Below are positions 1-64,000 of a DNA stretch of 64,000 nt, piece after piece. The position numbers were made by a program, and so were the translations under genes. Source of the DNA: Christiangramia sp. OXR-203 (GTDB lineage Bacteria; Bacteroidota; Bacteroidia; Flavobacteriales; Flavobacteriaceae); contig NZ_CP139698.1 in NCBI RefSeq assembly GCF_034372165.1, positions 2,294,001 to 2,358,000 of the forward strand, read 5' to 3'. The notes below the pieces were generated by a model, which saw only the letters and a list, made by a program, of their open reading frames with translations, did no database searches and was not told where the DNA came from. Within the stretch, counting starts at the first letter, position 1, and each line of letters starts with the position of its first letter.

Positions 1-91
1 AGGAGAGGAATTTGGTGGATTACAAAAAGAAGGTCAATATGGTAAATTCATAGTTTGGCCAGAAGAAATAATTGATAGTATTTTAAAATAA
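1..91 (+). CDS. C-terminal end of a protein of unknown function (partial)
   Basis: An open frame enters from the left edge (codons begin at base 2) and ends at the TAA at 89-91, giving about 29 residues that finish in the motif PEEIIDSILK. It is followed 18 bases later by the first attC site, so it is the tail of the last gene of a cassette lying mostly outside the window. Too little is present to assign a function. Confidence 0.6.
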   Translation, partial: GEEFGGLQKEGQYGKFIVWPEEIIDSILK

Positions 92-109
92 TTTGAACAA
101 AAAAACTTT

Positions 110-242
110 TTACAACAACGGTTCATCGCCAATAAGCGGTAGCATTAAAAAGAAAATAATTAACTTGACCAACAACAAAATACTAAGCCGACAAATCCGC
201 GTCCCTTACTCCGCCAACTGGCGATAACCGAGACCGTTGTGC
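110..242 (+). repeat. attC site 1 (subtype A)
   Basis: Imperfect palindrome with R'' TTACAAC and R' GTTGTGC; L'' CGGTTCATCGCC pairs with L' GGCGATAACCG with one extra base in L''. Predicted crossover between 236 and 237. Confidence 0.85.
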
Positions 243-254
243 CTAATGCATAAG

Positions 255-767
255 ATGAGAAACCTAATTACAATAATTCTGATTTTAATTCCGACAATAA
301 TTTTTAGTCAGAATAACGATCAATTTAATAATGAAGAACTTATTTGTCCACAAATATATTCTGCAACTGAATATTTGAAAAAGGACGAAACATTAAAAAC
401 AAGAAAGATAAAATTTGATCAATTCATAAGAGATGGTTGGAATTATGATAGTTTCGCACCTGACTACATTTCTTATAAATTGGATATTCCTAAAGAAAAA
501 GTTTTTTCAACTAATTCAGAAAGAGCAAATATTATCTACAGGAAAATTGAAAATTCAAATTTTAAAAAAGGAAAGATCTTTGAAATTGATTGCTTAAAAA
601 AGAAAAGTAAACCAAATGCAATTATTTCTAAAATTGATTCTGAAACAATGTTGATTCAAGTCACTGAAAAACGACTTGGAAAAGAAGGCTCAAGTGGCAG
701 ATTATATTTATTCATATTTGATAATTCAAACATTAAAAAAGTACTTTCAAAAGGATGGATAGAATAA
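255..767 (+). CDS. exported protein of unknown function
   Basis: About 170 residues. Start chosen at ATG 255 because it gives a compact signal peptide (MRNLITII... ending FSQ); an in-frame ATG at 246 is possible. The rest is Lys/Glu/Asn rich with no motif I recognise. It is the only gene in its cassette, lying 19 bases after the cassette's left boundary and ending 9 bases before the R'' box. Probably periplasmic or surface located. Function unknown. Confidence 0.75.
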   Translation: MRNLITIILILIPTIIFSQNNDQFNNEELICPQIYSATEYLKKDETLKTRKIKFDQFIRDGWNYDSFAPDYISYKLDIPKEKVFSTNSERANIIYRKIENSNFKKGKIFEIDCLKKKSKPNAIISKIDSETMLIQVTEKRLGKEGSSGRLYLFIFDNSNIKKVLSKGWIE

Positions 768-776
768 ATGCACTAG

Positions 777-909
777 GCACAACAACGGTTCATCGCCAAT
801 AAGCGGCACCGTTAGAAAGAAAATAATTAACTTGACCAACAAACCAATACTAAGCCGACAATTCCGCGTCCCTTACTCCGCCAACTGGCGATAACCGAGA
901 CCGTTGTAT
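777..909 (+). repeat. attC site 2 (subtype A)
   Basis: R'' GCACAAC, R' GTTGTAT. L arms CGGTTCATCGCC and GGCGATAACCG. The left cassette end (ATGCACTAGGCACAAC) mirrors that cassette's start at 236. Confidence 0.9.
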
Positions 910-934
910 GCAATACCTCAAGAAATAGAATAAT

Positions 935-1630
935 ATGAAATGTACTAAAGGTCGAGTAAATCCTAATGCACATACAAAGCTCAAATTATTTGCAGATTCT
1001 GGAGGTTACTGTCAAAATCCTAATTGTAATGAAAATTTATTCTTAAGTATAGGTAAATCAGAAATTCATATCGCGGAAATGGCTCACATAATAAGTGATA
1101 GTGATACAGGTCCCAGATCTGATAAAGATTTATCAAAAGATAAAAGAAGTACTTTTTCCAATCTAATTCTTTTATGTCCAACTTGTCATACCAAAATTGA
1201 TAAGGCGGAAAAAGAATTTCCTGAAAAGATTATTATTCAATGGAAAAATAATCATAGTGAGAGGATAAAAAATCTATTTAAGATAAGAGAATATGATAAT
1301 AGATTCGAGACTAGAAAAAATGTAGTAAAAATCTTGAATGAAAATAAAACCATTTTTAAGACTTATGGACCTCTCACGGAAGAACGTTTTAATCCAGAAA
1401 GTAACGTCCCAAAAATATGGCTTTCAAAAATTAGACAAATAATTTTACCTAATAATCGGAAATTATTAGGCATTATCGATGGTAATTACTCTAAACTAAA
1501 AGAATTTGAAATTGAAACTGTAGAATTGTTTAGACAACATGTGTTAGATTTAGAAGATAGGCATATTAATAACGTAGAGATCAATGCTACTCAATTCCCT
1601 AAAGAACTCAATAATATATTTAAAGATTAA
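935..1630 (+). CDS. HNH endonuclease-like protein
   Basis: 231 residues. Zinc/HNH layout is visible: CQNPNC at residues 26-31, an AHI motif at 50-52 and NLILLCPTCHTKID at 76-88. This is the core of HNH nucleases that cut DNA (His51 as the likely general base, the Cys pairs binding zinc). The C-terminal ~140 residues are unrecognised. It is the first of three genes in one cassette: the next starts 2 bases after its stop and the third overlaps the second, so the three are co-translated. Fused or operonic HNH proteins in mobile arrays commonly act in phage or plasmid defence; that role here is inference. Confidence 0.8.
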   Translation: MKCTKGRVNPNAHTKLKLFADSGGYCQNPNCNENLFLSIGKSEIHIAEMAHIISDSDTGPRSDKDLSKDKRSTFSNLILLCPTCHTKIDKAEKEFPEKIIIQWKNNHSERIKNLFKIREYDNRFETRKNVVKILNENKTIFKTYGPLTEERFNPESNVPKIWLSKIRQIILPNNRKLLGIIDGNYSKLKEFEIETVELFRQHVLDLEDRHINNVEINATQFPKELNNIFKD

Positions 1631-1632
1631 CT

Positions 1633-2292
1633 ATGGCTAGAAAATCCACCTTTGAATGGATAATAGAAAAAACTGAAAATTATGATGAAATTGATTCAGT
1701 TGATATTTTAGATCAGAACCTTTTACAAATTTCAAGAGATGACGGCGAGGTTATAATAGTAACAACAATATCTAATAAGAATATAAGCCTTGCCGATATA
1801 AAAAGTCTAATTGAAAAGAATGATGCAAACTTCATTTTACACACAAAAAAAGATCCGTTTATTTGCGGATCAGTGTATGTTTTTTTAGAAGGGAGAAGTA
1901 AGATTATTGGTAGTTTCGGTGATCTTTTTAGAGTACTCAAAGAATCTGATATATCTAATTACTTACATCCACAAACCAAATTTATTACAAGAGGATTAAA
2001 TCAGCACGATAAAGTCATAGATATAACTCGGATAGATAACAAAAGATATGAGATAAAAAGATACAATCTACCTTCTGTCACGATTATAGCCCTTGATGAT
2101 TATGATATAGGTTTGGAATCAATTCGAAGCGCAATTGAAAATTATGGAGAATTTGATGCAGTTCTAAAAGCTAATCCTAATGGGAAAATCACAGAATCAG
2201 CATATGAACTTGCTGAATCCAAAAATTTTAAAATTTTAAAATGGGGTGAACTTATGGGTAAACTTAATTTAAAATGGAACTGGAAGAAATAA
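1633..2292 (+). CDS. unknown protein, middle gene of HNH/nucleotidyltransferase cassette
   Basis: 219 residues, cytosolic, no signal peptide or membrane segment. I do not recognise a family. It begins 2 bases after the HNH gene and its last 19 bases overlap the start of the nucleotidyltransferase-like gene, so it is translationally coupled to both. The protein alternates strands and helices with several Ile/Asp-rich stretches. It could be a sensor or regulatory subunit of a three-component system; this is inference from gene order only. Confidence 0.75.
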   Translation: MARKSTFEWIIEKTENYDEIDSVDILDQNLLQISRDDGEVIIVTTISNKNISLADIKSLIEKNDANFILHTKKDPFICGSVYVFLEGRSKIIGSFGDLFRVLKESDISNYLHPQTKFITRGLNQHDKVIDITRIDNKRYEIKRYNLPSVTIIALDDYDIGLESIRSAIENYGEFDAVLKANPNGKITESAYELAESKNFKILKWGELMGKLNLKWNWKK

Positions 2293-2567
2293 ATAAAGAA
2301 CTTGAAATTCTCTATGAAGAACTTGAAAAAAAACTAAAAAATGTTCACGTCTATTTATTCGGATCAATATTAAATAATCCAAAAAAAGCTAATGACCTGG
2401 ATATTTTAATTTTATATAATGATATAGATCAAGTAAAATTTATAAAAGAAAAATGTGATATTATTAATCTTATTTATCCTATACATATTTTGTATCTGAC
2501 CTTTCAAGAAGAAAAAGAATTACAATTCACTTCTGAGCAGAATACCAAATTAGTTTTTAAGATATAG
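2274..2567 (+). CDS. small nucleotidyltransferase-domain protein (MNT-like)
   Basis: 97 residues. Shows the minimal nucleotidyltransferase signature: LFGS at 28-31 followed by DLDIL at 41-45, in which Asp41 and Asp43 would bind metal. Length matches stand-alone minimal nucleotidyltransferases such as the MntA-type antitoxins that AMPylate HEPN toxins. No HEPN partner lies in this cassette; the partners are an HNH nuclease and an unknown protein. It overlaps the preceding gene by 19 bases. Likely role: modifying or restraining a toxic partner, or nucleotide signalling; inferred. Confidence 0.75.
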   Translation: MELEEINKELEILYEELEKKLKNVHVYLFGSILNNPKKANDLDILILYNDIDQVKFIKEKCDIINLIYPIHILYLTFQEEKELQFTSEQNTKLVFKI

Positions 2568-2580
2568 TTATCGGTACTGC

Positions 2581-2713
2581 ATACAACATCGGTTCATCGC
2601 AAATAACGGGTATTGCAGAAAAAGTGTAATTTTAGAAACCAGGAAAGAAAATAACTAATCCGACAAGTCCGCGTCCCTACTCCCGCAACTTGCGATAACC
2701 GTAACCGTTGGGC
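2581..2713 (+). repeat. attC site 3 (subtype B)
   Basis: R'' ATACAAC, R' GTTGGGC. L'' CGGTTCATCGCAA pairs with L' TTGCGATAACCG; outer spacers AT and TAACC. Confidence 0.9.
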
Positions 2714-2760
2714 ACAATTGGTTAAGAAAGATCAGTTTCATTAAAGAAAAAAAAACTGAA

Positions 2761-3333
2761 ATGATAAAAAGATGCTTTATTGGTATTATTCTTAAGGTCT
2801 TTACCATTATCACTGTAACATCTTGCGGAGTCCAAAAACAAGATAATTCGGTAGAAACACAAAATAATTATATAATTCAGGAAATAACAAGAACTAAAAA
2901 TTCCATTGATCCTGAAATATCATATTACTATATTTCTAATATAGATTCAATTACAAATCAAAATGCGCAAATAAATTTAGTTTTTGATTGTGATTTACAG
3001 ATAGCTGCTTGTTGTAGAGATATTGAATTAAATCAAAAAGGAAAGGACTTGAAAGTCGATACATTTTTCTATTTAAAAGATGATAAGTGCATAAATCCAG
3101 ATATTTTTAAACAAGGTAACCCAATAAATATTAACCTATCCAAGGGTAATTTCGAATCTGAATTAAAAATTTTTAAAGTTGAAATAGAAACTTGTAAATG
3201 TCACGGTAAATACACTAACCGAAGCAAAAAATATAGAGATTCAATTTATATTTATCCTTATGAATTAAAGTTTTTAAAAATCAGTAAAGAAGAAGAAAAA
3301 ATAATAAAAAGAAATTTGAAAGGTATCGGCTAA
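2761..3333 (+). CDS. lipoprotein of unknown function
   Basis: 190 residues. N-terminal hydrophobic segment followed by a lipobox (VTSC, Cys at about residue 22), so it should be lipidated and anchored in the inner or outer membrane. The mature part contains several Cys (ACC, ETCKC) that may form disulfides or bind metal. Sole gene of its cassette. Function not recognised. Confidence 0.75.
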   Translation: MIKRCFIGIILKVFTIITVTSCGVQKQDNSVETQNNYIIQEITRTKNSIDPEISYYYISNIDSITNQNAQINLVFDCDLQIAACCRDIELNQKGKDLKVDTFFYLKDDKCINPDIFKQGNPININLSKGNFESELKIFKVEIETCKCHGKYTNRSKKYRDSIYIYPYELKFLKISKEEEKIIKRNLKGIG

Positions 3334-3343
3334 AACCAACAGT

Positions 3344-3476
3344 GCCCAACAACGCATATTCGCAATTGCGGCCATTGAACTAAAAGAAAGTTTAATAGAA
3401 ACCAAGAATTAAAAACTAAATCGGACAAATCCGTATATTCACTACCACAACTGACGAATATACGAGACCGTTGTGC
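3344..3476 (+). repeat. attC site 4 (subtype D)
   Basis: R'' GCCCAAC, R' GTTGTGC. Different arms: CGCATATTCGCAATTGCGG on the left and CCACAACTGACGAATATACG on the right. Confidence 0.85.
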
Positions 3477-3519
3477 AGCATTTAATATCAAAATCCAATT
3501 TGGAAAAGAAAAAGGAAAA

Positions 3520-4140
3520 ATGAAAAAAATAATATTTCTGATACTTTTAATTATCACTTTTAATCCACTATTCTCTCAAACGGAAAAAGAAAAACTTTTC
3601 GAAAAAAATATTGATTCAATTATGGCGGAATTACGTTTTAGTTATCAGTACGATCAAGCAATGAGAGAATATATACTTTTCAAAACATTTGATAAATCAA
3701 TCATTGATAGTCTTGAAACTCTAGACGATCCAAGAGAATACATTTTTGCACACAATTTTGAAACAAATAAAGTAAAAAGAATTTGGGATGAATTTATTCA
3801 TCCGGCAGATGATAAATTCACAGAACTAATGATTGATATATCTAACAAATATGGATATCCAAGTTTAAAAAGAATCAATAAATATTATGATGGCATTGTT
3901 CCGCCAGAATTTGACCCAACAATCTTATTGATTCACTCACGAAAAAAATATTGGTCTGAAATCAACACAATGGTTGAACGTGAATTTAAAAATGGAAATA
4001 TGGGGAAATGTGACTATGGTTATATAAAATGGCATATTTCGGGCCGTAAAGAAAATTCATTTTTAAAGGAAAACGGAATTAAGTTCGCAGCTGGAGATAA
4101 TGGACAGGTATATTATATTGATTCGTGCGAAGACAAGTAA
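3520..4140 (+). CDS. exported protein of unknown function
   Basis: 206 residues. Signal peptide of about 19 residues (MKKIIFLILLI... ending FSQ). The mature part is charged, and its LLIHSRKKYW segment recalls DUF6624-type proteins, but I cannot confirm that family. Sole gene of its cassette; cassette ends mirror each other (GTTGTGCAGC at the start, GCAGCACAAC at the end). Confidence 0.7.
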   Translation: MKKIIFLILLIITFNPLFSQTEKEKLFEKNIDSIMAELRFSYQYDQAMREYILFKTFDKSIIDSLETLDDPREYIFAHNFETNKVKRIWDEFIHPADDKFTELMIDISNKYGYPSLKRINKYYDGIVPPEFDPTILLIHSRKKYWSEINTMVEREFKNGNMGKCDYGYIKWHISGRKENSFLKENGIKFAAGDNGQVYYIDSCEDK

Positions 4141-4149
4141 TTAAACGCA

Positions 4150-4282
4150 GCACAACAACGGTTCATCGCCAATAAGCGGTAGCGTTAGAAAGAAAATAAT
4201 TAACTTGACCAACAAACCAATACTAAGCCGACAAATCCGCGTCCCTTACTCCGCCAACTGGCGATAACCGAGACCGTTGCCA
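4150..4282 (+). repeat. attC site 5 (subtype A)
   Basis: R'' GCACAAC, R' GTTGCCA. L arms CGGTTCATCGCC / GGCGATAACCG. Confidence 0.9.
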
Positions 4283-4301
4283 ACAAGTATTTTAGAGAAA
4301 A

Positions 4302-5087
4302 TTGACTGAACTATATAAGAAAAAAGGAATTTGTATTTGGTGTTCAAGATCAAGTAATGAAACTTCATTTCTGACTAAACCACATACCATTCCTAAAAAA
4401 TTAAATGCACACAAAATTGGATTTGATATTTGTGATCAATGCAATAAATATTTTGGCTCGGATAATAACGAAGAAAAAATTAAATATTCAATTGATAAAA
4501 TTACAAAAGAGATATTTAATGTTCATAGATTTCTATTGAGCAACAAAAAAGACTCTAATTCTTGGAAAAAATTTAAATCTCAATTTTTCAATTATTATCA
4601 CTCAAAAAATGCACTTAAAATCAAAATTGATTATCGAAAAAATATTGGTTTTGAAGAAGCATTTACTAAAAAATTTAAGAGAGGGATTTATAATATTTTC
4701 CTTCAAGAATATCATAGAAATACAGAAAATGGTTTAGACGCACAATTTGATGAAATTAGAAATTTTGTAAGATATGATATCGGAGATTTGCCATTATATC
4801 ATCTCAAAAATCGGACAGGAATTCGTTTAACTGAGGATCTAGATATGCCACTGGAATTTTCATTCAATCAACACGTCCAAAGTATTATAGATAGATATGG
4901 ATTTTATCATATGACACTTAAAGGTTTAAATTTTTTCATCGCAGTAAACCAAAAAGCTTTCGAAAATATTGATAATTACTTAATTCCAGAATGTAAATAT
5001 TTAATGGGTTCTGGATTTGTTTTTAATAAATTGATAGAGATCAAAAAAATTTCTCAAATTGATTTTACAATACAAGATTGGAGTTAA
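4302..5087 (+). CDS. HNH-like (HNH_5-type) nuclease-like protein
   Basis: 261 residues. Start TTG at 4302 is the only plausible one before the first motif. N-terminal CIWC (about residues 11-14), KPHTIPKKL (27-35) and ICDQCNKYFG (44-53) match the CxxC...H-x-P...CxxCN...G layout of HNH family 5 proteins, with His29 as the candidate general base. The remaining ~200 residues are unrecognised. Single-gene cassette. A defence or homing-like DNA-cutting role is plausible but not shown. Confidence 0.65.
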   Translation: MTELYKKKGICIWCSRSSNETSFLTKPHTIPKKLNAHKIGFDICDQCNKYFGSDNNEEKIKYSIDKITKEIFNVHRFLLSNKKDSNSWKKFKSQFFNYYHSKNALKIKIDYRKNIGFEEAFTKKFKRGIYNIFLQEYHRNTENGLDAQFDEIRNFVRYDIGDLPLYHLKNRTGIRLTEDLDMPLEFSFNQHVQSIIDRYGFYHMTLKGLNFFIAVNQKAFENIDNYLIPECKYLMGSGFVFNKLIEIKKISQIDFTIQDWS

Positions 5088-5097
5088 AAATACCAGT

Positions 5098-5230
5098 TGG
5101 CAACATCGGTTCATCGCAAATAACGGGTCTAGTCGAAAAAGTGTAATTTTAGAAATCAAGAAAGAAATTGGTTAATCCGACAAGTCCGCGTCCTTACCCC
5201 CGCAACTTGCGATAACCGTAACCGTTACCC
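5098..5230 (+). repeat. attC site 6 (subtype B)
   Basis: R'' TGGCAAC, R' GTTACCC. L arms CGGTTCATCGCAA / TTGCGATAACCG. Confidence 0.9.
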
Positions 5231-5258
5231 AAAATTATAAACCAAGTTTTCGTTGCTA

Positions 5259-6077
5259 ATGAAAAATCCGATTTTAAGCGTTGAAGAATTAAATGAAATT
5301 TTAGCAAATGAAAATATTATAATATTAGATTGTAGCACGGAATCTAATATAGCAGGGATTCAATCAGACGTTGAAAACATTAAGATTAAAGGAGCGAGAA
5401 AATTTGACCTTAAAAATGATTTTAGCGACTCTGAATCCATTTTCCCCAACACGCTGCCTAATCCTGAGCAATTTCAAATTAAGAGCAGAAAATTAGGTAT
5501 AAATGACTCAAGCAAAATAATCTTGTATGATAATTTAGGTGTTTACCATAGTCCAAGAGTTTGGTGGATGTTTAAAATTATGGGTCATAAAGATGTATCG
5601 GTTCTTAATGGAGGATTACCAGAATGGATTAAAAGAAAATTTCCCACTCAACAAGAATATGATTTGGAATTTAATGAAGGAAATTTTAAATCCGACTTCC
5701 AGAATAATATGATTTCAGATCTAAATTTTATAAAGCATAATTTAGAAAATGATGAAATATTAGTAATTGACGCAAGAAGTTCTAAACGATTTAATAGTTT
5801 AGAAACAGAGCCGAGAAAAAACTTAAGAAGTGGAAACATACCAAATTCAATAAATATTCCATTTGAAAAAGTTCTAAACAGTGGGAAATTTAAAAAATCA
5901 GAGGATTTGAAATTAATATTTGAAAACATAAATGAAACTTCTAAGAAATTGATCTTTAGTTGTGGATCAGGAGTAACAGCTTGCATAGTTTATTTAGCGA
6001 GTGAATTAGTACTGGAAAATAAAAAATCTTTATACGATGGTTCCTGGACTGAATGGGGAACTTTGGAGAAAATCTAA
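5259..6077 (+). CDS. sulfurtransferase with two rhodanese domains
   Basis: 272 residues. Two rhodanese domains as in thiosulfate/3-mercaptopyruvate sulfurtransferases: the N-terminal inactive domain contains the YDNLGVYHSPRVWWMF stretch, and the C-terminal domain carries the catalytic loop CGSGVTAC with the active-site Cys at about residue 235. It transfers sulfur from thiosulfate or mercaptopyruvate to thiol acceptors such as cyanide. No signal peptide, so cytosolic. Start at ATG 5259 rather than the upstream TTG. Sole gene of its cassette, whose ends mirror each other in 16 of 17 bases. Confidence 0.9.
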   Translation: MKNPILSVEELNEILANENIIILDCSTESNIAGIQSDVENIKIKGARKFDLKNDFSDSESIFPNTLPNPEQFQIKSRKLGINDSSKIILYDNLGVYHSPRVWWMFKIMGHKDVSVLNGGLPEWIKRKFPTQQEYDLEFNEGNFKSDFQNNMISDLNFIKHNLENDEILVIDARSSKRFNSLETEPRKNLRSGNIPNSINIPFEKVLNSGKFKKSEDLKLIFENINETSKKLIFSCGSGVTACIVYLASELVLENKKSLYDGSWTEWGTLEKI

Positions 6078-6090
6078 ATATTATAACTTT

Positions 6091-6224
6091 GGGTAACAAC
6101 GGTTCACCGCAAATAACGGGTAGTTGGTTGAAAACTGTTATTTTAGAGACCAATTATTAAAACAACTAAGCCGACAAATCCGCGTTCCTACTCCCGCAAC
6201 TTGCGGTAACCGGGACCGTTGGCA
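6091..6224 (+). repeat. attC site 7 (subtype B)
   Basis: R'' GGGTAAC, R' GTTGGCA. L'' CGGTTCACCGC faces GCGGTAACCG: compensatory change relative to ATCGC/GCGAT. Confidence 0.9.
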
Positions 6225-6302
6225 ACAAGCTAATATGATGATCCTGCAACAATAAAATTTTTTTATCGTCTTTAAACTATCAACTCTAAAACAATTAAAA
6301 AG

Positions 6303-7715
6303 ATGAAAAAAATTTTTCTATTAATTTTTATTCTAAGTCTAAACACAGCTTCTTCTCAAAACGAATGTAATTGTGCGGATGCAATGCAAAAAATTATAAG
6401 CCAAATTGAAAATGACTATCCTGGATTTCAAGAAAAGACCAAGGATACGTTAATTTACAATAGTCTAAAAAAACAATTGATTAGCGAATCCGAAAAGACA
6501 AATAATGATAAATGTATTGATATTCTTAAAAAATACACATCATTCTTTAAAGACGGTCATATTTGGATTTTACCAAATGAACAAGATAAACCGATAGTCA
6601 AAAAGAAAAAAAACGAACCTGAAAAATTCGACATAAATATTACAGAGTTTAAAAGAAAAGTTAAAAAATCAACAGATAAATTTGAGGGGATTTGGAAAAA
6701 TGAAAACTATACGGTCGGAATAAAAAAAACAGGCGAAACCCAATATACAGGTTTTATAATTGAAACCGATAATCCAAATTGGAAACCGAATGATATAAAA
6801 TTTCAATTAAACGGTAAAAAAGACGTGGCTTATTATCTGTCCGACCATTCTTTGTATAATGACACTTATGAATTGTATGATAATTATCTTCTTCACATAA
6901 ATAACTTGAAGTCAAATTTTATCAATCAAAATATTTATGAAAAATTAAACCCAACAGAAATTAAAGACAAAATAAATGTAATTGACGGCTTTTATTTTAA
7001 AAAACTAACAACAAAGTCGGCATTATTAAGAATATCCAGTTTCAATTATCCTTATGTAGAACGAATTGAAAAATTAATTGAAGAAAACAAATCATTAATT
7101 GAAAAAAGCGAAAATCTGATTATCGATATTAGGAATAATGGCGGAGGTACAGATAATGCTTATGCGGACATACTTCCGTTGATAATTACTAATCCAATTA
7201 GAAATATTGGCGTAGAACTTTTATCTACTCAAGGTTTGATTGATGGAGTTACTAAATACAAAAACGGTCTTGAAGAAAAAGATTCATTAAAGAACAAATC
7301 AAAAATACAAGAATTAGATAGCCTCATTTTTATTTACAAACAAAACTTGGGTAAATTTATAAATCTTGATGAAAAAACCGTAGAAATCGACACTATTAAA
7401 AAAGCTGAAAATAGCCCTAAAGAGGTCATTATTCTAACAAATAGTGGAGTAGGCAGTTCAGCAGAAAATTTTGTTTTAAAAGCTAAACAAAGCAAAAAAG
7501 TCAAAATATTAGGAACACCAACAGCCGGAGTTTTAGATTATGCGAATGCCTATTTTTTTAAATTTGGTTGCGATAATTACAAATTACTATTACCAACTTA
7601 TAAATCGTTACGGCTTCCAGAATATCCAATCGACAACATAGGAATCCAACCTGATGTTTATTTGGATGAAACAGTAGGAGATTGGGTACAATATGCGATA
7701 GATTATTTAGAATAA
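6303..7715 (+). CDS. exported S41-family peptidase
   Basis: 470 residues, signal peptide ending ASSQ. The C-terminal half shows the S41 (C-terminal processing protease/tricorn) fold: LIIDIRNNGGGTDN about residues 274-287 and the nucleophile region NSGVGSSAENF with the Ser near residue 386, then GTPTAGVLDY. No PDZ domain is obvious. It likely degrades peptides in the periplasm. It shares a cassette with an Asp/Glu racemase that begins 56 bases downstream, an unusual pairing. Confidence 0.85.
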   Translation: MKKIFLLIFILSLNTASSQNECNCADAMQKIISQIENDYPGFQEKTKDTLIYNSLKKQLISESEKTNNDKCIDILKKYTSFFKDGHIWILPNEQDKPIVKKKKNEPEKFDINITEFKRKVKKSTDKFEGIWKNENYTVGIKKTGETQYTGFIIETDNPNWKPNDIKFQLNGKKDVAYYLSDHSLYNDTYELYDNYLLHINNLKSNFINQNIYEKLNPTEIKDKINVIDGFYFKKLTTKSALLRISSFNYPYVERIEKLIEENKSLIEKSENLIIDIRNNGGGTDNAYADILPLIITNPIRNIGVELLSTQGLIDGVTKYKNGLEEKDSLKNKSKIQELDSLIFIYKQNLGKFINLDEKTVEIDTIKKAENSPKEVIILTNSGVGSSAENFVLKAKQSKKVKILGTPTAGVLDYANAYFFKFGCDNYKLLLPTYKSLRLPEYPIDNIGIQPDVYLDETVGDWVQYAIDYLE

Positions 7716-7771
7716 GAAAGAAAGTCATAAAAACAGATGTTGGACTCCTGTTATTCACAATAGAGATTAAT

Positions 7772-8464
7772 ATGAAAAAAATAGGATTAATTGGAGGAAT
7801 GAGTTGGGAATCTTCTCAAGTTTATTACAAAATCATAAATGAAAAAGTACGTGAAAAATTAGGTGGGTTTCATTCATCAAAATGCATCTTGGAGTCCGTG
7901 GACTTCGCAGAAATAGAAAAGTTACAATATAGGAACGACTGGACAGGATTAAATAAAATAATGTCTGAATCTGCAAAAAACTTAGAGAATGCAAAAGCTG
8001 ATATTATCATTTTATGTACAAATACTATGCATTTATGCAGTGATGAAATAATAAAGAATATAAATATTCCATTTCTACATATTGCAGAGGCTACAGGCGA
8101 AAAGATTGTTGAAAAAGGTATTGATAAAGTTTTGTTGCTTGGCACAAAATTCACAATGGAAAAAGAATTTTTCAAGAACACTCTCTACAACAATTTTGGT
8201 ATTGAAGTAATTATACCAAATAAAGATGATAGAGAGACTATACATAAAGTGATATATGAAGAATTAGTTCACGGAAAATTACTACATCAGTCCAAAGAAA
8301 AATTCAGCAAAATAATCAATGATTCTATAAAAATTGGAGCTGCAGGAGTTATTTTAGGTTGTACAGAAATTCCTTTATTGATTCAAAATAAGGATGTAGA
8401 TATTCCTGTATTTGATACTACAAGAATTCACGCTGAAAGTGCAGTTGAATTTGCGTTAAATTAG
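7772..8464 (+). CDS. aspartate/glutamate racemase family protein
   Basis: 230 residues. Start at ATG 7772 (MKKIGLIGGMSWESS), which matches the canonical N-terminus of the family. The two catalytic cysteines are present in CTNTMH (Cys82) and GCTEIPL (Cys197). It interconverts L- and D-Asp/Glu, feeding D-amino acids to cell-wall metabolism. Cytosolic. Second gene of a two-gene cassette, after the S41 peptidase, with no attC between them; possibly two cassettes fused by loss of an attC. Confidence 0.9.
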   Translation: MKKIGLIGGMSWESSQVYYKIINEKVREKLGGFHSSKCILESVDFAEIEKLQYRNDWTGLNKIMSESAKNLENAKADIIILCTNTMHLCSDEIIKNINIPFLHIAEATGEKIVEKGIDKVLLLGTKFTMEKEFFKNTLYNNFGIEVIIPNKDDRETIHKVIYEELVHGKLLHQSKEKFSKIINDSIKIGAAGVILGCTEIPLLIQNKDVDIPVFDTTRIHAESAVEFALN

Positions 8465-8469
8465 CCGGT

Positions 8470-8603
8470 TGCCAACAACGGTTCATCGCAAATAACGGGT
8501 AGTTTGCTGAAAATTGTTATTTTAGAGACCAATTATGAAAACAACTAAGCCGACAAGTCCGCGTCCTTACTCCCGCAACTTGCGATAACCGGGACCGTTG
8601 GCA
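8470..8603 (+). repeat. attC site 8 (subtype B)
   Basis: R'' TGCCAAC, R' GTTGGCA. L arms CGGTTCATCGCAA / TTGCGATAACCG. Confidence 0.9.
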
Positions 8604-9023
8604 ATAATTTTTTAACAGAGAATGTCTGAATCAATTTACTTACTGGCAACTATTGAAGCTAAAGGTGAAAACAGAAAAGATATTAATAAGGTAAGAAGTT
8701 TAACGGAAAAAGATTTTCAAGAGTATTCCAGATATATTTCAGATTTAAATGACTATGAAAAAGAAAATTCTCTTTTTGAATTAATCCCATTAAATCATAA
8801 AGATTTTCAATCCAGAGTAACATATTATACTCGAGAATATAAGATTAATATAAACCAAGGAAATTCAGTTTATATTGACCTTAATAGACATATTTTGAAT
8901 TGTCTATTTTCCTTTAGAACATATTTAGATCATAGTGAATCAAGACTTAAAAGAAAGTTTGGAAAAAATTCAAAAGAATTAAAACACTTTAAAGGGGAGT
9001 GTAATTTAAACTCTGTCCGGTCC

Positions 9024-10271
9024 TCAGCCCCTCCGGGGGGTACCCCCCGGAGGGGCTGTGCTCAAATCGAGCGGCATGCGGCCCTCAAATTTAATAAAAA
9101 ATTGTTGGGCGGTCGTTGCCCAGTTCTGTAATGGCGATGTCCACTTCTTCTGAATGTTCATGGTCGCCAGATAGATCAGCTTCATAAGGGCCATGTCGCT
9201 GGTGAACGCGCCCTTGGTCTTGGTCACCTTCCGCACCTGCCTGTGGAACCCCTCTACGGCGTTGGTGGTGTATATAATCTTCCTGATGGGGGCGGAATAT
9301 GCGAAGTAGCTCGATAGGTTCTCCCAGTTGTCGTTCCAGCTCTGGATGACCACCGGGTACTTCTTGCCCCATTTTTCCTCCAGGTCCAGCAGTTCGTCCT
9401 CGGCCTCCTCCTTGCCGTTGGCCCTGTATACCAGTTTCAGGTCGCGCATGAACTCCTTTTGGTCCTTGGAGGCTACGTACTTGAGCGAGTTGCGTATCTG
9501 GTGCACGATGCACAGTTGGACATCGGTCTTTGGAAAGATGCTCAGGATGGCATCGGTGAACCCTTTCAGGTTGTCCGTACAGGCTATCAGTATGTCCTGG
9601 AGCCCACGGTTGTTCAGGTCGGTGAGCACTTGCAGCCAGAAATTGGCCCCCTCGCTTTCCGAGATGTACATGCCCAGCACGTCCTTATGGCCGTTTTTGT
9701 CGATTCCCAGTATGTTGTAGATCGCTTTGTGGCGGACCTTGCCGTCCTCCTTGACCTTGTAGTGCATGGCGTCCAGCCAGACGATACAGTACATCACGTC
9801 CAATGGCCTTCGCTGCCATGCCTTGATATCGGGTATGATCCGATCGGTGATATCGGTCAGCACGCTGTGCGAGATCTCGGTATCGTACATTTCCTTGATA
9901 TGGGCGCAGATGTCCCGATAGCCCATCCCCAGACCGTAGAGGCCGATTATCTTGTCGGCCAGGTTGTCCGCCAAAATGGTCTGTCGCTTTTTTACGATCT
10001 CGGGCTCGAAGCTGCTTTGGCGGTCCTGGGGCGTTTTGATCTCGAAAGTACCCACACCGGTCTTCAGGGTCTTTTTGCCCTTGCCGTTGCGCTTGTTGCC
10101 CTTGAGACGCTCATCATCGTCAAGATGAGCCTCCATCTCGGCCTCTAGGGCCTTGTCAAGGAAATTTTGGAGCAGCGGTGCAAAAGCGCCGTCCTTGCCG
10201 AAAAGGCTTTTCCCAGTCGTAAATTGTTCAAGTGCTTTTTTTTCAATGTTGTTCAGTTCTTCCTGTGTCAT
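9024..10271 (-). CDS. IS256-family (Mutator-type) transposase
   Basis: 415 residues, full length for the family. The DDE catalytic core is recognisable: WLDAMHYKV, then CTDNLKGFTD, then a TTNAVEGFHRQ segment supplying the Glu. An N-terminal helical domain precedes it. The last ten residues (APPGGTPRRG) are encoded by a perfect 34-base palindrome at 9025-9058. Codon use is GC-rich, unlike the host genes, indicating recent arrival from another genome. Moves the element by cut-and-paste or circle formation. Confidence 0.93.
   Translation of the reverse strand: MTQEELNNIEKKALEQFTTGKSLFGKDGAFAPLLQNFLDKALEAEMEAHLDDDERLKGNKRNGKGKKTLKTGVGTFEIKTPQDRQSSFEPEIVKKRQTILADNLADKIIGLYGLGMGYRDICAHIKEMYDTEISHSVLTDITDRIIPDIKAWQRRPLDVMYCIVWLDAMHYKVKEDGKVRHKAIYNILGIDKNGHKDVLGMYISESEGANFWLQVLTDLNNRGLQDILIACTDNLKGFTDAILSIFPKTDVQLCIVHQIRNSLKYVASKDQKEFMRDLKLVYRANGKEEAEDELLDLEEKWGKKYPVVIQSWNDNWENLSSYFAYSAPIRKIIYTTNAVEGFHRQVRKVTKTKGAFTSDMALMKLIYLATMNIQKKWTSPLQNWATTAQQFFIKFEGRMPLDLSTAPPGGTPRRG
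9025..9058. terminator. perfect 34-base GC-rich palindrome at the 3' end of the IS256 transposase
   Basis: Symmetric about 9041/9042 with no mismatch. Likely a transcription terminator or barrier that isolates the transposase from outside transcription; it overlaps the transposase stop codon. Confidence 0.5.
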
Positions 10272-10829
10272 TTTTCAATCTGTTTGAATATTAATATAAA
10301 AAATCTATTCAGACAGAGTTTAAATTACACCCTCCTTTAAAGGTTTAACATCAAGCTGTTACGACAATCATTTCTCATATCGTTTTTTATATAAATTGAG
10401 AAATTATGCACAACATTGTGGTTTGCCAACTGGTTCAATAATTTTTAATGAAAATGCTGATGGTAAAAGTTTGAAGATAAAAATTTCAAGAAATGCCTTG
10501 TTGGAAAAATATGACTCTTGGGGTAAACTTGTAAAATCTGAATTAGAAAAGCAAGAAGAGGAATTTGATTTGATACCATTATTAGATGAACTAGTCGATA
10601 TTGTAGGTGAAATCAACAGGGAAATGGATTCTATAATAATCAAAGGATTTCAAAGACAAGGATTTTATTTATTTTCTTTAATCGATGAAGCTCAGAAAAA
10701 AGAAACTGGAACACCGTGTATTCTTAAATTCCTTCCAGGAAACAAAAAATCTGATTTTAAAATTGGCTGGTTCCCAATTCAAATAATTTCTAAAGTAACT
10801 GGAATTAAAATTGTCGAATAAAAAACAAT

Positions 10830-10963
10830 TGCCAACATCGGTTCACCGCAAATAACGGGTTTAATCGAAAAAAGTGTAATTTTAGAAACCAGGAAAGAAA
10901 AAAGTTAAGCCGACAAGTCCGCATCCCTACTCCCGCAACTTGCGGTAACCGTAACCGTTATAT
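10830..10963 (+). repeat. attC site 9 (subtype B)
   Basis: R'' TGCCAAC, R' GTTATAT. L'' CGGTTCACCGC / L' GCGGTAACCG, again a compensated pair. Confidence 0.9.
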
Positions 10964-11365
10964 GCTATTGCTCCGCACATTTTTAGCTACAATGAACAAT
11001 AATTCTTCTAATCCGACAAATATGTGCATGTAAGCCTTCATCCGAAAAATCCGAAGTAAGAACTTTTAGTAAATCATTAACTTACATGATTCAGATCCGA
11101 AATGAGTTTTTACATTTATCGTTCAACTAAAATTTTATGCATAAGAACACCGACTTTCAATTGAATATTTACGCTAAAGAAGTTTCAGTTTAAACGGGAG
11201 AAATATAATGCGCGGCAAACTGGAGTTTCTCACGGTTCGGTAAAACTACGACGGACGCTCACTCTTGCGCAATGATTTCAGATAAGAAAATGATTAGAGA
11301 TCTAAACTTTTAATGTTCCCGACAGCGGCAAATCTCTCGTTCTTACTCAGACGTATCGCAACAGC
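10958..11365 (+). other. non-coding gene cassette, copy 1
   Basis: About 408 bases with no credible ORF. Ends are GTTATATGCTATTGC and GCAACAGCATATAAC, mirror images apart from position 11, so it is a genuine mobile cassette. Identical to the cassette at 34122-34529, and similar to the one at 22691-23099. Short complementary segments are present (GCACAT near 10977 with ATGTGC near 11026; CATGTAAG near 11028 with CTTACATG near 11083), suggesting a folded RNA or DNA element. Function unknown. Confidence 0.8.
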
Positions 11366-11498
11366 ATATAACAACGAATATTCGCAATTGTGGCCATTTG
11401 AAATAAAATAGTATTTTTAGAAACCAAGAAACAAAAACCTAAGCCGACAAATCCGAATACGTACAACCACAACTGACGATTATTCGAAACCGTTGGCA
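11366..11498 (+). repeat. attC site 10 (subtype D)
   Basis: R'' ATATAAC, R' GTTGGCA. Arms CGAATATTCGCAATTG and CAACTGACGATTATTCG. Confidence 0.85.
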
Positions 11499-11528
11499 AC
11501 AAGCTTGACATAAATTAAATAAAGAAGA

Positions 11529-12008
11529 ATGGCATTTTGGAATAATCTAAATTTTACTTTAAAAAGGAATCCAAAAAATCCGACTGAATTTGTCCAAAGA
11601 TTTATTCAAGATTGTAAAAAAAGCCGTGTTCAATTAGAAATAATTAGAGAAGACCAAGTTCTAATTCAAGTGGACTCACTCCGATATACGCCATCATGGT
11701 TTAAAATTTTCAAAATCGATCCAGAAGAATTTAAAAATGGATATGCAATCTTCTTTATTCTAGATCAGGAAGAATTAGGAAAAAACCAAAAATATATCGA
11801 ACTAAAAAAATCAGATTTAGAACTCCTGGAACATGATGAAATGCTTGAAAACACCCCAATAAAAACATTTGTAAAATTTATAAAGCAGACAAATGATCCG
11901 ATTAAACTAGGCTTGGAAATGAAGAATATAATCGATGTTATTTTTAAAACAAATGAAAAAGATCCACAGGCACTTTTTAATTTAAGATATTTAGATGTTC
12001 AAGGTTAA
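11529..12008 (+). CDS. cytosolic protein of unknown function
   Basis: 159 residues, no signal peptide or membrane segment, start ATG 11529 (MAFWNNLNF). Mixed charged helices, no motif recognised. Sole gene in its cassette. Its size and solubility would fit an immunity or small regulatory protein, but nothing in the sequence shows this. Confidence 0.7.
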   Translation: MAFWNNLNFTLKRNPKNPTEFVQRFIQDCKKSRVQLEIIREDQVLIQVDSLRYTPSWFKIFKIDPEEFKNGYAIFFILDQEELGKNQKYIELKKSDLELLEHDEMLENTPIKTFVKFIKQTNDPIKLGLEMKNIIDVIFKTNEKDPQALFNLRYLDVQG

Positions 12009-12016
12009 ACGCCAGT

Positions 12017-12150
12017 TGCCAACAACGGTTCACCGCAAATAACGGGTAGTTTGATGAAAATGTCTATTTTAGAGACCAATTATTAAAACCACTAATCCGA
12101 CAAATTCGCGTCCTTACTCCCGCAACTTGCGGTAACCGGGACCGTTGGCA
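12017..12150 (+). repeat. attC site 11 (subtype B)
   Basis: R'' TGCCAAC, R' GTTGGCA. CACCGC / GCGGTAA compensated pair. Confidence 0.9.
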
Positions 12151-12163
12151 CCAATGTTAGAAA

Positions 12164-12616
12164 ATGAGCACTAAAGAAGATAAAAGCAATTCTCTACTGA
12201 TTAAAAACGATGAAAATTCAATAAGAATTAATGTGATCGGACGAGCTTATCCTTCTGCTGACAATGATTGGGATAAAAGCTGGTTGAAATCTGAATTGGA
12301 ATTTAAACTTGGCTCCTTTTATGGCAATATAAAAACTAAGGTCCAAATAGACGATTTCACCAACTTTGCGAAAGAGTTAGAAGAACAATATGAAACTCTT
12401 CTGACAAATTCATCTTTTGAACCTAGAGAAGAAAATATTAGACTAAACTTTACGAATCAATACGGAGGTTTTATCGAGGTACGATTCATTATAATGGATC
12501 AAGTTGGATTAGGGCATGAATTAACTGGAGAGTTTATAATTGACCAATCTTATCTGCCGAATATTCTCGATCAAATAAGAAGTATTATTCAATGTGATGG
12601 AAAATCTAAAAAGTGA
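12164..12616 (+). CDS. WapI-type immunity-like protein
   Basis: 150 residues, cytosolic. The pattern of an N-terminal strand, a WLKSELEFKLGSFYG segment (res 45-59), DDFTNFAKELEEQYE (66-80) and a C-terminal ELTGEFIIDQSYLPNILDQI segment matches my recollection of the WapI immunity family, which neutralises contact-dependent or polymorphic toxins. No toxin gene is in the cassette, so it would act as an orphan immunity gene. Family assignment is by recall of the pattern only. Confidence 0.55.
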   Translation: MSTKEDKSNSLLIKNDENSIRINVIGRAYPSADNDWDKSWLKSELEFKLGSFYGNIKTKVQIDDFTNFAKELEEQYETLLTNSSFEPREENIRLNFTNQYGGFIEVRFIIMDQVGLGHELTGEFIIDQSYLPNILDQIRSIIQCDGKSKK

Positions 12617-12634
12617 AACGCTACAAAACACAGG

Positions 12635-12767
12635 TGCCAACATCGGTTCATCGCAAATAACGGGTTTATTCGAAAAAGTGTAATTTTAGAAACCAGGAAA
12701 CAAAAGAGTTAATCCGACAAGTCCGGGTCCCTACTCCCGCAACTTGCGATAACCGTAACCGTTGTGC
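12635..12767 (+). repeat. attC site 12 (subtype B)
   Basis: R'' TGCCAAC, R' GTTGTGC. L arms CGGTTCATCGCAA / TTGCGATAACCG. Confidence 0.9.
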
Positions 12768-12795
12768 AAAATTTTAATGAAAAGCCGAATTAATA

Positions 12796-14085
12796 ATGAG
12801 ATATCTCTTAATTTTACTACTAACAACTACAAGAAGTTACTCTCAAAACAAAAACACAGTTAATTGGATAAACGAAAATTTAATAAAAATTGAAGATTCA
12901 AACCCTGATTCTTCTCCAGAAAATTTCATTGGTAATATTCCTGACAAATTTGAAAACGCGAAAATATTCGGATTTGGAGAAGCAACTCATCACGGTAAGG
13001 AATTTTTTAATATAAAAGCAAAATTCTTTAAATACTTAGTCGTCAATAAAAATGTAAAGGCTTTTTTGATGGAAGAGTCTTATCCAGCAGAGTCGGCAAT
13101 TAATGAGTGGATAAGTGGAGGAAAAGGAGATATAAATACTATCGCAGAAAATTTCAGCATTCACCCATGGCGGACACAAGAAGTTGCGAATCTTTTAAAA
13201 TGGATGAGAAGTTATAATTTGAATAAACCTATAAAAGATCAAATTCGTTTTTATGGTATTGATATTCAAAATGTTCAAGGCATAAATATTAAAATCCGTG
13301 AGTTTGCAAAAGCGCGTAATATTTTAATTGATGAAAAATTACTTTCGGTATTAGATAGTTGTGTAAATAAAAAAGTTAACTACAACTCTCCATCTGATTG
13401 GGCAGATAAGCATAACCCAGAATTGCAAAAAATCAAGAATGTAATTGTAGATTCTGAGATAAAATCTTCAAGTAATTCACTTCAAGAAACTAGGGATGTT
13501 CTTAGATCTTTAGACTATTTAATGGACTACACCTATTATGTTCAAGATAATGGTAGTAATGTTCGAGATTTGAAAATGTTTGAAAATGCTGAACATATTA
13601 TTGATAGCCTTACTAAAAACGGGAAAGCTTTTATTTGGGCGCATAATGAACATATAAACAATCTTGAAAGAATTTCATACGGAAGCGGTTGGACTAGTCT
13701 AGGAGCACATTTAAATGAACGGTATCATAATGATTACTACAGCGTAGGATTCGATTTCGGAGTAGGCAATTTGTTAGGATATGTAGCAGAAAAAAACAAA
13801 CCACATCATTGGGAAATTTTTACCGTCGATAAACCTTTCAAAAGAACATATTCAAAAACGCTATTTGAAGCGAATACGAATATTTTTTTTCTAGATATAA
13901 ATAAACTTTCGCAAGACGATGAAATTGATTTCTTTAATAAAAAAGAGAAACAGTTAATTTTAGGAGGGCCAGGATATAATCCTAAAGATTTTCATTTAAT
14001 ACCGAAAAAGATTTCAGAAATGTATGATGGATTAATTTTTGTGAAAAAGATTTCTGTACCAGATTATAATCTAGAGAGTCTATAA
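12796..14085 (+). CDS. erythromycin-esterase-family protein, exported
   Basis: 429 residues with a short hydrophobic N-terminus ending SYSQ, a probable signal peptide. GEATHHG at residues 61-67 corresponds to the conserved Glu/His active-site motif of EreA/EreB-type esterases, and WAHNEHI around residue 282 supplies the second conserved His cluster. Ere enzymes open the macrolide lactone ring by hydrolysis, but many family members have unknown substrates, so macrolide resistance is only a possibility. Sole gene in its cassette. Confidence 0.8.
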   Translation: MRYLLILLLTTTRSYSQNKNTVNWINENLIKIEDSNPDSSPENFIGNIPDKFENAKIFGFGEATHHGKEFFNIKAKFFKYLVVNKNVKAFLMEESYPAESAINEWISGGKGDINTIAENFSIHPWRTQEVANLLKWMRSYNLNKPIKDQIRFYGIDIQNVQGINIKIREFAKARNILIDEKLLSVLDSCVNKKVNYNSPSDWADKHNPELQKIKNVIVDSEIKSSSNSLQETRDVLRSLDYLMDYTYYVQDNGSNVRDLKMFENAEHIIDSLTKNGKAFIWAHNEHINNLERISYGSGWTSLGAHLNERYHNDYYSVGFDFGVGNLLGYVAEKNKPHHWEIFTVDKPFKRTYSKTLFEANTNIFFLDINKLSQDDEIDFFNKKEKQLILGGPGYNPKDFHLIPKKISEMYDGLIFVKKISVPDYNLESL

Positions 14086-14091
14086 AACTTT

Positions 14092-14224
14092 GCACAACAT
14101 CGGTTCATCGCAAATAACGGGTTTAGTCGAAAAAGTGTAATTTTAGAAACCAGGAAAGAAAAAAGTTAATCCGACAAGTCCGCAACCCTACTCCCGCAAC
14201 TTGCGATAACCGTAACCGTTGTAG
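14092..14224 (+). repeat. attC site 13 (subtype B)
   Basis: R'' GCACAAC, R' GTTGTAG. L arms CGGTTCATCGCAA / TTGCGATAACCG. Confidence 0.9.
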
Positions 14225-14253
14225 CCAATACTTTAATAAAAAATACTTAAAAC

Positions 14254-14823
14254 ATGAAAAATTCAATTCTCATTCTATTATTTCTTTATCCAGTTCAATT
14301 CTTTAGCCAAGTAATTGATGAATTGCCTACAGATGAAAATGGAAATTTATATTATAGTGAAGTAATTCAAGTTGAAAATGCTGATAAAAATGAACTTTAT
14401 TTGAGAAGTAAGCAATTCTTTGCTGAGATATTTAAATCTGCTAATGACGTTATTCAAATGGATGACAAGGATTCAGGAATTATAATCGGGAAGGGATTTA
14501 ATGATATTTACATCACAGTAATAGGCATTGCCACTCCAATACAAATGTGGTATTCAATAAAAATTCAGTCAAAAGATGATCGTTATAAATACGACATATA
14601 TGATATATATTTTAAAAGTTATCCCGGGCAATATGGAGTGACTACAACTAGTGCAGAAAAAATGTTTGACAAAGAGAAATACTATAAAAATAATGGCAAA
14701 CCAAGAAATGTTCTAGAAAAATATAAAATTGAGACAGAGGCAAAAATTAAAAATCTTGAAAGTGCAATAAAATCAAAAATGGAAAACGCGGCTATTTCGA
14801 ATGATCAAGATAAGGATTGGTAA
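14254..14823 (+). CDS. exported DUF4468-like protein
   Basis: 189 residues with a signal peptide ending FFSQ. The segment after it (LPTDENGNLYYSEVIQV..., residues about 25-80) has the layout of DUF4468, a small TBP-like fold common in secreted Bacteroidetes proteins of unknown role. C-terminal ~45 residues are a charged helix. Sole gene in its cassette. Confidence 0.7.
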   Translation: MKNSILILLFLYPVQFFSQVIDELPTDENGNLYYSEVIQVENADKNELYLRSKQFFAEIFKSANDVIQMDDKDSGIIIGKGFNDIYITVIGIATPIQMWYSIKIQSKDDRYKYDIYDIYFKSYPGQYGVTTTSAEKMFDKEKYYKNNGKPRNVLEKYKIETEAKIKNLESAIKSKMENAAISNDQDKDW

Positions 14824-14846
14824 CAAAGATTTAGAAAAAGTACTGG

Positions 14847-14979
14847 CTACAACAACGGTTAATCGCCAATAAGCGGCACCGTTAGTAAGAAAATAATAAA
14901 CTTGACCAACAACACAATACTAAGCCGACAAATCCGCGTTCCTTACTCCGCCAACTGGCGATAACCGAGACCGTTGGCA
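14847..14979 (+). repeat. attC site 14 (subtype A)
   Basis: R'' CTACAAC, R' GTTGGCA. L arms CGGTTAATCGCC / GGCGATAACCG. Confidence 0.9.
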
Positions 14980-14993
14980 ATAATTAAAATTTA

Positions 14994-16037
14994 ATGAAAT
15001 ACTTAATAACATTAGGACTAATCATAAATCTTATCGCCTGTAAAAAACCAGCTGAGGATAAATTTAATATAGATGTTAAAGTGAAAGGAGATTATTCTGG
15101 ATATCTGTATTTAATTACTAATAAAAAATTAGATAGCTCATTTGTTATAAATGGAAAAAGTCAATTTTCAGGAACAGTTGATTCTCCATTGAAAGCTGGA
15201 ATAATTACAGACACCATTTCAGGTTATAACAAAGAATTTTATTTGGAGAATAATAATTTAGAACTGGAAATTAATGTTACAAAAAATGATTTTGGTAATG
15301 GTCCAGTTGATTGGATAATTGTAGAAAATGTTACGGGATCAAAAACAGAAAAAATTAGAGAAAATTTTGAAGAATTTAAATCTGTGAATGCTGAGAAAGA
15401 AAACTGGAATAAAAAGCTTTATAATGAATTACATAAATTAATTACAGAAAACCAAAACAATAGACTGCCTGGCGATCTACTTGCAGAAGTTTCTTCAACT
15501 TTCACATTAAAAAAAATTCAGCTTGAAAACTTATATTTTAAGCTTGATAAAAAGGTTCAAGATCCTTTCACAATAAAAAAGTTGGAACAAAATATTTATC
15601 CAGATAAAATTTTGAAGGTAGGTGATCAATTATTTGACATTAAAGGTGAAAATTATCTCTCCAAGGAAGTTTCAACTCAAGATTTTAGAGGCGATATTTT
15701 ATTGATTGATTTCTGGGCAAGTTGGTGCAAACCGTGTATAGATCAGTTTCATGAATTAAAAACAATAGAAAAAAGGTTCAAAGAGGATAATTTAACCGTT
15801 ATCGGAATTTCCTTAGAAGAAGAAAGAAATAAGTGGAAAAAGGCTATAGATAAATACAATTTAACTTGGACAAACATTTTTATCAATCAAAATATGACAG
15901 GTGAAATCTCAAAAATGTATGGTATAAACTCAATTCCATTTAATATTGTGATCAATAGGGAAGGTCAAATTATTGCAAAAAATGTAAGTGAAAATGATAT
16001 ATCCCAAATAATCGATGAATTAAAAGAAGCATCTTAG
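14994..16037 (+). CDS. TlpA/ResA-like thiol-disulfide oxidoreductase lipoprotein
   Basis: 347 residues. Lipobox LIAC puts the lipidated Cys at about residue 16. An N-terminal beta-rich domain of the DUF4369 type precedes a thioredoxin domain from about residue 205 to the end, with the redox motif WCKPC (Cys245, Cys248) and the cis-Pro in the SIPFN segment. Such proteins reduce or isomerise disulfides in periplasmic substrates. Sole gene of its cassette. Confidence 0.88.
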   Translation: MKYLITLGLIINLIACKKPAEDKFNIDVKVKGDYSGYLYLITNKKLDSSFVINGKSQFSGTVDSPLKAGIITDTISGYNKEFYLENNNLELEINVTKNDFGNGPVDWIIVENVTGSKTEKIRENFEEFKSVNAEKENWNKKLYNELHKLITENQNNRLPGDLLAEVSSTFTLKKIQLENLYFKLDKKVQDPFTIKKLEQNIYPDKILKVGDQLFDIKGENYLSKEVSTQDFRGDILLIDFWASWCKPCIDQFHELKTIEKRFKEDNLTVIGISLEEERNKWKKAIDKYNLTWTNIFINQNMTGEISKMYGINSIPFNIVINREGQIIAKNVSENDISQIIDELKEAS

Positions 16038-16049
16038 ATTTTTAACTAT

Positions 16050-16182
16050 TGCCAACAACGGCTCATCGCCAATAACGGGTATCATCGAAAAAGTGTAATT
16101 TTAGAAACCAAGAAATAAAACAAATAAGCCGACAAATCCGCGTCCCAACTCCCGCAACTGGCGATAGCCGAGACCGTTGTGC
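16050..16182 (+). repeat. attC site 15 (A/B hybrid)
   Basis: R'' TGCCAAC, R' GTTGTGC. Left CGGCTCATCGCCAATAACGGG, right CCCGCAACTGGCGATAGCCG: a compensated GGCT/AGCC pair. Confidence 0.88.
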
Positions 16183-16198
16183 GTAATATTTTAATAAA

Positions 16199-17155
16199 AT
16201 GAAGAACTTCACATTTTTAATTCTTTTGGCTTTCTCAAGTAGTTTGATAGCTCAAAATGAAAATGAAGATTTAGCTATATTTAGTAAAGGTGAAGCAGTT
16301 TATAATCTGATTTACGAAGATTTCGATATCCAATATGAGATAGACCATCTTGATACCACAAAGGTTGAAGAGAAAATTGAATATGAACTTTTAAGGGAGA
16401 TGAAGTCTTCTATCCTCGAAAGGTCTTTGGAATATTATGAAGAGGTAATTGATAATTATCCTAACTCACAATTGTTATATAGAGCTTTAAACAACGCCGC
16501 ACTAATTTCAAATCAATTAGATTATAAAGAAGAAGCGATTGAATATTATAATCAAATATTAAATAGTGAAGCCAATGATAAGGAGGAAGGTGGAGTTGGT
16601 TCAGGACTAATGGCAGAACCATACGCTCTTTATAAAAATCGAGCTGCAAAAAGTTTAGCTGAGATTTATATATCTCAGAAGAAGTTTAATGAAGCTTTAA
16701 AATATATAGACCTTACCAGTAAATATCCTTACCAACATTTTTGTGGAAATGAGTATGCCGCAGATGAAATTTACATTGCCACTTTATATACCAAGGCATA
16801 TTTAGGATTAAATAAAGTGAAAGAAGCTTTAGATTATTCACCACCTCATATATTTTTCAATGGATTAGCAGATAATTCAGAAATTCTAATTTTAGCTTTA
16901 GAAACAATAGAAAATAATTTCTCAAAAAAGGAGATTGATTCAGAATTAGATAAAGGATTGAAAAGTATAAAAATGGTAGTTAAAGAAGATTATCAGGTTG
17001 GCATAGTGAACTTATTTGATAGAAATATTCAATTACCTGATGATTCCTTTATCAGTTATACAAATGAAAGTGAATTGAATGAAATTGAAAATTTGAGTGA
17101 GAAAGAAAATTATCAAAGAATATTTAAGAATTCTAAATTTTATAAAAGCCTCTAA
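16199..17155 (+). CDS. exported tetratricopeptide-repeat protein
   Basis: 318 residues, signal peptide ending LIAQ. At least three TPR-like helix pairs are visible between about residues 75 and 215 (for instance LLYRALNNAALISNQLDYKE and the helix around KFNEALKYI), which form a protein-binding superhelix. Likely a periplasmic adaptor; partner unknown. Sole gene of its cassette. Confidence 0.75.
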   Translation: MKNFTFLILLAFSSSLIAQNENEDLAIFSKGEAVYNLIYEDFDIQYEIDHLDTTKVEEKIEYELLREMKSSILERSLEYYEEVIDNYPNSQLLYRALNNAALISNQLDYKEEAIEYYNQILNSEANDKEEGGVGSGLMAEPYALYKNRAAKSLAEIYISQKKFNEALKYIDLTSKYPYQHFCGNEYAADEIYIATLYTKAYLGLNKVKEALDYSPPHIFFNGLADNSEILILALETIENNFSKKEIDSELDKGLKSIKMVVKEDYQVGIVNLFDRNIQLPDDSFISYTNESELNEIENLSEKENYQRIFKNSKFYKSL

Positions 17156-17163
17156 AATACTAC

Positions 17164-17296
17164 GCACAACAACGGTTAATCGCCAATAAGCGGTAGCATT
17201 AGAAAGAATATAATTAACTTGATCAACAAAGCAATACTAAGCCGACAAATCCGCGTCCCTTACTCCGCCAACTGGCGATAACCGAAACCGTTGGCA
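17164..17296 (+). repeat. attC site 16 (subtype A)
   Basis: R'' GCACAAC, R' GTTGGCA. L arms CGGTTAATCGCC / GGCGATAACCG. Confidence 0.9.
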
Positions 17297-17316
17297 AGAA
17301 TAGCTAAAAAAAAAAA

Positions 17317-18276
17317 ATGAATAAAAGAAAGCTTTATATCGGTGCTGCAACTATAGGAGAATTAGAAGTTATAGAAGAAATATCTAATGATGAAGTTTTT
17401 CTTAAATCTCTAAATAAACCTAAAATTGATACATATTCGATCACATTTGATTATTTGATCCAATGTGGAGTAGATAAAGTTGTAACTGAGGATTTCGAAA
17501 ATTTTATTTCTTCAGAAGAAAATCCTCAAATTTTTAATTTTTTAAAAAATAAAACTTCCAAAATTTCTTCTAACAAAATAGATGAATCCAGAGAAGCTAT
17601 AGAACGAATTTTTAAATATTATTTACCAGAAGGATATAATTCAAATGAGAAATATGATTCCATCTGGTATATACAAAATCTATTAGAAAGCCTTGTTATA
17701 GCTGCTAATACTAACACCTCAGTTTTTAAAAATATGAGGAGCGTAACTTCTAATTTAGAAAAAGCTAAAGATGTGTTACCATTAGAATTATATAAACCTA
17801 TTCATTTTCTGATTAATTCAATTAAACAAGATACTGTTGATTTACCATTTATAGGTCAATCTTTGGAGAAGCGAAATTTAGACCGATTCAATGAAATTTT
17901 TGAATCAAAAACTTTTGAAGAATATAAATTATCTCATTCTATTTTGGATACTCAAAATGAGAAAAAAAATTCTGCGATTTCAAATATTCAAAGGAATAGT
18001 GTTGATTTATATCGAAAAAATAAGGATTTTTTAAATATTCGAAAAGGAATTATAACTACTCTTTCAATTACACCTAAAATAATTGATGCATCTTTAGGAA
18101 AAATACCTGGCTCCATTGCAGACCTTGCTGTTAAGTTTTTAACTAGTTTAATTGAAATTCAAAAACGTGTAATAATATATGACCAAGAACCTCTATACGA
18201 TGATTTATTTCGTAATAGAATTTTAATTCCCTTAAAGAAACAATTACAAGAAGAAGAATTAAGGAAGAATAAATAG
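17317..18276 (+). CDS. cytosolic protein of unknown function
   Basis: 319 residues with no signal peptide. Mostly helical and rich in Lys/Glu/Asn. A mildly hydrophobic segment near residues 245-275 (ITTLSITPKIIDASLGKIPG...) may be amphipathic or membrane-associated. I recognise no family. Start ATG 17317 follows an A-tract. Sole gene of its cassette and directly before the PARIS-like cassette, but separated from it by an attC. Confidence 0.7.
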   Translation: MNKRKLYIGAATIGELEVIEEISNDEVFLKSLNKPKIDTYSITFDYLIQCGVDKVVTEDFENFISSEENPQIFNFLKNKTSKISSNKIDESREAIERIFKYYLPEGYNSNEKYDSIWYIQNLLESLVIAANTNTSVFKNMRSVTSNLEKAKDVLPLELYKPIHFLINSIKQDTVDLPFIGQSLEKRNLDRFNEIFESKTFEEYKLSHSILDTQNEKKNSAISNIQRNSVDLYRKNKDFLNIRKGIITTLSITPKIIDASLGKIPGSIADLAVKFLTSLIEIQKRVIIYDQEPLYDDLFRNRILIPLKKQLQEEELRKNK

Positions 18277-18290
18277 TACAAAGCTACTCT

Positions 18291-18426
18291 TGCCAACAAC
18301 GTATATCGCAAATGGCGGGTTTCATAGAAAAGAACTAAATTAGTTTCCATAATAAACTAAACCGTTAAGCCGACAAATCCGCATCCATGATTCCGCGCCA
18401 CTTGTCGATATACGAGACCGTTGGGC
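18291..18426 (+). repeat. attC site 17 (subtype C)
   Basis: R'' TGCCAAC, R' GTTGGGC. Arms CGTATATCGCAAATGGCG and CGCCACTTGTCGATATACG. Confidence 0.88.
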
Positions 18427-18446
18427 TTAATTAATATGAAAAATAT

Positions 18447-19844
18447 ATGGTACAAATTAAATCTATTAAAATTAGTAAACTCTTTGGAGATAAAAATTAC
18501 AATATAAAACTAAAAGATAATAAACTTATTCTCGTGGCTGAAAATGGCGCTGGAAAGACTACCATAGTTAATATAATCTATTATTTTATAAGTCGACAAT
18601 GGACAAAATTATTAAAATATGATTTTAAATCTGTAGAAGTAAAATTTTCAGGCAATTCTATCAAACTCGAAAGAAGTGAAATTGATATTATAAATTCAGA
18701 TAAGATTTCTAGACTTTTAAGAAGATATAGTCCATCAGTAAAAGAAAGATTTTATGAATTACTCAGAAACTATGATATTTCAGAATTAGCCGGAAATTAT
18801 ACTAAACTTGAATATCTAGCTGATGAATTAAGATTGCCAAAAAGTTTAATTATTGAAATTAGCCGTTATGCTGAAAGGGAACAAATAAATTTATTCGAAA
18901 GTAAACTTAGAGAAAAAGAACAACTGCTAACTTCCCTGATGGATACACAGATTCTATATTTGCCGACATATAGAAGGATTGAGCAAGATTTAAATGATAT
19001 ACTTCCCGATTTGAAGGAAGAGCTTAGTTCTTATAGGAAAAGAAAATTGCGTTACGTAAGAAATGAACCAGATATAGGTTATGTGGAACTAGTAGAGTTT
19101 GGGATGGAAGATGTTGTTGAGAAGGTAAACAGAAAACTATCCGATTTAAAAGAAGATTTCAACTCAAAGTTGAAAACCAATTTAACAGGAGGATATTTAC
19201 GAGATGTTATAAATAAAAATTATTCAAAAATAACTTATAATCAAATTGAATCTTTAACGCCTAATTCGCTTAGAAGAATTTTCGATCGAATAGATGAAGA
19301 TGTTTTATCAAAAAATGAAAAAGAAAAACTTTACATATTTATTAGTGATCTAAGAAAAGGGAAGACTATTGAAAAAGAAGAAAATAAAATTTTAGCTTAC
19401 TTTATTTTTAAGCTTTCTGCGATCTATTCTGAGTTAGAAAAAAATGAAAAAGAGATTACACAGTTTATTCAAGTTTGCAACGAATATTCTACAAATAAAA
19501 TATTCTTATATGATTATGTGAATTTTCAAATACTTATCCGTCCGCTAAAGCAAGGAGATGTTCTTTTTAACAAGCCTATTGAGTTCAAAAATTTATCATC
19601 AGGGGAGAAACAAATAGTATCACTTTTTAGTCACATTTACCTTTCCAATTTAGAAAATTACATCATTATCATTGATGAACCGGAACTGTCTCTATCTGTA
19701 ACTTGGCAAAAGAGGTTTTTAGCAGATATAGCCAAAAATGAAAAATGTTTAGGATTAATTTCAGTAACTCATTCACCATTCATATTTCAAAATGAACTTG
19801 AGAACTATGCTCGAGGGTTAAATGAATTCGAAATAAATTCTTAG
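18447..19844 (+). CDS. AAA/ABC-type ATPase, PARIS AriA-like
   Basis: 465 residues. ABC-type ATPase motifs in order: Walker A ENGAGKTT (residues 32-39), signature NLSSGEKQ (about 380-388), Walker B IIIIDEPELS (about 407-416) and a switch His in VTHSP (about 437-441). The central part is a helical insert. It is followed 5 bases later by a DUF4435 gene, the arrangement of the two-gene PARIS anti-phage system, where the ATPase AriA holds the effector AriB until a phage anti-restriction protein triggers release. Start ATG 18447; an upstream ATG at 18436 is out of frame. Confidence 0.85.
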   Translation: MVQIKSIKISKLFGDKNYNIKLKDNKLILVAENGAGKTTIVNIIYYFISRQWTKLLKYDFKSVEVKFSGNSIKLERSEIDIINSDKISRLLRRYSPSVKERFYELLRNYDISELAGNYTKLEYLADELRLPKSLIIEISRYAEREQINLFESKLREKEQLLTSLMDTQILYLPTYRRIEQDLNDILPDLKEELSSYRKRKLRYVRNEPDIGYVELVEFGMEDVVEKVNRKLSDLKEDFNSKLKTNLTGGYLRDVINKNYSKITYNQIESLTPNSLRRIFDRIDEDVLSKNEKEKLYIFISDLRKGKTIEKEENKILAYFIFKLSAIYSELEKNEKEITQFIQVCNEYSTNKIFLYDYVNFQILIRPLKQGDVLFNKPIEFKNLSSGEKQIVSLFSHIYLSNLENYIIIIDEPELSLSVTWQKRFLADIAKNEKCLGLISVTHSPFIFQNELENYARGLNEFEINS

Positions 19845-19849
19845 GTACA

Positions 19850-20797
19850 ATGGAGGATAGTTTTTTAAAGAAATTAAAAGAAGCAGGAGATTCTTCACAA
19901 ACATTATTTCTACGTCTCTTACAAGAATATAAATTATCAGAAAAATCTTTACATCTTTTTATTGAGGGGAATGATGATCCTGCATTTTACACGAATTACA
20001 TAAGTAATTTAGCAGGAAATAATTTTCAAATTTATTTTTATAATAGCAAGAATAAATCCGGTGTATATTCAAATTATAATCAAATAAGCTGGAAATCCTA
20101 TAATAAGAATAGAGTATTGTTTTTTGTTGACAAAGACTACTCAGATATTCTAAAATTAAGATATCCCATTGACCAGAACATTTTTGTTACAAAATATTAC
20201 TCTATAGAAAATTACTTAGTCAATGATCAAATTGTTAGAAGAATTCTAACTGATTTAGTGCACATAACAGACCCATCAATTATTAATAACATTATTAAAA
20301 AATTCCATCAAGAACATAAGTCCTTCTGTGAGTATATGGTATTACTATCAGCTTGGATTATTTATCATAGAAAGAATGGAACAAATATCAATTTAGGAAA
20401 TATTAGTTTATCACATATTTTTCAGTTTAATGCTAAATTGGAAATAGTAAAGTTGAATTCTCCCCAAGGAAAAAAATTACTGGATTATCTTGATGAAAAA
20501 ACAGGAAATCCTGATTCATCAGGTTCCTGGAAATCAGTTAGAAAAATTTATTCCAGCCTATTAAAGATTAATGAAGATAAAATCCACCTTAGAGGTAAAT
20601 TCGAAATTTGGTTCTTGGTAGCATTTATCAACGCCTTAATTGACAACTTAAACTCTTCTAGAAAAAAAGGAGAACCAAAAGCAAAAATGAATGTAAGTCT
20701 AAGTAGCTCTAATGCAGTTGCCTTATTAGCTACAAGACTTAGCATACCTCCAGATTTAAAAAGTTTTATATCAAATAACCTTTCGAAAATTAACTAA
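19850..20797 (+). CDS. DUF4435 protein, PARIS AriB-like effector
   Basis: 315 residues. DUF4435 has a TOPRIM-like nuclease fold; the key acidic residues are visible as IEGNDD (Glu39) and VDKD (Asp94, Asp96), followed by YSIENYL typical of the family. Helical C-terminal half. In characterised PARIS systems AriB is the toxic nuclease released on infection. It begins 5 bases after the ATPase stop, so the pair is co-translated, and both genes fill one cassette. Confidence 0.83.
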   Translation: MEDSFLKKLKEAGDSSQTLFLRLLQEYKLSEKSLHLFIEGNDDPAFYTNYISNLAGNNFQIYFYNSKNKSGVYSNYNQISWKSYNKNRVLFFVDKDYSDILKLRYPIDQNIFVTKYYSIENYLVNDQIVRRILTDLVHITDPSIINNIIKKFHQEHKSFCEYMVLLSAWIIYHRKNGTNINLGNISLSHIFQFNAKLEIVKLNSPQGKKLLDYLDEKTGNPDSSGSWKSVRKIYSSLLKINEDKIHLRGKFEIWFLVAFINALIDNLNSSRKKGEPKAKMNVSLSSSNAVALLATRLSIPPDLKSFISNNLSKIN

Positions 20798-20930
20798 GCC
20801 CAACATCGGTTGATCGCAAATAACGGGTTTAATCGGAAAAGCGTAATTTTAGAAACCAGGAAATAAAATAGTTAATCCGACAAGTCCGCGTCCCTACTCC
20901 CGCAACTTGCGATAACCGTAACCGTTGTGC
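20798..20930 (+). repeat. attC site 18 (subtype B)
   Basis: R'' GCCCAAC, R' GTTGTGC. Left arm CGGTTGATCGCAA, right TTGCGATAACCG. Confidence 0.9.
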
Positions 20931-21024
20931 TTAATTATCTACAAAAGAAAAGAAATTCTAAGAAAATTTTTAATTCAAACCGTTAAAGAATAAATTCGTT
21001 GCCCAAATCTTTAAAACTTCAAAA

Positions 21025-21663
21025 TTGAAAAAACTTATTCTAGCATCATTTATCTTATTCTTTACAAAAACATTCGGTCAAAATTTACAATTACGTAATT
21101 CACCTAAAATTGAAAGTGAAATTGTCTTCAAAGATGGAACCAAGGAAAAAGGGTTAGTTCGAATGAGTAGCTCAGTATTTGATATTAGGTTTAGAGAAAC
21201 TCCAGAATCTGATGAAAGAAAAGTCGATTTTGAAAAAGTTGAAAAAATTATAACGCATCCAGATTCTACAAATGCCAGGGTATTTCAATATTTAGATAAT
21301 TATAAGCATCGCTATAAAATGTTTGTCGAATTAGTTGAAGAAGACATTCTTAGTGTTTACATAAACTCTCCTAATGAACTTGAATTATTCTATTCTGACT
21401 TTGATTTAAGATCCGCAGAAGAATTAAGACGTGATGTAAGAACTGAAAATTCCTTCTATATTAAAATAGGTAAAACTCAAGATTTGTATTTGGCTAAAGA
21501 AGATCAAATACTTATTCCTGTTGAGAAAAGAAGAAAATTCACAAAAAAATATCTCGAACATTTTTCAGATTGTCCAGAATTAGTCCAAGCTTATAAAAAC
21601 GAAGAAATCAGTCTAGAAAATTTATCTGACTTTATAGATTTTTATAAAGAGACTTGCAATTAG
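21025..21663 (+). CDS. exported protein of unknown function
   Basis: 212 residues. TTG start at 21025 is chosen because it directly precedes a good signal peptide (MKKLILASFILFF... ending FGQ); no in-frame ATG lies upstream. The mature part starts with a strand-rich segment (EIVFKDGTKEKGLVRM) and ends in charged helices. No family recognised. Sole gene of its cassette. Confidence 0.65.
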   Translation: MKKLILASFILFFTKTFGQNLQLRNSPKIESEIVFKDGTKEKGLVRMSSSVFDIRFRETPESDERKVDFEKVEKIITHPDSTNARVFQYLDNYKHRYKMFVELVEEDILSVYINSPNELELFYSDFDLRSAEELRRDVRTENSFYIKIGKTQDLYLAKEDQILIPVEKRRKFTKKYLEHFSDCPELVQAYKNEEISLENLSDFIDFYKETCN

Positions 21664-21671
21664 ATAACTAA

Positions 21672-21804
21672 GCACAACAACGGTTAATCGCAAATAACGG
21701 GTATTGTCAAAAAAGTGTAATTTTAGAAACCAGGAAAGAAAATAATTAATCCGACAAGTCCGCGTCCCTACTCCCGCAACTTGCGATAACCGAGACCGTT
21801 GGCA
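21672..21804 (+). repeat. attC site 19 (subtype B)
   Basis: R'' GCACAAC, R' GTTGGCA. L arms CGGTTAATCGCAA / TTGCGATAACCG. Confidence 0.9.
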
Positions 21805-21861
21805 GCAAGCCAAAATGAAATTCGTTTTACATCGAAATCCTAATTTTTTAATTCAATAAAT

Positions 21862-22557
21862 ATGAATAAAAATGTACTAATCGTTATCATTTTAATATTT
21901 AATTATTCCTACAGCCAGGAAACTGTCACGAAGGAGGTATTTGAGAAATCTGAAATAAATATTCTTTCAACCGAAATTATTGACACATCAATTGCTAATA
22001 GTAGAGCAGCTTTACAATTCAAGTTTATCGATTACTCGGATAATGAAATAAAATTTTATGAAGCTGAACTCGCAAAAGATGAATTTGTAAGTGTAACAAA
22101 TTACAAGTATTTTTTTGGTGCAATTGGTTCAATTTCCATAATGACAGTTCCCTTCAAAATTCGATCAAAAAATGAACAAGGATATATAACCGCCAAGGCA
22201 GATGTTAAGAATATTGGTGTTTACTTACCATTAGCTTTAAAGGAAAGTAAAAGATATTGGTTAGATAATTCCACAAGCACACATAAATTTTCAATTGGAT
22301 TTTTGATTGCACCTATGGCCCAAGAACTTAATGATAAAAACACCAGTGATTACTTTCAAAATTCAGAATCCTCTTATAGTGCGTTCATGCTTTCAACTTC
22401 CGTCGCTATTACCTACACCTATAATAATTTAACTTTTGCATTAATTCCAGTGGGATTTGATTTTGGATTAGATGACGCAGGAAAAGAATGGGATAACCAT
22501 GCAAATTACTGGACTGGTTTCGGTATTGGAGTTGATACGAAGTTATTTGGATTTTAG
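21862..22557 (+). CDS. exported, possibly outer-membrane barrel protein
   Basis: 231 residues, signal peptide ending SYSQ. The C-terminal third alternates aromatic and polar residues (TYTYNNLTFALIPVGFDFG) and ends in Phe, as outer-membrane beta-barrel strands do. Probably a small surface barrel or a two-layer beta protein. Family unknown. Sole gene of its cassette. Confidence 0.65.
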   Translation: MNKNVLIVIILIFNYSYSQETVTKEVFEKSEINILSTEIIDTSIANSRAALQFKFIDYSDNEIKFYEAELAKDEFVSVTNYKYFFGAIGSISIMTVPFKIRSKNEQGYITAKADVKNIGVYLPLALKESKRYWLDNSTSTHKFSIGFLIAPMAQELNDKNTSDYFQNSESSYSAFMLSTSVAITYTYNNLTFALIPVGFDFGLDDAGKEWDNHANYWTGFGIGVDTKLFGF

Positions 22558-22563
22558 GCCAGC

Positions 22564-22696
22564 TGCCAACAACGGTTAATCGCCAATAAGCGGCACCGTT
22601 AGAAAGAAAATAATTAACTTGACCAACGAACCAATACTAAGCCGACAACTCCGCGTCCCGCACTCCGCCAACTGGCGATAACCGAGACCGTTATAT
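22564..22696 (+). repeat. attC site 20 (subtype A)
   Basis: R'' TGCCAAC, R' GTTATAT. L arms CGGTTAATCGCC / GGCGATAACCG. Confidence 0.9.
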
Positions 22697-23099
22697 GCTA
22701 TTGCTCCGCACAATTTTAGCTACTAAGAACAATAATTCTTCTAATCTGACAAGTACGTGCATGTAAGCCTTCATCTGACAAATCCGAAGTAAGAACTTCT
22801 AGTAAATCGATAACTTACAAAATTCAGATCCTAAATGAGGTTTTACATTTATCGTTCAATAGAAATTTCATGGGAAAGAACGCTGACATTTAATTGAATA
22901 TTTACGCTAAAGAAGTTTCAATTGAAACTGGAAAAAAATTAAAGTGCGGCAAACTGGAGTTTCCAACGGATCGCTAAAACAACGACGGACGCTCACTCTT
23001 GCGCAATGATTTCAGTTAAGAAGATGATTAGAGATTTAAAATTTGGATGTTCCCGACAGCGGCAAATCTCCCGTTCTTACTCGGACGTATCGCAACAGC
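22691..23099 (+). other. non-coding gene cassette, copy 2 (diverged)
   Basis: About 409 bases. Same cassette ends as copies 1 and 3. Scattered substitutions relative to those, but the segment from GACGGACGCTCACTCTTGCG to the end is strongly kept. The only ATG-led short frame of copies 1 and 3 (near 10993) loses its start here, arguing against a peptide. GAGATTT near 23030 can pair with AAATCTC near 23064. Confidence 0.8.
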
Positions 23100-23232
23100 A
23101 TATAACAACGAATATTCGCAATTGTGGCCATTTGAAATAAAATAGTATTTTTAGAATCCAACTAACAAAAACCTAAGCCGACAAATCCGAATACGTACAA
23201 CCACAACTGACGATTATTCGAAACCGTTGGCA
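23100..23232 (+). repeat. attC site 21 (subtype D)
   Basis: R'' ATATAAC, R' GTTGGCA. Nearly the same sequence as sites 10 and 35, which also follow copies of the non-coding cassette. Confidence 0.85.
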
Positions 23233-23243
23233 ATAATTATGAT

Positions 23244-23903
23244 ATGAAGAAATTTATAATTTTACTACAAATATTGACGGCTTCATTTACCTATTCTCAA
23301 AGCGATCTTAAAGGTAAGTTTTGTAGCTCATTAAATGGAGTATTCAATTCAACCTGTATTGAGTTTCAAGAAAATACCAAATTTAAATTTTACACTTATG
23401 GCTGTTTGGGAATGGAGAGTACTGGAATCGGAGATTTTAGTTTTAAATCTAATAAACTTATTTTAAAATTTGATAAGTTGGCAACGAGTCAAAAAAGTCA
23501 AATTGAAATTGAAAATGTTCATAATCAAAATAAGAAAGACTCAATAAAATTACACTTTGAGATTTTAGATGGAAATCTAAACATGAGACCACTTCCAGCT
23601 AACATTTTATTAGGGTCAGATTCTTTCGACTTAATGAAAGCTTATCAAGCAAATGAAGATGGGGAAGCAATAATCTCAAAGGGGCGTAGCTCAAAAAAAG
23701 AAAAATATAAGATTCTATTTGTAGGCTATGAAATATTTGAGTTCGAGTTGTCTAACTCTTCATCTAAAAATATAGAGATTGTACTGGAATCACAAGGTCC
23801 AAGAATTATTTCTAATAAAGTTTACGAGTATGATATAGAAGAAGTAAAGGAAAATTTAATAATCCTAAAAGATGGTAATAGATTCAAGAGATCGAAATCA
23901 TAA
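23244..23903 (+). CDS. exported protein of unknown function
   Basis: 219 residues, signal peptide ending TYSQ. Three Cys in the first half (FCSSLNG, STCIEF, YGCLGME) could form disulfides. Strand-rich, resembling small lipocalin-like secreted proteins, but no family can be named. Sole gene of its cassette. Confidence 0.7.
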   Translation: MKKFIILLQILTASFTYSQSDLKGKFCSSLNGVFNSTCIEFQENTKFKFYTYGCLGMESTGIGDFSFKSNKLILKFDKLATSQKSQIEIENVHNQNKKDSIKLHFEILDGNLNMRPLPANILLGSDSFDLMKAYQANEDGEAIISKGRSSKKEKYKILFVGYEIFEFELSNSSSKNIEIVLESQGPRIISNKVYEYDIEEVKENLIILKDGNRFKRSKS

Positions 23904-23907
23904 CAAT

Positions 23908-24040
23908 TGCCAACATCGGTTCATCACAAATAACGGGTATTTCCGAAAAAGTGTAATTTTAGAAACCAAGAGAGAAAATAGTTAATCCGACAAGTCCGCA
24001 TCCTTACTCCCGCAACTTGCGATAACCGTAACCGTTGGCA
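23908..24040 (+). repeat. attC site 22 (subtype B)
   Basis: R'' TGCCAAC, R' GTTGGCA. Left arm CGGTTCATCACAA carries one uncompensated change. Confidence 0.88.
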
Positions 24041-24076
24041 ACAATATTTTCAAGAAAAATTTGTATTTGATTCGAT

Positions 24077-24098
24077 TTTGATGCAATTTTACATCAAA
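24077..24098. promoter_or_regulatory. candidate ParD operator
   Basis: Perfect 7-bp inverted repeat TTTGATG / CATCAAA with an 8-base spacer, ending 10 bases before the antitoxin start codon. Ribbon-helix-helix antitoxins bind such repeats to repress their own promoter. Confidence 0.45.
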
Positions 24099-24108
24099 CA
24101 ATTAAGCT

Positions 24109-24348
24109 ATGTCAAGACAAAGTATTTCATTCACAAAGGCAAACGATGAGTGGCTAAAATCACAAGTTGATAATCAAGAATATTCTAGCAAAAGTGAATT
24201 GGTGAACGACTTGATAAGACAAGCTCGTAATCAACAAATTCAAATAGATTATATAAAAAATAAAATTGAAAAAGCTGAGAAAAGTGGATTTACTACAGAT
24301 AGTAAAGAACAAATATTAGCTCAATCGAAATCTATACTTAATGAGTAA
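24109..24348 (+). CDS. parD: ParD-like ribbon-helix-helix antitoxin
   Basis: 79 residues. N-terminal SRQSISFTKANDEWL is the DNA-binding ribbon, followed by the helix-helix part (SSKSELVNDLIRQAR), as in CC2985/ParD antitoxins. It neutralises the toxin encoded next and probably represses its own promoter through the inverted repeat just upstream. Its stop overlaps the toxin start by 8 bases. Confidence 0.88.
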   Translation: MSRQSISFTKANDEWLKSQVDNQEYSSKSELVNDLIRQARNQQIQIDYIKNKIEKAEKSGFTTDSKEQILAQSKSILNE

Positions 24349-24625
24349 TTACAAATTAAGTAATGTTGCTAAAGAAGATTTAATTAGAATACACCAATTT
24401 GGAGTAAAAAGATTTGGAGAAACTCAAGCCGACAAATATTTTAATAGATTTTTCGAATATTTCAATTTGATTGCCGAACAACCTTTTTCGTTTGAATCTG
24501 TTGATTTTATAAACCCTGGATATAGAAGATGTGTTTGCGGATCAGACTCAATTTATTATAGAATAGAAAATAATATTGTTGAGATAATGACCATTATTGG
24601 CAGACAAGATCTTAGTAATATTTAA
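24341..24625 (+). CDS. parE: ParE/RelE-superfamily toxin
   Basis: 94 residues, typical length. YKLSNVAKEDLIRIHQFGVKRFG at the N-terminus and YRIENNIVEIMTIIGRQD at the C-terminus are ParE-family hallmarks. ParE toxins poison DNA gyrase. Overlaps the antitoxin gene by 8 bases; the two genes fill one cassette and would stabilise it and its neighbours. Confidence 0.88.
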   Translation: MSNYKLSNVAKEDLIRIHQFGVKRFGETQADKYFNRFFEYFNLIAEQPFSFESVDFINPGYRRCVCGSDSIYYRIENNIVEIMTIIGRQDLSNI

Positions 24626-24650
24626 TCAAGATATTGGAAGAAAATACGGT

Positions 24651-24786
24651 TGCCAACAACGTATATCGCAAATGGCGGGTTTAATAGAAAAGTACTAAAT
24701 TAGTTTCCATAAGAAATAAAATCGCTAAGCCGACAAATACGCATCCATAAGTCCGCGCCACTTGTCGATATACGAGACCGTTGTGT
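24651..24786 (+). repeat. attC site 23 (subtype C)
   Basis: R'' TGCCAAC, R' GTTGTGT. Arms CGTATATCGCAAATGGCG and CGCCACTTGTCGATATACG. Confidence 0.88.
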
Positions 24787-24806
24787 GCAATCAGATAATT
24801 CAGTTG

Positions 24807-25139
24807 GTGAAGAAAAATATTTACATAAAACAACAGAATCACACTAAACTGTATATCCTGCCAAAGGATCAGATAGTTTTTGAATCAAACTTAAAAGAAC
24901 ATAATATTCCGTTCTATTCCGACCAGAATATTCAACCTTACACAGATACCGGAATAAGATATTTTGTTCTTGATTCTGACAGATATAAAATTGATCAACT
25001 TTTAAAAGACAAAGAAATCATAGCAAGTACAGAAACGATTCCAAGCTATGATTACAGGGATCAAAAGAAAATTGGAACAATTTCAATAATTGTAGTTAGT
25101 ATTGTAATTATATTAACTTTAATAATACTTTACTTATAA
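24807..25139 (+). CDS. C-terminally membrane-anchored protein of unknown function
   Basis: About 110 residues. The frame is open back into the attC (24762), but that part belongs to the recombination site; GTG 24807 (VKKNIYIK) is the most reasonable start, with GTG 24783 as the alternative. A single transmembrane helix lies at the C-terminus (IGTISIIVVSIVIILTL). Overlaps the next gene at TAATG, so the two are coupled. Function unknown. Confidence 0.6.
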   Translation: MKKNIYIKQQNHTKLYILPKDQIVFESNLKEHNIPFYSDQNIQPYTDTGIRYFVLDSDRYKIDQLLKDKEIIASTETIPSYDYRDQKKIGTISIIVVSIVIILTLIILYL

Positions 25140-25429
25140 TGAGTTTTGGAGCTGGACACGTTCAGGATATGAATAATCGATTAAAACAGAATCGAGCAAA
25201 TAAACCTTCTAAAAGAGCAAAATTCAAAGAAAATTATAGAGAGGGAATCTACTCCAAAAAACAAGAATCTGATAGAATTAAATTTCACCAGGTTCCTAAA
25301 GAAAAGTTAGAAAAAATAATAGAATCTATTAAAATAAAATCAAGAAGTGAAAATCAAAAACAGATTAAAATTCTAGTAATTTCATTAATCATAACTATAA
25401 TAATAATGATTGCGGTTTTTAGCTTTTAA
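25139..25429 (+). CDS. small basic protein with C-terminal membrane anchor
   Basis: 96 residues. N-terminal MSFGAGHVQDMNNRLKQNRA followed by a very basic stretch (KPSKRAKFK) and a C-terminal transmembrane helix. I recall this N-terminal pattern from small conserved proteins in Flavobacteriia chromosomes, role unknown. Related to the protein at 37698-37961. Overlaps the preceding gene by one base. Confidence 0.7.
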   Translation: MSFGAGHVQDMNNRLKQNRANKPSKRAKFKENYREGIYSKKQESDRIKFHQVPKEKLEKIIESIKIKSRSENQKQIKILVISLIITIIIMIAVFSF

Positions 25430-25443
25430 TCCGTAAAGACTGC

Positions 25444-25577
25444 ACACAACAACGGCTCATCGCAAATAACGGGTAGTTGATTGAAAATGGTTATTTTAGA
25501 GACCAATTATTAAAAGAACTAATCCGACAAATCCGCATCCTTACTCCCGCAACTTGCGATAGCCGGGACCGTTGTAC
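25444..25577 (+). repeat. attC site 24 (subtype B)
   Basis: R'' ACACAAC, R' GTTGTAC. CGGCTCATCGC faces GCGATAGCCG, a compensated pair. Confidence 0.9.
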
Positions 25578-25617
25578 ACAAGTGCTCAATAAGGTTTCGA
25601 ACTTTAAAATTTAAAAA

Positions 25618-26034
25618 ATGAAATATATAATTTTCCTTTTTTTCATAATAACATTCACTTTAAAAGATAAGAAAAGTGAAAATCAAAATAATGAAAATGA
25701 ATGTTTAGTGGAGTTGACTATTGATGGAAAAGGAAAAGTATTGTATGATAAAAATATAGTTTCAGATAAAGAAATTTCTGAGATTATTACGGAGAAAATA
25801 GAGGAATGTAAATCTAGCTACCGAGTGAAAATTTCTTCTAAAATGATCTTAAATTATAAAGAGAATTATAAAGATTTAGCAGATATAATATTGAAGTCAG
25901 TTGAAGACTTCCAATCAAAATATTCTTTAAATAAATTTAAAAAACCTTTGGATTCGCTATCAAATAAACAATTCCAAGAAGTACAAGCAATTTATCCCAA
26001 TGAAATTATTGCTGATTTTTGCTGTAAGGATTAA
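25618..26034 (+). CDS. small exported protein, ExbD-like layout
   Basis: 138 residues. Hydrophobic N-terminus (KYIIFLFFIITF), then VELTIDGKGKVLYDKNIVSDKEI..., and a strand-helix-strand pattern reminiscent of the periplasmic domain of ExbD/TolR proteins. The resemblance is weak and there is no ExbB-like gene nearby. Sole gene of its cassette. Confidence 0.6.
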   Translation: MKYIIFLFFIITFTLKDKKSENQNNENECLVELTIDGKGKVLYDKNIVSDKEISEIITEKIEECKSSYRVKISSKMILNYKENYKDLADIILKSVEDFQSKYSLNKFKKPLDSLSNKQFQEVQAIYPNEIIADFCCKD

Positions 26035-26061
26035 TAATTAGATTACTGTTTTCGCACCAGT

Positions 26062-26193
26062 GCACAACAACGGTTAATCGCCAATAAGCGGTAGCTAAAG
26101 AAAGAAAATAATTAACTTGACCAACAAACCAATACTAAGCCGACAAGTCCGCGTCCTTAATCCCGCAACTTGCGATAACCGTAACCGTTGTAA
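26062..26193 (+). repeat. attC site 25 (A/B chimera)
   Basis: R'' GCACAAC, R' GTTGTAA. Left half is subtype A (GCCAATAAGCGGTAGC), right half subtype B (CCCGCAACTTGCGATAACCG). Confidence 0.88.
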
Positions 26194-26284
26194 ACAAGGG
26201 CTACAAGAAAATTATTTTTTTAAAGATTTGCAATTCGATAAATCTTATTAAGATTATTAATAATTTGACGTAAAATTTAACGCT

Positions 26285-26812
26285 ATGAAACCGTACATCT
26301 ATTTGATTTTAATTTTCTCTTTCATTACAATTAGTTCCTGTTCTAAACCAGATGAATGTGAAAATCCAATAGATTGTTTACCTCAAATTACTCAAATCGG
26401 GGCGCAGACTTTTGGTTGTCTCATCAACAATGAACCATTTAAGCCTGGAGGTTCCCAGCTAAGCGGACCTACTTTACAAATAGATTATACATTAATTGAT
26501 GGTCAATATATTTTTAATCTATCCGGAGATAATAAAAAAAGTAACAAGGCTATAGTAATCAGTATAAGAGGAGAAGAACTGCAAGAGAACACAAAATATA
26601 CACTTTCCAAATATGAAAGAGATTCAAATTTTGGAGAGTATTTAAAATCGGGATCCGATCATCGTACAGATTCTATACATACTGGTGAATTACATATATC
26701 GCAATTAGATTTAGTTGACGGAATAGTTTCTGGAACATTTTGGTTCGATGCTATTAATGATAACAACGAAATAGTTGAAATACGTGAAGGGCGATTTGAC
26801 TTAAAATTATAA
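26285..26812 (+). CDS. lipoprotein, DUF6252-like
   Basis: 175 residues. Lipobox ISSC with the lipidated Cys at about residue 19. The mature start, with LPQITQIGAQTFGCLINNEPF, is the hallmark I associate with DUF6252 lipoproteins of Bacteroidetes, of unknown role. Beta-rich. Sole gene of its cassette. Confidence 0.72.
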   Translation: MKPYIYLILIFSFITISSCSKPDECENPIDCLPQITQIGAQTFGCLINNEPFKPGGSQLSGPTLQIDYTLIDGQYIFNLSGDNKKSNKAIVISIRGEELQENTKYTLSKYERDSNFGEYLKSGSDHRTDSIHTGELHISQLDLVDGIVSGTFWFDAINDNNEIVEIREGRFDLKL

Positions 26813-26876
26813 ATACGATAATTTTAATAAAGATAGTCTTGAAAGATTTAAGATCATTTGTAGTATTCGCCCCAGT

Positions 26877-27009
26877 TTACAACAACGGTTAATCGCCAAT
26901 AGACGGCAGCGTTAGAAAGAAAATAATTATCTTGACCAACAAACCAATACTAAGCCGACAAATCCGCGTCCCCTACTCCGCCAACTGGCGATAACCGAAA
27001 CCGTTATGT
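26877..27009 (+). repeat. attC site 26 (subtype A)
   Basis: R'' TTACAAC, R' GTTATGT. L arms CGGTTAATCGCC / GGCGATAACCG. Confidence 0.9.
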
Positions 27010-27036
27010 ATTATGCCAAAACTTGAAAAACCCACT

Positions 27037-27528
27037 ATGAAAAAACTTATTATCGCCCTCACACTACTCTTTATCAATCCTTTATTTAGCCAGGATGAAG
27101 AATTTAAATCTATTGACACAAAAGAACAGAATGATCAGTGGAACACTAAATTTAAAACTGAAAATTTAGAACAGCAGATTAAATTAATCCAAGAAAGGAT
27201 TCTATCTGATTCTAATATCTTCTACACTCCGACAAATGCTCACGGCGAAACTCAATTGCCTGACGGCTTTCAAAGCACCACGCAATACAGACCGCTATAT
27301 ATCTTAAAATCGCAGAACTCAGAGCCAATATTATTGGAAAGCAATATGTCCATAGAGAGAGTTACTTTGATTAATTCGCATCTAACCAAAAATAACGTTG
27401 AGAACATATCCTTTTCAAACGATATGAAATCACAATCTCTTTACGGAGCTAGGGCAAAAAGCGGACTTATAACTATAAATTTTTCGGATGAAAAAGTACT
27501 GGAAAAATTAGCTACTAAAGAAAGATAA
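27037..27528 (+). CDS. exported protein with TonB-plug-like C-terminus
   Basis: 163 residues from ATG 27037 (chosen because it opens the signal peptide MKKLIIALTLL... ending FSQ; ATG 27013 is possible). The last 30 residues (SLYGARAKSGLITINFSD) resemble the end of TonB-dependent receptor plug domains, though no barrel follows. It could be a stand-alone plug-like protein. Sole gene of its cassette. Confidence 0.65.
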   Translation: MKKLIIALTLLFINPLFSQDEEFKSIDTKEQNDQWNTKFKTENLEQQIKLIQERILSDSNIFYTPTNAHGETQLPDGFQSTTQYRPLYILKSQNSEPILLESNMSIERVTLINSHLTKNNVENISFSNDMKSQSLYGARAKSGLITINFSDEKVLEKLATKER

Positions 27529-27545
27529 TTCTGCAATGGCACAAT

Positions 27546-27678
27546 ACATAACAACGGTTAATCGCCAATAAGCGGCACCGCTAGAAAGAAAATAATTAAC
27601 TTGACCAACAAACCAATATTAAGCCGACAAATCCGCGTCCCTTACTCCGCCAACTGGCGATAACCGAGACCGTTATAT
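27546..27678 (+). repeat. attC site 27 (subtype A)
   Basis: R'' ACATAAC, R' GTTATAT. L arms CGGTTAATCGCC / GGCGATAACCG. Confidence 0.9.
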
Positions 27679-27688
27679 GCTATATTTT

Positions 27689-28282
27689 ATGAGAGATTCG
27701 AACTTACTATTTCTTTTATTTTTTCTTCCTATTATCAATTCGTTCGCCCAAAACGAATCTAATTTTGATCATTTTGTGATGTCCGAAATTGGAAAAATTA
27801 ATAACAATAAAACCTTAGATTCCGTTGCTGTAACTCAAGATACCATCAACGAAAAAAGACCATATAGACTGGAAATATTTTTTGGTGAGGATGATAAGAA
27901 TAAGAAGCTAGTTCTAATGACCGAAAAAGCTATTCTACCTGATTTCCCTGGTGGCAGAAATGTATCAAATGGAGAGAGATTTTGGGAAATCGAAATTATT
28001 AATAGGGATCTCTGGATTAAACACGAACTATTACGTGGGCATTTTGAACATAAATTCCAATATAGGGACGGAAAATTTAAATTAATGGAATATAATTCTG
28101 TAGCATCAGATGGACGAGGTAAGATCTTTTATCAAAATCTCGATTTCCTAACTGGAATCCGCAGAACTCAAACTGACAGTTATAAGCAAGATAAAGTTTT
28201 AAAGAAGGAAGAAGAATTTATCAAAATTGAAGGGAAACCCGATTTGTCTAATTTTGAACCTAAATCAAATAGATACTTTTAA
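27689..28282 (+). CDS. exported protein of unknown function
   Basis: 197 residues from ATG 27689; an in-frame ATG at 27677 lies within the R' box itself. Signal peptide ends SFAQ. The mature part has aromatic-rich strands (GERFWEIEIINRDLWIKHELL) and may be a beta-barrel binding fold. No family assigned. Sole gene of its cassette. Confidence 0.68.
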   Translation: MRDSNLLFLLFFLPIINSFAQNESNFDHFVMSEIGKINNNKTLDSVAVTQDTINEKRPYRLEIFFGEDDKNKKLVLMTEKAILPDFPGGRNVSNGERFWEIEIINRDLWIKHELLRGHFEHKFQYRDGKFKLMEYNSVASDGRGKIFYQNLDFLTGIRRTQTDSYKQDKVLKKEEEFIKIEGKPDLSNFEPKSNRYF

Positions 28283-28290
28283 AACACAGC

Positions 28291-28423
28291 ATATAACAAC
28301 GGTTAATCGCCAATAAGCGGTAGCTAAAGAAAGAAAATAATTAACTTGACCAACAAACCAATACTAAGCCGACAAATCCGCGTCCCTTACTCCGCCAACT
28401 GGCGATAACCGAAACCGTTGTAA
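28291..28423 (+). repeat. attC site 28 (subtype A)
   Basis: R'' ATATAAC, R' GTTGTAA. L arms CGGTTAATCGCC / GGCGATAACCG. Confidence 0.9.
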
Positions 28424-28445
28424 ACAATTTTTAAGCGAGATTTTT

Positions 28446-29084
28446 ATGAGAAAAGAATTGAAATTTTTATTTATAACGTTGTTTTTTTCAACAGTTTCAA
28501 TAAGCATAAGTGCTCAAAATTCGAAAACCTATAAGCTCAAGGCAGATTTTGAATATCCTTCAGAAAAAGAGAAGTATGAAATGTGGGTTTTCCAAGGGAT
28601 TAAAAAATTGAATTATACACTTGAAAATGATTCAACTTTAATAAATAAAGATTTTAAAATAATAATAAGGGAATATGAAAATGGAAAATTAAAACAGGAA
28701 ACTTTAGTTATAGATACAAAAGATGAACCTAGACTTCCTAAAATAAATTCTGACTTTGGATTCAATTTATACGCTCAAAATCTATTAAATTATGAAAAAG
28801 TTGCCTTTATTTTTGATAGATTTTCAAACAAGAAATCATTCAAAATAAAAGAAATCTTTAATGATGGGGATTTTAGTTTAAGACAAATAAATGTTGGACA
28901 AGATCATCTCAATTTTAGACTAAATGAACCTTTTCAGATAGCATTGATTACACCGCCAAACAGAAACCCAAGCAATGGTGAATTGGGATATTGCCAAGTA
29001 TCTCAAGGAGGTATTGAAATTGATAAATGGTACGATCAATATAAAATCCCACAGTTTTTTCTAGTTTACCTTGAGATAGGATAA
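28446..29084 (+). CDS. exported protein, homologue of the chromosomal gene at 61331
   Basis: 212 residues, signal peptide ending SAQ. The C-terminal ~50 residues contain ITPPNRNPSNGELGYCQVSQ, matching ITPNRNPDGSGSYCRVAQ of the chromosomal protein near the right edge, and both end in a strand of the type FFLVYLEI / YYLIEIEF. This links a cassette gene to a host chromosomal family. Function unknown; periplasmic or surface. Sole gene of its cassette. Confidence 0.78.
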   Translation: MRKELKFLFITLFFSTVSISISAQNSKTYKLKADFEYPSEKEKYEMWVFQGIKKLNYTLENDSTLINKDFKIIIREYENGKLKQETLVIDTKDEPRLPKINSDFGFNLYAQNLLNYEKVAFIFDRFSNKKSFKIKEIFNDGDFSLRQINVGQDHLNFRLNEPFQIALITPPNRNPSNGELGYCQVSQGGIEIDKWYDQYKIPQFFLVYLEIG

Positions 29085-29091
29085 AAACTGT

Positions 29092-29224
29092 TTACAACAA
29101 CGGTTCATCACCAATAAGCGGCAGCTTTAGAAAGAAGATAATTAACTTGACCAACAAACCAATACTAAGCCGACAAATCCGCGTTCCTTGCTCCGCCAAC
29201 TGGCGATAACCGGGACCGTTGGCA
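29092..29224 (+). repeat. attC site 29 (subtype A)
   Basis: R'' TTACAAC, R' GTTGGCA. Left arm CGGTTCATCACC carries one uncompensated change. Confidence 0.88.
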
Positions 29225-29245
29225 GCAAGCATTAAAAATTTCATT

Positions 29246-29665
29246 ATGAAAAAACTTATAATATTATTTCTATTTCTATCAACCAATATCACCGCTCAGG
29301 AATTGACCGGTACATGGAATGTCACATCTTATGAAGACGAGATTGTATATTATAATCAAACGACAGATTCAATTTATTATAAAGATGAATCTAGAAAGAC
29401 AGAAGCGGAGAATTTTAGAAAAATGTTTGAAATGATGATTCTACCTGTTACTTATACCTTTAAAGATAATAATGAATACGAAATGCTTCATCCAATGTTG
29501 GCGGAAATTAAAGGAACTTACGAAATAGATAGAAATAATAATTACGTCATATTATCAGAAAAAAATACAATGAATGATACATTACCATTTTCTATGAGTA
29601 ATGAAATTTTGTATCTCAGAATGAAAATGGAAGAAGGATTTATGAAAATTGGATTAAAAAAATAG
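29246..29665 (+). CDS. exported lipocalin-like protein
   Basis: 139 residues from ATG 29246 (signal peptide MKKLIILFLFL... ending TAQ). LTGTWNVTSYEDE just after the cleavage site and the IKGTYEIDRNNNYVIL segment later are typical of bacterial lipocalin-like domains, small beta barrels that bind hydrophobic ligands. Sole gene of its cassette. Confidence 0.7.
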   Translation: MKKLIILFLFLSTNITAQELTGTWNVTSYEDEIVYYNQTTDSIYYKDESRKTEAENFRKMFEMMILPVTYTFKDNNEYEMLHPMLAEIKGTYEIDRNNNYVILSEKNTMNDTLPFSMSNEILYLRMKMEEGFMKIGLKK

Positions 29666-29725
29666 TTTCTCTTTAAAAACTAAGGGTTTAAATGTATTCA
29701 AGAAGATTATTACTAAATGCCAGCT

Positions 29726-29857
29726 GCCAACATCGGTTAATCGCCAATAAGCGGCACAATAAGTAAGAAAATAATTATCTTGACCAACAAACCAATACTA
29801 AGCTGACAAATCCGCGTCCCTTACTCCGCCAACTGGCGATAACCGAGACCGTTGGCG
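29726..29857 (+). repeat. attC site 30 (subtype A)
   Basis: R'' TGCCAAC, R' GTTGGCG. L arms CGGTTAATCGCC / GGCGATAACCG. Confidence 0.9.
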
Positions 29858-29902
29858 ATCATTCTTTAGAAAGTTTCAGTTTCCATAACTTTTTATATTT
29901 TT

Positions 29903-30628
29903 ATGCAAATTATAAAATTAATGGATAATCAAGAAAGGGAACGAATTTTAAATAATGCCAAGGATTTTTTCAGAGAACAAATTGTTGAATCTCACATTGA
30001 TCGTGCTTGCAAAAGAGCTAGCAGTTTAAAAGAATACAACGTAAATCCATTTTTATTTAAATACTTAGCAAATTTTCTAACCGGGAATGACGATCCATAC
30101 AGCATTGCAAAAGCATTAGTACTTCCAAGAGTTTTAGGATCTTCCATTACCACATCATTTGGAATGAAAATACAAAGTTTAATTAGTTCATTATTTGAAG
30201 GACTTGGTTCGACTACACAAGGAATCGATATTGAATTTATTGATGCAATTGATGGAAGGAAAAAATACTGTCAATTAAAAGCTGGCCCAAATACTATAAA
30301 CCATGATGATGTTACAACAATTGTAAACCATTTTAATGGTGTTAGAAATTTAGCGAGAACCAACAATTTAAATGTTGGTATTCATGACATGATTGTTGGA
30401 GTAGTATATGGTGACGCTAGTGAATTAAGTTCACATTACAACAGAATTAACGAAAATTATCCAGTTTATATTGGACAAGATTTTTGGCATAGATTGACGG
30501 GAAAAGAGGATTTTTATCTTGATTTAATAGACGCGATTGGTGATGTAGCACTTGAAGTCGATGCCAGCCAAGTAATTGAGGCTACTATTAAAAAATTAGA
30601 AATTGAAATAGCTGAAAAATACCAATAG
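29903..30628 (+). CDS. type II restriction endonuclease, Eco47II-like
   Basis: 241 residues. The block running from DIEFIDAIDGRKKYCQLKAG into PNTINHDDV (about residues 112-140) fits the Eco47II restriction enzyme family, with Asp/Glu...QLK as the PD-(D/E)XK-type metal site. Family members cut GGNCC-type sites; the specificity here is inferred. It is convergent with a DNA cytosine methyltransferase that ends on the next base, the usual protective partner. ATG 29921 is an alternative start. Confidence 0.78.
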   Translation: MQIIKLMDNQERERILNNAKDFFREQIVESHIDRACKRASSLKEYNVNPFLFKYLANFLTGNDDPYSIAKALVLPRVLGSSITTSFGMKIQSLISSLFEGLGSTTQGIDIEFIDAIDGRKKYCQLKAGPNTINHDDVTTIVNHFNGVRNLARTNNLNVGIHDMIVGVVYGDASELSSHYNRINENYPVYIGQDFWHRLTGKEDFYLDLIDAIGDVALEVDASQVIEATIKKLEIEIAEKYQ

Positions 30629-31864
30629 CTAATTGTTCTTAGCTTGGTAATATTTATTTAAAAATTTAATCACCGAATATCCTATTTCCTCTCCCAAATT
30701 TACAGGAACGGCATTACCAATTTGTTTATATTGTTGAGCAGTGGAACCAACAAATTTCCAGTCATCAGGAAATGTTTGAATTCTAGCATATTCTCTAACT
30801 GTAAATGGTCTAGTTTCATCAGGATGACATCTTTCAGTTTGTTTTTGGGCAGGACTACAAGTCAAAGTCAAACTAGGTTCATCCCAACCAATTCTTCTGG
30901 CCATACCCGTTTTACCTCCACCGAGATAAAAACTTCCTCCCATATATTCCTTTTGTAAATCCAAAGGTAAATCTCGCCAATAACCTTTCGGTGGAACTAA
31001 ATCAAGAACCTTTTTCTTATATTCAGGATACTTTGCACCATCAGAATTAGGAACATCTTTATCAAACAAGTCTCCTTTTTTTAAGGCATCTTTTAAATTA
31101 TAAACTTTATTATGCTTTTTTGGATATTCATAGGCAATATCAATATCCTTTCTTACTCCAACTAAAATTAATCTTTCTCGCTTTTGAGGAACTCTGTAAT
31201 TAATAGCTTTTAAAACTTCAACTGGAACAACTTTATAACCTATTTCATCCAAAATTGAAATCATGCCTTTCAAAGTCTTTCCTTTATCATGGCTTAAAAG
31301 CCCTCGAACATTTTCTCCGATGCATATAGAAGGTTGCACTTCCTTAACTACCCTAGCAAATTCATAAAACAAAGTACCTCGAGCATCTTCTAAACCTAAT
31401 TTTTTCCCAGCATAACTAAAAGCTTGACAAGGAAATCCACCAGTTACTATATCCGCTTTATTCTTGTATTCCCTAAAATCAAAAGATTTTATATCGCCTT
31501 CCAAAACATTCCAATTTGGTCGATTCGTTCTTAGAGTTTTGCAGGCCCATTTATCGATTTCATTTAAGGCAACACATTTTAAACCTGATTTTTCCATTCC
31601 GATAGCTAAACCACCTGCGCCAGCAAATAGTTCTAAAACTGTAAATTGATCCAAAGGTTCTACGTAATTGGAGATATTATCTTCAAAATTTTCATCAAAC
31701 AACTTTCCCATTAAATTTTCAATATCGTCTTTTCGATAAACACGATAGTTAGATACGGGTTCCCTAACAGCATTTAAAATACCTTCATTATCCCATCTTC
31801 GTAAAGTTTCTTTACTTTTACCAATAATCTCTGCTGTCTCTGAAAGTGATAAATAATTCTCCAT
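30629..31864 (-). CDS. DNA (cytosine-5) methyltransferase with N-terminal MerR-like HTH
   Basis: 411 residues from ATG 31864. Residues 1-55 form a MerR/excisionase-type helix-turn-helix (SLSETAEIIGKSKETLRRWDNEG). The C5-methyltransferase motifs follow: I LELFAGAGG (77-85), IV GGFPCQAFS with catalytic Cys146, VI ENVRGL (184-189), VIII QKRERL and IX/X GNAVP near the C-terminus. It methylates cytosine in the site cut by the adjacent nuclease; the HTH probably represses its own promoter. The only cassette gene read leftward. Confidence 0.92.
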   Translation of the reverse strand: MENYLSLSETAEIIGKSKETLRRWDNEGILNAVREPVSNYRVYRKDDIENLMGKLFDENFEDNISNYVEPLDQFTVLELFAGAGGLAIGMEKSGLKCVALNEIDKWACKTLRTNRPNWNVLEGDIKSFDFREYKNKADIVTGGFPCQAFSYAGKKLGLEDARGTLFYEFARVVKEVQPSICIGENVRGLLSHDKGKTLKGMISILDEIGYKVVPVEVLKAINYRVPQKRERLILVGVRKDIDIAYEYPKKHNKVYNLKDALKKGDLFDKDVPNSDGAKYPEYKKKVLDLVPPKGYWRDLPLDLQKEYMGGSFYLGGGKTGMARRIGWDEPSLTLTCSPAQKQTERCHPDETRPFTVREYARIQTFPDDWKFVGSTAQQYKQIGNAVPVNLGEEIGYSVIKFLNKYYQAKNN

Positions 31865-31865
31865 A

Positions 31866-31910
31866 ACCAAGTTAGTTAACCTTATACATTGGTTACAAAT
31901 TTAAATTAAA
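31866..31910 (-). promoter_or_regulatory. candidate methyltransferase promoter/operator
   Basis: Read leftward, the stretch contains TTTG, then 21 bases, then TAACTTGG close to the Bacteroidetes -7 box, and interlocked repeats GTAACC...GGTTAAC and GTTAACTAAC suited to binding by the methyltransferase's HTH domain. Confidence 0.35.
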
Positions 31911-31949
31911 AAATTTACTACGCAATTAAAATAAAATAAAAGAACGAAT

Positions 31950-32085
31950 CGCCAACAACGTATATCGCAAATGGCGTGTTTAATAGAAAAGAACTAAATT
32001 AGATTCCATAATAAACAAAATCGTTACGCCGACAAATCCGCATCCATAATTCCACGCCACTTGTCGATATACGAGACCGTTGTAG
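31950..32085 (+). repeat. attC site 31 (subtype C)
   Basis: R'' CGCCAAC, R' GTTGTAG. Arms CGTATATCGCAAATGGCG and CGCCACTTGTCGATATACG. Confidence 0.88.
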
Positions 32086-32125
32086 CCAATATTTGCAGTG
32101 TGATTGCGATTAATATAATAACTAC

Positions 32126-32485
32126 ATGAATATTAAGAATCTTATACTTTTAACCCTAATTGCTCTCTTATCATCTTGTGATACTAGCACTGATAAAAAG
32201 AACGCAAAAATTGATACTTTCGACAAAGTATTTATCGATAGTCTCGTTCCCATGGCTGATAAAAATTATTCTGTTTTTTACGCAAAAATAAAGGGAAACT
32301 CAAATGACTCAATCAGACTGAATATCAGTTCGGATAAAACTGAAGATGAAAAATTTGATTATTACTTCATCGGTGATTTTGAAAAAGAAATACGCATGGA
32401 CTATTATGGCGAATCAAAAAAATATATAAAGTTAGATCCGTATAAAGCTACAGATGGAAAATTGGAGTTAGATTATCAATTGTAA
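32126..32485 (+). CDS. small lipoprotein of unknown function
   Basis: 119 residues. Lipobox LSSC with the lipidated Cys at about residue 18, followed by an Asp/Lys-rich mature part with no motif I know. Sole gene of its cassette, which also keeps about 40 bases of upstream leader. Confidence 0.7.
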   Translation: MNIKNLILLTLIALLSSCDTSTDKKNAKIDTFDKVFIDSLVPMADKNYSVFYAKIKGNSNDSIRLNISSDKTEDEKFDYYFIGDFEKEIRMDYYGESKKYIKLDPYKATDGKLELDYQL

Positions 32486-32503
32486 TTTTATTGCAAACAC
32501 TGG

Positions 32504-32636
32504 CAACAACAACGGTTAATCGCCAATTGACGGCACCGTTAGAAAGAAAATAATTAACTTGACCAACAAACCTTTACTAAGCCGACAAATCCGCGTCCCT
32601 TACTCCGCCAACTGGCGATAACCGAGACCGTTGGCA
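32504..32636 (+). repeat. attC site 32 (subtype A)
   Basis: R'' CAACAAC, R' GTTGGCA. L arms CGGTTAATCGCC / GGCGATAACCG. Confidence 0.88.
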
Positions 32637-32663
32637 TTAATACTTAAATAGAGAAAATTTAAT

Positions 32664-32693
32664 TTTGAAATCTGATTTAAAGTAATAACTTTG
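32664..32693 (+). promoter_or_regulatory. Bacteroidetes-type promoter of the mazEF cassette
   Basis: TTTG at 32664-32667 and TAACTTTG at 32686-32693, spaced by 18 bases, fit the TTTG / TAnnTTTG consensus. It sits inside the cassette 21 bases before the antitoxin start, so this cassette can be expressed independently of its position. Confidence 0.6.
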
Positions 32694-32713
32694 TATTTAC
32701 AAAAATAAAAGTT

Positions 32714-32959
32714 ATGGAAACTTCAATCATACAAATTGGAAATTCAAAAGGACTTCGTTTAAGCAAAACGATTCTTGAGAAATATCATATAAAAGATAAA
32801 GTAGAACTCATTTTAGAAAAGGGTCAAATTATACTCCGACCAATTGATTCGCCAAGAAAAAATTGGGAAGAAAAATTTAAGAAAATGGCCAAAAATAAAG
32901 ATGACCAACTTCTGATGAATGATGTGTTTGATGATGAAAATTTTGATGAATGGATTTAA
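32714..32959 (+). CDS. mazE: MazE-like AbrB-fold antitoxin
   Basis: 81 residues. N-terminal IIQIGNSKGLRLSKTILEKY is the swapped-hairpin AbrB DNA-binding motif of MazE, followed by VELILEKGQIILRPI. The acidic C-terminal tail (FDDENFDEWI) would wrap around and block the toxin. Overlaps the toxin gene by 10 bases. Has its own promoter within the cassette. Confidence 0.9.
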   Translation: METSIIQIGNSKGLRLSKTILEKYHIKDKVELILEKGQIILRPIDSPRKNWEEKFKKMAKNKDDQLLMNDVFDDENFDEWI

Positions 32960-33273
32960 ATCAATATGATATAGTTCTAGTTAATTTAAATCCGACTGTT
33001 GGAAGTGAAATAAAGAAAACCAGACCCTGTGTAATCATTTCGCCAAATGAGATGAATAAATACTTAAGAACAATTGTTGTTGCTCCAATGACAACAAATA
33101 CGAAAAAATATCCGACAAGAATTCCTGTAAAATCAAATGGAAAAAAAGGAATGATTGCAATTGACCAGATTAGAACAATTGACAAACAAAGAATTGTAAA
33201 AATCTTTGAATCATTATCCAACTCGGAAATCAAAAAGTGCAAAGAGGTGCTTAAAGAAACATTTGTGGACTAA
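32950..33273 (+). CDS. mazF: MazF-like endoribonuclease toxin
   Basis: 107 residues, normal length. YDIVLVNLNPTVGSEIKKTRPCVIISP at the N-terminus contains the conserved Arg of the MazF/PemK active site, and VVAPMTT and IDQIRTIDKQRI are the other signature segments. Cuts mRNA at short sites when MazE is lost. Overlaps the antitoxin gene by 10 bases. Confidence 0.92.
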   Translation: MDLNQYDIVLVNLNPTVGSEIKKTRPCVIISPNEMNKYLRTIVVAPMTTNTKKYPTRIPVKSNGKKGMIAIDQIRTIDKQRIVKIFESLSNSEIKKCKEVLKETFVD

Positions 33274-33280
33274 GTACTAA

Positions 33281-33413
33281 TGCCAACAACGATTCATCGC
33301 AAATAGACGGCACCGTTAGTAAGAAAATAATTAAATTCACCAACAAACCGGGTCTAAGCCGACAACGCCGCGTCCCCTACTCCGCCAACTTGCGATAATC
33401 GAGACCGTTGTAC
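33281..33413 (+). repeat. attC site 33 (hybrid)
   Basis: R'' TGCCAAC, R' GTTGTAC. CGATTCATCGCAAATAGACGGC on the left, CCGCCAACTTGCGATAATCG on the right: the GATT/AATC pair is compensated. Confidence 0.88.
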
Positions 33414-33462
33414 GCAAGTATTGACTAAGAATGATTAAAGAAATTAATTAAAAAAGAAGATT

Positions 33463-33939
33463 ATGAAATATTCAATTTTTACTTTTTTGCTTTTTGCTCC
33501 ATTGTTTCTTGTAGCTCAAAGTTCTAACTATAATGTGTCTTCCTATAAGATAGAAGGAACTAAGGCACCCAATACTCATTACATTGGAGAAGCTTGGTTA
33601 AATCCATTAATTCACGATGATGAAGAATTAGGTTACAACATCACCAAAGCAACCTTCAAAGCTAACTCAACTTTAGATTGGCATAAACACGGTTCTGTTC
33701 AAGTTTTAGTAATTGTAGATGGTGAGGCCTATTATCAAGAAAAAGGTAAAAAGCCTATAATTCTAAAAGAAGGAGATGTAATTAGATGCGAAAAAGAAAC
33801 TGAGCATTGGCACTCATCTACGAAAGATAGCGATGTTACATATTTAGCATTCTATAGTGGAGAAAAACCAACAGAATGGACAGAAGTCTTAACTCAAGAA
33901 TATTACGATCAAGTTCATAAAATGCTAGAAACTAAATGA
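33463..33939 (+). CDS. exported cupin-domain protein
   Basis: 158 residues, signal peptide ending LVAQ. Single cupin fold: motif 1 is LDWHKHGSVQVLVIVDGEAYYQEKG (His-x-His metal ligands at about 71-73), and motif 2 contains GDVIRCEKETEHWH. A small metal-binding barrel in the periplasm; substrate unknown. Sole gene of its cassette. Confidence 0.82.
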   Translation: MKYSIFTFLLFAPLFLVAQSSNYNVSSYKIEGTKAPNTHYIGEAWLNPLIHDDEELGYNITKATFKANSTLDWHKHGSVQVLVIVDGEAYYQEKGKKPIILKEGDVIRCEKETEHWHSSTKDSDVTYLAFYSGEKPTEWTEVLTQEYYDQVHKMLETK

Positions 33940-33994
33940 CACAATTAAGAATTGTAAAAAATTCTATACTAGATGATCGAAACGCAATGCCAGC

Positions 33995-34127
33995 GCACAA
34001 CATCGGTTCATCGCAAATAACGGGTTTAATCGAAAAAGTATAATTTTAGAAACCAGGAAAGAAAATAGTTAATCCGACAAGTCCGCGTCCCTACTCCCGC
34101 AACTTGCGATAACCGTAACCGTTATAT
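33995..34127 (+). repeat. attC site 34 (subtype B)
   Basis: R'' GCACAAC, R' GTTATAT. L arms CGGTTCATCGCAA / TTGCGATAACCG. Confidence 0.9.
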
Positions 34128-34529
34128 GCTATTGCTCCGCACATTTTTAGCTACAATGAACAATAATTCTTCTAATCCGACAAATATGTGCATGTAAGCC
34201 TTCATCCGAAAAATCCGAAGTAAGAACTTTTAGTAAATCATTAACTTACATGATTCAGATCCGAAATGAGTTTTTACATTTATCGTTCAACTAAAATTTT
34301 ATGCATAAGAACACCGACTTTCAATTGAATATTTACGCTAAAGAAGTTTCAGTTTAAACGGGAGAAATATAATGCGCGGCAAACTGGAGTTTCTCACGGT
34401 TCGGTAAAACTACGACGGACGCTCACTCTTGCGCAATGATTTCAGATAAGAAAATGATTAGAGATCTAAACTTTTAATGTTCCCGACAGCGGCAAATCTC
34501 TCGTTCTTACTCAGACGTATCGCAACAGC
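34122..34529 (+). other. non-coding gene cassette, copy 3
   Basis: By eye identical to copy 1 (10958-11365), and the identity continues through the following attC to its R' box, about 535 bases in all. This indicates a recent duplication or re-insertion of the same circular cassette 23 kb away. No ORF. Ends GTTATATGCTATTGC and GCAACAGCATATAAC. Confidence 0.85.
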
Positions 34530-34662
34530 ATATAACAACGAATATTCGCAATTGTGGCCATTTGAAATAAAATAGTATTTTTAGAAACCAAGAAACAAAA
34601 ACCTAAGCCGACAAATCCGAATACGTACAACCACAACTGACGATTATTCGAAACCGTTGTAG
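34530..34662 (+). repeat. attC site 35 (subtype D)
   Basis: R'' ATATAAC, R' GTTGTAG. Same arms as site 10. Confidence 0.85.
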
Positions 34663-34690
34663 GCAATGTGAGTTCAAGATTTAAATTACA

Positions 34691-34698
34691 TATATTTG
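34691..34698 (+). promoter_or_regulatory. -7 box of the ImmA/IrrE-DUF4411 cassette
   Basis: TATATTTG matches TAnnTTTG exactly and ends 4 bases before the GTG start at 34703, suggesting a very short leader or leaderless message; no clear -33 TTTG is present. Confidence 0.4.
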
Positions 34699-34702
34699 TA
34701 CA

Positions 34703-35842
34703 GTGGTAAATAGAGTGGAAAATATCAATTCTAATTTAATTGAGTGGGCAATAACCAGAGCTGGTTATGAACTACACGATTTCTTTATGAAATTTCCCAA
34801 AGTAAGAGAATGGATAGAAGGAACTAAGAACCCAACTATTAAACAATTAGAAGATTTCACTCATAAAGTTCACGTTCCATTTGGATATTTATTTTTAAAT
34901 GAACCACCTAAAGAAGAGTTAGAAATTCCTTTTTTTAGAACAGGTAATCAAGAAGTACAAAATGTCTCTTTAAACACATATCATACTGTCCAGATGTTAC
35001 AGGATAGACAAGTGTGGTTGAAAGAATATTTGGATGAAAATGGATTTCAGGATTTAGATTTTGTCGGCAAATTCGATGTGAATGATAGCTATGATGATAT
35101 TGTAGATGATATCCGAAATCAGCTAGACCTAAAGGAAAACTGGGCTAGTAAACATCAAAATTGGCAAGAGACCTTAAACTATATTACATCCAAGATAGAA
35201 GAAATCGGAATTATAGTAACTTTTAATGGAGTTGTAGGAAATAACACTAGAAGAAAAATTAGTGTTGATGAATGTAGAGGTTTTGTTTTAGTAGATAAAA
35301 AAGCTCCCTTTCTATTTATCAATTCCGGAGATGCAAAAGCAGCTCAAATGTTCACAATGATTCACGAATTGGCACATATATGGCTGGGTGAAAGCGCTGG
35401 TTTTGACAATAATTTTATGTTACCTGCTAATGATCCGATTGAAATTTTATGTGATAAAGTTGCTGCCGAATTTTTAGTACCAAAAAATTATTTCATTGAT
35501 CAATGGAATAGAAATCAGAATTTTAAAATTTTAAGTCGGCACTTTAAAGTAAGTCCTATCGTTATTGCTAGACGAGCACTAGACTTGAACTTGATTTCCA
35601 AGGAGACTTTTTTCAGTTTTTATAACAATTACATAAGTGAATTTAAAGCTAAAAAAGAACAACAAAGTTCTGGTGGAGATTTCTATGCGACTTCTAAGAA
35701 AAGAGTCAGTCCTAGATTTGCTAATTATGTCAACAAGGCGGTAAAAGAGAATTATCTCCTTTATAGAGATGCATATAAATTGACAAATTTAAAGGGCAAT
35801 ACCTATGATAAATTTATGAACGAACATCTTTATCAGGTATGA
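34703..35842 (+). CDS. ImmA/IrrE-family metallopeptidase with N-terminal HTH-like region
   Basis: 379 residues. N-terminal ~70 residues have an Xre-like helical layout (FMKFPKVREWIEGTKNPTIKQLEDF), followed by an ImmA/IrrE (COG2856) protease domain with HELAH at residues 221-225 and a distal IEILCDKVAAEFL. Proteins of this Xre-COG2856 type are antitoxin or regulator partners of PIN-domain toxins. GTG start at 34703; GTG 34715 is possible. Overlaps the next gene by 4 bases. Confidence 0.85.
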   Translation: MVNRVENINSNLIEWAITRAGYELHDFFMKFPKVREWIEGTKNPTIKQLEDFTHKVHVPFGYLFLNEPPKEELEIPFFRTGNQEVQNVSLNTYHTVQMLQDRQVWLKEYLDENGFQDLDFVGKFDVNDSYDDIVDDIRNQLDLKENWASKHQNWQETLNYITSKIEEIGIIVTFNGVVGNNTRRKISVDECRGFVLVDKKAPFLFINSGDAKAAQMFTMIHELAHIWLGESAGFDNNFMLPANDPIEILCDKVAAEFLVPKNYFIDQWNRNQNFKILSRHFKVSPIVIARRALDLNLISKETFFSFYNNYISEFKAKKEQQSSGGDFYATSKKRVSPRFANYVNKAVKENYLLYRDAYKLTNLKGNTYDKFMNEHLYQV

Positions 35843-36342
35843 AGAAATATTTACTTGATTCTAACTTTTTCATACAAGCCCACAGATCTATTTATCCACT
35901 TGACATCGTTCCAAGTTTTTGGAATAAAACTCAAGATTTAGCTTCGAGAGGAATTATTGTTAGTTTAGATAAAGTCAAAACTGAAATTTATGATAACAGT
36001 TCTCACGAAGACGATTTGAAAGATTGGTGTACTGCAAATTTAGACGTCAATTTCTTTGAAAGTTCAGAGCAAGTTTTATCAAATTATATTCGAATAGTCC
36101 AATGGGTGAACTCAATGAGCAACCATTTTAATGAACGTGCTATACAAGAATTTTTAGAGACTGACTTAGCAGACCCATGGCTTGTGGCGTATGCTATGGA
36201 GAATGATTTGACAATTGTCACTTATGAAGTCAGCCAACCAGATCGAAAGAATAGGGTTAAAATTCCAGAAGTCTGCAATCAATTTGGTGTAGAATATGTT
36301 GACACAATAAAAATGATGCGCGAATTACAAGAAAGTTTTTAG
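35839..36342 (+). CDS. DUF4411 PIN-like domain protein (putative toxin)
   Basis: 167 residues. DUF4411 proteins have a PIN RNase fold; visible acidic residues are Asp7 in YLLDSNFFI, then VKTEIYD, and a TDLADPWLVAYA block near residue 109-120, the expected places for the PIN acid cluster. Coupled by a 4-base ATGA overlap to the ImmA/IrrE gene. Together they form a toxin-antitoxin-like cassette, an inference supported by known pairings. Confidence 0.82.
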   Translation: MKKYLLDSNFFIQAHRSIYPLDIVPSFWNKTQDLASRGIIVSLDKVKTEIYDNSSHEDDLKDWCTANLDVNFFESSEQVLSNYIRIVQWVNSMSNHFNERAIQEFLETDLADPWLVAYAMENDLTIVTYEVSQPDRKNRVKIPEVCNQFGVEYVDTIKMMRELQESF

Positions 36343-36353
36343 TCTCACACTGC

Positions 36354-36486
36354 CTACAACAACGGTTAATCGCCAATAAGCGGCAGCGTTAGTAAGAAAA
36401 TAATTAACTTGACCAACAAACCAATACTAAGCCGACAAATCCGCGTCCCCTACTCCGCCAACTGGCGATAACCGAAACCGTTGTGA
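36354..36486 (+). repeat. attC site 36 (subtype A)
   Basis: R'' CTACAAC, R' GTTGTGA. L arms CGGTTAATCGCC / GGCGATAACCG. Confidence 0.9.
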
Positions 36487-36491
36487 GCAAT

Positions 36492-37076
36492 ATGAGAAAA
36501 AGATTTGCAATCATATTTTTAGTATTTATCTATTCTTTTCAAGAATCAAATTATAGAATACTTGATTTTGGTCAGTTTAAAATTACAGTACCTAAGAATT
36601 GGAACAAGTTCAATGAAAAAGGATTGGATAGTTACATTGGCGGTATAATTACAGATACTAAAGACACTTTAAAATTTGACCTTGGTAGGCACTCCCAAGA
36701 TTTAATAAAAAGTGATTTTCCTATGGTTTATGATGCTCGAAGATTAGCTGAATTAACTGTAAAGGAACTTGAAATGTTGCCGGATACAAAACATCTAATC
36801 GTGGATAGTACAACTAGAGATATAAATTATCATGAATATTTACAGTATCAATTTGAAAACGACTCTATCAGTTGTTTCAAAGCAAAATTTATCACACCGA
36901 GAAATAAAAAATTTGGAGGATCTGGAATCTATATTGACAGTTTAAAAGGTAGCGATAAAATGCATTACAAGATTAGTTTTAATTTTTACGGTTGGTATTT
37001 AGATGAAAAGACTCAGGACAAATTTTTTAAAGCTTTAAAAACCTTACAATTTAAAGAGGATTGCGAAAACAATTAG
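36492..37076 (+). CDS. exported protein of unknown function
   Basis: 194 residues from ATG 36492 (MRKRFAIIFLVFIYSF, a signal-like segment); the GTG at 36483 sits inside the R' box. The mature part begins LDFGQFKITVPKNWNKF, resembling small exported proteins with a PsbP-like or DUF1795-like fold. The resemblance is only suggestive. Sole gene of its cassette. Confidence 0.65.
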   Translation: MRKRFAIIFLVFIYSFQESNYRILDFGQFKITVPKNWNKFNEKGLDSYIGGIITDTKDTLKFDLGRHSQDLIKSDFPMVYDARRLAELTVKELEMLPDTKHLIVDSTTRDINYHEYLQYQFENDSISCFKAKFITPRNKKFGGSGIYIDSLKGSDKMHYKISFNFYGWYLDEKTQDKFFKALKTLQFKEDCENN

Positions 37077-37095
37077 ATATAGTACTCATACAGCT

Positions 37096-37227
37096 CACAA
37101 CAACGGTTAATCGCCAATAGACGGCAGCGTTAGAAAATAAATAGTTAAATTGACCAACAAAACAATACTAAGCCGACAAATCCACGTCCCCTACTCCGCC
37201 AACTGGCGATAACCGAGACCGTTGTGA
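37096..37227 (+). repeat. attC site 37 (subtype A)
   Basis: R'' TCACAAC, R' GTTGTGA. L arms CGGTTAATCGCC / GGCGATAACCG. Confidence 0.9.
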
Positions 37228-37258
37228 GCAATTTTGCAAAAAAATTCTGCTATAAAAA

Positions 37259-37693
37259 ATGAAACTGACTTTTGAAAAACCAGAAAATGGTTGGTTACCA
37301 ATAAAATTTCAGAATGAAGATTTTCGTCTGGAATTTACATCTTCGAAAACCCCAGAAAATCCTATAAAGCAATTTTGCAGTAACTTAATTCAAAGTGCTA
37401 AAGGAACCGATACTATAACTATTTTTAATACAGAACCTGAATTATACTTATTCAAGATTAATCAAAAGAAAAACGAATTTAATTTTGAAATCATTCATCA
37501 CGAAAAACCTAAGAGAGAGGTTTCTGTTTACAATGAAAAAGGAACCTTTGAAGAAATATTTTTGCCTTTATTCAGAGCAATCAAGAAATTTTCAACTATA
37601 GATTTTAAAAGTTCAGATTGGGAAAAAATAGATTCTCATAAAATTGAAAAATTAGATAAAGTTATTGCAGAAGAAAAAGCTATTAGAAACTAG
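37259..37693 (+). CDS. cytosolic protein of unknown function
   Basis: 144 residues, start ATG 37259 (MKLTFEKPENGWLPI). No signal peptide or membrane segment. It ends just before the small basic membrane protein gene (4 bases between the stop and the next ATG), so the two are translated together. The GWLPI...F...S..P.NPI pattern recalls small immunity-like proteins but I cannot name a family. Confidence 0.68.
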   Translation: MKLTFEKPENGWLPIKFQNEDFRLEFTSSKTPENPIKQFCSNLIQSAKGTDTITIFNTEPELYLFKINQKKNEFNFEIIHHEKPKREVSVYNEKGTFEEIFLPLFRAIKKFSTIDFKSSDWEKIDSHKIEKLDKVIAEEKAIRN

Positions 37694-37697
37694 AAAT

Positions 37698-37961
37698 ATG
37701 GACGGAAGTTTAGGTCATTTTAAAGCTACTCTGCAACGAAAAAAACAAAGAGCTGAAAAAAAAGGAAACAGAGCTGAACATTATTCTTCAAAACCAGGAC
37801 AAAAGGTAGAATATAATTTCCCTAAACTTTCAAAAGATGAACTAGAAAAATTAAAGGAGAAAATCAGACTTGACAGTAAAAGAAGAAAGAAAAAGCAGAT
37901 AATTATTTTTATGATAATAATTATTTTTTCTTCAATTAGTCTATATTTTGTGTTTAACTAG
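37698..37961 (+). CDS. small basic protein with C-terminal membrane anchor
   Basis: 87 residues from ATG 37698. Same architecture as the protein at 25139-25429: short N-terminus (MDGSLGHFKATLQRKKQRA), a Lys/Arg-rich stretch, a coiled-coil-like KLSKDELEKLKEKI segment and a C-terminal hydrophobic helix. The two are probably diverged members of one family. In both cases it is the second gene of a two-gene cassette. Confidence 0.72.
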   Translation: MDGSLGHFKATLQRKKQRAEKKGNRAEHYSSKPGQKVEYNFPKLSKDELEKLKEKIRLDSKRRKKKQIIIFMIIIIFSSISLYFVFN

Positions 37962-37971
37962 CAAAACAGCT

Positions 37972-38104
37972 CACAACAACGGCTCATCGCAAATAACGGG
38001 TAGCTAGCTGAAAATTGTTATTTTAGAGACCAATTATTAAAATAACTAAGCCGACAAATCCGCGTCTTTACTCCCGCAACTTGCGATAGCCGGGACCGTT
38101 ACAA
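37972..38104 (+). repeat. attC site 38 (subtype B)
   Basis: R'' TCACAAC, R' GTTACAA. CGGCTCATCGC faces GCGATAGCCG, compensated. Confidence 0.9.
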
Positions 38105-38277
38105 ACAAGAACGACTGAGAGTTTTAGGAATAGAAGTAAAAATGATATCCAACTATATTAAAACTCCATTAACTACAGATCGAACATCACATATTTTTTC
38201 AAGTAGGAGTTAAATCTGACAGAAATAATTAATTTCACGTTGAAATTAAGTGAAGCTAAAAATTTAAAAATGCTATT

Positions 38278-38745
38278 ATGAAAACTTGGGAATTTAGAAT
38301 GGAGAGTACTCCTAGCATGATAAGTGAAAAATTAGATTCTTCACTTGAGTCGTTCAACGGATTTGTGTTCAATATTAAAAATGATAAAAAGAATTTAATA
38401 TCATTTAAAATTCGCAAACGACTGCAGTACGCCTGGTACATAATTTATCATAATAACATAATCGTTAATGGCAGATTAGGTGGAACAGAAACTAAAAATG
38501 CAACGAAAGTAGAAATCACTTTCAAACAACATTTTTTATGGAAATTAGTGATATTTACACATTTGGTTTTGGGCTCTGGTTTTATAATAGCCCTAATAGC
38601 GAATAATAATACAAATATTGCTATATATTCATTTGCGGCAGCCTTAATAGCAATTGGCATATTCTTATGGAGCAAACTACAGAAAAAGTACAATAGAAAT
38701 GTTCAAGAATATAAAAATCTGATATCTGAAATTTTAGATCTTTAA
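38278..38745 (+). CDS. membrane protein of unknown function
   Basis: 155 residues. N-terminal ~80 residues are soluble (a strand-rich domain), followed by two transmembrane helices (FTHLVLGSGFIIALIA and IYSFAAALIAIGIFLW) and a short charged tail. The cassette has an unusually long 175-base leader before the ATG at 38278, which is AT-rich and holds no ORF. Function unknown. Confidence 0.7.
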   Translation: MKTWEFRMESTPSMISEKLDSSLESFNGFVFNIKNDKKNLISFKIRKRLQYAWYIIYHNNIIVNGRLGGTETKNATKVEITFKQHFLWKLVIFTHLVLGSGFIIALIANNNTNIAIYSFAAALIAIGIFLWSKLQKKYNRNVQEYKNLISEILDL

Positions 38746-38769
38746 TGAGCATTTGGTTTTCGTTCCAGT

Positions 38770-38902
38770 TTGTAACAACGGTTAATCGCCAATAAGCGGC
38801 ACCGTTAGTACGAAAATAATTAACTTGACCAACAAACCAATACTAAGCCGACAAACCCGCGTTCCCTACTCCGCCAACTGGCGATAACCGAGACCGTTGT
38901 GT
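38770..38902 (+). repeat. attC site 39 (subtype A)
   Basis: R'' TTGTAAC, R' GTTGTGT. L arms CGGTTAATCGCC / GGCGATAACCG. Confidence 0.9.
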
Positions 38903-38911
38903 GTAATTTTT

Positions 38912-39373
38912 ATGGAAAGTAGAAATTTTAAATACTTTATTATAGTAATAATCATCCTATTGATTTTGACCGTTCCTTTTATGGATTTTCAAATCATGAA
39001 AATTAAAAGTTATACGGAAGAATTAGAAGAAGTAAATAACTTTATCCTAAAAAATAAAACTGAATTAGATAAAATTTCATTTTCAGCTTTAAAGAATAGA
39101 ACAAGCGAATTTCCAGTCCTAAAAAAAGCTATAAATAAATCCGAATTAAGTGCAATAACACTTTATCAGGAGAAGGGAATAGTATTCAAATTTCAATGCA
39201 CAAACAATAGCAATGGCAATTTTATTGATAGCGATGATAAATATTATTTGATAAAGATATTAAATGGAAAAACTGAACTTTTAGGCTATGAGCAGTTTGT
39301 AGATTATTCGAAAAGTCCAATTGAATTAGGAAATAACTGGTATTTGATTGAACAAAATATCACTTATGATTAA
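38912..39373 (+). CDS. membrane-anchored or exported protein of unknown function
   Basis: 153 residues from ATG 38912. One N-terminal hydrophobic helix (YFIIVIIILLILTVPFM) acts as an anchor or uncleaved signal; the remainder is soluble and faces the periplasm. No family recognised. The cassette continues for about 280 more bases without a gene to the attC interrupted by an IS110-family element. Confidence 0.68.
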   Translation: MESRNFKYFIIVIIILLILTVPFMDFQIMKIKSYTEELEEVNNFILKNKTELDKISFSALKNRTSEFPVLKKAINKSELSAITLYQEKGIVFKFQCTNNSNGNFIDSDDKYYLIKILNGKTELLGYEQFVDYSKSPIELGNNWYLIEQNITYD

Positions 39374-39655
39374 AAATAAATTTAAAGGATTAGGAGAAGT
39401 TATTTTGTGAAAAAATGATATGTAAAATAAATAAAAAGAACTTTGATGATATTTTGCAATTATGCAAAAATTCTCAACTAAAATATACTACAGAAAAATT
39501 TGATAGGATAGAATGAATTCTGAAAACTATGTTATAGAAAATGTTTACTATTATTCCATTCTTTATAATTTATATTTCCAAAAACACAGATTACTTATCT
39601 AAAAAAAGGAATAGAGGAACTTTAGAATAAAAACTTAATCGAGATAAAAAACTAC
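39374..39655 (+). other. gene-free, very AT-rich cassette tail
   Basis: About 280 bases between the stop at 39373 and the R'' box. Only tiny frames are present. It may be a decayed second gene; I see no RNA, repeat or clear promoter. Confidence 0.4.
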
Positions 39656-39690
39656 ACACAACAAAGAACTAAGGTAAAATCCAAGTACTT

Positions 39691-40695
39691 CTAAGCTAAT
39701 TTCGACATATAATTTTCCTGGTAATAGGTTCCTGATTTAGCGATTGCAAATGCTTGCTTTAGTAGTTTATTACATACTGCTATCAATGCTAGCTTCTTGC
39801 TTTTCCCCTTCTCTACTATACGCTCATAGAGTTTCCTGCATGCCCTATTGGTTCTACAGGCAGTGAAGCTACACATGAATAGTAAGTTCCGAAGTTTTCG
39901 ATTTCCTACTTTACTGATTCTACTTCTTCCTCTTACACTGGTCCCGGACTGTCTGATTGTTGGCGTTAGCCCACTATAACAACAAAGTTGCCTCGCATTC
40001 TCAAAACTGGTGAATCCATCGGTAAGTACAATCAATAGCATCGCGGTCTTCTTCCCCATACCAGGAATGCTGGTTAACTGCTCCAGCTGATCTTTCTGTG
40101 TTTCTTTTACCAATGACTCCAGCTTGGTTTCAATCTGGGTTAGTTCTTTCTCTAATTGCTTCAGCATTCGATTTAAAGAACGACTGACTGTTTTCGAAGG
40201 TATTCCTAATGCTTTCTCTCCATGTATTTTATTCTTGACGGCAGTACGCTGTTTCAGGTAAAGATCCTGAAGACTCAAGAGTTGCAAACATTCGGCCTGT
40301 ACTGCATTTCTTGCTGTGTACAAAGGAACCTCAGTAGCCTGGGCATACTCACAGATTGCTTTGGCATCACTCTTATCAGTCTTGACTTTAGAGAGCTTCA
40401 TTTGAATAAAACGCTTTACTGAAAGTGGGTTTACAACCGACACCGTGATACCTTTCTCATAGAGATACTGAGCTAACCTGTAATGGTAGTAACCCGTTGC
40501 TTCCATTACTATCAGGCTATCTTTTTGAATAGCTTTAAGGAAGCTTTTAAAGCCTTTTAGATCATTGGAGAACTGATTGTGCTTTCCACCTTGATCAACT
40601 ACATCAAAGAAAGATTTACTAATGTCTACTCCGTAAAAATGTTTAATTTTATCCATAATAGATTGATTGGAAAGAACAGCTACTTTAGTTTTCAT
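39691..40695 (-). CDS. IS110-family transposase (DEDD recombinase)
   Basis: 334 residues. N-terminal RuvC-like DEDD domain: YGVDISKSFFDV, VMEATGYYHY, VKTDKSDAKAI supply the acidic residues. The C-terminal Tnp20 domain (SIPGMGKKTA, then SGLTPTIRQSGTSVRG with the conserved Ser) completes the IS110 recombinase. It works with a structured guide (bridge) RNA from the element's non-coding end, here lying just upstream at 40697-40820. Confidence 0.95.
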   Translation of the reverse strand: MKTKVAVLSNQSIMDKIKHFYGVDISKSFFDVVDQGGKHNQFSNDLKGFKSFLKAIQKDSLIVMEATGYYHYRLAQYLYEKGITVSVVNPLSVKRFIQMKLSKVKTDKSDAKAICEYAQATEVPLYTARNAVQAECLQLLSLQDLYLKQRTAVKNKIHGEKALGIPSKTVSRSLNRMLKQLEKELTQIETKLESLVKETQKDQLEQLTSIPGMGKKTAMLLIVLTDGFTSFENARQLCCYSGLTPTIRQSGTSVRGRSRISKVGNRKLRNLLFMCSFTACRTNRACRKLYERIVEKGKSKKLALIAVCNKLLKQAFAIAKSGTYYQENYMSKLA

Positions 40696-40696
40696 C

Positions 40697-40820
40697 GACT
40701 TTAAAACGAGATCCAGGTCTCACAGAACTAAACGAAATTAAAGTAGTAAAGAGAGGGGATTATCATTGTTGACGGAATCTGAAGTTCCCACGGTTCATAT
40801 AATCTTATTCCTCTCTTTGG
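40697..40820 (-). ncRNA. candidate bridge RNA of the attC-targeting IS110 element (copy 1)
   Basis: Two stem-loops upstream of the transposase. Target loop: stem 40748-40756/40810-40818, inner stem GATTAT (40758-40763)/ATAATC, small hairpin GGAA/TTCC, and between them ACGGTTCAT (40790-40798), identical to the attC right of the insertion, and TTGTTG (40766-40771), complementary to CAACAA left of it. Donor loop: stem ACTTTAA/TTAAAGT, hairpin GAGA/TCTC, and AGAACTAA (40724-40731), identical to the element's left terminus at 39665. Confidence 0.7.
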
Positions 40821-41010
40821 TTCTTTCTAATTTAACTATTAAAATTTAGAGAAATTAAACTTAAGACGGTTAATCGCCAATAAGCGGCAGAGTTAGAAAG
40901 AAAATAATTAACTTGACCAACAACACAATACTAAGCCGATAAATCCGCATCCCCTACTCCGCCAACTGGCGATAACCGAGACCGTTACTTGCAATTATTT
41001 AAAAAAATAT

Positions 41011-42282
41011 ATGAAGTCAAGAATTTTACCTATCCTACTTATAATATTTTCTTTGTGTTTACAGACATTTGGTTATACACAAACAAATTCGAACCACGTA
41101 AAAGTTAAAGGCTATTATCGCAGTGATGGAACGTATGTAAAACCTCATTATAAAACAGCTCCGAATTCGACAAACAGGGATAATTTTACAACCAGAGGTA
41201 ATACTAATCCGTACACTGGTGAACCAGGTTATATAATTCCTGATTCTAGTCCGAATACATCTACTAATTCAACTAATAGCTCATATTCATCTAATTCATC
41301 ATATCAAATATATAACTATACCAGTACTTCGAACTGGTCTAGCAGCTACTATGAAGAAAAACCGATATATACTACCACTAATAATGCAAACTTGATGGAG
41401 CGTAAAAGCACATCGTCTGCAATTCAAGTAGTTATCCCTGCTAATTCAAATGTAAAAGTGATCAATTCTTTTTTTGGTGACTGGTGGGAAGTATCTTATA
41501 ATGGAAAGACTGGTTATTTAAACAGCAATTTATTATCCTTTAATTCTGACTCAAATACAACTAATAATCACAATTCAGGTTGGTCAAATAGCTTTTACGA
41601 TGATAAGCCAACTTATACTACCACTAGAAATGCATATCTGAGAGAGCACAAAAGCACGTCGTCTGCAATTCAAGTAGTTATTCCTGCCAATTCAAATGTA
41701 AAAGTCATCAATTCTTTTTTTGGTGACTGGTGGGAAGTATCTTATAATGGAAAGACTGGTTATTTAAATAGCAATTTATTATCCTTTAATTCTGACCCAA
41801 GTACAACAAATAATCGCAATTCAAGTTGGTCGAATAGCTTTTACGATGATAAGCCAACTTATACTACCACTGGAAATGCAAATTTGAGAGAGCACAAAAG
41901 CACATCGTCTGCAATTCAAGTAGTTATTCCTGCTAATTCAAATGTAAAAGTAATCAATTCTTTTTTTGGTGACTGGTGGGAAGTATCTTATAATGGAAAG
42001 ACTGGTTATTTAAATAGCAATTTATTATCCTTTAATTCTGACCGAAGTACAACAAATAATCACAATTCAAGTTGGTCAAACAGCTTTTACGATGATAAGC
42101 CAACTTATACTACCACTAGAAATGCAAATCTGAGAGAGCACAAAAGCACATCGTCTGCAATTCAAGTAGTTATTCCTGCCAATTCAAATGTAAAAGTAAT
42201 TAATTCTTTTTTTGGTGATTGGTGGGAAGTGTATTATAAAGGAAAAACAGGATATATACCTAGCTCTTTATTAACTAAATAA
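41011..42282 (+). CDS. exported protein with four tandem SH3b repeats
   Basis: 423 residues, signal peptide ending YTQ. A Ser/Thr/Asn-rich linker (to about residue 105) is followed by four near-identical bacterial SH3 (SH3b) domains with an 82-residue period (246-bp repeats starting at 41335, 41581, 41827, 42073), each with LREHKSTSSAIQVVIP and GDWWEVSYNGKTGYL. Such domains bind cell-wall peptides or surface ligands. The repeats differ by only a few bases, so the expansion is recent and likely variable in number. Sole gene of its cassette. Confidence 0.88.
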   Translation: MKSRILPILLIIFSLCLQTFGYTQTNSNHVKVKGYYRSDGTYVKPHYKTAPNSTNRDNFTTRGNTNPYTGEPGYIIPDSSPNTSTNSTNSSYSSNSSYQIYNYTSTSNWSSSYYEEKPIYTTTNNANLMERKSTSSAIQVVIPANSNVKVINSFFGDWWEVSYNGKTGYLNSNLLSFNSDSNTTNNHNSGWSNSFYDDKPTYTTTRNAYLREHKSTSSAIQVVIPANSNVKVINSFFGDWWEVSYNGKTGYLNSNLLSFNSDPSTTNNRNSSWSNSFYDDKPTYTTTGNANLREHKSTSSAIQVVIPANSNVKVINSFFGDWWEVSYNGKTGYLNSNLLSFNSDRSTTNNHNSSWSNSFYDDKPTYTTTRNANLREHKSTSSAIQVVIPANSNVKVINSFFGDWWEVYYKGKTGYIPSSLLTK

Positions 42283-42286
42283 CTGC

Positions 42287-42419
42287 AAGTAACAACGGTT
42301 AATCGCCAATAAGCGGCAGCGTTAGAAAGAAAACAATTAACTTGATCAACAAACCAATACCAAGCCGACAACTCCGCGTCCCTTTCTCCGCCAACTGGCG
42401 ATAACCGAGACCGTTGGGC
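42287..42419 (+). repeat. attC site 41 (subtype A)
   Basis: R'' AAGTAAC, R' GTTGGGC. L arms CGGTTAATCGCC / GGCGATAACCG. Confidence 0.9.
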
Positions 42420-42434
42420 GTAATTAATCAAAAA

Positions 42435-43400
42435 ATGAATCAAGGTTTACTAATTAATGATTTAGAACTAGGCTATGCTCCTTTAAGTGCATTTCATTTT
42501 TCAAAGTTTATAAACGATAAAGAATTTCATTCTAATGTCTTTGATAGTCATATCTATATCATTGCACAAAGGAAGGAAGTGACTTTTAGTAATTTCTTTT
42601 TTTGGGAAAGAGAATTAGAATTAAGTTTTGATATTGAACAAGAGGATAGTCCAAATATTATAAGATGTATTCTACCTGTTTCGCAAAAGAACATTTCGGC
42701 TAAGCGAGGAGAAATTGTTGAACTAAGAATGCATAATCGAAAAAGTACTCCAGAGAAGAAAATTGGTCCTCCATTTAAAGGTACTCAAGCGTTTACAATT
42801 CAATCTAGAAACCCAGTAACAGGAAAAATCAAAAGACTCGCACAATTTACACCTGATAAGCTTTTTCAAAACGTTTGGAAAGGACATATAAAAGCAAAAT
42901 TCAATAAGTCTTACACTGAATTATTAGAATACAACGTTCAATATGTCGGAAAATCTACAGAGCAAAATATTTGTAAAAGACTGACAGGTCACTCTACATT
43001 TCAGGAAATTTTAATCAATCAAACATCTTTATCTTTTAAGAATATTCCCTCAAATGAAATCATGATTATGTTATTTAGAGTAAAGGATAACAATACAATG
43101 GTTAAATGGGGAGTTGATTCAACTCCAGAAGAAATAACAGAATATTTGACCAATTATATGTTGCCATCTGATAAAACAATTTCTTTAGATGCTGAAAAAG
43201 CATTGATCAAACATTTGCAACCAGAATACAATAAGATACTATATAAATCTTTTCCAAGTAAAACCGATTTAGTTCATCAAGATTTTCACAACTCGATCTT
43301 TTATGGATTAAGTGACCCAATCAAATTAATCTTTAAAAAAGGAGAATTGCAGGGTAATGAAGATTGGAGTGAAAGAAATCACATAATAGTTGATAGGTAA
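42435..43400 (+). CDS. GIY-YIG-like nuclease-domain protein
   Basis: 321 residues from ATG 42435. The C-terminal half has a GIY-YIG-like core: YNVQYVGKSTEQNICKRLTGH (about residues 174-194) supplies the Tyr/Val-Gly and Arg, and DAEKALIKHLQPEYNK (about 257-272) supplies the Glu and Asn typical of this nuclease fold. N-terminal half unrecognised. It likely nicks or cuts nucleic acid, possibly as a defence effector; inferred. Sole gene of its cassette. Confidence 0.65.
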   Translation: MNQGLLINDLELGYAPLSAFHFSKFINDKEFHSNVFDSHIYIIAQRKEVTFSNFFFWERELELSFDIEQEDSPNIIRCILPVSQKNISAKRGEIVELRMHNRKSTPEKKIGPPFKGTQAFTIQSRNPVTGKIKRLAQFTPDKLFQNVWKGHIKAKFNKSYTELLEYNVQYVGKSTEQNICKRLTGHSTFQEILINQTSLSFKNIPSNEIMIMLFRVKDNNTMVKWGVDSTPEEITEYLTNYMLPSDKTISLDAEKALIKHLQPEYNKILYKSFPSKTDLVHQDFHNSIFYGLSDPIKLIFKKGELQGNEDWSERNHIIVDR

Positions 43401-43563
43401 AATTAACTACGCCCAACATCGGTTAATCGCAAATAACGGGTTCTGTCAAAAAAGTGTAATTTTAGAAACCAAGAAATAATGGTTAAGCCGACAAGTCCGC
43501 GTCCCTACTCCCGCAACTTGCGATAGGTACTGTGTTATAAAACAAGTATTTTTGATTAAAATT

Positions 43564-44640
43564 TTAGGAAGAAGTCAATGCTAAATTGCTTCTATCCTGT
43601 GCAGCAAGGACTTCGGTTCTTGCTGTCTTTTTTTGTTCATATTTTGGGTCGTAATCTTTTTCATTCTTCCATATGCTGTACATTAGTATTAATAATTTTC
43701 GCTCCACTGCCACCAGAGCAATCATAGGTTTAGCCTTAGTAGGTTTCACGCGCTCATAAAACTTCTTCAATGTCGGATTACATCGGACAGCGGTCATTGC
43801 CGGCATATAAAGTGCCCTACGTATATTTTTATTTCCTTTCTTACTGATCCTGGTCTTGCCCTTATAAGCACCTGATTCTTTCAGCACTACATCAAAACCA
43901 GCATAACTGGTAAGTTGTTTGGCATTGTTAAAACCAGTGAAGCCTAAGGTTTCACCCACTACCGTAGCTGCCGATACAAAGGAGATTCCTGGAATACTTT
44001 CCAGGTGTTTAATTCTACGCTTTAGATCACTGGTTTCACTGATCAATACCTTCATCTCTTTCTCAATCTCCTCCAATTGTTTAGCGATCAATTTTAAGCG
44101 CTGTTGATACCTCTTTAGCTCTCTTTTGTTTGTATAGGCAGCATGTTCAGTCGCATGAAGCCTGTTCTGCTCTATTTGTTTCTCCTTTAGAAGAAAGGAG
44201 CGTTCACGACTCAAACCTTTCAATTCTCTCAAAACAGGATTTGGAGGTGTCCAGAGTGGTAATGCTCGTTCACATCCAAGCATAGCCAGCATGCGACTAT
44301 CTAAAGCGTCGGTCTTCGATCTTTGATCCAAACTCTGGGCATAACGCTTAACACGACCAGATTGCATCACGCTCACCTTAAAACCAGCTTCATAGAGGTA
44401 ATAAACAAAGGCTTCATGATAGATCCCAGTAGATTCCATAACTATCCAGAGGTCCTCTCTAGAAACTACTTCTTTATCAAGCCAACGTATTAATTTTTTA
44501 AATCCGGGAAGATCATTACCTACTTCAAAGGAATCTTCAAACTCTTTTGCCAGGTCAACCGTTAGACGGCAAAGGCATACAGCCAAATTCTCTTTTGACA
44601 CATCTACTCCCAAGGTTACTTTTAAAATATGGCCCTCCAT
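43564..44640 (-). CDS. IS110-family transposase (second type)
   Basis: About 358 residues from ATG 44640 (MEGHILKVTLGVDVSKENL); an upstream in-frame start at 44673 is possible. DEDD motifs: GVDVSKENLAV, VMESTGIYHE, RSKTDALDSRML; Tnp20 part with SIPGISFVSA and SYAGFDVVLKESGAYKGKTRIS carrying the conserved Ser. Full length. Works with a bridge RNA probably encoded just upstream. Confidence 0.94.
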   Translation of the reverse strand: MEGHILKVTLGVDVSKENLAVCLCRLTVDLAKEFEDSFEVGNDLPGFKKLIRWLDKEVVSREDLWIVMESTGIYHEAFVYYLYEAGFKVSVMQSGRVKRYAQSLDQRSKTDALDSRMLAMLGCERALPLWTPPNPVLRELKGLSRERSFLLKEKQIEQNRLHATEHAAYTNKRELKRYQQRLKLIAKQLEEIEKEMKVLISETSDLKRRIKHLESIPGISFVSAATVVGETLGFTGFNNAKQLTSYAGFDVVLKESGAYKGKTRISKKGNKNIRRALYMPAMTAVRCNPTLKKFYERVKPTKAKPMIALVAVERKLLILMYSIWKNEKDYDPKYEQKKTARTEVLAAQDRSNLALTSS

Positions 44641-44695
44641 AATTGTTTGATTATAAACCTTATTCTCTATCACTTTTGCTCGTCTTTGATACGAT

Positions 44696-44815
44696 CTCTA
44701 CTAAAGGATCCAGGTACTGTTCAAGTTCTCAGAGAAAAATGTAAGGGTGGAATTTCTATCGCACGATATCATTATAGAAATGTATCAACCGTAACCTCCC
44801 TATCCCTTCCATTGG
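44696..44815 (-). ncRNA. candidate bridge RNA of the second attC-targeting IS110 element
   Basis: Outer stem AATGTAAGGG (44738-44747) / CCCTTCCATT (44804-44813) and inner hairpin ATTTCTAT/ATAGAAAT. It contains AACCGTAACC (44787-44796), identical to the target just right of the insertion, and TATCGCA (44757-44763), complement of the TGCGATA left of it. GGTACTGT at 44713-44720 repeats the element's own left terminus (43526-43533). Confidence 0.68.
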
Positions 44816-44904
44816 TTTAATTATTAATTCCTATTTTTAGCTAAATTACCTCGAGAAATCTAACATACGAACCGTAACCGTTAGCTCCAATAAATTTTTA
44901 GAGA

Positions 44905-45735
44905 ATGTGGAGAATATATGAAGAAAAACTACATCAAGTTTTAGTTGAAAATTATCCTGAAAGCAGAATAGAATTTGACGATCAAATTTTTGGAATATAC
45001 AGCAAAACTGAAAGACAAATTGATATTGCTCTCAGAGGAAATATAGCAGGAAATAAAGTTTTAGGCATTATTGATTGTAAATACTTCAGTAAAAAAATTG
45101 ATCTTAAAGTTGTGGAAAGCTTTATCGAAATGATGCAAGATGTAAATGCAAATTTTGGAATAATGATTACTAATAAAGGTTATTCTAAAGCGGCTAAAAA
45201 AAGAGTTAAGAATTCTAATCTAAAATTAGATATTTTGAACTTTAATGATATCGGAGAATTAACTTTAACTGTAGATTATTTTTTTAATAAGAATATTCTT
45301 GGACTTCAATTATCAAAATCAGAATTTCTAAAACGGAATAAACAAAATTCTGGTTATTTCGATCAAGATAAGTCGAACTATAAAAAACGTCTCATTGTTT
45401 TTAAGGAAGGATTTGCTAACAGAGAATACTTTGCTTTTAAGAAATTACTTGAGAGTGTTGTAAGAGCATTTAGAGATTTTCCACAAATGGAAAAGGTTCG
45501 AATTATAATTCCGGCTAAAAGAAATGAAGAAACTAAATTCTTATACAAGTGTGAAGTTTCAAAAACTGAAATTGAAAATTTTCTAGGTTTAGAAATTGAT
45601 CATTTAAGAGAGGATATTTCGAATTGGAGATCAGATTTTTTGAAAGATTTGGATAAAAGTAAAATTCTCAAATTCTCGGAAATTTACATTTCAAAAGAAG
45701 AATATGTTGAGTACTCAAAAATTAACTGGAGCTAA
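44905..45735 (+). CDS. Mrr/PD-(D/E)XK-type restriction endonuclease-like protein
   Basis: 276 residues. The N-terminal half shows a PD-(D/E)XK nuclease core: RQIDIALRG (about residues 37-45, Asp40), then GIIDCKYFSKKIDLKVVESF (about 54-73, Asp-x-Lys), and a C-terminal sensor-like segment. Similar to Mrr-like enzymes that cut modified DNA. The C-terminal half is unrecognised. No methyltransferase in the cassette, consistent with a modification-dependent or effector nuclease. The last few codons run into the R'' box. Confidence 0.75.
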   Translation: MWRIYEEKLHQVLVENYPESRIEFDDQIFGIYSKTERQIDIALRGNIAGNKVLGIIDCKYFSKKIDLKVVESFIEMMQDVNANFGIMITNKGYSKAAKKRVKNSNLKLDILNFNDIGELTLTVDYFFNKNILGLQLSKSEFLKRNKQNSGYFDQDKSNYKKRLIVFKEGFANREYFAFKKLLESVVRAFRDFPQMEKVRIIIPAKRNEETKFLYKCEVSKTEIENFLGLEIDHLREDISNWRSDFLKDLDKSKILKFSEIYISKEEYVEYSKINWS

Positions 45736-45865
45736 CAACGTATATCGCAAATGGCGGGTTTATTAGAAAAGAACTAAATTAGATTCCATAATAAACAAAA
45801 CCGTAAAGCCGACAAATCCGCATTCATAATTCCGCGCCACTTGTCGATATACGAGACCGTTAGCT
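45730..45865 (+). repeat. attC site 43 (subtype C)
   Basis: R'' AGCTAAC, R' GTTAGCT. Arms CGTATATCGCAAATGGCG and CGCCACTTGTCGATATACG. Confidence 0.88.
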
Positions 45866-46230
45866 GCAAATATGGATCAAATTCATCATTCCATAACAAT
45901 AAATTTATGAATGATTTATTGAATTTTCTACATTATTTCTCCTTTCTATGTTAAAAACAAAAGTTTAAAGTGAAAAAATAATTAAATTAGATTTTTTTGT
46001 ATAATTAAATATGTGATTCTTACCCTACTTCGAATCCATTAATTTCTAATTGATCTTATTTCATAATAGTAAAAAACCCCTGATTGGGGAGTTCTTAATA
46101 TTGCTTAATTATTAATCTCTTAAATAACCTGCCTATGTAACATGTTATTCTACCAACCAGAGGAATATGCTGCAAATGTAGCATTCTTCGCAGACAACAA
46201 AAAAATATTTATAATCTTGAAATTTTTATT
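45866..46230 (+). promoter_or_regulatory. gene-free leader of the 5-kb cassette
   Basis: 365 bases with no ORF. Contains a weak terminator-like hairpin (CCCCTGATTGGGG, 46076-46088), a perfect palindrome TAACATGTTA at 46138-46147, and a small hairpin ATGCT...AGCAT near 46167-46184. The long leader and palindromes suggest regulated expression of the peptide gene that follows; no exact promoter consensus is found. Confidence 0.4.
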
Positions 46231-46425
46231 ATGAAAAATTTATTTTTAACGCTCGCACTTGTTTTGGGAACTGCATCTACATTCGCTGGAGATAATTCAC
46301 TAGAAGAAGTGGATGATTGTGTAAATGTAACATTATCCTGTGGAGTTTCAGGATGTGTATACGTTACTTCAATGGAAATGCTAATAGATCACATTGAGTT
46401 TGCAGAAGCTTATTGGTGTGAGTAA
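46231..46425 (+). CDS. small secreted Cys-containing peptide
   Basis: 64 residues. Signal peptide MKNLFLTLALVLGTASTFA, leaving a mature peptide of about 45 residues with four Cys (DDCVNV, LSCGVSGC, and Cys63 near the end). Acidic overall. It is followed by a strong terminator and then by two GLPGLI genes and a receptor-like gene within the same cassette. I recall similar short peptides beside GLPGLI genes in other flavobacteria. Export or signalling role is inferred. Confidence 0.72.
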   Translation: MKNLFLTLALVLGTASTFAGDNSLEEVDDCVNVTLSCGVSGCVYVTSMEMLIDHIEFAEAYWCE

Positions 46426-46433
46426 TTGAATGC

Positions 46434-46463
46434 AACAGGGCTGAAATTCCAGCCCTGTTTTTT
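46434..46463 (+). terminator. Rho-independent terminator after the small peptide gene
   Basis: Stem ACAGGGCTG / CAGCCCTGT with a short loop, followed by TTTTTT. It would reduce read-through from the peptide gene into the GLPGLI genes, giving much more peptide than receptor. Confidence 0.8.
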
Positions 46464-46483
46464 ATAATTTAAAATTTTTTGAT

Positions 46484-47314
46484 ATGACGTTAAAAATAAA
46501 AATTCATTTTTGCTTAATAATACTATTATTTTTAAGCTTCCAAAATGTTGTAAATGCTCAGAACGGTAATTCAACAAATTATAAGGCTATTTATAGATTA
46601 ACGTATCAACCAAGTAAAGTGGATAATTTCCAAAAACAGGAAGATATGTTGTTACTTATTGGTTCAGATTATACTAAATTTTTGAGTTTAGGAAAACATA
46701 AAAAAGATTCATTACTGAGAAATAAAAAAAATACAAATTCTGGTTTTTCAAGTGTACTAAGAAATCTTCCCCAAACCGAATTTGACTATGTCATCGTGAA
46801 CGAACTTAGTAAATCCAATATAGTTTATAAACAAAAAGTGCTAAAAGACAATTTCAGTTATGAGGAAAATCCCGAACTAAAATGGGAAATTCGCAATGAA
46901 AATAAAACTATAGCTGGTTATGTCTGTAAAAAAGCAAAAACAGAGTATGCTGGACGTGAATATTCTGCTTGGTTTACATCGGAAATTCCAGTTAGCTCAG
47001 GTCCTTATAAATTTGGTGGATTGCCCGGTCTAATCCTCGAAATATCTGACAGTGAAGAAGAATATCATTTCAAATTGATCAATCTAAAAAAGATTAAAGA
47101 TCCGATTCCTTTTTATAACAGTTCAAACACAGTTAAAACCGAAAAAGAGGTCTTCTTGAAGGTTTTAAAAGAGTACGAAGAAAATCCATTTAAAAAGATG
47201 GAACAAACGGGTATAAAAATTAATTTTTCTGATAATTCAAAAAAAACGGAAATGCTCAAAGAGCATAAGAAAAAATTAAAAGAAGAAAATCCCATAGAAC
47301 TTAAAACTATATGA
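46484..47314 (+). CDS. GLPGLI family protein
   Basis: 276 residues, signal peptide ending NAQ. Carries the family-naming motif FGGLPGLILEI (about residues 182-192), preceded by YSAWFTSEIPVSSGPYKF. These Bacteroidetes proteins are periplasmic or surface proteins of unknown function, often encoded by receptor-like genes. Overlaps the next, related gene by 4 bases. Second gene of the cassette. Confidence 0.9.
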   Translation: MTLKIKIHFCLIILLFLSFQNVVNAQNGNSTNYKAIYRLTYQPSKVDNFQKQEDMLLLIGSDYTKFLSLGKHKKDSLLRNKKNTNSGFSSVLRNLPQTEFDYVIVNELSKSNIVYKQKVLKDNFSYEENPELKWEIRNENKTIAGYVCKKAKTEYAGREYSAWFTSEIPVSSGPYKFGGLPGLILEISDSEEEYHFKLINLKKIKDPIPFYNSSNTVKTEKEVFLKVLKEYEENPFKKMEQTGIKINFSDNSKKTEMLKEHKKKLKEENPIELKTI

Positions 47315-48090
47315 AAAAATTTATTTCTCATCTGTTTTTCTTTTTACCAATACTCTTATTTTCTCAACAAAGCAATAATCCATTACGGATAACTTATGAA
47401 CTGTCATTTCAAATTGATTCTTTAGATCAATCTTCTGTAGATACAGAATATATGTACTTAGATGTGGACGATAAGGTTTCTGTATTCAGAAGTCAAACTA
47501 CGCACCTAAAAGATTCTATATTAAGCTCTAAAAATCCTAGGGCATTATTTGGGATTCAAAAATCGAAATTTAGATATAAAATATATAAGGATCGGAAAAA
47601 TGATGAATTAATCTGTTTATATGATTTTACTACATTTAAATATAAAACAGAGAATAAATTACCCCAGTTAGTTTGGAAAATTGAGAACAGTAAAAAAAAT
47701 ATAATGGGATATGAAACTACTTTAGCACGTACACACTTTAAGGGCAGGGATTATGAAGCATGGTTTGCCCCTAACCTACCGGTTCCGGAAGGTCCTTATA
47801 AGTTTAACGGTCTGCCTGGAATGATCCTTGAAGTTTATGATTCAAAAAATCACTATCATTTTACAGCCAAAGGTATAGAGAAAATTAAAGTGTCCGTAAA
47901 TGTTGCGGATCAAGATTACACCAGAATTTCAGATGCTAATTTAGATTTGTTTCGAAAAAAAATAAAGGAAAAGCCATCCCTAATATTGAACAATCCCGGT
48001 ATACACATCCCAAAAGAAGGTTTGGATAAATATGATAGAAATCAAAGGGCAAGATTGAAAAATCAAAATAATCCTATCGAACTTGAATAA
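47311..48090 (+). CDS. GLPGLI family protein, second paralogue
   Basis: 259 residues, signal peptide ending FSQ. Motif KFNGLPGMILEVYDSKNHYHF (the repeat of the neighbouring protein's signature) about residues 165-185. Tandem paralogue of the preceding gene, joined by a 4-base overlap, so both are likely needed together. Followed 5 bases later by the outer-membrane protein gene. Confidence 0.9.
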   Translation: MKKFISHLFFFLPILLFSQQSNNPLRITYELSFQIDSLDQSSVDTEYMYLDVDDKVSVFRSQTTHLKDSILSSKNPRALFGIQKSKFRYKIYKDRKNDELICLYDFTTFKYKTENKLPQLVWKIENSKKNIMGYETTLARTHFKGRDYEAWFAPNLPVPEGPYKFNGLPGMILEVYDSKNHYHFTAKGIEKIKVSVNVADQDYTRISDANLDLFRKKIKEKPSLILNNPGIHIPKEGLDKYDRNQRARLKNQNNPIELE

Positions 48091-48095
48091 AGTAA

Positions 48096-50741
48096 ATGAA
48101 GATAAAATGCTGTTTTCTCTTTTTGTTGGTATTTATCTTCAGTAAAAGTTTTTCGCAAACAGTTATTACCGGCGAAATTACTGATAAGGACAAGCAACGT
48201 TTGAGCGGGGCAACCATTACTATAAGCCAAGATTCAACTGCAAATATAGTTGCTTATGGAATTTCAGATAATCATGGTAAATTTCAAATAGATGTAAAGG
48301 CTGATTCAGAATTCTTTTTTATTAAGGTTGCACACTTGGGTTTCAAAAATTGGAATAGCAAACTTCAAAATAAAACTCAACATCTTACAGTGCGCCTTAC
48401 AGAATCATCAGAAGAATTGAAGGAGGTGCATATAGAATCGAATATAATCGAAATAAGAGGAGACACCCTTAGTTATTCCGTTTCAGCTTTTAAAGATCAA
48501 AAAGACCGCGTGATAGCCGATGTGCTAAAAAAAATGCCTGGAATAGAAATACGCAGTTCCGGTCAGATCTACTACCAAGGCGAACCTATCCAAAAATATT
48601 ATATAGAAGGCCTCGATCTATTGGAAGGACGGTATAACCTCGCCAACAATAACCTCTCGGCAGATGATGTATCGCAGGTTCAAATACTGGAAAACCACCA
48701 ACCCATAAAGCTATTGGACAGTCTGGAATTTTCCGAAAGGGCTTCTTTAAATATAAAACTTAAAAAAAACGTGACCTTAACCGGCAGTGCTGAATTTGGC
48801 AGCGGTCTTTCACCCATTCTTTGGAAAGCAAATATTACCCCGATGGTTTTTACCAAAAAACAACAAGCAATTTTTTCTTACCAGAGCAACAACACGGGCA
48901 ACGATGTATCTCGCGAGATCAGGGACTTTTCCTTTGAAGATATTGGAAGACAGGAATTTAATATCAACAAAAGGGATTGGCTTTCAATCCGTAAAATTGC
49001 AGCACCATCTTTTTCCCAGGAACGCTGGCTGGACAATAATGTACATTTAGGATCAGCTAATTATTTGATTCGGCTTAAAAAAGATATTGACCTAAAGGTA
49101 AATGTTTCCTATTTGAACGATAGCCAACAACAAATGGGAAATACTCAAACCCTTTTCTTTACACAGAATGATACCATTTCTATTTCCGAAAGAGTTAATA
49201 ATAATTTTTATATCGAAAATTTACAGTCCAAATTCATTTTGGAAAAGAACACAGATGATAATTACCTGAAAAACACTTTGGAAATAAATGGCTTTTGGGA
49301 TTCACAGTTTGGTGATATTCGTACCCAAGATGACCATATTTCGCAATCACTCAACAACCCATTCTCGGCATTTAGAAATAAATTAAAACTTCTTAAACCA
49401 TTCGGAAAACAATTAATGACCTTTGCATCTAATACAGGCTATACAGAATCCTCACAAACTTTAAATGTAGATCCTGGTCAATTCAAAGAATTATTGAATG
49501 AAGAGCAACCTTATACAGAAACAAATCAGATTTTAAAATCTTCCACCTTTTTTACCGAAAACTCCGCAGGCTTTACCAAAGGATTAAAAGATATTACTAT
49601 TGCACCTGAGATTGGTTTCGCAATACAAAGTGAAAAATTGGATAGTCAATTAATTCTAATTGACTATAATGAAACTGATACCCTCAAAGGAAATTATCGT
49701 AATGATCTCAATTTCTTTTCTTCAAATATTTATTTAACAAACAAGTTTACCTATAAGAAAAATAGCTGGAATATACGCCTTCAAACACCTTTCAATTATC
49801 GCATTTTTAATATTGAAGATATTGTTTTAGATAAAGAGCAAAACTTAAACCGCTTCACTTTTGAACCTGATTTATATATTAAAAAAGAGTTTTCAGCATT
49901 TTGGGAAGCTAGCGTATCCGCAAATCTTAAGAATAATTTTGGCGATGTTACTAATTTATACTACGGATTTATCCTGACCGACTACCGGAATTTACAGCGG
50001 TACAATACACTAATAACAGAGAATTTTCAACAAAATTATAGCTGGCGAATTTCCTACCGTAATCCTATTAATTCCATTTTTGCCAGTAGTTCTTATAAAT
50101 TTTCGCAAACAAAAAACAACCTTTTATATAGCAACCGTATAAATCAAAATGGAGCGACCATTTTTGAAGCGTTGGTAAAGGAAAATTATTCCAATTCACA
50201 TAATTTAAGTCTTAGGGGCAGTAAATATTTTAGCAAACTCAATACTACTTTAAGTTTAAGCTCTACCTTTTCAAGCATTGAACGGGAACAATTGTTAAAT
50301 GAGCGTTTTGCAGACATACAAAATCAAAATTTGAATTTTAATGCGAAATTGGAATCTGAAATTACAGATTGGTTAAGCACTACTTATAATGCTGATTTAG
50401 GTTATTTATACACTATTATAGAAAGTAGAGAGACTGCACCAATAAGAACTCAATCACATTCCGTAGATTACTTCTTTTATTTAAGTGAGCAGCAATATTT
50501 AAGTGCAAATTCTGAATATTATTACAATAGTATTTCAAACAGAAATCGTAATAACTATTTCCTGAATTTAAATTATCAATACACCTTCAAAAAACCGGCT
50601 TTTGATTTAAGAGCCAGTTGGAATAATGTTTTAAATACCAATGAATTTGTGAGAGTTTCTAATTCGGAGTTCTCATATATTCAGAGTACCTATAGACTTA
50701 GGCCTTCGCAACTTCTGGTAAGTTTAAAATTTTCTTTTTAA
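48096..50741 (+). CDS. outer-membrane receptor-like beta-barrel with carboxypeptidase-like domain
   Basis: 881 residues. Signal peptide ending FSQ, a carboxypeptidase-regulatory-like domain (about 25-110, ITGEITDKDKQRLSGATITI), a plug-like domain (about 115-230, with VLKKMPGIEIRSSGQIYYQG), then a long aromatic-rich beta barrel ending in KFSF. Typical of TonB-dependent-receptor-related proteins that pair with GLPGLI proteins. Base composition is richer in GC around 48500-49100 than in the flanks, a possible mosaic. Last gene of the 5-kb cassette. Confidence 0.88.
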   Translation: MKIKCCFLFLLVFIFSKSFSQTVITGEITDKDKQRLSGATITISQDSTANIVAYGISDNHGKFQIDVKADSEFFFIKVAHLGFKNWNSKLQNKTQHLTVRLTESSEELKEVHIESNIIEIRGDTLSYSVSAFKDQKDRVIADVLKKMPGIEIRSSGQIYYQGEPIQKYYIEGLDLLEGRYNLANNNLSADDVSQVQILENHQPIKLLDSLEFSERASLNIKLKKNVTLTGSAEFGSGLSPILWKANITPMVFTKKQQAIFSYQSNNTGNDVSREIRDFSFEDIGRQEFNINKRDWLSIRKIAAPSFSQERWLDNNVHLGSANYLIRLKKDIDLKVNVSYLNDSQQQMGNTQTLFFTQNDTISISERVNNNFYIENLQSKFILEKNTDDNYLKNTLEINGFWDSQFGDIRTQDDHISQSLNNPFSAFRNKLKLLKPFGKQLMTFASNTGYTESSQTLNVDPGQFKELLNEEQPYTETNQILKSSTFFTENSAGFTKGLKDITIAPEIGFAIQSEKLDSQLILIDYNETDTLKGNYRNDLNFFSSNIYLTNKFTYKKNSWNIRLQTPFNYRIFNIEDIVLDKEQNLNRFTFEPDLYIKKEFSAFWEASVSANLKNNFGDVTNLYYGFILTDYRNLQRYNTLITENFQQNYSWRISYRNPINSIFASSSYKFSQTKNNLLYSNRINQNGATIFEALVKENYSNSHNLSLRGSKYFSKLNTTLSLSSTFSSIEREQLLNERFADIQNQNLNFNAKLESEITDWLSTTYNADLGYLYTIIESRETAPIRTQSHSVDYFFYLSEQQYLSANSEYYYNSISNRNRNNYFLNLNYQYTFKKPAFDLRASWNNVLNTNEFVRVSNSEFSYIQSTYRLRPSQLLVSLKFSF

Positions 50742-50854
50742 GTATAATTCTTTTTTTTCAGAAATTCATTTGTTCTTTAAAATTTGGTTCTAAATTAGCT
50801 TATCGTTAACCATATCAGCAGCTAACAAAGAACTAAGGTAAAATCCAAGTACTT

Positions 50855-51859
50855 CTAAGCTAATTTCGACATATAATTTTCCTGGTAATAGGTTCCTGAT
50901 TTAGCGATTGCAAATGCTTGCTTTAGTAGTTTATTACATACTGCTATCAATGCTAGCTTCTTGCTTTTCCCCTTCTCTACTATACGCTCATAGAGTTTCC
51001 TGCATGCCCTATTGGTTCTACAGGCAGTGAAGCTACACATGAATAGTAAGTTCCGAAGTTTTCGATTTCCTACTTTACTGATTCTACTTCTTCCTCTTAC
51101 ACTGGTCCCGGACTGTCTGATTGTTGGCGTTAGCCCACTATAACAACAAAGTTGCCTCGCATTCTCAAAACTGGTGAATCCATCGGTAAGTACAATCAAT
51201 AGCATCGCGGTCTTCTTCCCCATACCAGGAATGCTGGTTAACTGCTCCAGCTGATCTTTCTGTGTTTCTTTTACCAATGACTCCAGCTTGGTTTCAATCT
51301 GGGTTAGTTCTTTCTCTAATTGCTTCAGCATTCGATTTAAAGAACGACTGACTGTTTTCGAAGGTATTCCTAATGCTTTCTCTCCATGTATTTTATTCTT
51401 GACGGCAGTACGCTGTTTCAGGTAAAGATCCTGAAGACTCAAGAGTTGCAAACATTCGGCCTGTACTGCATTTCTTGCTGTGTACAAAGGAACCTCAGTA
51501 GCCTGGGCATACTCACAGATTGCTTTGGCATCACTCTTATCAGTCTTGACTTTAGAGAGCTTCATTTGAATAAAACGCTTTACTGAAAGTGGGTTTACAA
51601 CCGACACCGTGATACCTTTCTCATAGAGATACTGAGCTAACCTGTAATGGTAGTAACCCGTTGCTTCCATTACTATCAGGCTATCTTTTTGAATAGCTTT
51701 AAGGAAGCTTTTAAAGCCTTTTAGATCATTGGAGAACTGATTGTGCTTTCCACCTTGATCAACTACATCAAAGAAAGATTTACTAATGTCTACTCCGTAA
51801 AAATGTTTAATTTTATCCATAATAGATTGATTGGAAAGAACAGCTACTTTAGTTTTCAT
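50855..51859 (-). CDS. IS110-family transposase, identical second copy
   Basis: 334 residues, identical to the protein at 39691-40695, with intact DEDD motifs and the Tnp20 Ser. Identity in both coding and non-coding parts shows very recent transposition within the array. Its guide region lies immediately upstream. Confidence 0.95.
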   Translation of the reverse strand: MKTKVAVLSNQSIMDKIKHFYGVDISKSFFDVVDQGGKHNQFSNDLKGFKSFLKAIQKDSLIVMEATGYYHYRLAQYLYEKGITVSVVNPLSVKRFIQMKLSKVKTDKSDAKAICEYAQATEVPLYTARNAVQAECLQLLSLQDLYLKQRTAVKNKIHGEKALGIPSKTVSRSLNRMLKQLEKELTQIETKLESLVKETQKDQLEQLTSIPGMGKKTAMLLIVLTDGFTSFENARQLCCYSGLTPTIRQSGTSVRGRSRISKVGNRKLRNLLFMCSFTACRTNRACRKLYERIVEKGKSKKLALIAVCNKLLKQAFAIAKSGTYYQENYMSKLA

Positions 51860-51860
51860 C

Positions 51861-51984
51861 GACTTTAAAACGAGATCCAGGTCTCACAGAACTAAACGAA
51901 ATTAAAGTAGTAAAGAGAGGGGATTATCATTGTTGACGGAATCTGAAGTTCCCACGGTTCATATAATCTTATTCCTCTCTTTGG
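51861..51984 (-). ncRNA. candidate bridge RNA (copy 2)
   Basis: Same sequence as 40697-40820, with the attC-matching guide ACGGTTCAT at 51954-51962 and the terminus-matching AGAACTAA at 51888-51895. In this copy the flanking target is ACGGTTCATCG, an exact match to the guide; in copy 1 it is ACGGTTAATCG, one mismatch. Confidence 0.7.
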
Positions 51985-52161
51985 TTCTTTCTAATTTAAC
52001 TATTAAAATTTAGAGAAATTAAACTTAAGACGGTTCATCGCCAATAAGCGGCACAGTTAGTGAGAACATAATTAACTTGACCAACAACAAAATACTAAGC
52101 CGACAAATCCACGTCCCCTACTCCGCCATCTGGCGATAATCGAAACCTTTAGCACGCATAT

Positions 52162-52800
52162 ATGAAAAATCTAACTTTAATAATTTTTTACTTAATTGTC
52201 TTCTCAATTTCTGCACAAGAATTGGATGGAAAATGGTTGATGACTAAAGAAGGTGACACTTATACCATTCCAGAAAATTTAATCTTAGAAATAAATTCGA
52301 ATTCGTTGAAATACTTTTCATTTGATGAACTACAATCTTCAATTCCAATAAAAATCGAACATAACAATATCATTATAAATCAAAATCAGACTGATTTCGT
52401 GGAGTTTATTAATGATGATAGAATTATAATAAAAAGTGAGGGAAAAGTAAGCGAAAAAGATTCTTTGATCATCACAGAATATGTTAGATTAAAAGAAACT
52501 AAGACAAAATTATCCGCTAAAGAGATACAAAACTTATCATTTAAGTTTAATTGGAATGATGAAAAATTCAAACTTGTATTTAATAAGGAATTAGGAAGTC
52601 CTCAGGTTATGAAGATGATGGAAAAGGATGAATTGACAAAGATTCGTCTTGATAAAATTGATTCAACTTATTTCATTTCAATTTTTCAATTTGGGAAAAG
52701 AGAAACAATAATTCCAATAAAAGAAGTTTCTAATGATAAAATGATTCTTTATGGAACGGCTAAAAAACCTTACGAAATAGTAGGAAAGAAAATCGATTAA
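52162..52800 (+). CDS. exported lipocalin-like protein of unknown function
   Basis: 212 residues, signal peptide ending SAQ, immediately followed by ELDGKWLMTKEGDTY, a start similar to lipocalin-like proteins such as the one at 29246. The remainder is strand-rich with alternating charges. Sole gene of its cassette, between two IS110-type insertions. Confidence 0.68.
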   Translation: MKNLTLIIFYLIVFSISAQELDGKWLMTKEGDTYTIPENLILEINSNSLKYFSFDELQSSIPIKIEHNNIIINQNQTDFVEFINDDRIIIKSEGKVSEKDSLIITEYVRLKETKTKLSAKEIQNLSFKFNWNDEKFKLVFNKELGSPQVMKMMEKDELTKIRLDKIDSTYFISIFQFGKRETIIPIKEVSNDKMILYGTAKKPYEIVGKKID

Positions 52801-52817
52801 CATACGCATCACAACAA

Positions 52818-53970
52818 ATAGCTAAGGTAAAACCCAAGTACTTTCAAGCTAATTTCGACATATAAGTTTCCTGGAAATAGGTTCCTGATTAAGCGATTGC
52901 ATATGCCTGTCTAAGCAATTTATTACATACGGCAAGAAGTGCTAGCTTCTTATTCTTCCCCTTCTCTACTATACTCTCATAGAGCTCCTTGCAAGCTTGG
53001 TTCTACAAGTAGTGCTGCTACACGTAAATAATAAATTTCGAAGTTTCCGATTCCCCACTTACTGAATTTATTTCTTCCTGTTACACTAGTTCCAGATTGT
53101 CTGATCGTTGCCGTTCGCCAACTCTAAAGACAAAGCTGCCTGGTATTCTCAAAACTGGTAAATCCATCGGTAAGTACAATCAACAGTATCGCGGTCTTCT
53201 TTACCATTCCAGGTATGGTATACTAGTCAACTGTTCCAATTGATGATTCTGTGTTTCTTCCACTAGAGATTCCAGTTTGGTTTCAATCTGGGTTAACTCC
53301 TTCTCTAATTGTAGCATTCGGTTCAGAGAGCTACTGACGGTTTTCGAAGTGGGTCCCTAGGTTTTCTCCTCATATGTTTTATTCTTGACGGCAATATACT
53401 GTTACAGGTAAAGATTCTGAAGACTCAAGAGTTGCAAACTTTGCGCCCTTACGGCATTTCTAGCTGTATACAATGGTACTTCGTTCGCCTGAGCATACTC
53501 ACAGATCGCTTTAGCATCGCTCTTATCAGTCTTAACCTTGGAAAGCTTCATTAAAATAAAAGGCATTACTGAAAGTGGATTCATAACCGATACTTTTATT
53601 CCATTCTCATAGAGGTGCTGAGCCAGCCGGTAATGCTAGTAACCGGTAGTCATAAAAAACCTTTTAAACCATTTTTAACTGATCATGGTTGCCATTCTGA
53701 TCAACTACATCAAAGAAAGATTTGCTAATATCTACTCCGTAAAAATGTTTCATTTTATACATAACAGATTTTTGGAAAGAACAGCTACTTTGGTTTTCGT
53801 TGACTTTAAAACAAGAGCCAGGTTTCATAGAACTCGGGCGTTATTAAAGTTATAAAGAGAGAGGACTATCATTATTAACTGAAACCCAAATTCTAACGGT
53901 TTCTATATTTAATTACTTTCTTTGGTTCTATCCAATTTAACTATCAAAATTTAGAAAAATTAAACTTAAG
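52818..53970 (-). mobile_element. decayed IS110-family element related to the 1201-bp copies
   Basis: Aligns throughout with the 1201-bp element but with many substitutions, small deletions and frame breaks (for example near 53000, 53340 and 53640). It occupies the same attC position. The transposase is not expressible; one short intact stretch remains at 53402-53584. The region matching the guide hairpin has also drifted. Confidence 0.85.
52850..53764 (-). pseudogene. IS110-family transposase remnant
   Basis: Contains recognisable pieces of the DEDD domain (KVKTDKSDAKAICEYAQ in the 53402-53584 frame) and of the N-terminus near 53760, separated by frameshifts and stops. Non-functional. Confidence 0.8.
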
Positions 53971-54105
53971 ACGGTTAATCGCCAATGATTGGTAGCGTAA
54001 GTAGAAAATTGTATTTTAGAATTCAATCATAAAAGCAATTAAACCGACAAACCGCGTTCTTACTGGAGCAACTTGCAATAGCCCCGATCGTTGGCAACAA
54101 GCTAA

Positions 54106-54684
54106 ATGAACATCGACCTAAAAGAAATATCGTCATTCTTCGAAACCGAATATCCGTTGAATAAAGATGGATTACGCAAATTACTTTCGTTATTTAAATT
54201 AGAAAAAGTAAAAAGAGGAACGCAACTTCTTAAAGCTGGAACAGAAGAAAAAAAATTGCGATTTTTGAATAAAGGTGTCATAAGAGAATATTATGCAACC
54301 TCAGATAAAGAGGTTAACATTAACTTCTATACAGAGCCTCAGTTTATTACCGATTTAACTTCTTTTAATGCCGATTCTAAAACGAAAAAATATCAAGAGG
54401 CTTTACGTGATGTTGAGCTTCTTGCAATCGACAAAAGTTCCTTTAGAAAATTACTGAATGAGTACGACTGTGGAAAATCCTTCATAGATTTATCATTTCA
54501 ACGATTGCTAAGAAACAAAGAACTTTTTGAATATAATAGAATAACCAAAAGTCCAGAGGTACTGTACAATGAACTTTTCATTTACAGACCAAATTGGCTT
54601 GATAAAATTCCACAGTATCATATTGCTTCGTACTTAAATATTACACCTGAAACTTTAAGCCGAATCCGTAAGCGTATTTCTTGA
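54106..54684 (+). CDS. Crp/Fnr-family transcription regulator
   Basis: 192 residues. N-terminal cyclic-nucleotide-binding fold (KRGTQLLKAGTEEKKLRFLNKGVIREYY at about residues 35-62) and a C-terminal helix-turn-helix (IPQYHIASYLNITPETLSRIRKRI at 168-191). Length is normal for Bacteroidetes Crp/Fnr proteins. It starts 16 bases after the cassette boundary and is followed 57 bases later by a metallo-beta-lactamase-fold gene that it may control. Confidence 0.88.
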   Translation: MNIDLKEISSFFETEYPLNKDGLRKLLSLFKLEKVKRGTQLLKAGTEEKKLRFLNKGVIREYYATSDKEVNINFYTEPQFITDLTSFNADSKTKKYQEALRDVELLAIDKSSFRKLLNEYDCGKSFIDLSFQRLLRNKELFEYNRITKSPEVLYNELFIYRPNWLDKIPQYHIASYLNITPETLSRIRKRIS

Positions 54685-54741
54685 TTCAAATCAATGAAAA
54701 GCATATCATCTCATGATAATTTTAAATCTTAAAACAAGATT

Positions 54742-55512
54742 ATGAAAATACGTCACTTGCGAAATGCCACAATGGTCATAGAGGCTAAAGAACAATTTAT
54801 TTTAGTTGATCCAATGCTAGGAGAAAAGGGAACTGCCGGACCGCCTTTTACACTTTTCAGATTTAAACCTAAAAGAAACCCAATTCTTGATTTACCAAAC
54901 AATGCGATGGATATAGTGAATAAAACAACACATTGTATCATTACACATTTACATCCAGACCATTTAGACAAAAAGGCAGAAAAATTCTTAATATCAAATA
55001 ACATCCCCATTACCTGTAGTATTAAGGATGAACAGATATTAAGAAAACGAGGTCTGAATGTAGTAGAAACTGTTGATTATTGGAAAGAATCTGATTTTTT
55101 AGGAGGAACTATTGAGGGTATCCCAGCAAGACACGGTTACGGTTTTGTTGCAAAACCAATGGGTAACGTTATGGGTTTCTTTATTCAATTACCGAATGAG
55201 AAAACTATTTATTTAAGTGCCGACACCATTTACACAGAAAATGTTGATAAAGTTTTAAAACAATTTAAGCCCGATATCAACGTAGTCGCCTGTGGAACTG
55301 CTCAACTCGATATTTTTAAACCATTGCTAATGACAATGGATGATATTATTACATTCACCAAAAACTCATCTGGTATTGTAATTGCAAATCATTTGGAAGC
55401 TGTTAATCATTGTCCGACTACAAGAACGCAATTAGCAAATGAGTTTAAAAGACATGGCCTATTGGCAAAAGCAAGAATTCCGAATGATGGAGAAACAATA
55501 GAAATTGAATAA
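54742..55512 (+). CDS. metallo-beta-lactamase-fold hydrolase (UlaG-like)
   Basis: 256 residues. Metal motif THLHPDHLD (about residues 73-81), further ligands ARHGYGF (His near 130) and ADTIYTE (Asp near 158), and NHLEAVNH near the C-terminus. The overall layout with an N-terminal MKIRHLRNATMVIEA matches UlaG/YhfI-like hydrolases. Substrate unknown. Second gene of the last recognisable cassette. Confidence 0.88.
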   Translation: MKIRHLRNATMVIEAKEQFILVDPMLGEKGTAGPPFTLFRFKPKRNPILDLPNNAMDIVNKTTHCIITHLHPDHLDKKAEKFLISNNIPITCSIKDEQILRKRGLNVVETVDYWKESDFLGGTIEGIPARHGYGFVAKPMGNVMGFFIQLPNEKTIYLSADTIYTENVDKVLKQFKPDINVVACGTAQLDIFKPLLMTMDDIITFTKNSSGIVIANHLEAVNHCPTTRTQLANEFKRHGLLAKARIPNDGETIEIE

Positions 55513-55519
55513 AGCCAGT

Positions 55520-55645
55520 TGCCAGCAATGTGAATAATTCATTGCTAACTATAGCTACTTACACAAGTCCTCGTCGACTTTCTATTCGATTTTATTTGCT
55601 TACCTTAATACTATGGCACACAATGGAATCGCGAGACCGTTGGCG
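55520..55645 (+). repeat. attC site 46, degenerate array end
   Basis: R''-like TGCCAGC, and GCGAGACCG with R' GTTGGCG on the right; the arms and loop have lost most pairing. The preceding cassette's two ends still mirror each other (GTTGGCAACAAGCT at 54090 and AGCCAGTTGCCAGC). Confidence 0.6.
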
Positions 55646-55662
55646 ATTATTAATAACACTAA

Positions 55663-56075
55663 ATGAATAAAGAGCAAAGATGGGTAGAAGCAGGATACCA
55701 GACTTTTGCTGTTGAAGGTCCTCAAACATTACGAATCGAGAAACTTGCAAAATCAGTTGGTAAGAATTAATCCTCAGTCTACCATTTCTTTTCTGACATG
55801 GAGGTTTTTACTGAACGCTTTTGAACTTTCATATGACACAAGCTAAAGTAATGAGCGAGAAAGAATCAAATGCTCAGAATTAGGCCGAATTAACACAAAT
55901 AATTTTGGACCATAAACTTGATTTGCTTTTCAATCGCCAGTTAGGAATTTATAAAGATAATTCAGATTCTCAAACCTGCTTTATTAAAACGAATGAGATT
56001 TCTTTATCTGGGTTTGTGCCAATATGGAAAAAAGTAATTGATTTAAATGATAATAACCATCTGGCCAAATGGTAA
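55663..56075 (+). pseudogene. TetR-family regulator pseudogene
   Basis: Starts with a good TetR N-terminus (AVEGPQTLRIEKLAKSVG), broken by a TAA at 55768, after which SSVYHFFSDMEVFTERF continues in the same frame; further stops follow near 55822 and 55880. The remaining C-terminal stretch ends at 56075. Follows a degenerate attC, so it looks like the first dead cassette at the array boundary. Confidence 0.75.
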
Positions 56076-56199
56076 TGTTGCTCAGTATAGAAAACTTTTT
56101 TCTTCAAATCACGGATGAGACCTTAAATTTGATCTAATCAAACAGGTCAGATATGCAAATTCCGTTTTGCAGAACACAAAAATTCCATAAGTAATTTAA

Positions 56200-56966
56200 A
56201 AGCAACCGCCTTTGTGATGGGCTTTTTTGGTCCGATATTTTTCTTAGGATCCAGGTTCAGTATTTCTGAAGCAGCCCGATCGACCTCAGACTTTTTAAGT
56301 TGGCCAATAGACGGTGTTCTAGTTTATACCGAACCTACAACAAGATTTATATCTGCATTCACAGCAGGTTTCTTATTCGGTTGGGGAGTAATGATATGGT
56401 GCTTATTAATGTGGGTTCATTTATGAGAAAGCTCCTGAATTTGTATGACGTAGTGTCCTTATTGGTTCACTCTCCTGGCTTGCTTTGGATAATACGGGTC
56501 CAATCGCTTCAGATAATAATTTAAATGCATTTTTAAATATCATAGTCCTTCTATTGGCAATTGGACCAATATGGGCGTCAGCTAAAGACAAATAATCACT
56601 CAAAATTAAAGTTACAACGGAACAAAAAAATAAATACTACTTTTTAAAAGGTCTGTTAATAATCCACACACTTGGTTTATTAATTTATACAGTTATTGCA
56701 ATCCAAAATGGTGGTGCCAATTTGCTGGCAAAAGCACAAGAATTGCTACTTCAATGACTTGGATGGGTCAATTCGCCTTAGACTTTCGATGTTATTTAAT
56801 ACTATCAGCATTATGGATTGCTTGGAGAGACAAGTTCTCACTTAATTCAATTGTAATTGCGATAGTAGCAATGATTCTAGGGATTATTGTATTAGCACCA
56901 TATTTACTCTATTTATTATCTAAAGAGAAGGGTGATTTAAAAAGGGCCTTAATTGAAAACAGATAA
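56200..56966 (+). pseudogene. one or two decayed membrane-protein genes
   Basis: Pieces of hydrophobic protein occur in shifting frames: 56214-56426 (GVMIWCLLMWVHL), about 56485-56595 (NIIVLLLAIGPIWASAKD) and 56754-56966 (NSIVIAIVAMILGIIVLAPYLLYLL). No single frame is long enough. Probably dead genes of two adjoining integral membrane proteins. Family not named. Confidence 0.6.
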
Positions 56967-57095
56967 AACTACCGCTAAAGTTTTTTGCAGGAAAGTTAAT
57001 TTTAGATGTGAAAGAAGTATCTAAAACCACCGCAAGCAAACTGCTGAGAGAAATTTATTATTACACTTAGAAAATAAAATTCCATATAAAACTAC

Positions 57096-57245
57096 TGCCA
57101 ACACGGTACATGAACATTAACAGTTTGAGTGAAAACTCGAACCGTTTTTGTCTAAATTCAAGTATATTGTTTTACCAGAAGTAACGTCTAGAAATACGCT
57201 ATTGCTCCTACACAAACTGTTGCAACAAGCCGAAAAATCCAACTC
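57096..57245 (+). other. possible last remnant of attC and non-coding cassette sequence
   Basis: TGCCAACACGGTACATG at 57096 resembles an R''-L'' junction, and CGCTATTGCTCCTACACA at about 57197 resembles the start of the non-coding cassette (TGCTATTGCTCCGCACA). Too diverged to be sure. Confidence 0.3.
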
Positions 57246-57908
57246 ATGAGATACATTTTGATAAATAAAAGGAGTAAAAAATCACATAGTATGATAGTAA
57301 TTGTAATGCTCTCTATAGGCCTATTATGCGTTTCATGTAAGGAAAGATCTGATTCTTCGAAAAACACAGAAGGTGATTTAATAACGAAAATCAATGCTGT
57401 TCAGGAACAAGTGATGGCACAAGGAAATGTTTCGGCAAAAGAGGAACAGGCTTTATTAAGTTTATGCAGCATAGTTTCGCAAAATGATGGTATGGCAATC
57501 TATACTTCTGACGATAGTATTATATTGAAAGATGTAGAAATTGCTCCAGTTTATAATGGTTGTGAAGATCTATCAGAAAAAGAAACAAGAGAATGCTTCA
57601 AAGAAAAAGTAGCGGAATTTGTTAAGGATGAATTCAACTCAGATTTATTGAAGGATTTAAGTCTTTCAGAACCAAAGGAGGTTGAATCCTTTTTTATAAT
57701 CACAGAAAACGGAAATCTAACCGGCATAAAGGTGAGAGATACAGAATTAAACATTCAAGCTGAAATTTTAAGAGTGCTTAGGAAACTGCCCGTTATGAAA
57801 CCAGCTATTGATGATGGAAAAAATGTTTCTGTATTATGCTCTATAGTAGTTCGATATAAAGATAATATCGAAATTGATTTCGTTTACATTCCTGAAAGAC
57901 CAAATTAG
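57246..57908 (+). CDS. lipoprotein with TonB-C-terminal-like domain
   Basis: 220 residues. N-terminus with a hydrophobic segment and lipobox CVSC (Cys at about residue 31); ATG 57291 is a shorter alternative start. From about residue 100 the pattern PVYNGCEDL...CFKEKVAEFV...LPVMKPAIDDGKNVSVLCSIVVRYK follows TonB C-terminal-like domains found in stand-alone Bacteroidetes proteins. It may bind receptors or the cell wall. First clearly intact chromosomal gene after the array. Confidence 0.72.
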   Translation: MRYILINKRSKKSHSMIVIVMLSIGLLCVSCKERSDSSKNTEGDLITKINAVQEQVMAQGNVSAKEEQALLSLCSIVSQNDGMAIYTSDDSIILKDVEIAPVYNGCEDLSEKETRECFKEKVAEFVKDEFNSDLLKDLSLSEPKEVESFFIITENGNLTGIKVRDTELNIQAEILRVLRKLPVMKPAIDDGKNVSVLCSIVVRYKDNIEIDFVYIPERPN

Positions 57909-58089
57909 AATTAAATGTATAACTTATCGTATTGAGAATATGTCAGTCACCTAAAAAATAGAATTATTAATAAAAAGGAGAACCAGTGTGTCTTAGAAAC
58001 GAGAAAAAAATGGTGAAATTGACTAATAAATAATACTGCTTCCTCAACCGGAGACAAAAAGCACATTGAAAATTCAAATTTTAAATAGT

Positions 58090-58596
58090 ATGAAGCTCTC
58101 AACCATTTTATTTTTACTGCTGATCTTTGCTGAACCAATGCTAGCGCAGGATATTGATTTTGAAAAGTTAGAGGTTAATGGTCAAAGTATTTGTTCTTCG
58201 AAAAGTTTAATTCTGGAAAAATTTGGAGAACCTATAGAAATAACAAATCCAGATTATGAATGTGGCTTTCTTTCATCAGCAGAACAAATGAAAGAATTTG
58301 AATCAATGGTTTATAAAGACATCGTCTTTACCGGAAATAGAGAAAGTGATTATATTTTAGATGAATTCAAATTCAATAGCGATATATATACTTTAAATTA
58401 TGGTGGCGTTGACTTGGATAAAGAAACAACAATAGAAAAGCTACAAGAAATATTTGGAAAATTTGATGATAAATATTCATCCGATCAATCAATTTATATA
58501 TTTATTCCCAACCTGGATAAAATGCAAGGTGACGGTTATTTATTTCAGTTTAAAAAAGGCAAGCTAGTTTTGATTGAATATTGGAGTCGCTGTTAA
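58090..58596 (+). CDS. exported protein of unknown function
   Basis: 168 residues from ATG 58090 (MKLSTILFLLLIF... signal peptide ending LAQ). The mature part begins with a short helix and contains two Cys (SICSSK, YECGF) plus a final Cys. No family recognised. Not followed by an attC; lies in ordinary chromosome. Confidence 0.7.
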   Translation: MKLSTILFLLLIFAEPMLAQDIDFEKLEVNGQSICSSKSLILEKFGEPIEITNPDYECGFLSSAEQMKEFESMVYKDIVFTGNRESDYILDEFKFNSDIYTLNYGGVDLDKETTIEKLQEIFGKFDDKYSSDQSIYIFIPNLDKMQGDGYLFQFKKGKLVLIEYWSRC

Positions 58597-58967
58597 TTTT
58601 GTGGTAAATAGAAAATTATAAAAAACATCAAGTTTAATAACTTAACGCAACAAATCCGACATCAAAATCGCCCCAATAATTCCTCTTCTGAATGCAGTTT
58701 AGTACTCAGTCCCAACCAAAATTTTTAAGTGCTTAGGTTCATAGTGTTGAGGAACACCAATTAACAAATGATCTAATGCCGCAAAAACTATTCTTTTCAA
58801 TTCATTTAGGAGAATAGATAAAAAGTCAGATCTAAACTATAATTTTGATAAAACTATCGGTATTTATGCACTATAGATTGTTTACGCTCAAATAATAATC
58901 AGATAGTATATAGGACATTCCTTAGCTTTCTAATTAGTCTTTGAACAAATATCTTTTCAGCAGTAAT
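58597..58967. other. intergenic region, no gene seen
   Basis: 371 bases with only short frames. A segment near 58650 (TTAACGCAACAAATCCGACATC) faintly recalls the attC loop motif CCGACAAATCCG but has no arms. No RNA gene or clear promoter found. Confidence 0.4.
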
Positions 58968-59906
58968 ATGAAAATAACCTTTCTTAAGAGAATCCTGTTG
59001 CTATTGCTAATTGTAGTTCTATTAGCCTCTGTACTACCCCATCTCATAAAAAGTTATTGGCTAATAGATATATTTTCAAATTTTAAGATGCAACTTCTTA
59101 TCACTTCGATCTTATTAGTGATTCCTACCTTAATACTGCTGAGAAAACAGGTACTAGCAGTTCTAATATTAGGCATTAACATCCTATGGAATCTTTATTT
59201 TATCATCCCGTATTACATCGAAACAACAATTCCTGTAACTGACAGTCAATTCAAGATCTCAAGTATCAACTTACTTTCTAGTAATTCGAATAAACAATTA
59301 ACATCAAAATTCATCAAGAACGAAAGTCCGGATATAATGATATTAATGGAGCTTACTCCAAATTGGTTAGCTTATCTTGAGCCAGTAATAGCAGCCTATA
59401 AGTACAAAGAGATTGTTCCCCGGAATGATAATTTTGGCATCGCTTTATTAAGCAAGTATAAAATGACAAGTTCCGTGGACTATTTCAGTCTAAACGATAA
59501 ACCTTCCATTATTGGAAATATAAGTATTCTACAACAGGAATTTACGATCGTGGCGACTCATCCAGTTCCCCCTATCGGCCAGCAATCATTCTTGAACCGA
59601 AACAAGCAATTGTCCAATATAGCCAGTAATATTCCCGGATATTCTAAAAATCTAATTATAGCCGGTGACTTCAATACTTCATCCTTCTCGCCTCATTTTG
59701 ATAGCTTGCTGAAGCAGAATTTGAAAGATAGCAGGATTGGTTTTGGTCTTCTTCCAACCTGGCCTGCCGATTATAAGCTATTACAGACAACCTTAGATCA
59801 TTTCGTAGTATCCAAACATCTACAGATTTCTAAGAGAGCAACAGGACCAGATATTGGATCAGATCACCTTCCAATCACCATGAGCATTGGTTTAGAAGCC
59901 AATTAA
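58968..59906 (+). CDS. membrane protein with endonuclease/exonuclease/phosphatase-fold domain
   Basis: 312 residues from ATG 58968. Three hydrophobic segments in the first ~85 residues, then an EEP-fold domain: ISSINLLSSN, ILMELTPNWL (metal-binding Glu), IIAGDFNTSSFSPHFD and GSDHLPITM (Asp-His pair). Similar to VanJ-like and related membrane-bound EEP proteins that act on phosphodiesters or lipid pyrophosphates. Substrate unknown. Confidence 0.83.
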   Translation: MKITFLKRILLLLLIVVLLASVLPHLIKSYWLIDIFSNFKMQLLITSILLVIPTLILLRKQVLAVLILGINILWNLYFIIPYYIETTIPVTDSQFKISSINLLSSNSNKQLTSKFIKNESPDIMILMELTPNWLAYLEPVIAAYKYKEIVPRNDNFGIALLSKYKMTSSVDYFSLNDKPSIIGNISILQQEFTIVATHPVPPIGQQSFLNRNKQLSNIASNIPGYSKNLIIAGDFNTSSFSPHFDSLLKQNLKDSRIGFGLLPTWPADYKLLQTTLDHFVVSKHLQISKRATGPDIGSDHLPITMSIGLEAN

Positions 59907-59983
59907 AATATATAAATTTGTTTCAGCCTGGCCAGCAACATATATTAGATTTGAATTAAACCTCGGCACTTACAATTCTAATA

Positions 59984-60568
59984 ATGCAACAATCAAAAAA
60001 GAAGAGCTACTTTAAAGGCAAAACCGTATTTATAATTTCTATTCTAGTTATAACCACCACCTTTCTAAGTGTCTGGCTAAATGGAATGAGCTACAATAGA
60101 GGAATCACTACAAACCTCTACCTTTCTTTATCTATTATTGGAGTTATTCTATTCCTGTTCATGACCTACGGACTCTACACCGGCGCCGGACTTAAGGATA
60201 ATTTCCCCAAATTCAGAAGTTATACAAAGGGTGAATTTTTTGGTGAAGGTACTCCGGGTAATTTTGAAATGCCTACTTCAGCTGTTGGTGATGGGATAGC
60301 AGGATTTCTTATTTCCATACTGCTCTGGATCCTCATGACGGTGGCCATGATTTTATTATTCATATTACTGGAAGCTTTGTTCTGGTTCACTTTATTCATC
60401 CTTATTTTGATGCTTTACTGGGTGTTTTTTAGAGCATTAAAACTGGTTTTTAATAGATCCGGTAAAACTGCTGGAAATATTGTGCTCTCTATGTCCTACT
60501 CATTCACGTACACGATTTTATATTTAGGATGGATCTTTGTGATCGCTTTCCTTGCAGATACTTTTTAA
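59984..60568 (+). CDS. integral membrane protein of unknown function
   Basis: 194 residues with about five hydrophobic segments: 15-30, 45-65, a Gly-rich soluble stretch 65-105, then 105-150 and 165-190. Positively charged N-terminus (QQSKKKSYFKGK). No family recognised. Confidence 0.72.
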   Translation: MQQSKKKSYFKGKTVFIISILVITTTFLSVWLNGMSYNRGITTNLYLSLSIIGVILFLFMTYGLYTGAGLKDNFPKFRSYTKGEFFGEGTPGNFEMPTSAVGDGIAGFLISILLWILMTVAMILLFILLEALFWFTLFILILMLYWVFFRALKLVFNRSGKTAGNIVLSMSYSFTYTILYLGWIFVIAFLADTF

Positions 60569-60894
60569 AATTTTGTTTCTAAAAAAAATCCAACTATTAC
60601 AATATAATCACCTTTCAATACACTATATTCATCAAATTAGATCTGTATTTTAGAATTTACATATGACGCCGTTAGAACGGGTAATACTGTAGCTTGAAGT
60701 TATTTATTTTCTGAAACTGTAAATTTTAAATCAGTAATAATTTGTTGATGCTACTATTTTATACTAAAAAAATAACTTCGGAAAGTTTTATGACTATAAC
60801 CAATTATTTTCAGTCAGTTATGTATATTTAACTATTCCCTGAAGACTGATGTACTCCAATAAGTAGATCCTGTATTCTTTAAAACGACAGAACA
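60569..60894. other. intergenic region, no gene seen
   Basis: 326 bases, AT-rich, only short frames and no attC. A promoter for the following gene is expected here but no exact consensus was found. Confidence 0.4.
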
Positions 60895-61248
60895 ATGAAA
60901 TTCAAATTCGTAGTAATTGCACTACTATTCTGTTTTACCGGCATAAATGCTCAGGAACAGAAGCCAGATCCTAAAAAACCTTATTCGGTTACAGAACTTA
61001 GGTTTGAGACTAAAAAATTAAGTGAATTAACCGATTTCGATTGGAATTCTCTGGATACGATCTTTGCAAACAATCCTCCTGAAACAGAAATTAACCTGAT
61101 TTTCGAAATAAACGGCAAAGTCCGATTAAAAACCACAACAGTAGATAACATCAAATTTGTTGTTTCTGGCAAGGCTTCAGAACTAGATTCTTTAAAGGTC
61201 AAAGCTCAGGAGCTTATAAGCAAACTTGAGTCCAATATGAAAGAATGA
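60895..61248 (+). CDS. small exported protein of unknown function
   Basis: 117 residues, signal peptide ending NAQ. The mature part is rich in Lys/Glu with a strand pair (EINLIFEINGKVRLKTTTV) and a C-terminal helix. No family recognised. Lies 82 bases before the next exported protein gene and may share its promoter. Confidence 0.72.
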   Translation: MKFKFVVIALLFCFTGINAQEQKPDPKKPYSVTELRFETKKLSELTDFDWNSLDTIFANNPPETEINLIFEINGKVRLKTTTVDNIKFVVSGKASELDSLKVKAQELISKLESNMKE

Positions 61249-61330
61249 TAATTGGAATTCTACAGGTTACATTTAAAAATGTTCCTATTGACTTATGAAT
61301 ATTTGCTCTCGAATCTATAAAAATAATCCA

Positions 61331-61999
61331 ATGAAAAAGATACTTCTAAGCCTGGCACTACTTCCCCTGTTGATTCAGGCTCAATCCGATCAAATCGAGA
61401 ATTCAGAAGTCATCAATAAGCAGATCCAGGCTGAAACAGCTATGATCGATGTAACGCTGAACAGTCGGGCAGAGACCGAGGAAATGCAACTGCTATATGA
61501 CTTTGAGAATATAAACAAATCTGAATTTACTTTTGATGGCGAGTCTTTAAAAGGACGTTACTATGTTTTACGAATGAAAGAATTTCTGGATGGAAAATTG
61601 ATCGAAACCAGCAGTCTTTTTGACGAACGTGGAAACAAAATGTTTAAGATCGACTCCAGCAGCACTTCTTTTAAATTGATGAGCAAAATCGATCAGGGTG
61701 ATCTTAAGATCTGGTTAAGGGGTCAACAATTTGGCAGCAAACAATCACACTTTGCACTTACCAATGACAATGGCAGGTATGTCGCCAAAGATTTTTTCGG
61801 AAGTAAAAAAAAGCTTGAAGAAGATATCAATAAACCATTTCATTTGATGGCCATCATCACTCCCAACAGAAATCCTGATGGTTCTGGTTCTTATTGCCGC
61901 GTCGCACAGTCTGAAATTGATCCTGAAAAATTGGGTACTGTTTTCGATATTCCGCATTATTACCTGATTGAAATTGAATTTATTGAATCTGAAGAGTAA
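61331..61999 (+). CDS. exported protein, chromosomal homologue of a cassette gene
   Basis: 222 residues from ATG 61331 (MKKILLSLALLPLL... ending QAQ); an in-frame ATG at 61295 is less likely. The C-terminal AIITPNRNPDGSGSYCRVAQ, and the final strand YYLIEIEF, match the cassette protein at 28446-29084. GC content is higher than in the array. Function unknown, periplasmic or surface. Confidence 0.75.
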   Translation: MKKILLSLALLPLLIQAQSDQIENSEVINKQIQAETAMIDVTLNSRAETEEMQLLYDFENINKSEFTFDGESLKGRYYVLRMKEFLDGKLIETSSLFDERGNKMFKIDSSSTSFKLMSKIDQGDLKIWLRGQQFGSKQSHFALTNDNGRYVAKDFFGSKKKLEEDINKPFHLMAIITPNRNPDGSGSYCRVAQSEIDPEKLGTVFDIPHYYLIEIEFIESEE

Positions 62000-62195
62000 A
62001 AATTTATTTTCTTCCGAAGAAAATGAGCAAATAACAAAGGGTTTAGCCCTAAACGTTAGTAGTTCAACATATTATCGCACAGAATGTTTGCTATTATTCG
62101 CTATACACTGCTAATAGTGCTGAAGTGTGGAGGTCGATTATATTTGGATATCAAACGGGAATTTCTAAATTTGACAAACATCAAAAATTACATCA

Positions 62196-63494
62196 ATGCA
62201 TCACAAATTTTACCTGTCGCTGCTACTGGCAGTTACAGTTCTATTTTCTTCCTGCACGGCAGATGATAGCACACCATCAATCGATTATTCCATCAAATCT
62301 GACGATCATCTAAAAATTCTGAGTCAGTACGACAATGGCTGGATCAAAGAAGCAAAACATATATACTCAGAAGATCAACCTATACATGAGGTTACATATC
62401 ATGAAAACGGATTCATCAAATCGGCTAAAGTATATAACTTCTATCATGATCGGGAATTATATATGGAGGTGAGAAGAGATGAGCAAAACCGACCTCTATG
62501 GTCTAAGTACTATACTCCTGAGGGCGATGTTTGGTTCGAAACGGAGTATGAGAATGGTTTAGTTTCAGAAAAAATCGTCTACAGCGAACTAGGAACTTCG
62601 ATACACACTTACACAAATGGAGAAATAAATTCCATTGAATTTATAAGTTCAAACGGCCGGGATAAAAGCATGACCACTTATGATCTGGAAACAGCTGTAA
62701 AAACCGTTAAGATCACCGAAAATTCTGAAATGATTCTGGAACAGCAATTTAATGGTCAGGATGATTTTGGTTCGGGTATTCTAACCAGCAACCATGCTCC
62801 TAAGGCTAATCCTTTTGATGAACCTCAAAACGGCTACTTAACAATAGGAACTTCTTTTATGCATAGTCCTATCTGGCAATTCAATGCAAATCCTAAAGAT
62901 GATGTGATCGCTTACAGAAAGTATGCAGGTTTGCACCCACCAGCTTCAAAATTTGCAGTGCAGCACGCAGTTAATTTTGAGATGTATCAATCTATTATTG
63001 AACAATATCCTTATACTGAAGACCAGGTTTTAATCCTTGGTTATAAAGAAAATGAAGGAAATGCCGCAATAATTGACGTTAGCAGAGACGAAAGGTTAGC
63101 TATTGATGCAGAACGGCTTGAAGATCCCGACTTATTTGCTCTTAAATATGGAGATCAGTACGTAAATAAAATTCATTACGGGAAAAATCTTATAGTCGTT
63201 GGCGCATTGCGCAATATGCCAACGCATGTAACAGCGATTGAGCAAGTGAACAAGGTCGCACAAAAACGTATGAACGACATTTTAAACGGTACTAATTTAG
63301 TGAGTGAGAATGAAATGGAGATCCTAAATAAAGTATGGTTCGAAGTCAAATTATTTTCCACCTTCAAGAACCAGAGAAATGGGATATTACTCGAGGACAC
63401 TGAAGATTATCAGGCAGCTTTGGAAGAGTTTACAGCAGCTGAACCCGAGATCATTCAGTATGAATATAAGAAATTCGAACACCTGGTTCAATAA
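62196..63494 (+). CDS. lipoprotein with MORN-like repeats
   Basis: 432 residues. Lipobox FSSC (Cys at about residue 19). Residues 40-150 contain MORN/YwqK-like repeats (YHENGFIKSAKVY, YTPEGDVWFETEYENG, YTNGEINSIEF). The C-terminal 250 residues are an unknown mixed domain. Surface or periplasmic lipoprotein of unknown role. Ends just before a strong terminator. Confidence 0.75.
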   Translation: MHHKFYLSLLLAVTVLFSSCTADDSTPSIDYSIKSDDHLKILSQYDNGWIKEAKHIYSEDQPIHEVTYHENGFIKSAKVYNFYHDRELYMEVRRDEQNRPLWSKYYTPEGDVWFETEYENGLVSEKIVYSELGTSIHTYTNGEINSIEFISSNGRDKSMTTYDLETAVKTVKITENSEMILEQQFNGQDDFGSGILTSNHAPKANPFDEPQNGYLTIGTSFMHSPIWQFNANPKDDVIAYRKYAGLHPPASKFAVQHAVNFEMYQSIIEQYPYTEDQVLILGYKENEGNAAIIDVSRDERLAIDAERLEDPDLFALKYGDQYVNKIHYGKNLIVVGALRNMPTHVTAIEQVNKVAQKRMNDILNGTNLVSENEMEILNKVWFEVKLFSTFKNQRNGILLEDTEDYQAALEEFTAAEPEIIQYEYKKFEHLVQ

Positions 63495-63518
63495 CATTTT
63501 TAACAGTTCGATACGAAA

Positions 63519-63546
63519 GCCATCCATTTCCGGGTGGCTTTTTCTT
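63519..63546 (+). terminator. Rho-independent terminator
   Basis: Stem AAAGCCATCC / GGGTGGCTTT with loop ATTTCC, followed by TTCTTTTC. Closes the MORN-like lipoprotein transcript. Confidence 0.8.
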
Positions 63547-63592
63547 TTCTGAATTTTAATTATTTTATATTAGAGCGTTATTACGATTATAT

Positions 63593-64000
63593 ATGGTCAA
63601 ATTTCTCTTTCGAAGTAGATTCTTAAATATTATTTGTGTTCTATTGCTAATGATCGGCGGAACGGTCCATTCCCAGAATAAGATCTCTGGAACCGTTCTT
63701 AGTGCAGAAGATTCAACCGCGATCATTGGTGCTTCCATATACTTTGATGGAACCAGTATTGGGGTTTCTTCAAACCAGGATGGAGATTTTGACATCTCTT
63801 TCATGGATAATAATTCCGCACTTATAATTACTTCTCTAGGTTACGAAACTCTTGTATTAGATGCTTCAGAAATATTGAAAAGTCCTCTAGATTCAAAATA
63901 TTACTTACCCATTAAACGTGAGGAACTGGAGACAGTTTACCTTGAAACAGACCCATGGAGCAGATCCCGAAAACTTCAGCATTTCAGAAAAGAATTCCTG
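63593..64000 (+). CDS. protein with carboxypeptidase-like regulatory domain (partial)
   Basis: First 136 residues from ATG 63593; runs off the right edge. Signal peptide ending HSQ, then a carboxypeptidase-D-regulatory-like beta-sandwich (KISGTVLSAEDSTAIIGAS...LGYETLVLD, about residues 30-95). In Bacteroidetes this domain precedes TonB-dependent receptors or other surface proteins; the remainder is outside the window. Confidence 0.85.
   Translation, partial: MVKFLFRSRFLNIICVLLLMIGGTVHSQNKISGTVLSAEDSTAIIGASIYFDGTSIGVSSNQDGDFDISFMDNNSALIITSLGYETLVLDASEILKSPLDSKYYLPIKREELETVYLETDPWSRSRKLQHFRKEFL

What the first reader, a model, noticed from the sequence alone, without database searches (positions are those of the whole stretch)
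43526..44870. A second, unrelated IS110-family element targets the other arm of attC with its own guide
Inserted exactly between GCGATA and ACCGTAACC of a B-type attC. Its upstream region contains AACCGTAACC and the complement of TGCGATA, matching both target halves, plus GGTACTGT, the element's terminus. Two independent elements have thus converged on attC, which gives dozens of safe, repeated sites. The guide matches B-type sites (CCGTAACC), not A-type (CCGAGACC), predicting subtype preference.
Basis: partly seen in the sequence, partly recalled or inferred. Interest (0 to 1): 0.9.

Follow-up and report, generated by a model that had tools for sequence, protein, structure and literature searches.

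The report
RNA-guided jumping gene targeting integron cassettes
A small mobile element carries its own guide RNA that appears to steer it into the recombination sites of a gene-capturing array (an integron); such targeting is known from a related group, but here it is found in a different branch, and some of its relatives carry two target guides in one RNA.

Summary
Confirmed. Its upstream non-coding region is predicted to form a bridge RNA (target loop plus donor loop; both-sided changes in 13 of 29 pairs). The target loop matches the site at 14 of 15 non-core positions; the exact 16-nt footprint occurs 10 times in the 3.4-Mb genome, all in this array. Across 25 elements (X and 24 relatives) guides fit their own sites better than in any of 20,000 permutations. 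Relatives in 7 named Flavobacteriaceae genera also sit in attC; an 88%-identical sister carries an A-type guide but lies in a TonB-receptor-like gene, so attC is programmed, not obligatory. The window's other element has its own guide for the opposite arm; the two are distant homologues (34%), not unrelated. Guide-directed attC insertion is already known for IS1111-group elements (ISKpn4, ISPst6); this is an IS110-group counterpart. Nine relatives carry two target loops in one RNA, which the papers I could search did not describe. Subtype preference is predicted by the guide but weakly tested; refractoriness of A-type sites is untested.

The parts
43527..44869 (-). IS110-group insertion sequence X (body between the two core dinucleotides), 1343 bp
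   Evidence: boundaries from the split attC and from ends shared with relatives
43564..44640 (-). transposase/recombinase gene from the likely ATG (358 aa); the ORF listing gives 369 aa from a GTG at 44673, which overlaps the donor loop
   Evidence: PF01548 E 2.2e-23, PF02371 E 9.5e-26; NF033542 RNA-guided IS110 transposase 209 bits, cut-off 140; ATG position
44671..44869 (-). 5' non-coding region encoding the predicted bridge RNA
   Evidence: consensus fold with compensatory changes
44738..44813 (-). target-binding loop of the bridge RNA
   Evidence: covariance model R1, 74.2 bits, E 3.5e-18 (X was one of its 13 rows); only match in the window up to E 0.5
44787..44796 (-). left target guide GGTTACGG plus core TT
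   Evidence: identical to the left half of the target, 10 of 10
44756..44764 (-). right target guide GTGCGATAG
   Evidence: complementary to the right half of the target, 6 of 7 non-core bases
44671..44728 (-). donor-binding loop
   Evidence: helices 4-6 of the consensus fold, 100% of cells paired
44712..44720 (-). left donor guide ACAGTACCT, identical to the element's right end plus core CT
   Evidence: sequence
44679..44683 (-). right donor guide ACGAG, complementary to core CT plus CGT of the left end
   Evidence: sequence; short, inferred
43525..43526 (.). core at the left junction (AG; CT in element orientation, donor-like)
   Evidence: CT at this junction in the other 24 elements too
44870..44871 (.). 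core at the right junction (AA; TT in element orientation, target-derived)
   Evidence: TT also in L014, L153, L155; CT in the others
43405..43526 (+). left part of the interrupted attC
   Evidence: cassette start GGGCGT equals the complement of the 6 nt before AAC
44870..44887 (+). rest of the interrupted attC (B-type R' arm); the next cassette starts AGCTCC
   Evidence: the attC of that next cassette begins GGAGCT-AAC at about 45728
39691..40695 (-). transposase of the other IS110 element, copy 1 (opposite attC arm)
50855..51859 (-). the same element, copy 2
52813..54000 (-). the same element, decayed copy 3 (approximate ends)
   Evidence: match with 3 stops inside

Best explanation
X is an intact IS110-group insertion sequence whose bridge RNA, encoded upstream of the recombinase gene, programmes it for the R'/L' arm of B-type attC sites. 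The target loop pairs its left guide with one strand of GGTTACGG and its right guide with the other strand of ATCGCA, while the donor loop pairs with the joined ends of the element; the DEDD recombinase exchanges strands at a 2-nt core (donor CT, target TT). The insertion splits the attC hairpin, which should lock the cassette in place. Shown here: anatomy, guide-target match, agreement between guide and site across relatives, and array-only occurrence of the exact footprint. Inferred: transcription, recombination, circular intermediate and locking of the cassette.
For: Domain hits; ISCro4 9t56 (5e-40) and IS621 8wt6 (1.5e-37) as the two PDB matches. Consensus RNA fold of X and 11 relatives: two stem/internal-loop modules, 98.0% of cells paired and 13 of 29 pairs with changes on both sides, 0 of 500 shuffles as high for either. 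Guide versus own site: 267 of 375 positions over 25 elements, permuted mean 201.5, maximum 238, 0 of 20,000; 16 single-loop elements 188 of 240 (maximum 167); 8 distinct guides 94 of 120 (maximum 89). Before two guides were corrected by hand and three elements added: 222 of 330 over 22, maximum 211, 0 of 20,000. X footprint: 10 exact sites in the genome, all in the array. attC partner arm seen for 16 of 25 elements, X included.
Against: The single-sequence fold of X is not better than shuffles (z +1.1, 173 of 200 at least as good), and one of the five structure measures, further pair types, is not above shuffles (380 of 500). Permutations ignore shared ancestry, and the guide register of X, L046, L058, L153, L155 and L137 was set by hand with the target in view. 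Restricted to the 4 distinct guides at attC, 228 of 5000 permutations do as well. Sister L014 sits in a TonB-receptor-like ORF with 10 of 15 matches and a guide register shifted by 1 nt. Some relatives fit poorly (L055 and L056 9 of 15, L060 7, L007 5, whose left flank is odd). No expression or transposition data.
Confidence: 0.92

Rival explanations
1. The recombinase recognises the folded attC hairpin or its DNA by protein contacts, and the matching strings in the non-coding region are incidental or captured target sequence.
For: Most relatives in Flavobacteriaceae sit in attC sites, in the same arm and orientation.
Against: Relatives in Adhaeribacter (two copies), Pontibacter and Rufibacter (plasmid) sit at sites in which I see no attC partner arm, with left guides changed accordingly (7-8 of 8) and right guides 5 of 7, but only 2-3 of 7 for Rufibacter. 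The matches lie in the two sides of a conserved internal loop, left guide first, as described for IS621.
Confidence: 0.05
2. Survivorship: the element inserts widely but only insertions in non-coding attC sites persist.
For: Sister L014 is in a gene; attC insertion is probably mild (inference).
Against: The exact footprint exists nowhere else in the genome, so the guide alone explains the location.
Confidence: 0.03

Closest known systems
IS1111-attC group (ISKpn4, ISPst6, ISPa21), IS1111 family
   Same: DEDD transposase, guide RNA from a non-coding region (shown for ISKpn4), insertion into one end of attC sites (PMC11187229: introduction and passages; PMC11616780: passages, abstract in part)
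   Different: IS1111 has its non-coding region downstream of tnp, subterminal inverted repeats usually of 11-13 bp and the opposite guide order; X has it upstream, and no inverted repeat of 9 nt or more with up to one mismatch in its terminal 60 nt
IS621 and other IS110-group elements with bridge RNA (PMC11208160, passages)
   Same: upstream non-coding region, target and donor loops, left guide and right guide, CT core, sequence homology of the recombinase
   Different: target is attC; target core TT in X; nine relatives have two target loops, whereas the passages describe two internal loops in all, one for target and one for donor
The other IS110 element of this window (39691-40695 and copies)
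   Same: same two Pfam domains, upstream guide region, attC target
   Different: 34% identity, opposite attC arm, guide ATGAACCGT / CAACAA

Membership tests
IS110 family, IS110 group | DEDD N-terminal domain plus Transposase_20 C-terminal domain | tested here: met
   D24, E80, D122, D125 and S267 invariant in the 4 rows of A1 (which residues are catalytic is recalled)
IS110 family, IS110 group | long non-coding region upstream of tnp | tested here: met
   229 nt upstream of the ATG, 37 nt downstream of the stop
IS110 family, IS110 group | bridge RNA with target and donor loops | tested here: met
   in silico only
IS110 family, IS110 group | circular intermediate and RNA-guided transposition | not testable with these tools
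   needs an experiment
IS1111-attC group | subterminal inverted repeats | tested here: not met
   none of 9 nt or more with up to 1 mismatch within 60 nt of the ends
IS1111-attC group | non-coding region downstream of tnp | tested here: not met
   it is upstream
IS1111-attC group | insertion into attC | tested here: met
integron (host array) | attC-bounded cassettes with the R''/R' closure rule | tested here: met
   202 of 230 positions over 46 cassettes
integron (host array) | IntI integrase | tested here: inconclusive
   a 385-aa tyrosine recombinase precedes the array: NF040815 228 bits (cut-off 220), TIGR02249 193 (cut-off 265), matched in two stretches

The most novel reading that the evidence does not exclude
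IS110 elements have diversified within attC sites by reprogramming, and one lineage (Maribacter, Zobellia, Kriegella and kin) carries bridge RNAs with two target-binding loops on one donor loop, so that one element can insert into two attC subtypes: a natural multi-target bridge RNA.
Probability: 0.5. Interest if true: 0.8.

Novelty: new variant of a known kind. Interest (0 to 1): 0.62.

Why it matters
It extends RNA-guided attC targeting to the IS110 group and to integrons of Bacteroidota, gives natural pairs of guide and site that differ by attC subtype, and shows two element lineages using opposite arms and different subtypes of the same kind of site. The two-loop relatives, if functional, would show that one bridge recombinase can use two target programmes, which bears on how such elements change targets and on genome-engineering use.

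Tried and rejected
The single-sequence folds of X and of a two-loop RNA are no better than shuffles. A complementarity test for attC arms separated poorly and was replaced by a partner-arm motif chosen after seeing the flanks; that motif also hit in L042, L050, L058 and L137, which I judged not to be partner arms. My first anchoring misread left guides of L043, L044, L060 and L046, L058 and the right ends of L153, L155, L137; one search is the corrected table. X was anchored by hand, because its loop is one base shorter than that of most relatives; L014, with the same short loop, is scored in the other register. Two trees lost many rows to my open-frame filters and have weak or open forks, so no claim on the number of gains of attC targeting or of double loops rests on them. 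Left out before the 25-element count: L009 (abnormal right end), L048, L057, L059 (cut by contig ends), L026/L034/L038 (decayed fragments), and loci that I took for duplicates of the same elements (L006, L010-L013, L121-L123, L138, L140, L151, L152, L154).

Full report
What is there. The window lies at 2294001-2358000 of a 3,395,452-base, one-contig genome and holds part of a long cassette array. The repeated sites are true attC sites: in 46 cassettes (of 53 intervals between 54 right arms; the rest had no left arm by my pattern) the bases after GTT equal the complement of the bases before AAC of the same cassette's attC at 202 of 230 positions (shuffled mean 88, maximum 116). A 385-aa tyrosine recombinase stands at genome position 2279303-2280460, just before the array. 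My pattern (up to 4 substitutions) found 51 arms over 93.5 kb, three of which (GCGGCACC) are probably not R' arms; types CCGAGACC 17, CCGTAACC 11, CCGGGACC 8, CCGAAACC 6, others fewer. CCGTAACC arms go with left arms AACATCGG in 10 of 11 cases, CCGAGACC with AACAACGG in 15 of 17.

The element. X occupies 43527-44869. Its gene has both IS110 domains, passes the NCBIfam model for RNA-guided IS110 transposases and matches the solved bridge recombinases ISCro4 and IS621. It is the only copy in the genome; the other three matches are the second element. It splits the attC between GCGATA and ACCGTAACC. The cassette before it obeys the closure rule, and the cassette after it starts AGCTCC and ends in an attC beginning GGAGCT-AAC.

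The guide. An alignment of the non-coding region of X and 11 relatives with one target loop folds into two modules, each a stem, an internal loop and a hairpin. 98.0% of cells pair and 13 of 29 pairs have changes on both sides; 0 of 500 shuffles reach either, and sliding the structure destroys it, but the number of further pair types is not above shuffles (380 of 500), and the structure comes from the same alignment. Folded alone, X is not more stable than shuffles. The first module carries the target guides on the two sides of its internal loop, the second the donor guides. In element orientation the site is GGTTACGG[TT]ATCGCAAG and the guides read GGTTACGG[TT] and the complement of [CT]ATCGCAC: 14 of 15 non-core positions. 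The 16-nt footprint GGTTACGGTTATCGCA has 10 exact matches in the genome, all in the array at 2283031-2328120; of two single-mismatch matches one is in the array and one in a small second cluster near 1.68 Mb. At up to 3 mismatches it has 13 forward and 53 reverse matches, the reversed-pattern control 11 and 10.

Relatives. Searches of 299 and 397 family genomes (overlapping samples) found the clade in 9 and 10 genomes, own included; 24 genus genomes gave one close relative (88%, L014) plus decayed pieces in G319; the named-genome scan, capped at 80 loci, gave 20 loci of 55-64% identity (L041-L060). For 25 elements (X and 24 relatives) the guides fit their own sites at 267 of 375 positions (permuted mean 201.5, maximum 238, 0 of 20,000); for 16 single-loop elements 188 of 240 (mean 130, maximum 167); for 8 distinct single-loop guides 94 of 120 (mean 58, maximum 89, 0 of 20,000); for 11 at attC only 131 of 165 (2 of 20,000); for the 4 distinct guides at attC 50 of 60, reached by 228 of 5000, so discrimination between attC subtypes alone is weakly tested. 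Six elements were anchored by hand with the target in view; an earlier run with 22 elements, in which L046 and L058 were still misread, gave 222 of 330 (mean 179, maximum 211, 0 of 20,000). Examples: GGTTACGG (X), GGTCTCGG (Oceanihabitans, Winogradskyella, Flagellimonas, Hyunsoonleella), GGTCTTGG (G693, two copies), GTGCTGGG (Pontibacter), GAACTAGG at GAACCAGG (Adhaeribacter). It was not seen for L042, L060, L043 and L049 (the last two with only 258 and 53 nt of flank), nor, as I judge, for L014, L046, L058, L050 and L137. In G693 the pattern GGTCTYGGTTAACGCA has 44 sites within one mismatch, in three clusters, 13 of them of the TCTTGG subtype; both copies sit at that subtype. At up to 3 mismatches G693 has 28 and 45 matches against 27 and 21 for the reversed control.

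The sister in a gene. L014 in G309 is inserted in a frame with a TonB plug domain (E 2.8e-15 on its left side) that continues on the other side. Its left guide is of A-type, GGTCTCGG, and the site reads GGTCTCG[TT]AAC: 7 of 8 and 3 of 7 with the guide shifted by one base. G309 shows no cluster of this guide's footprint: 8 and 9 matches at up to 3 mismatches against 27 and 26 for the control, the best with 2 mismatches, and one B-type footprint (the assembly is about 90% complete). So closely related elements carry guides for different attC subtypes, and attC is not obligatory.

The other element. Its copies at 39691, 50855 and 52813 sit in the opposite arm..GGCGAT(G/T)AACCGT / TTGTT... Its non-coding region holds ATGAACCGT and CAACAA: copy 2 matches its own left half over 9 nt but its right half not over CAACAA, copy 1 over 6 and 6, and in decayed copy 3 the region has changed (6 and 5). 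The 14-nt footprint ATGAACCGTTGTTG is exact at 5 places, all in the array, and of 24 single-mismatch places 23 are in the array. In the genus, 16 of 17 further copies with an intact left end sit at the equivalent site; L023 reads GAACCATG (the search listed at most 30 loci). Its guide spells AACAACGG, the left arm of A-type sites, whereas X spells the right arm of B-type sites: a division of attC by arm and by subtype.

Two target loops. A covariance model of the target loop, built only from 13 single-loop elements, was run over 58 sources. It finds one strong loop (E 3.1e-15 or better) in the window and in the 26 other clade loci given (13 of the 27 are rows of the model), none in the decayed L026, weaker ones in 11 of 30 outgroup loci, two reverse-strand matches at E 0.3 (L153, L155), and a second loop 5' of the first in 9 loci (L041, L042, L043, L044, L047, L049, L054, L060, L007; E 2.6e-11 to 2.1e-4). 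With nearly the same RNA, the sites of L041 and L042 fit the 5' loop (9 and 10 of 15 against 5 and 5), L007 too on its right half (5 against 2 of the first 5), while L043 and L054 fit the 3' loop (10 against 8; right half 4 against 2 of 5); the other four are undecided (margins 1-2). This suggests, but does not prove, that both loops are used.

Known work. IS1111-group elements ISKpn4 and ISPst6 target one end of attC sites; a non-coding RNA co-purifies with the ISKpn4 transposase (PMC11187229: introduction and passages). ISPa21 in attC is suggested to immobilise cassettes (PMC11616780: passages, abstract in part). Bridge RNAs with one target and one donor loop are described in PMC11208160 (passages). 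The original reports of the IS1111-attC group were seen only as references. In the listings of searches (some cut: 20 of 22, 10 of 219, 18 of 19, 25 of 32 papers shown) no title or opening of an abstract names IS110-group elements in Bacteroidota attC sites or two target loops; most subscription journals and all preprints are missing, so this is not proof of absence.

Verdict. A real, well-supported finding; a new variant of a known kind.

Noticed in passing
L042 1736-1925 and eight further loci (L041, L043, L044, L047, L049, L054, L060, L007): Two target-binding loops in one predicted bridge RNA, separated by a strong hairpin; found with a model built from single-loop elements only.
   Followed up: partly
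genome 2279303-2280460 (L149 804-1961), 13.5 kb left of the window: The tyrosine recombinase heading the array misses the NCBI cut-off for integron integrases and matches that model in two stretches with a gap, as if the IntI-specific insert were absent or different.
   Followed up: partly
genome 1681183-1686877 (L156): A small second cluster of about five attC-like sites on the other strand; no integrase was looked for.
   Followed up: partly
window about 10870-11500, 22600-23230, 34030-34660: Similar blocks recur three times about 11.5 kb apart (300-nt parts 93-100% and 76-98% identical); cassettes starting ATATGC.
   Followed up: no
window 41328-42365: Four copies of a tandem repeat with a 246-bp period inside a 423-aa ORF with bacterial SH3 domains.
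   Followed up: no
window 9024-10271: Mutator-type (IS256-like) transposase on the minus strand inside the array.
   Followed up: no
window 30629-31870 and 44905-45735: A C-5 cytosine methylase on the minus strand and an Mrr-like restriction endonuclease, the latter in the cassette right after X.
   Followed up: no
L007, left flank of the element: The left flank ends in AACACAGTACCT, like the element's own right end, as if a copy had recombined with or inserted next to another.
   Followed up: no
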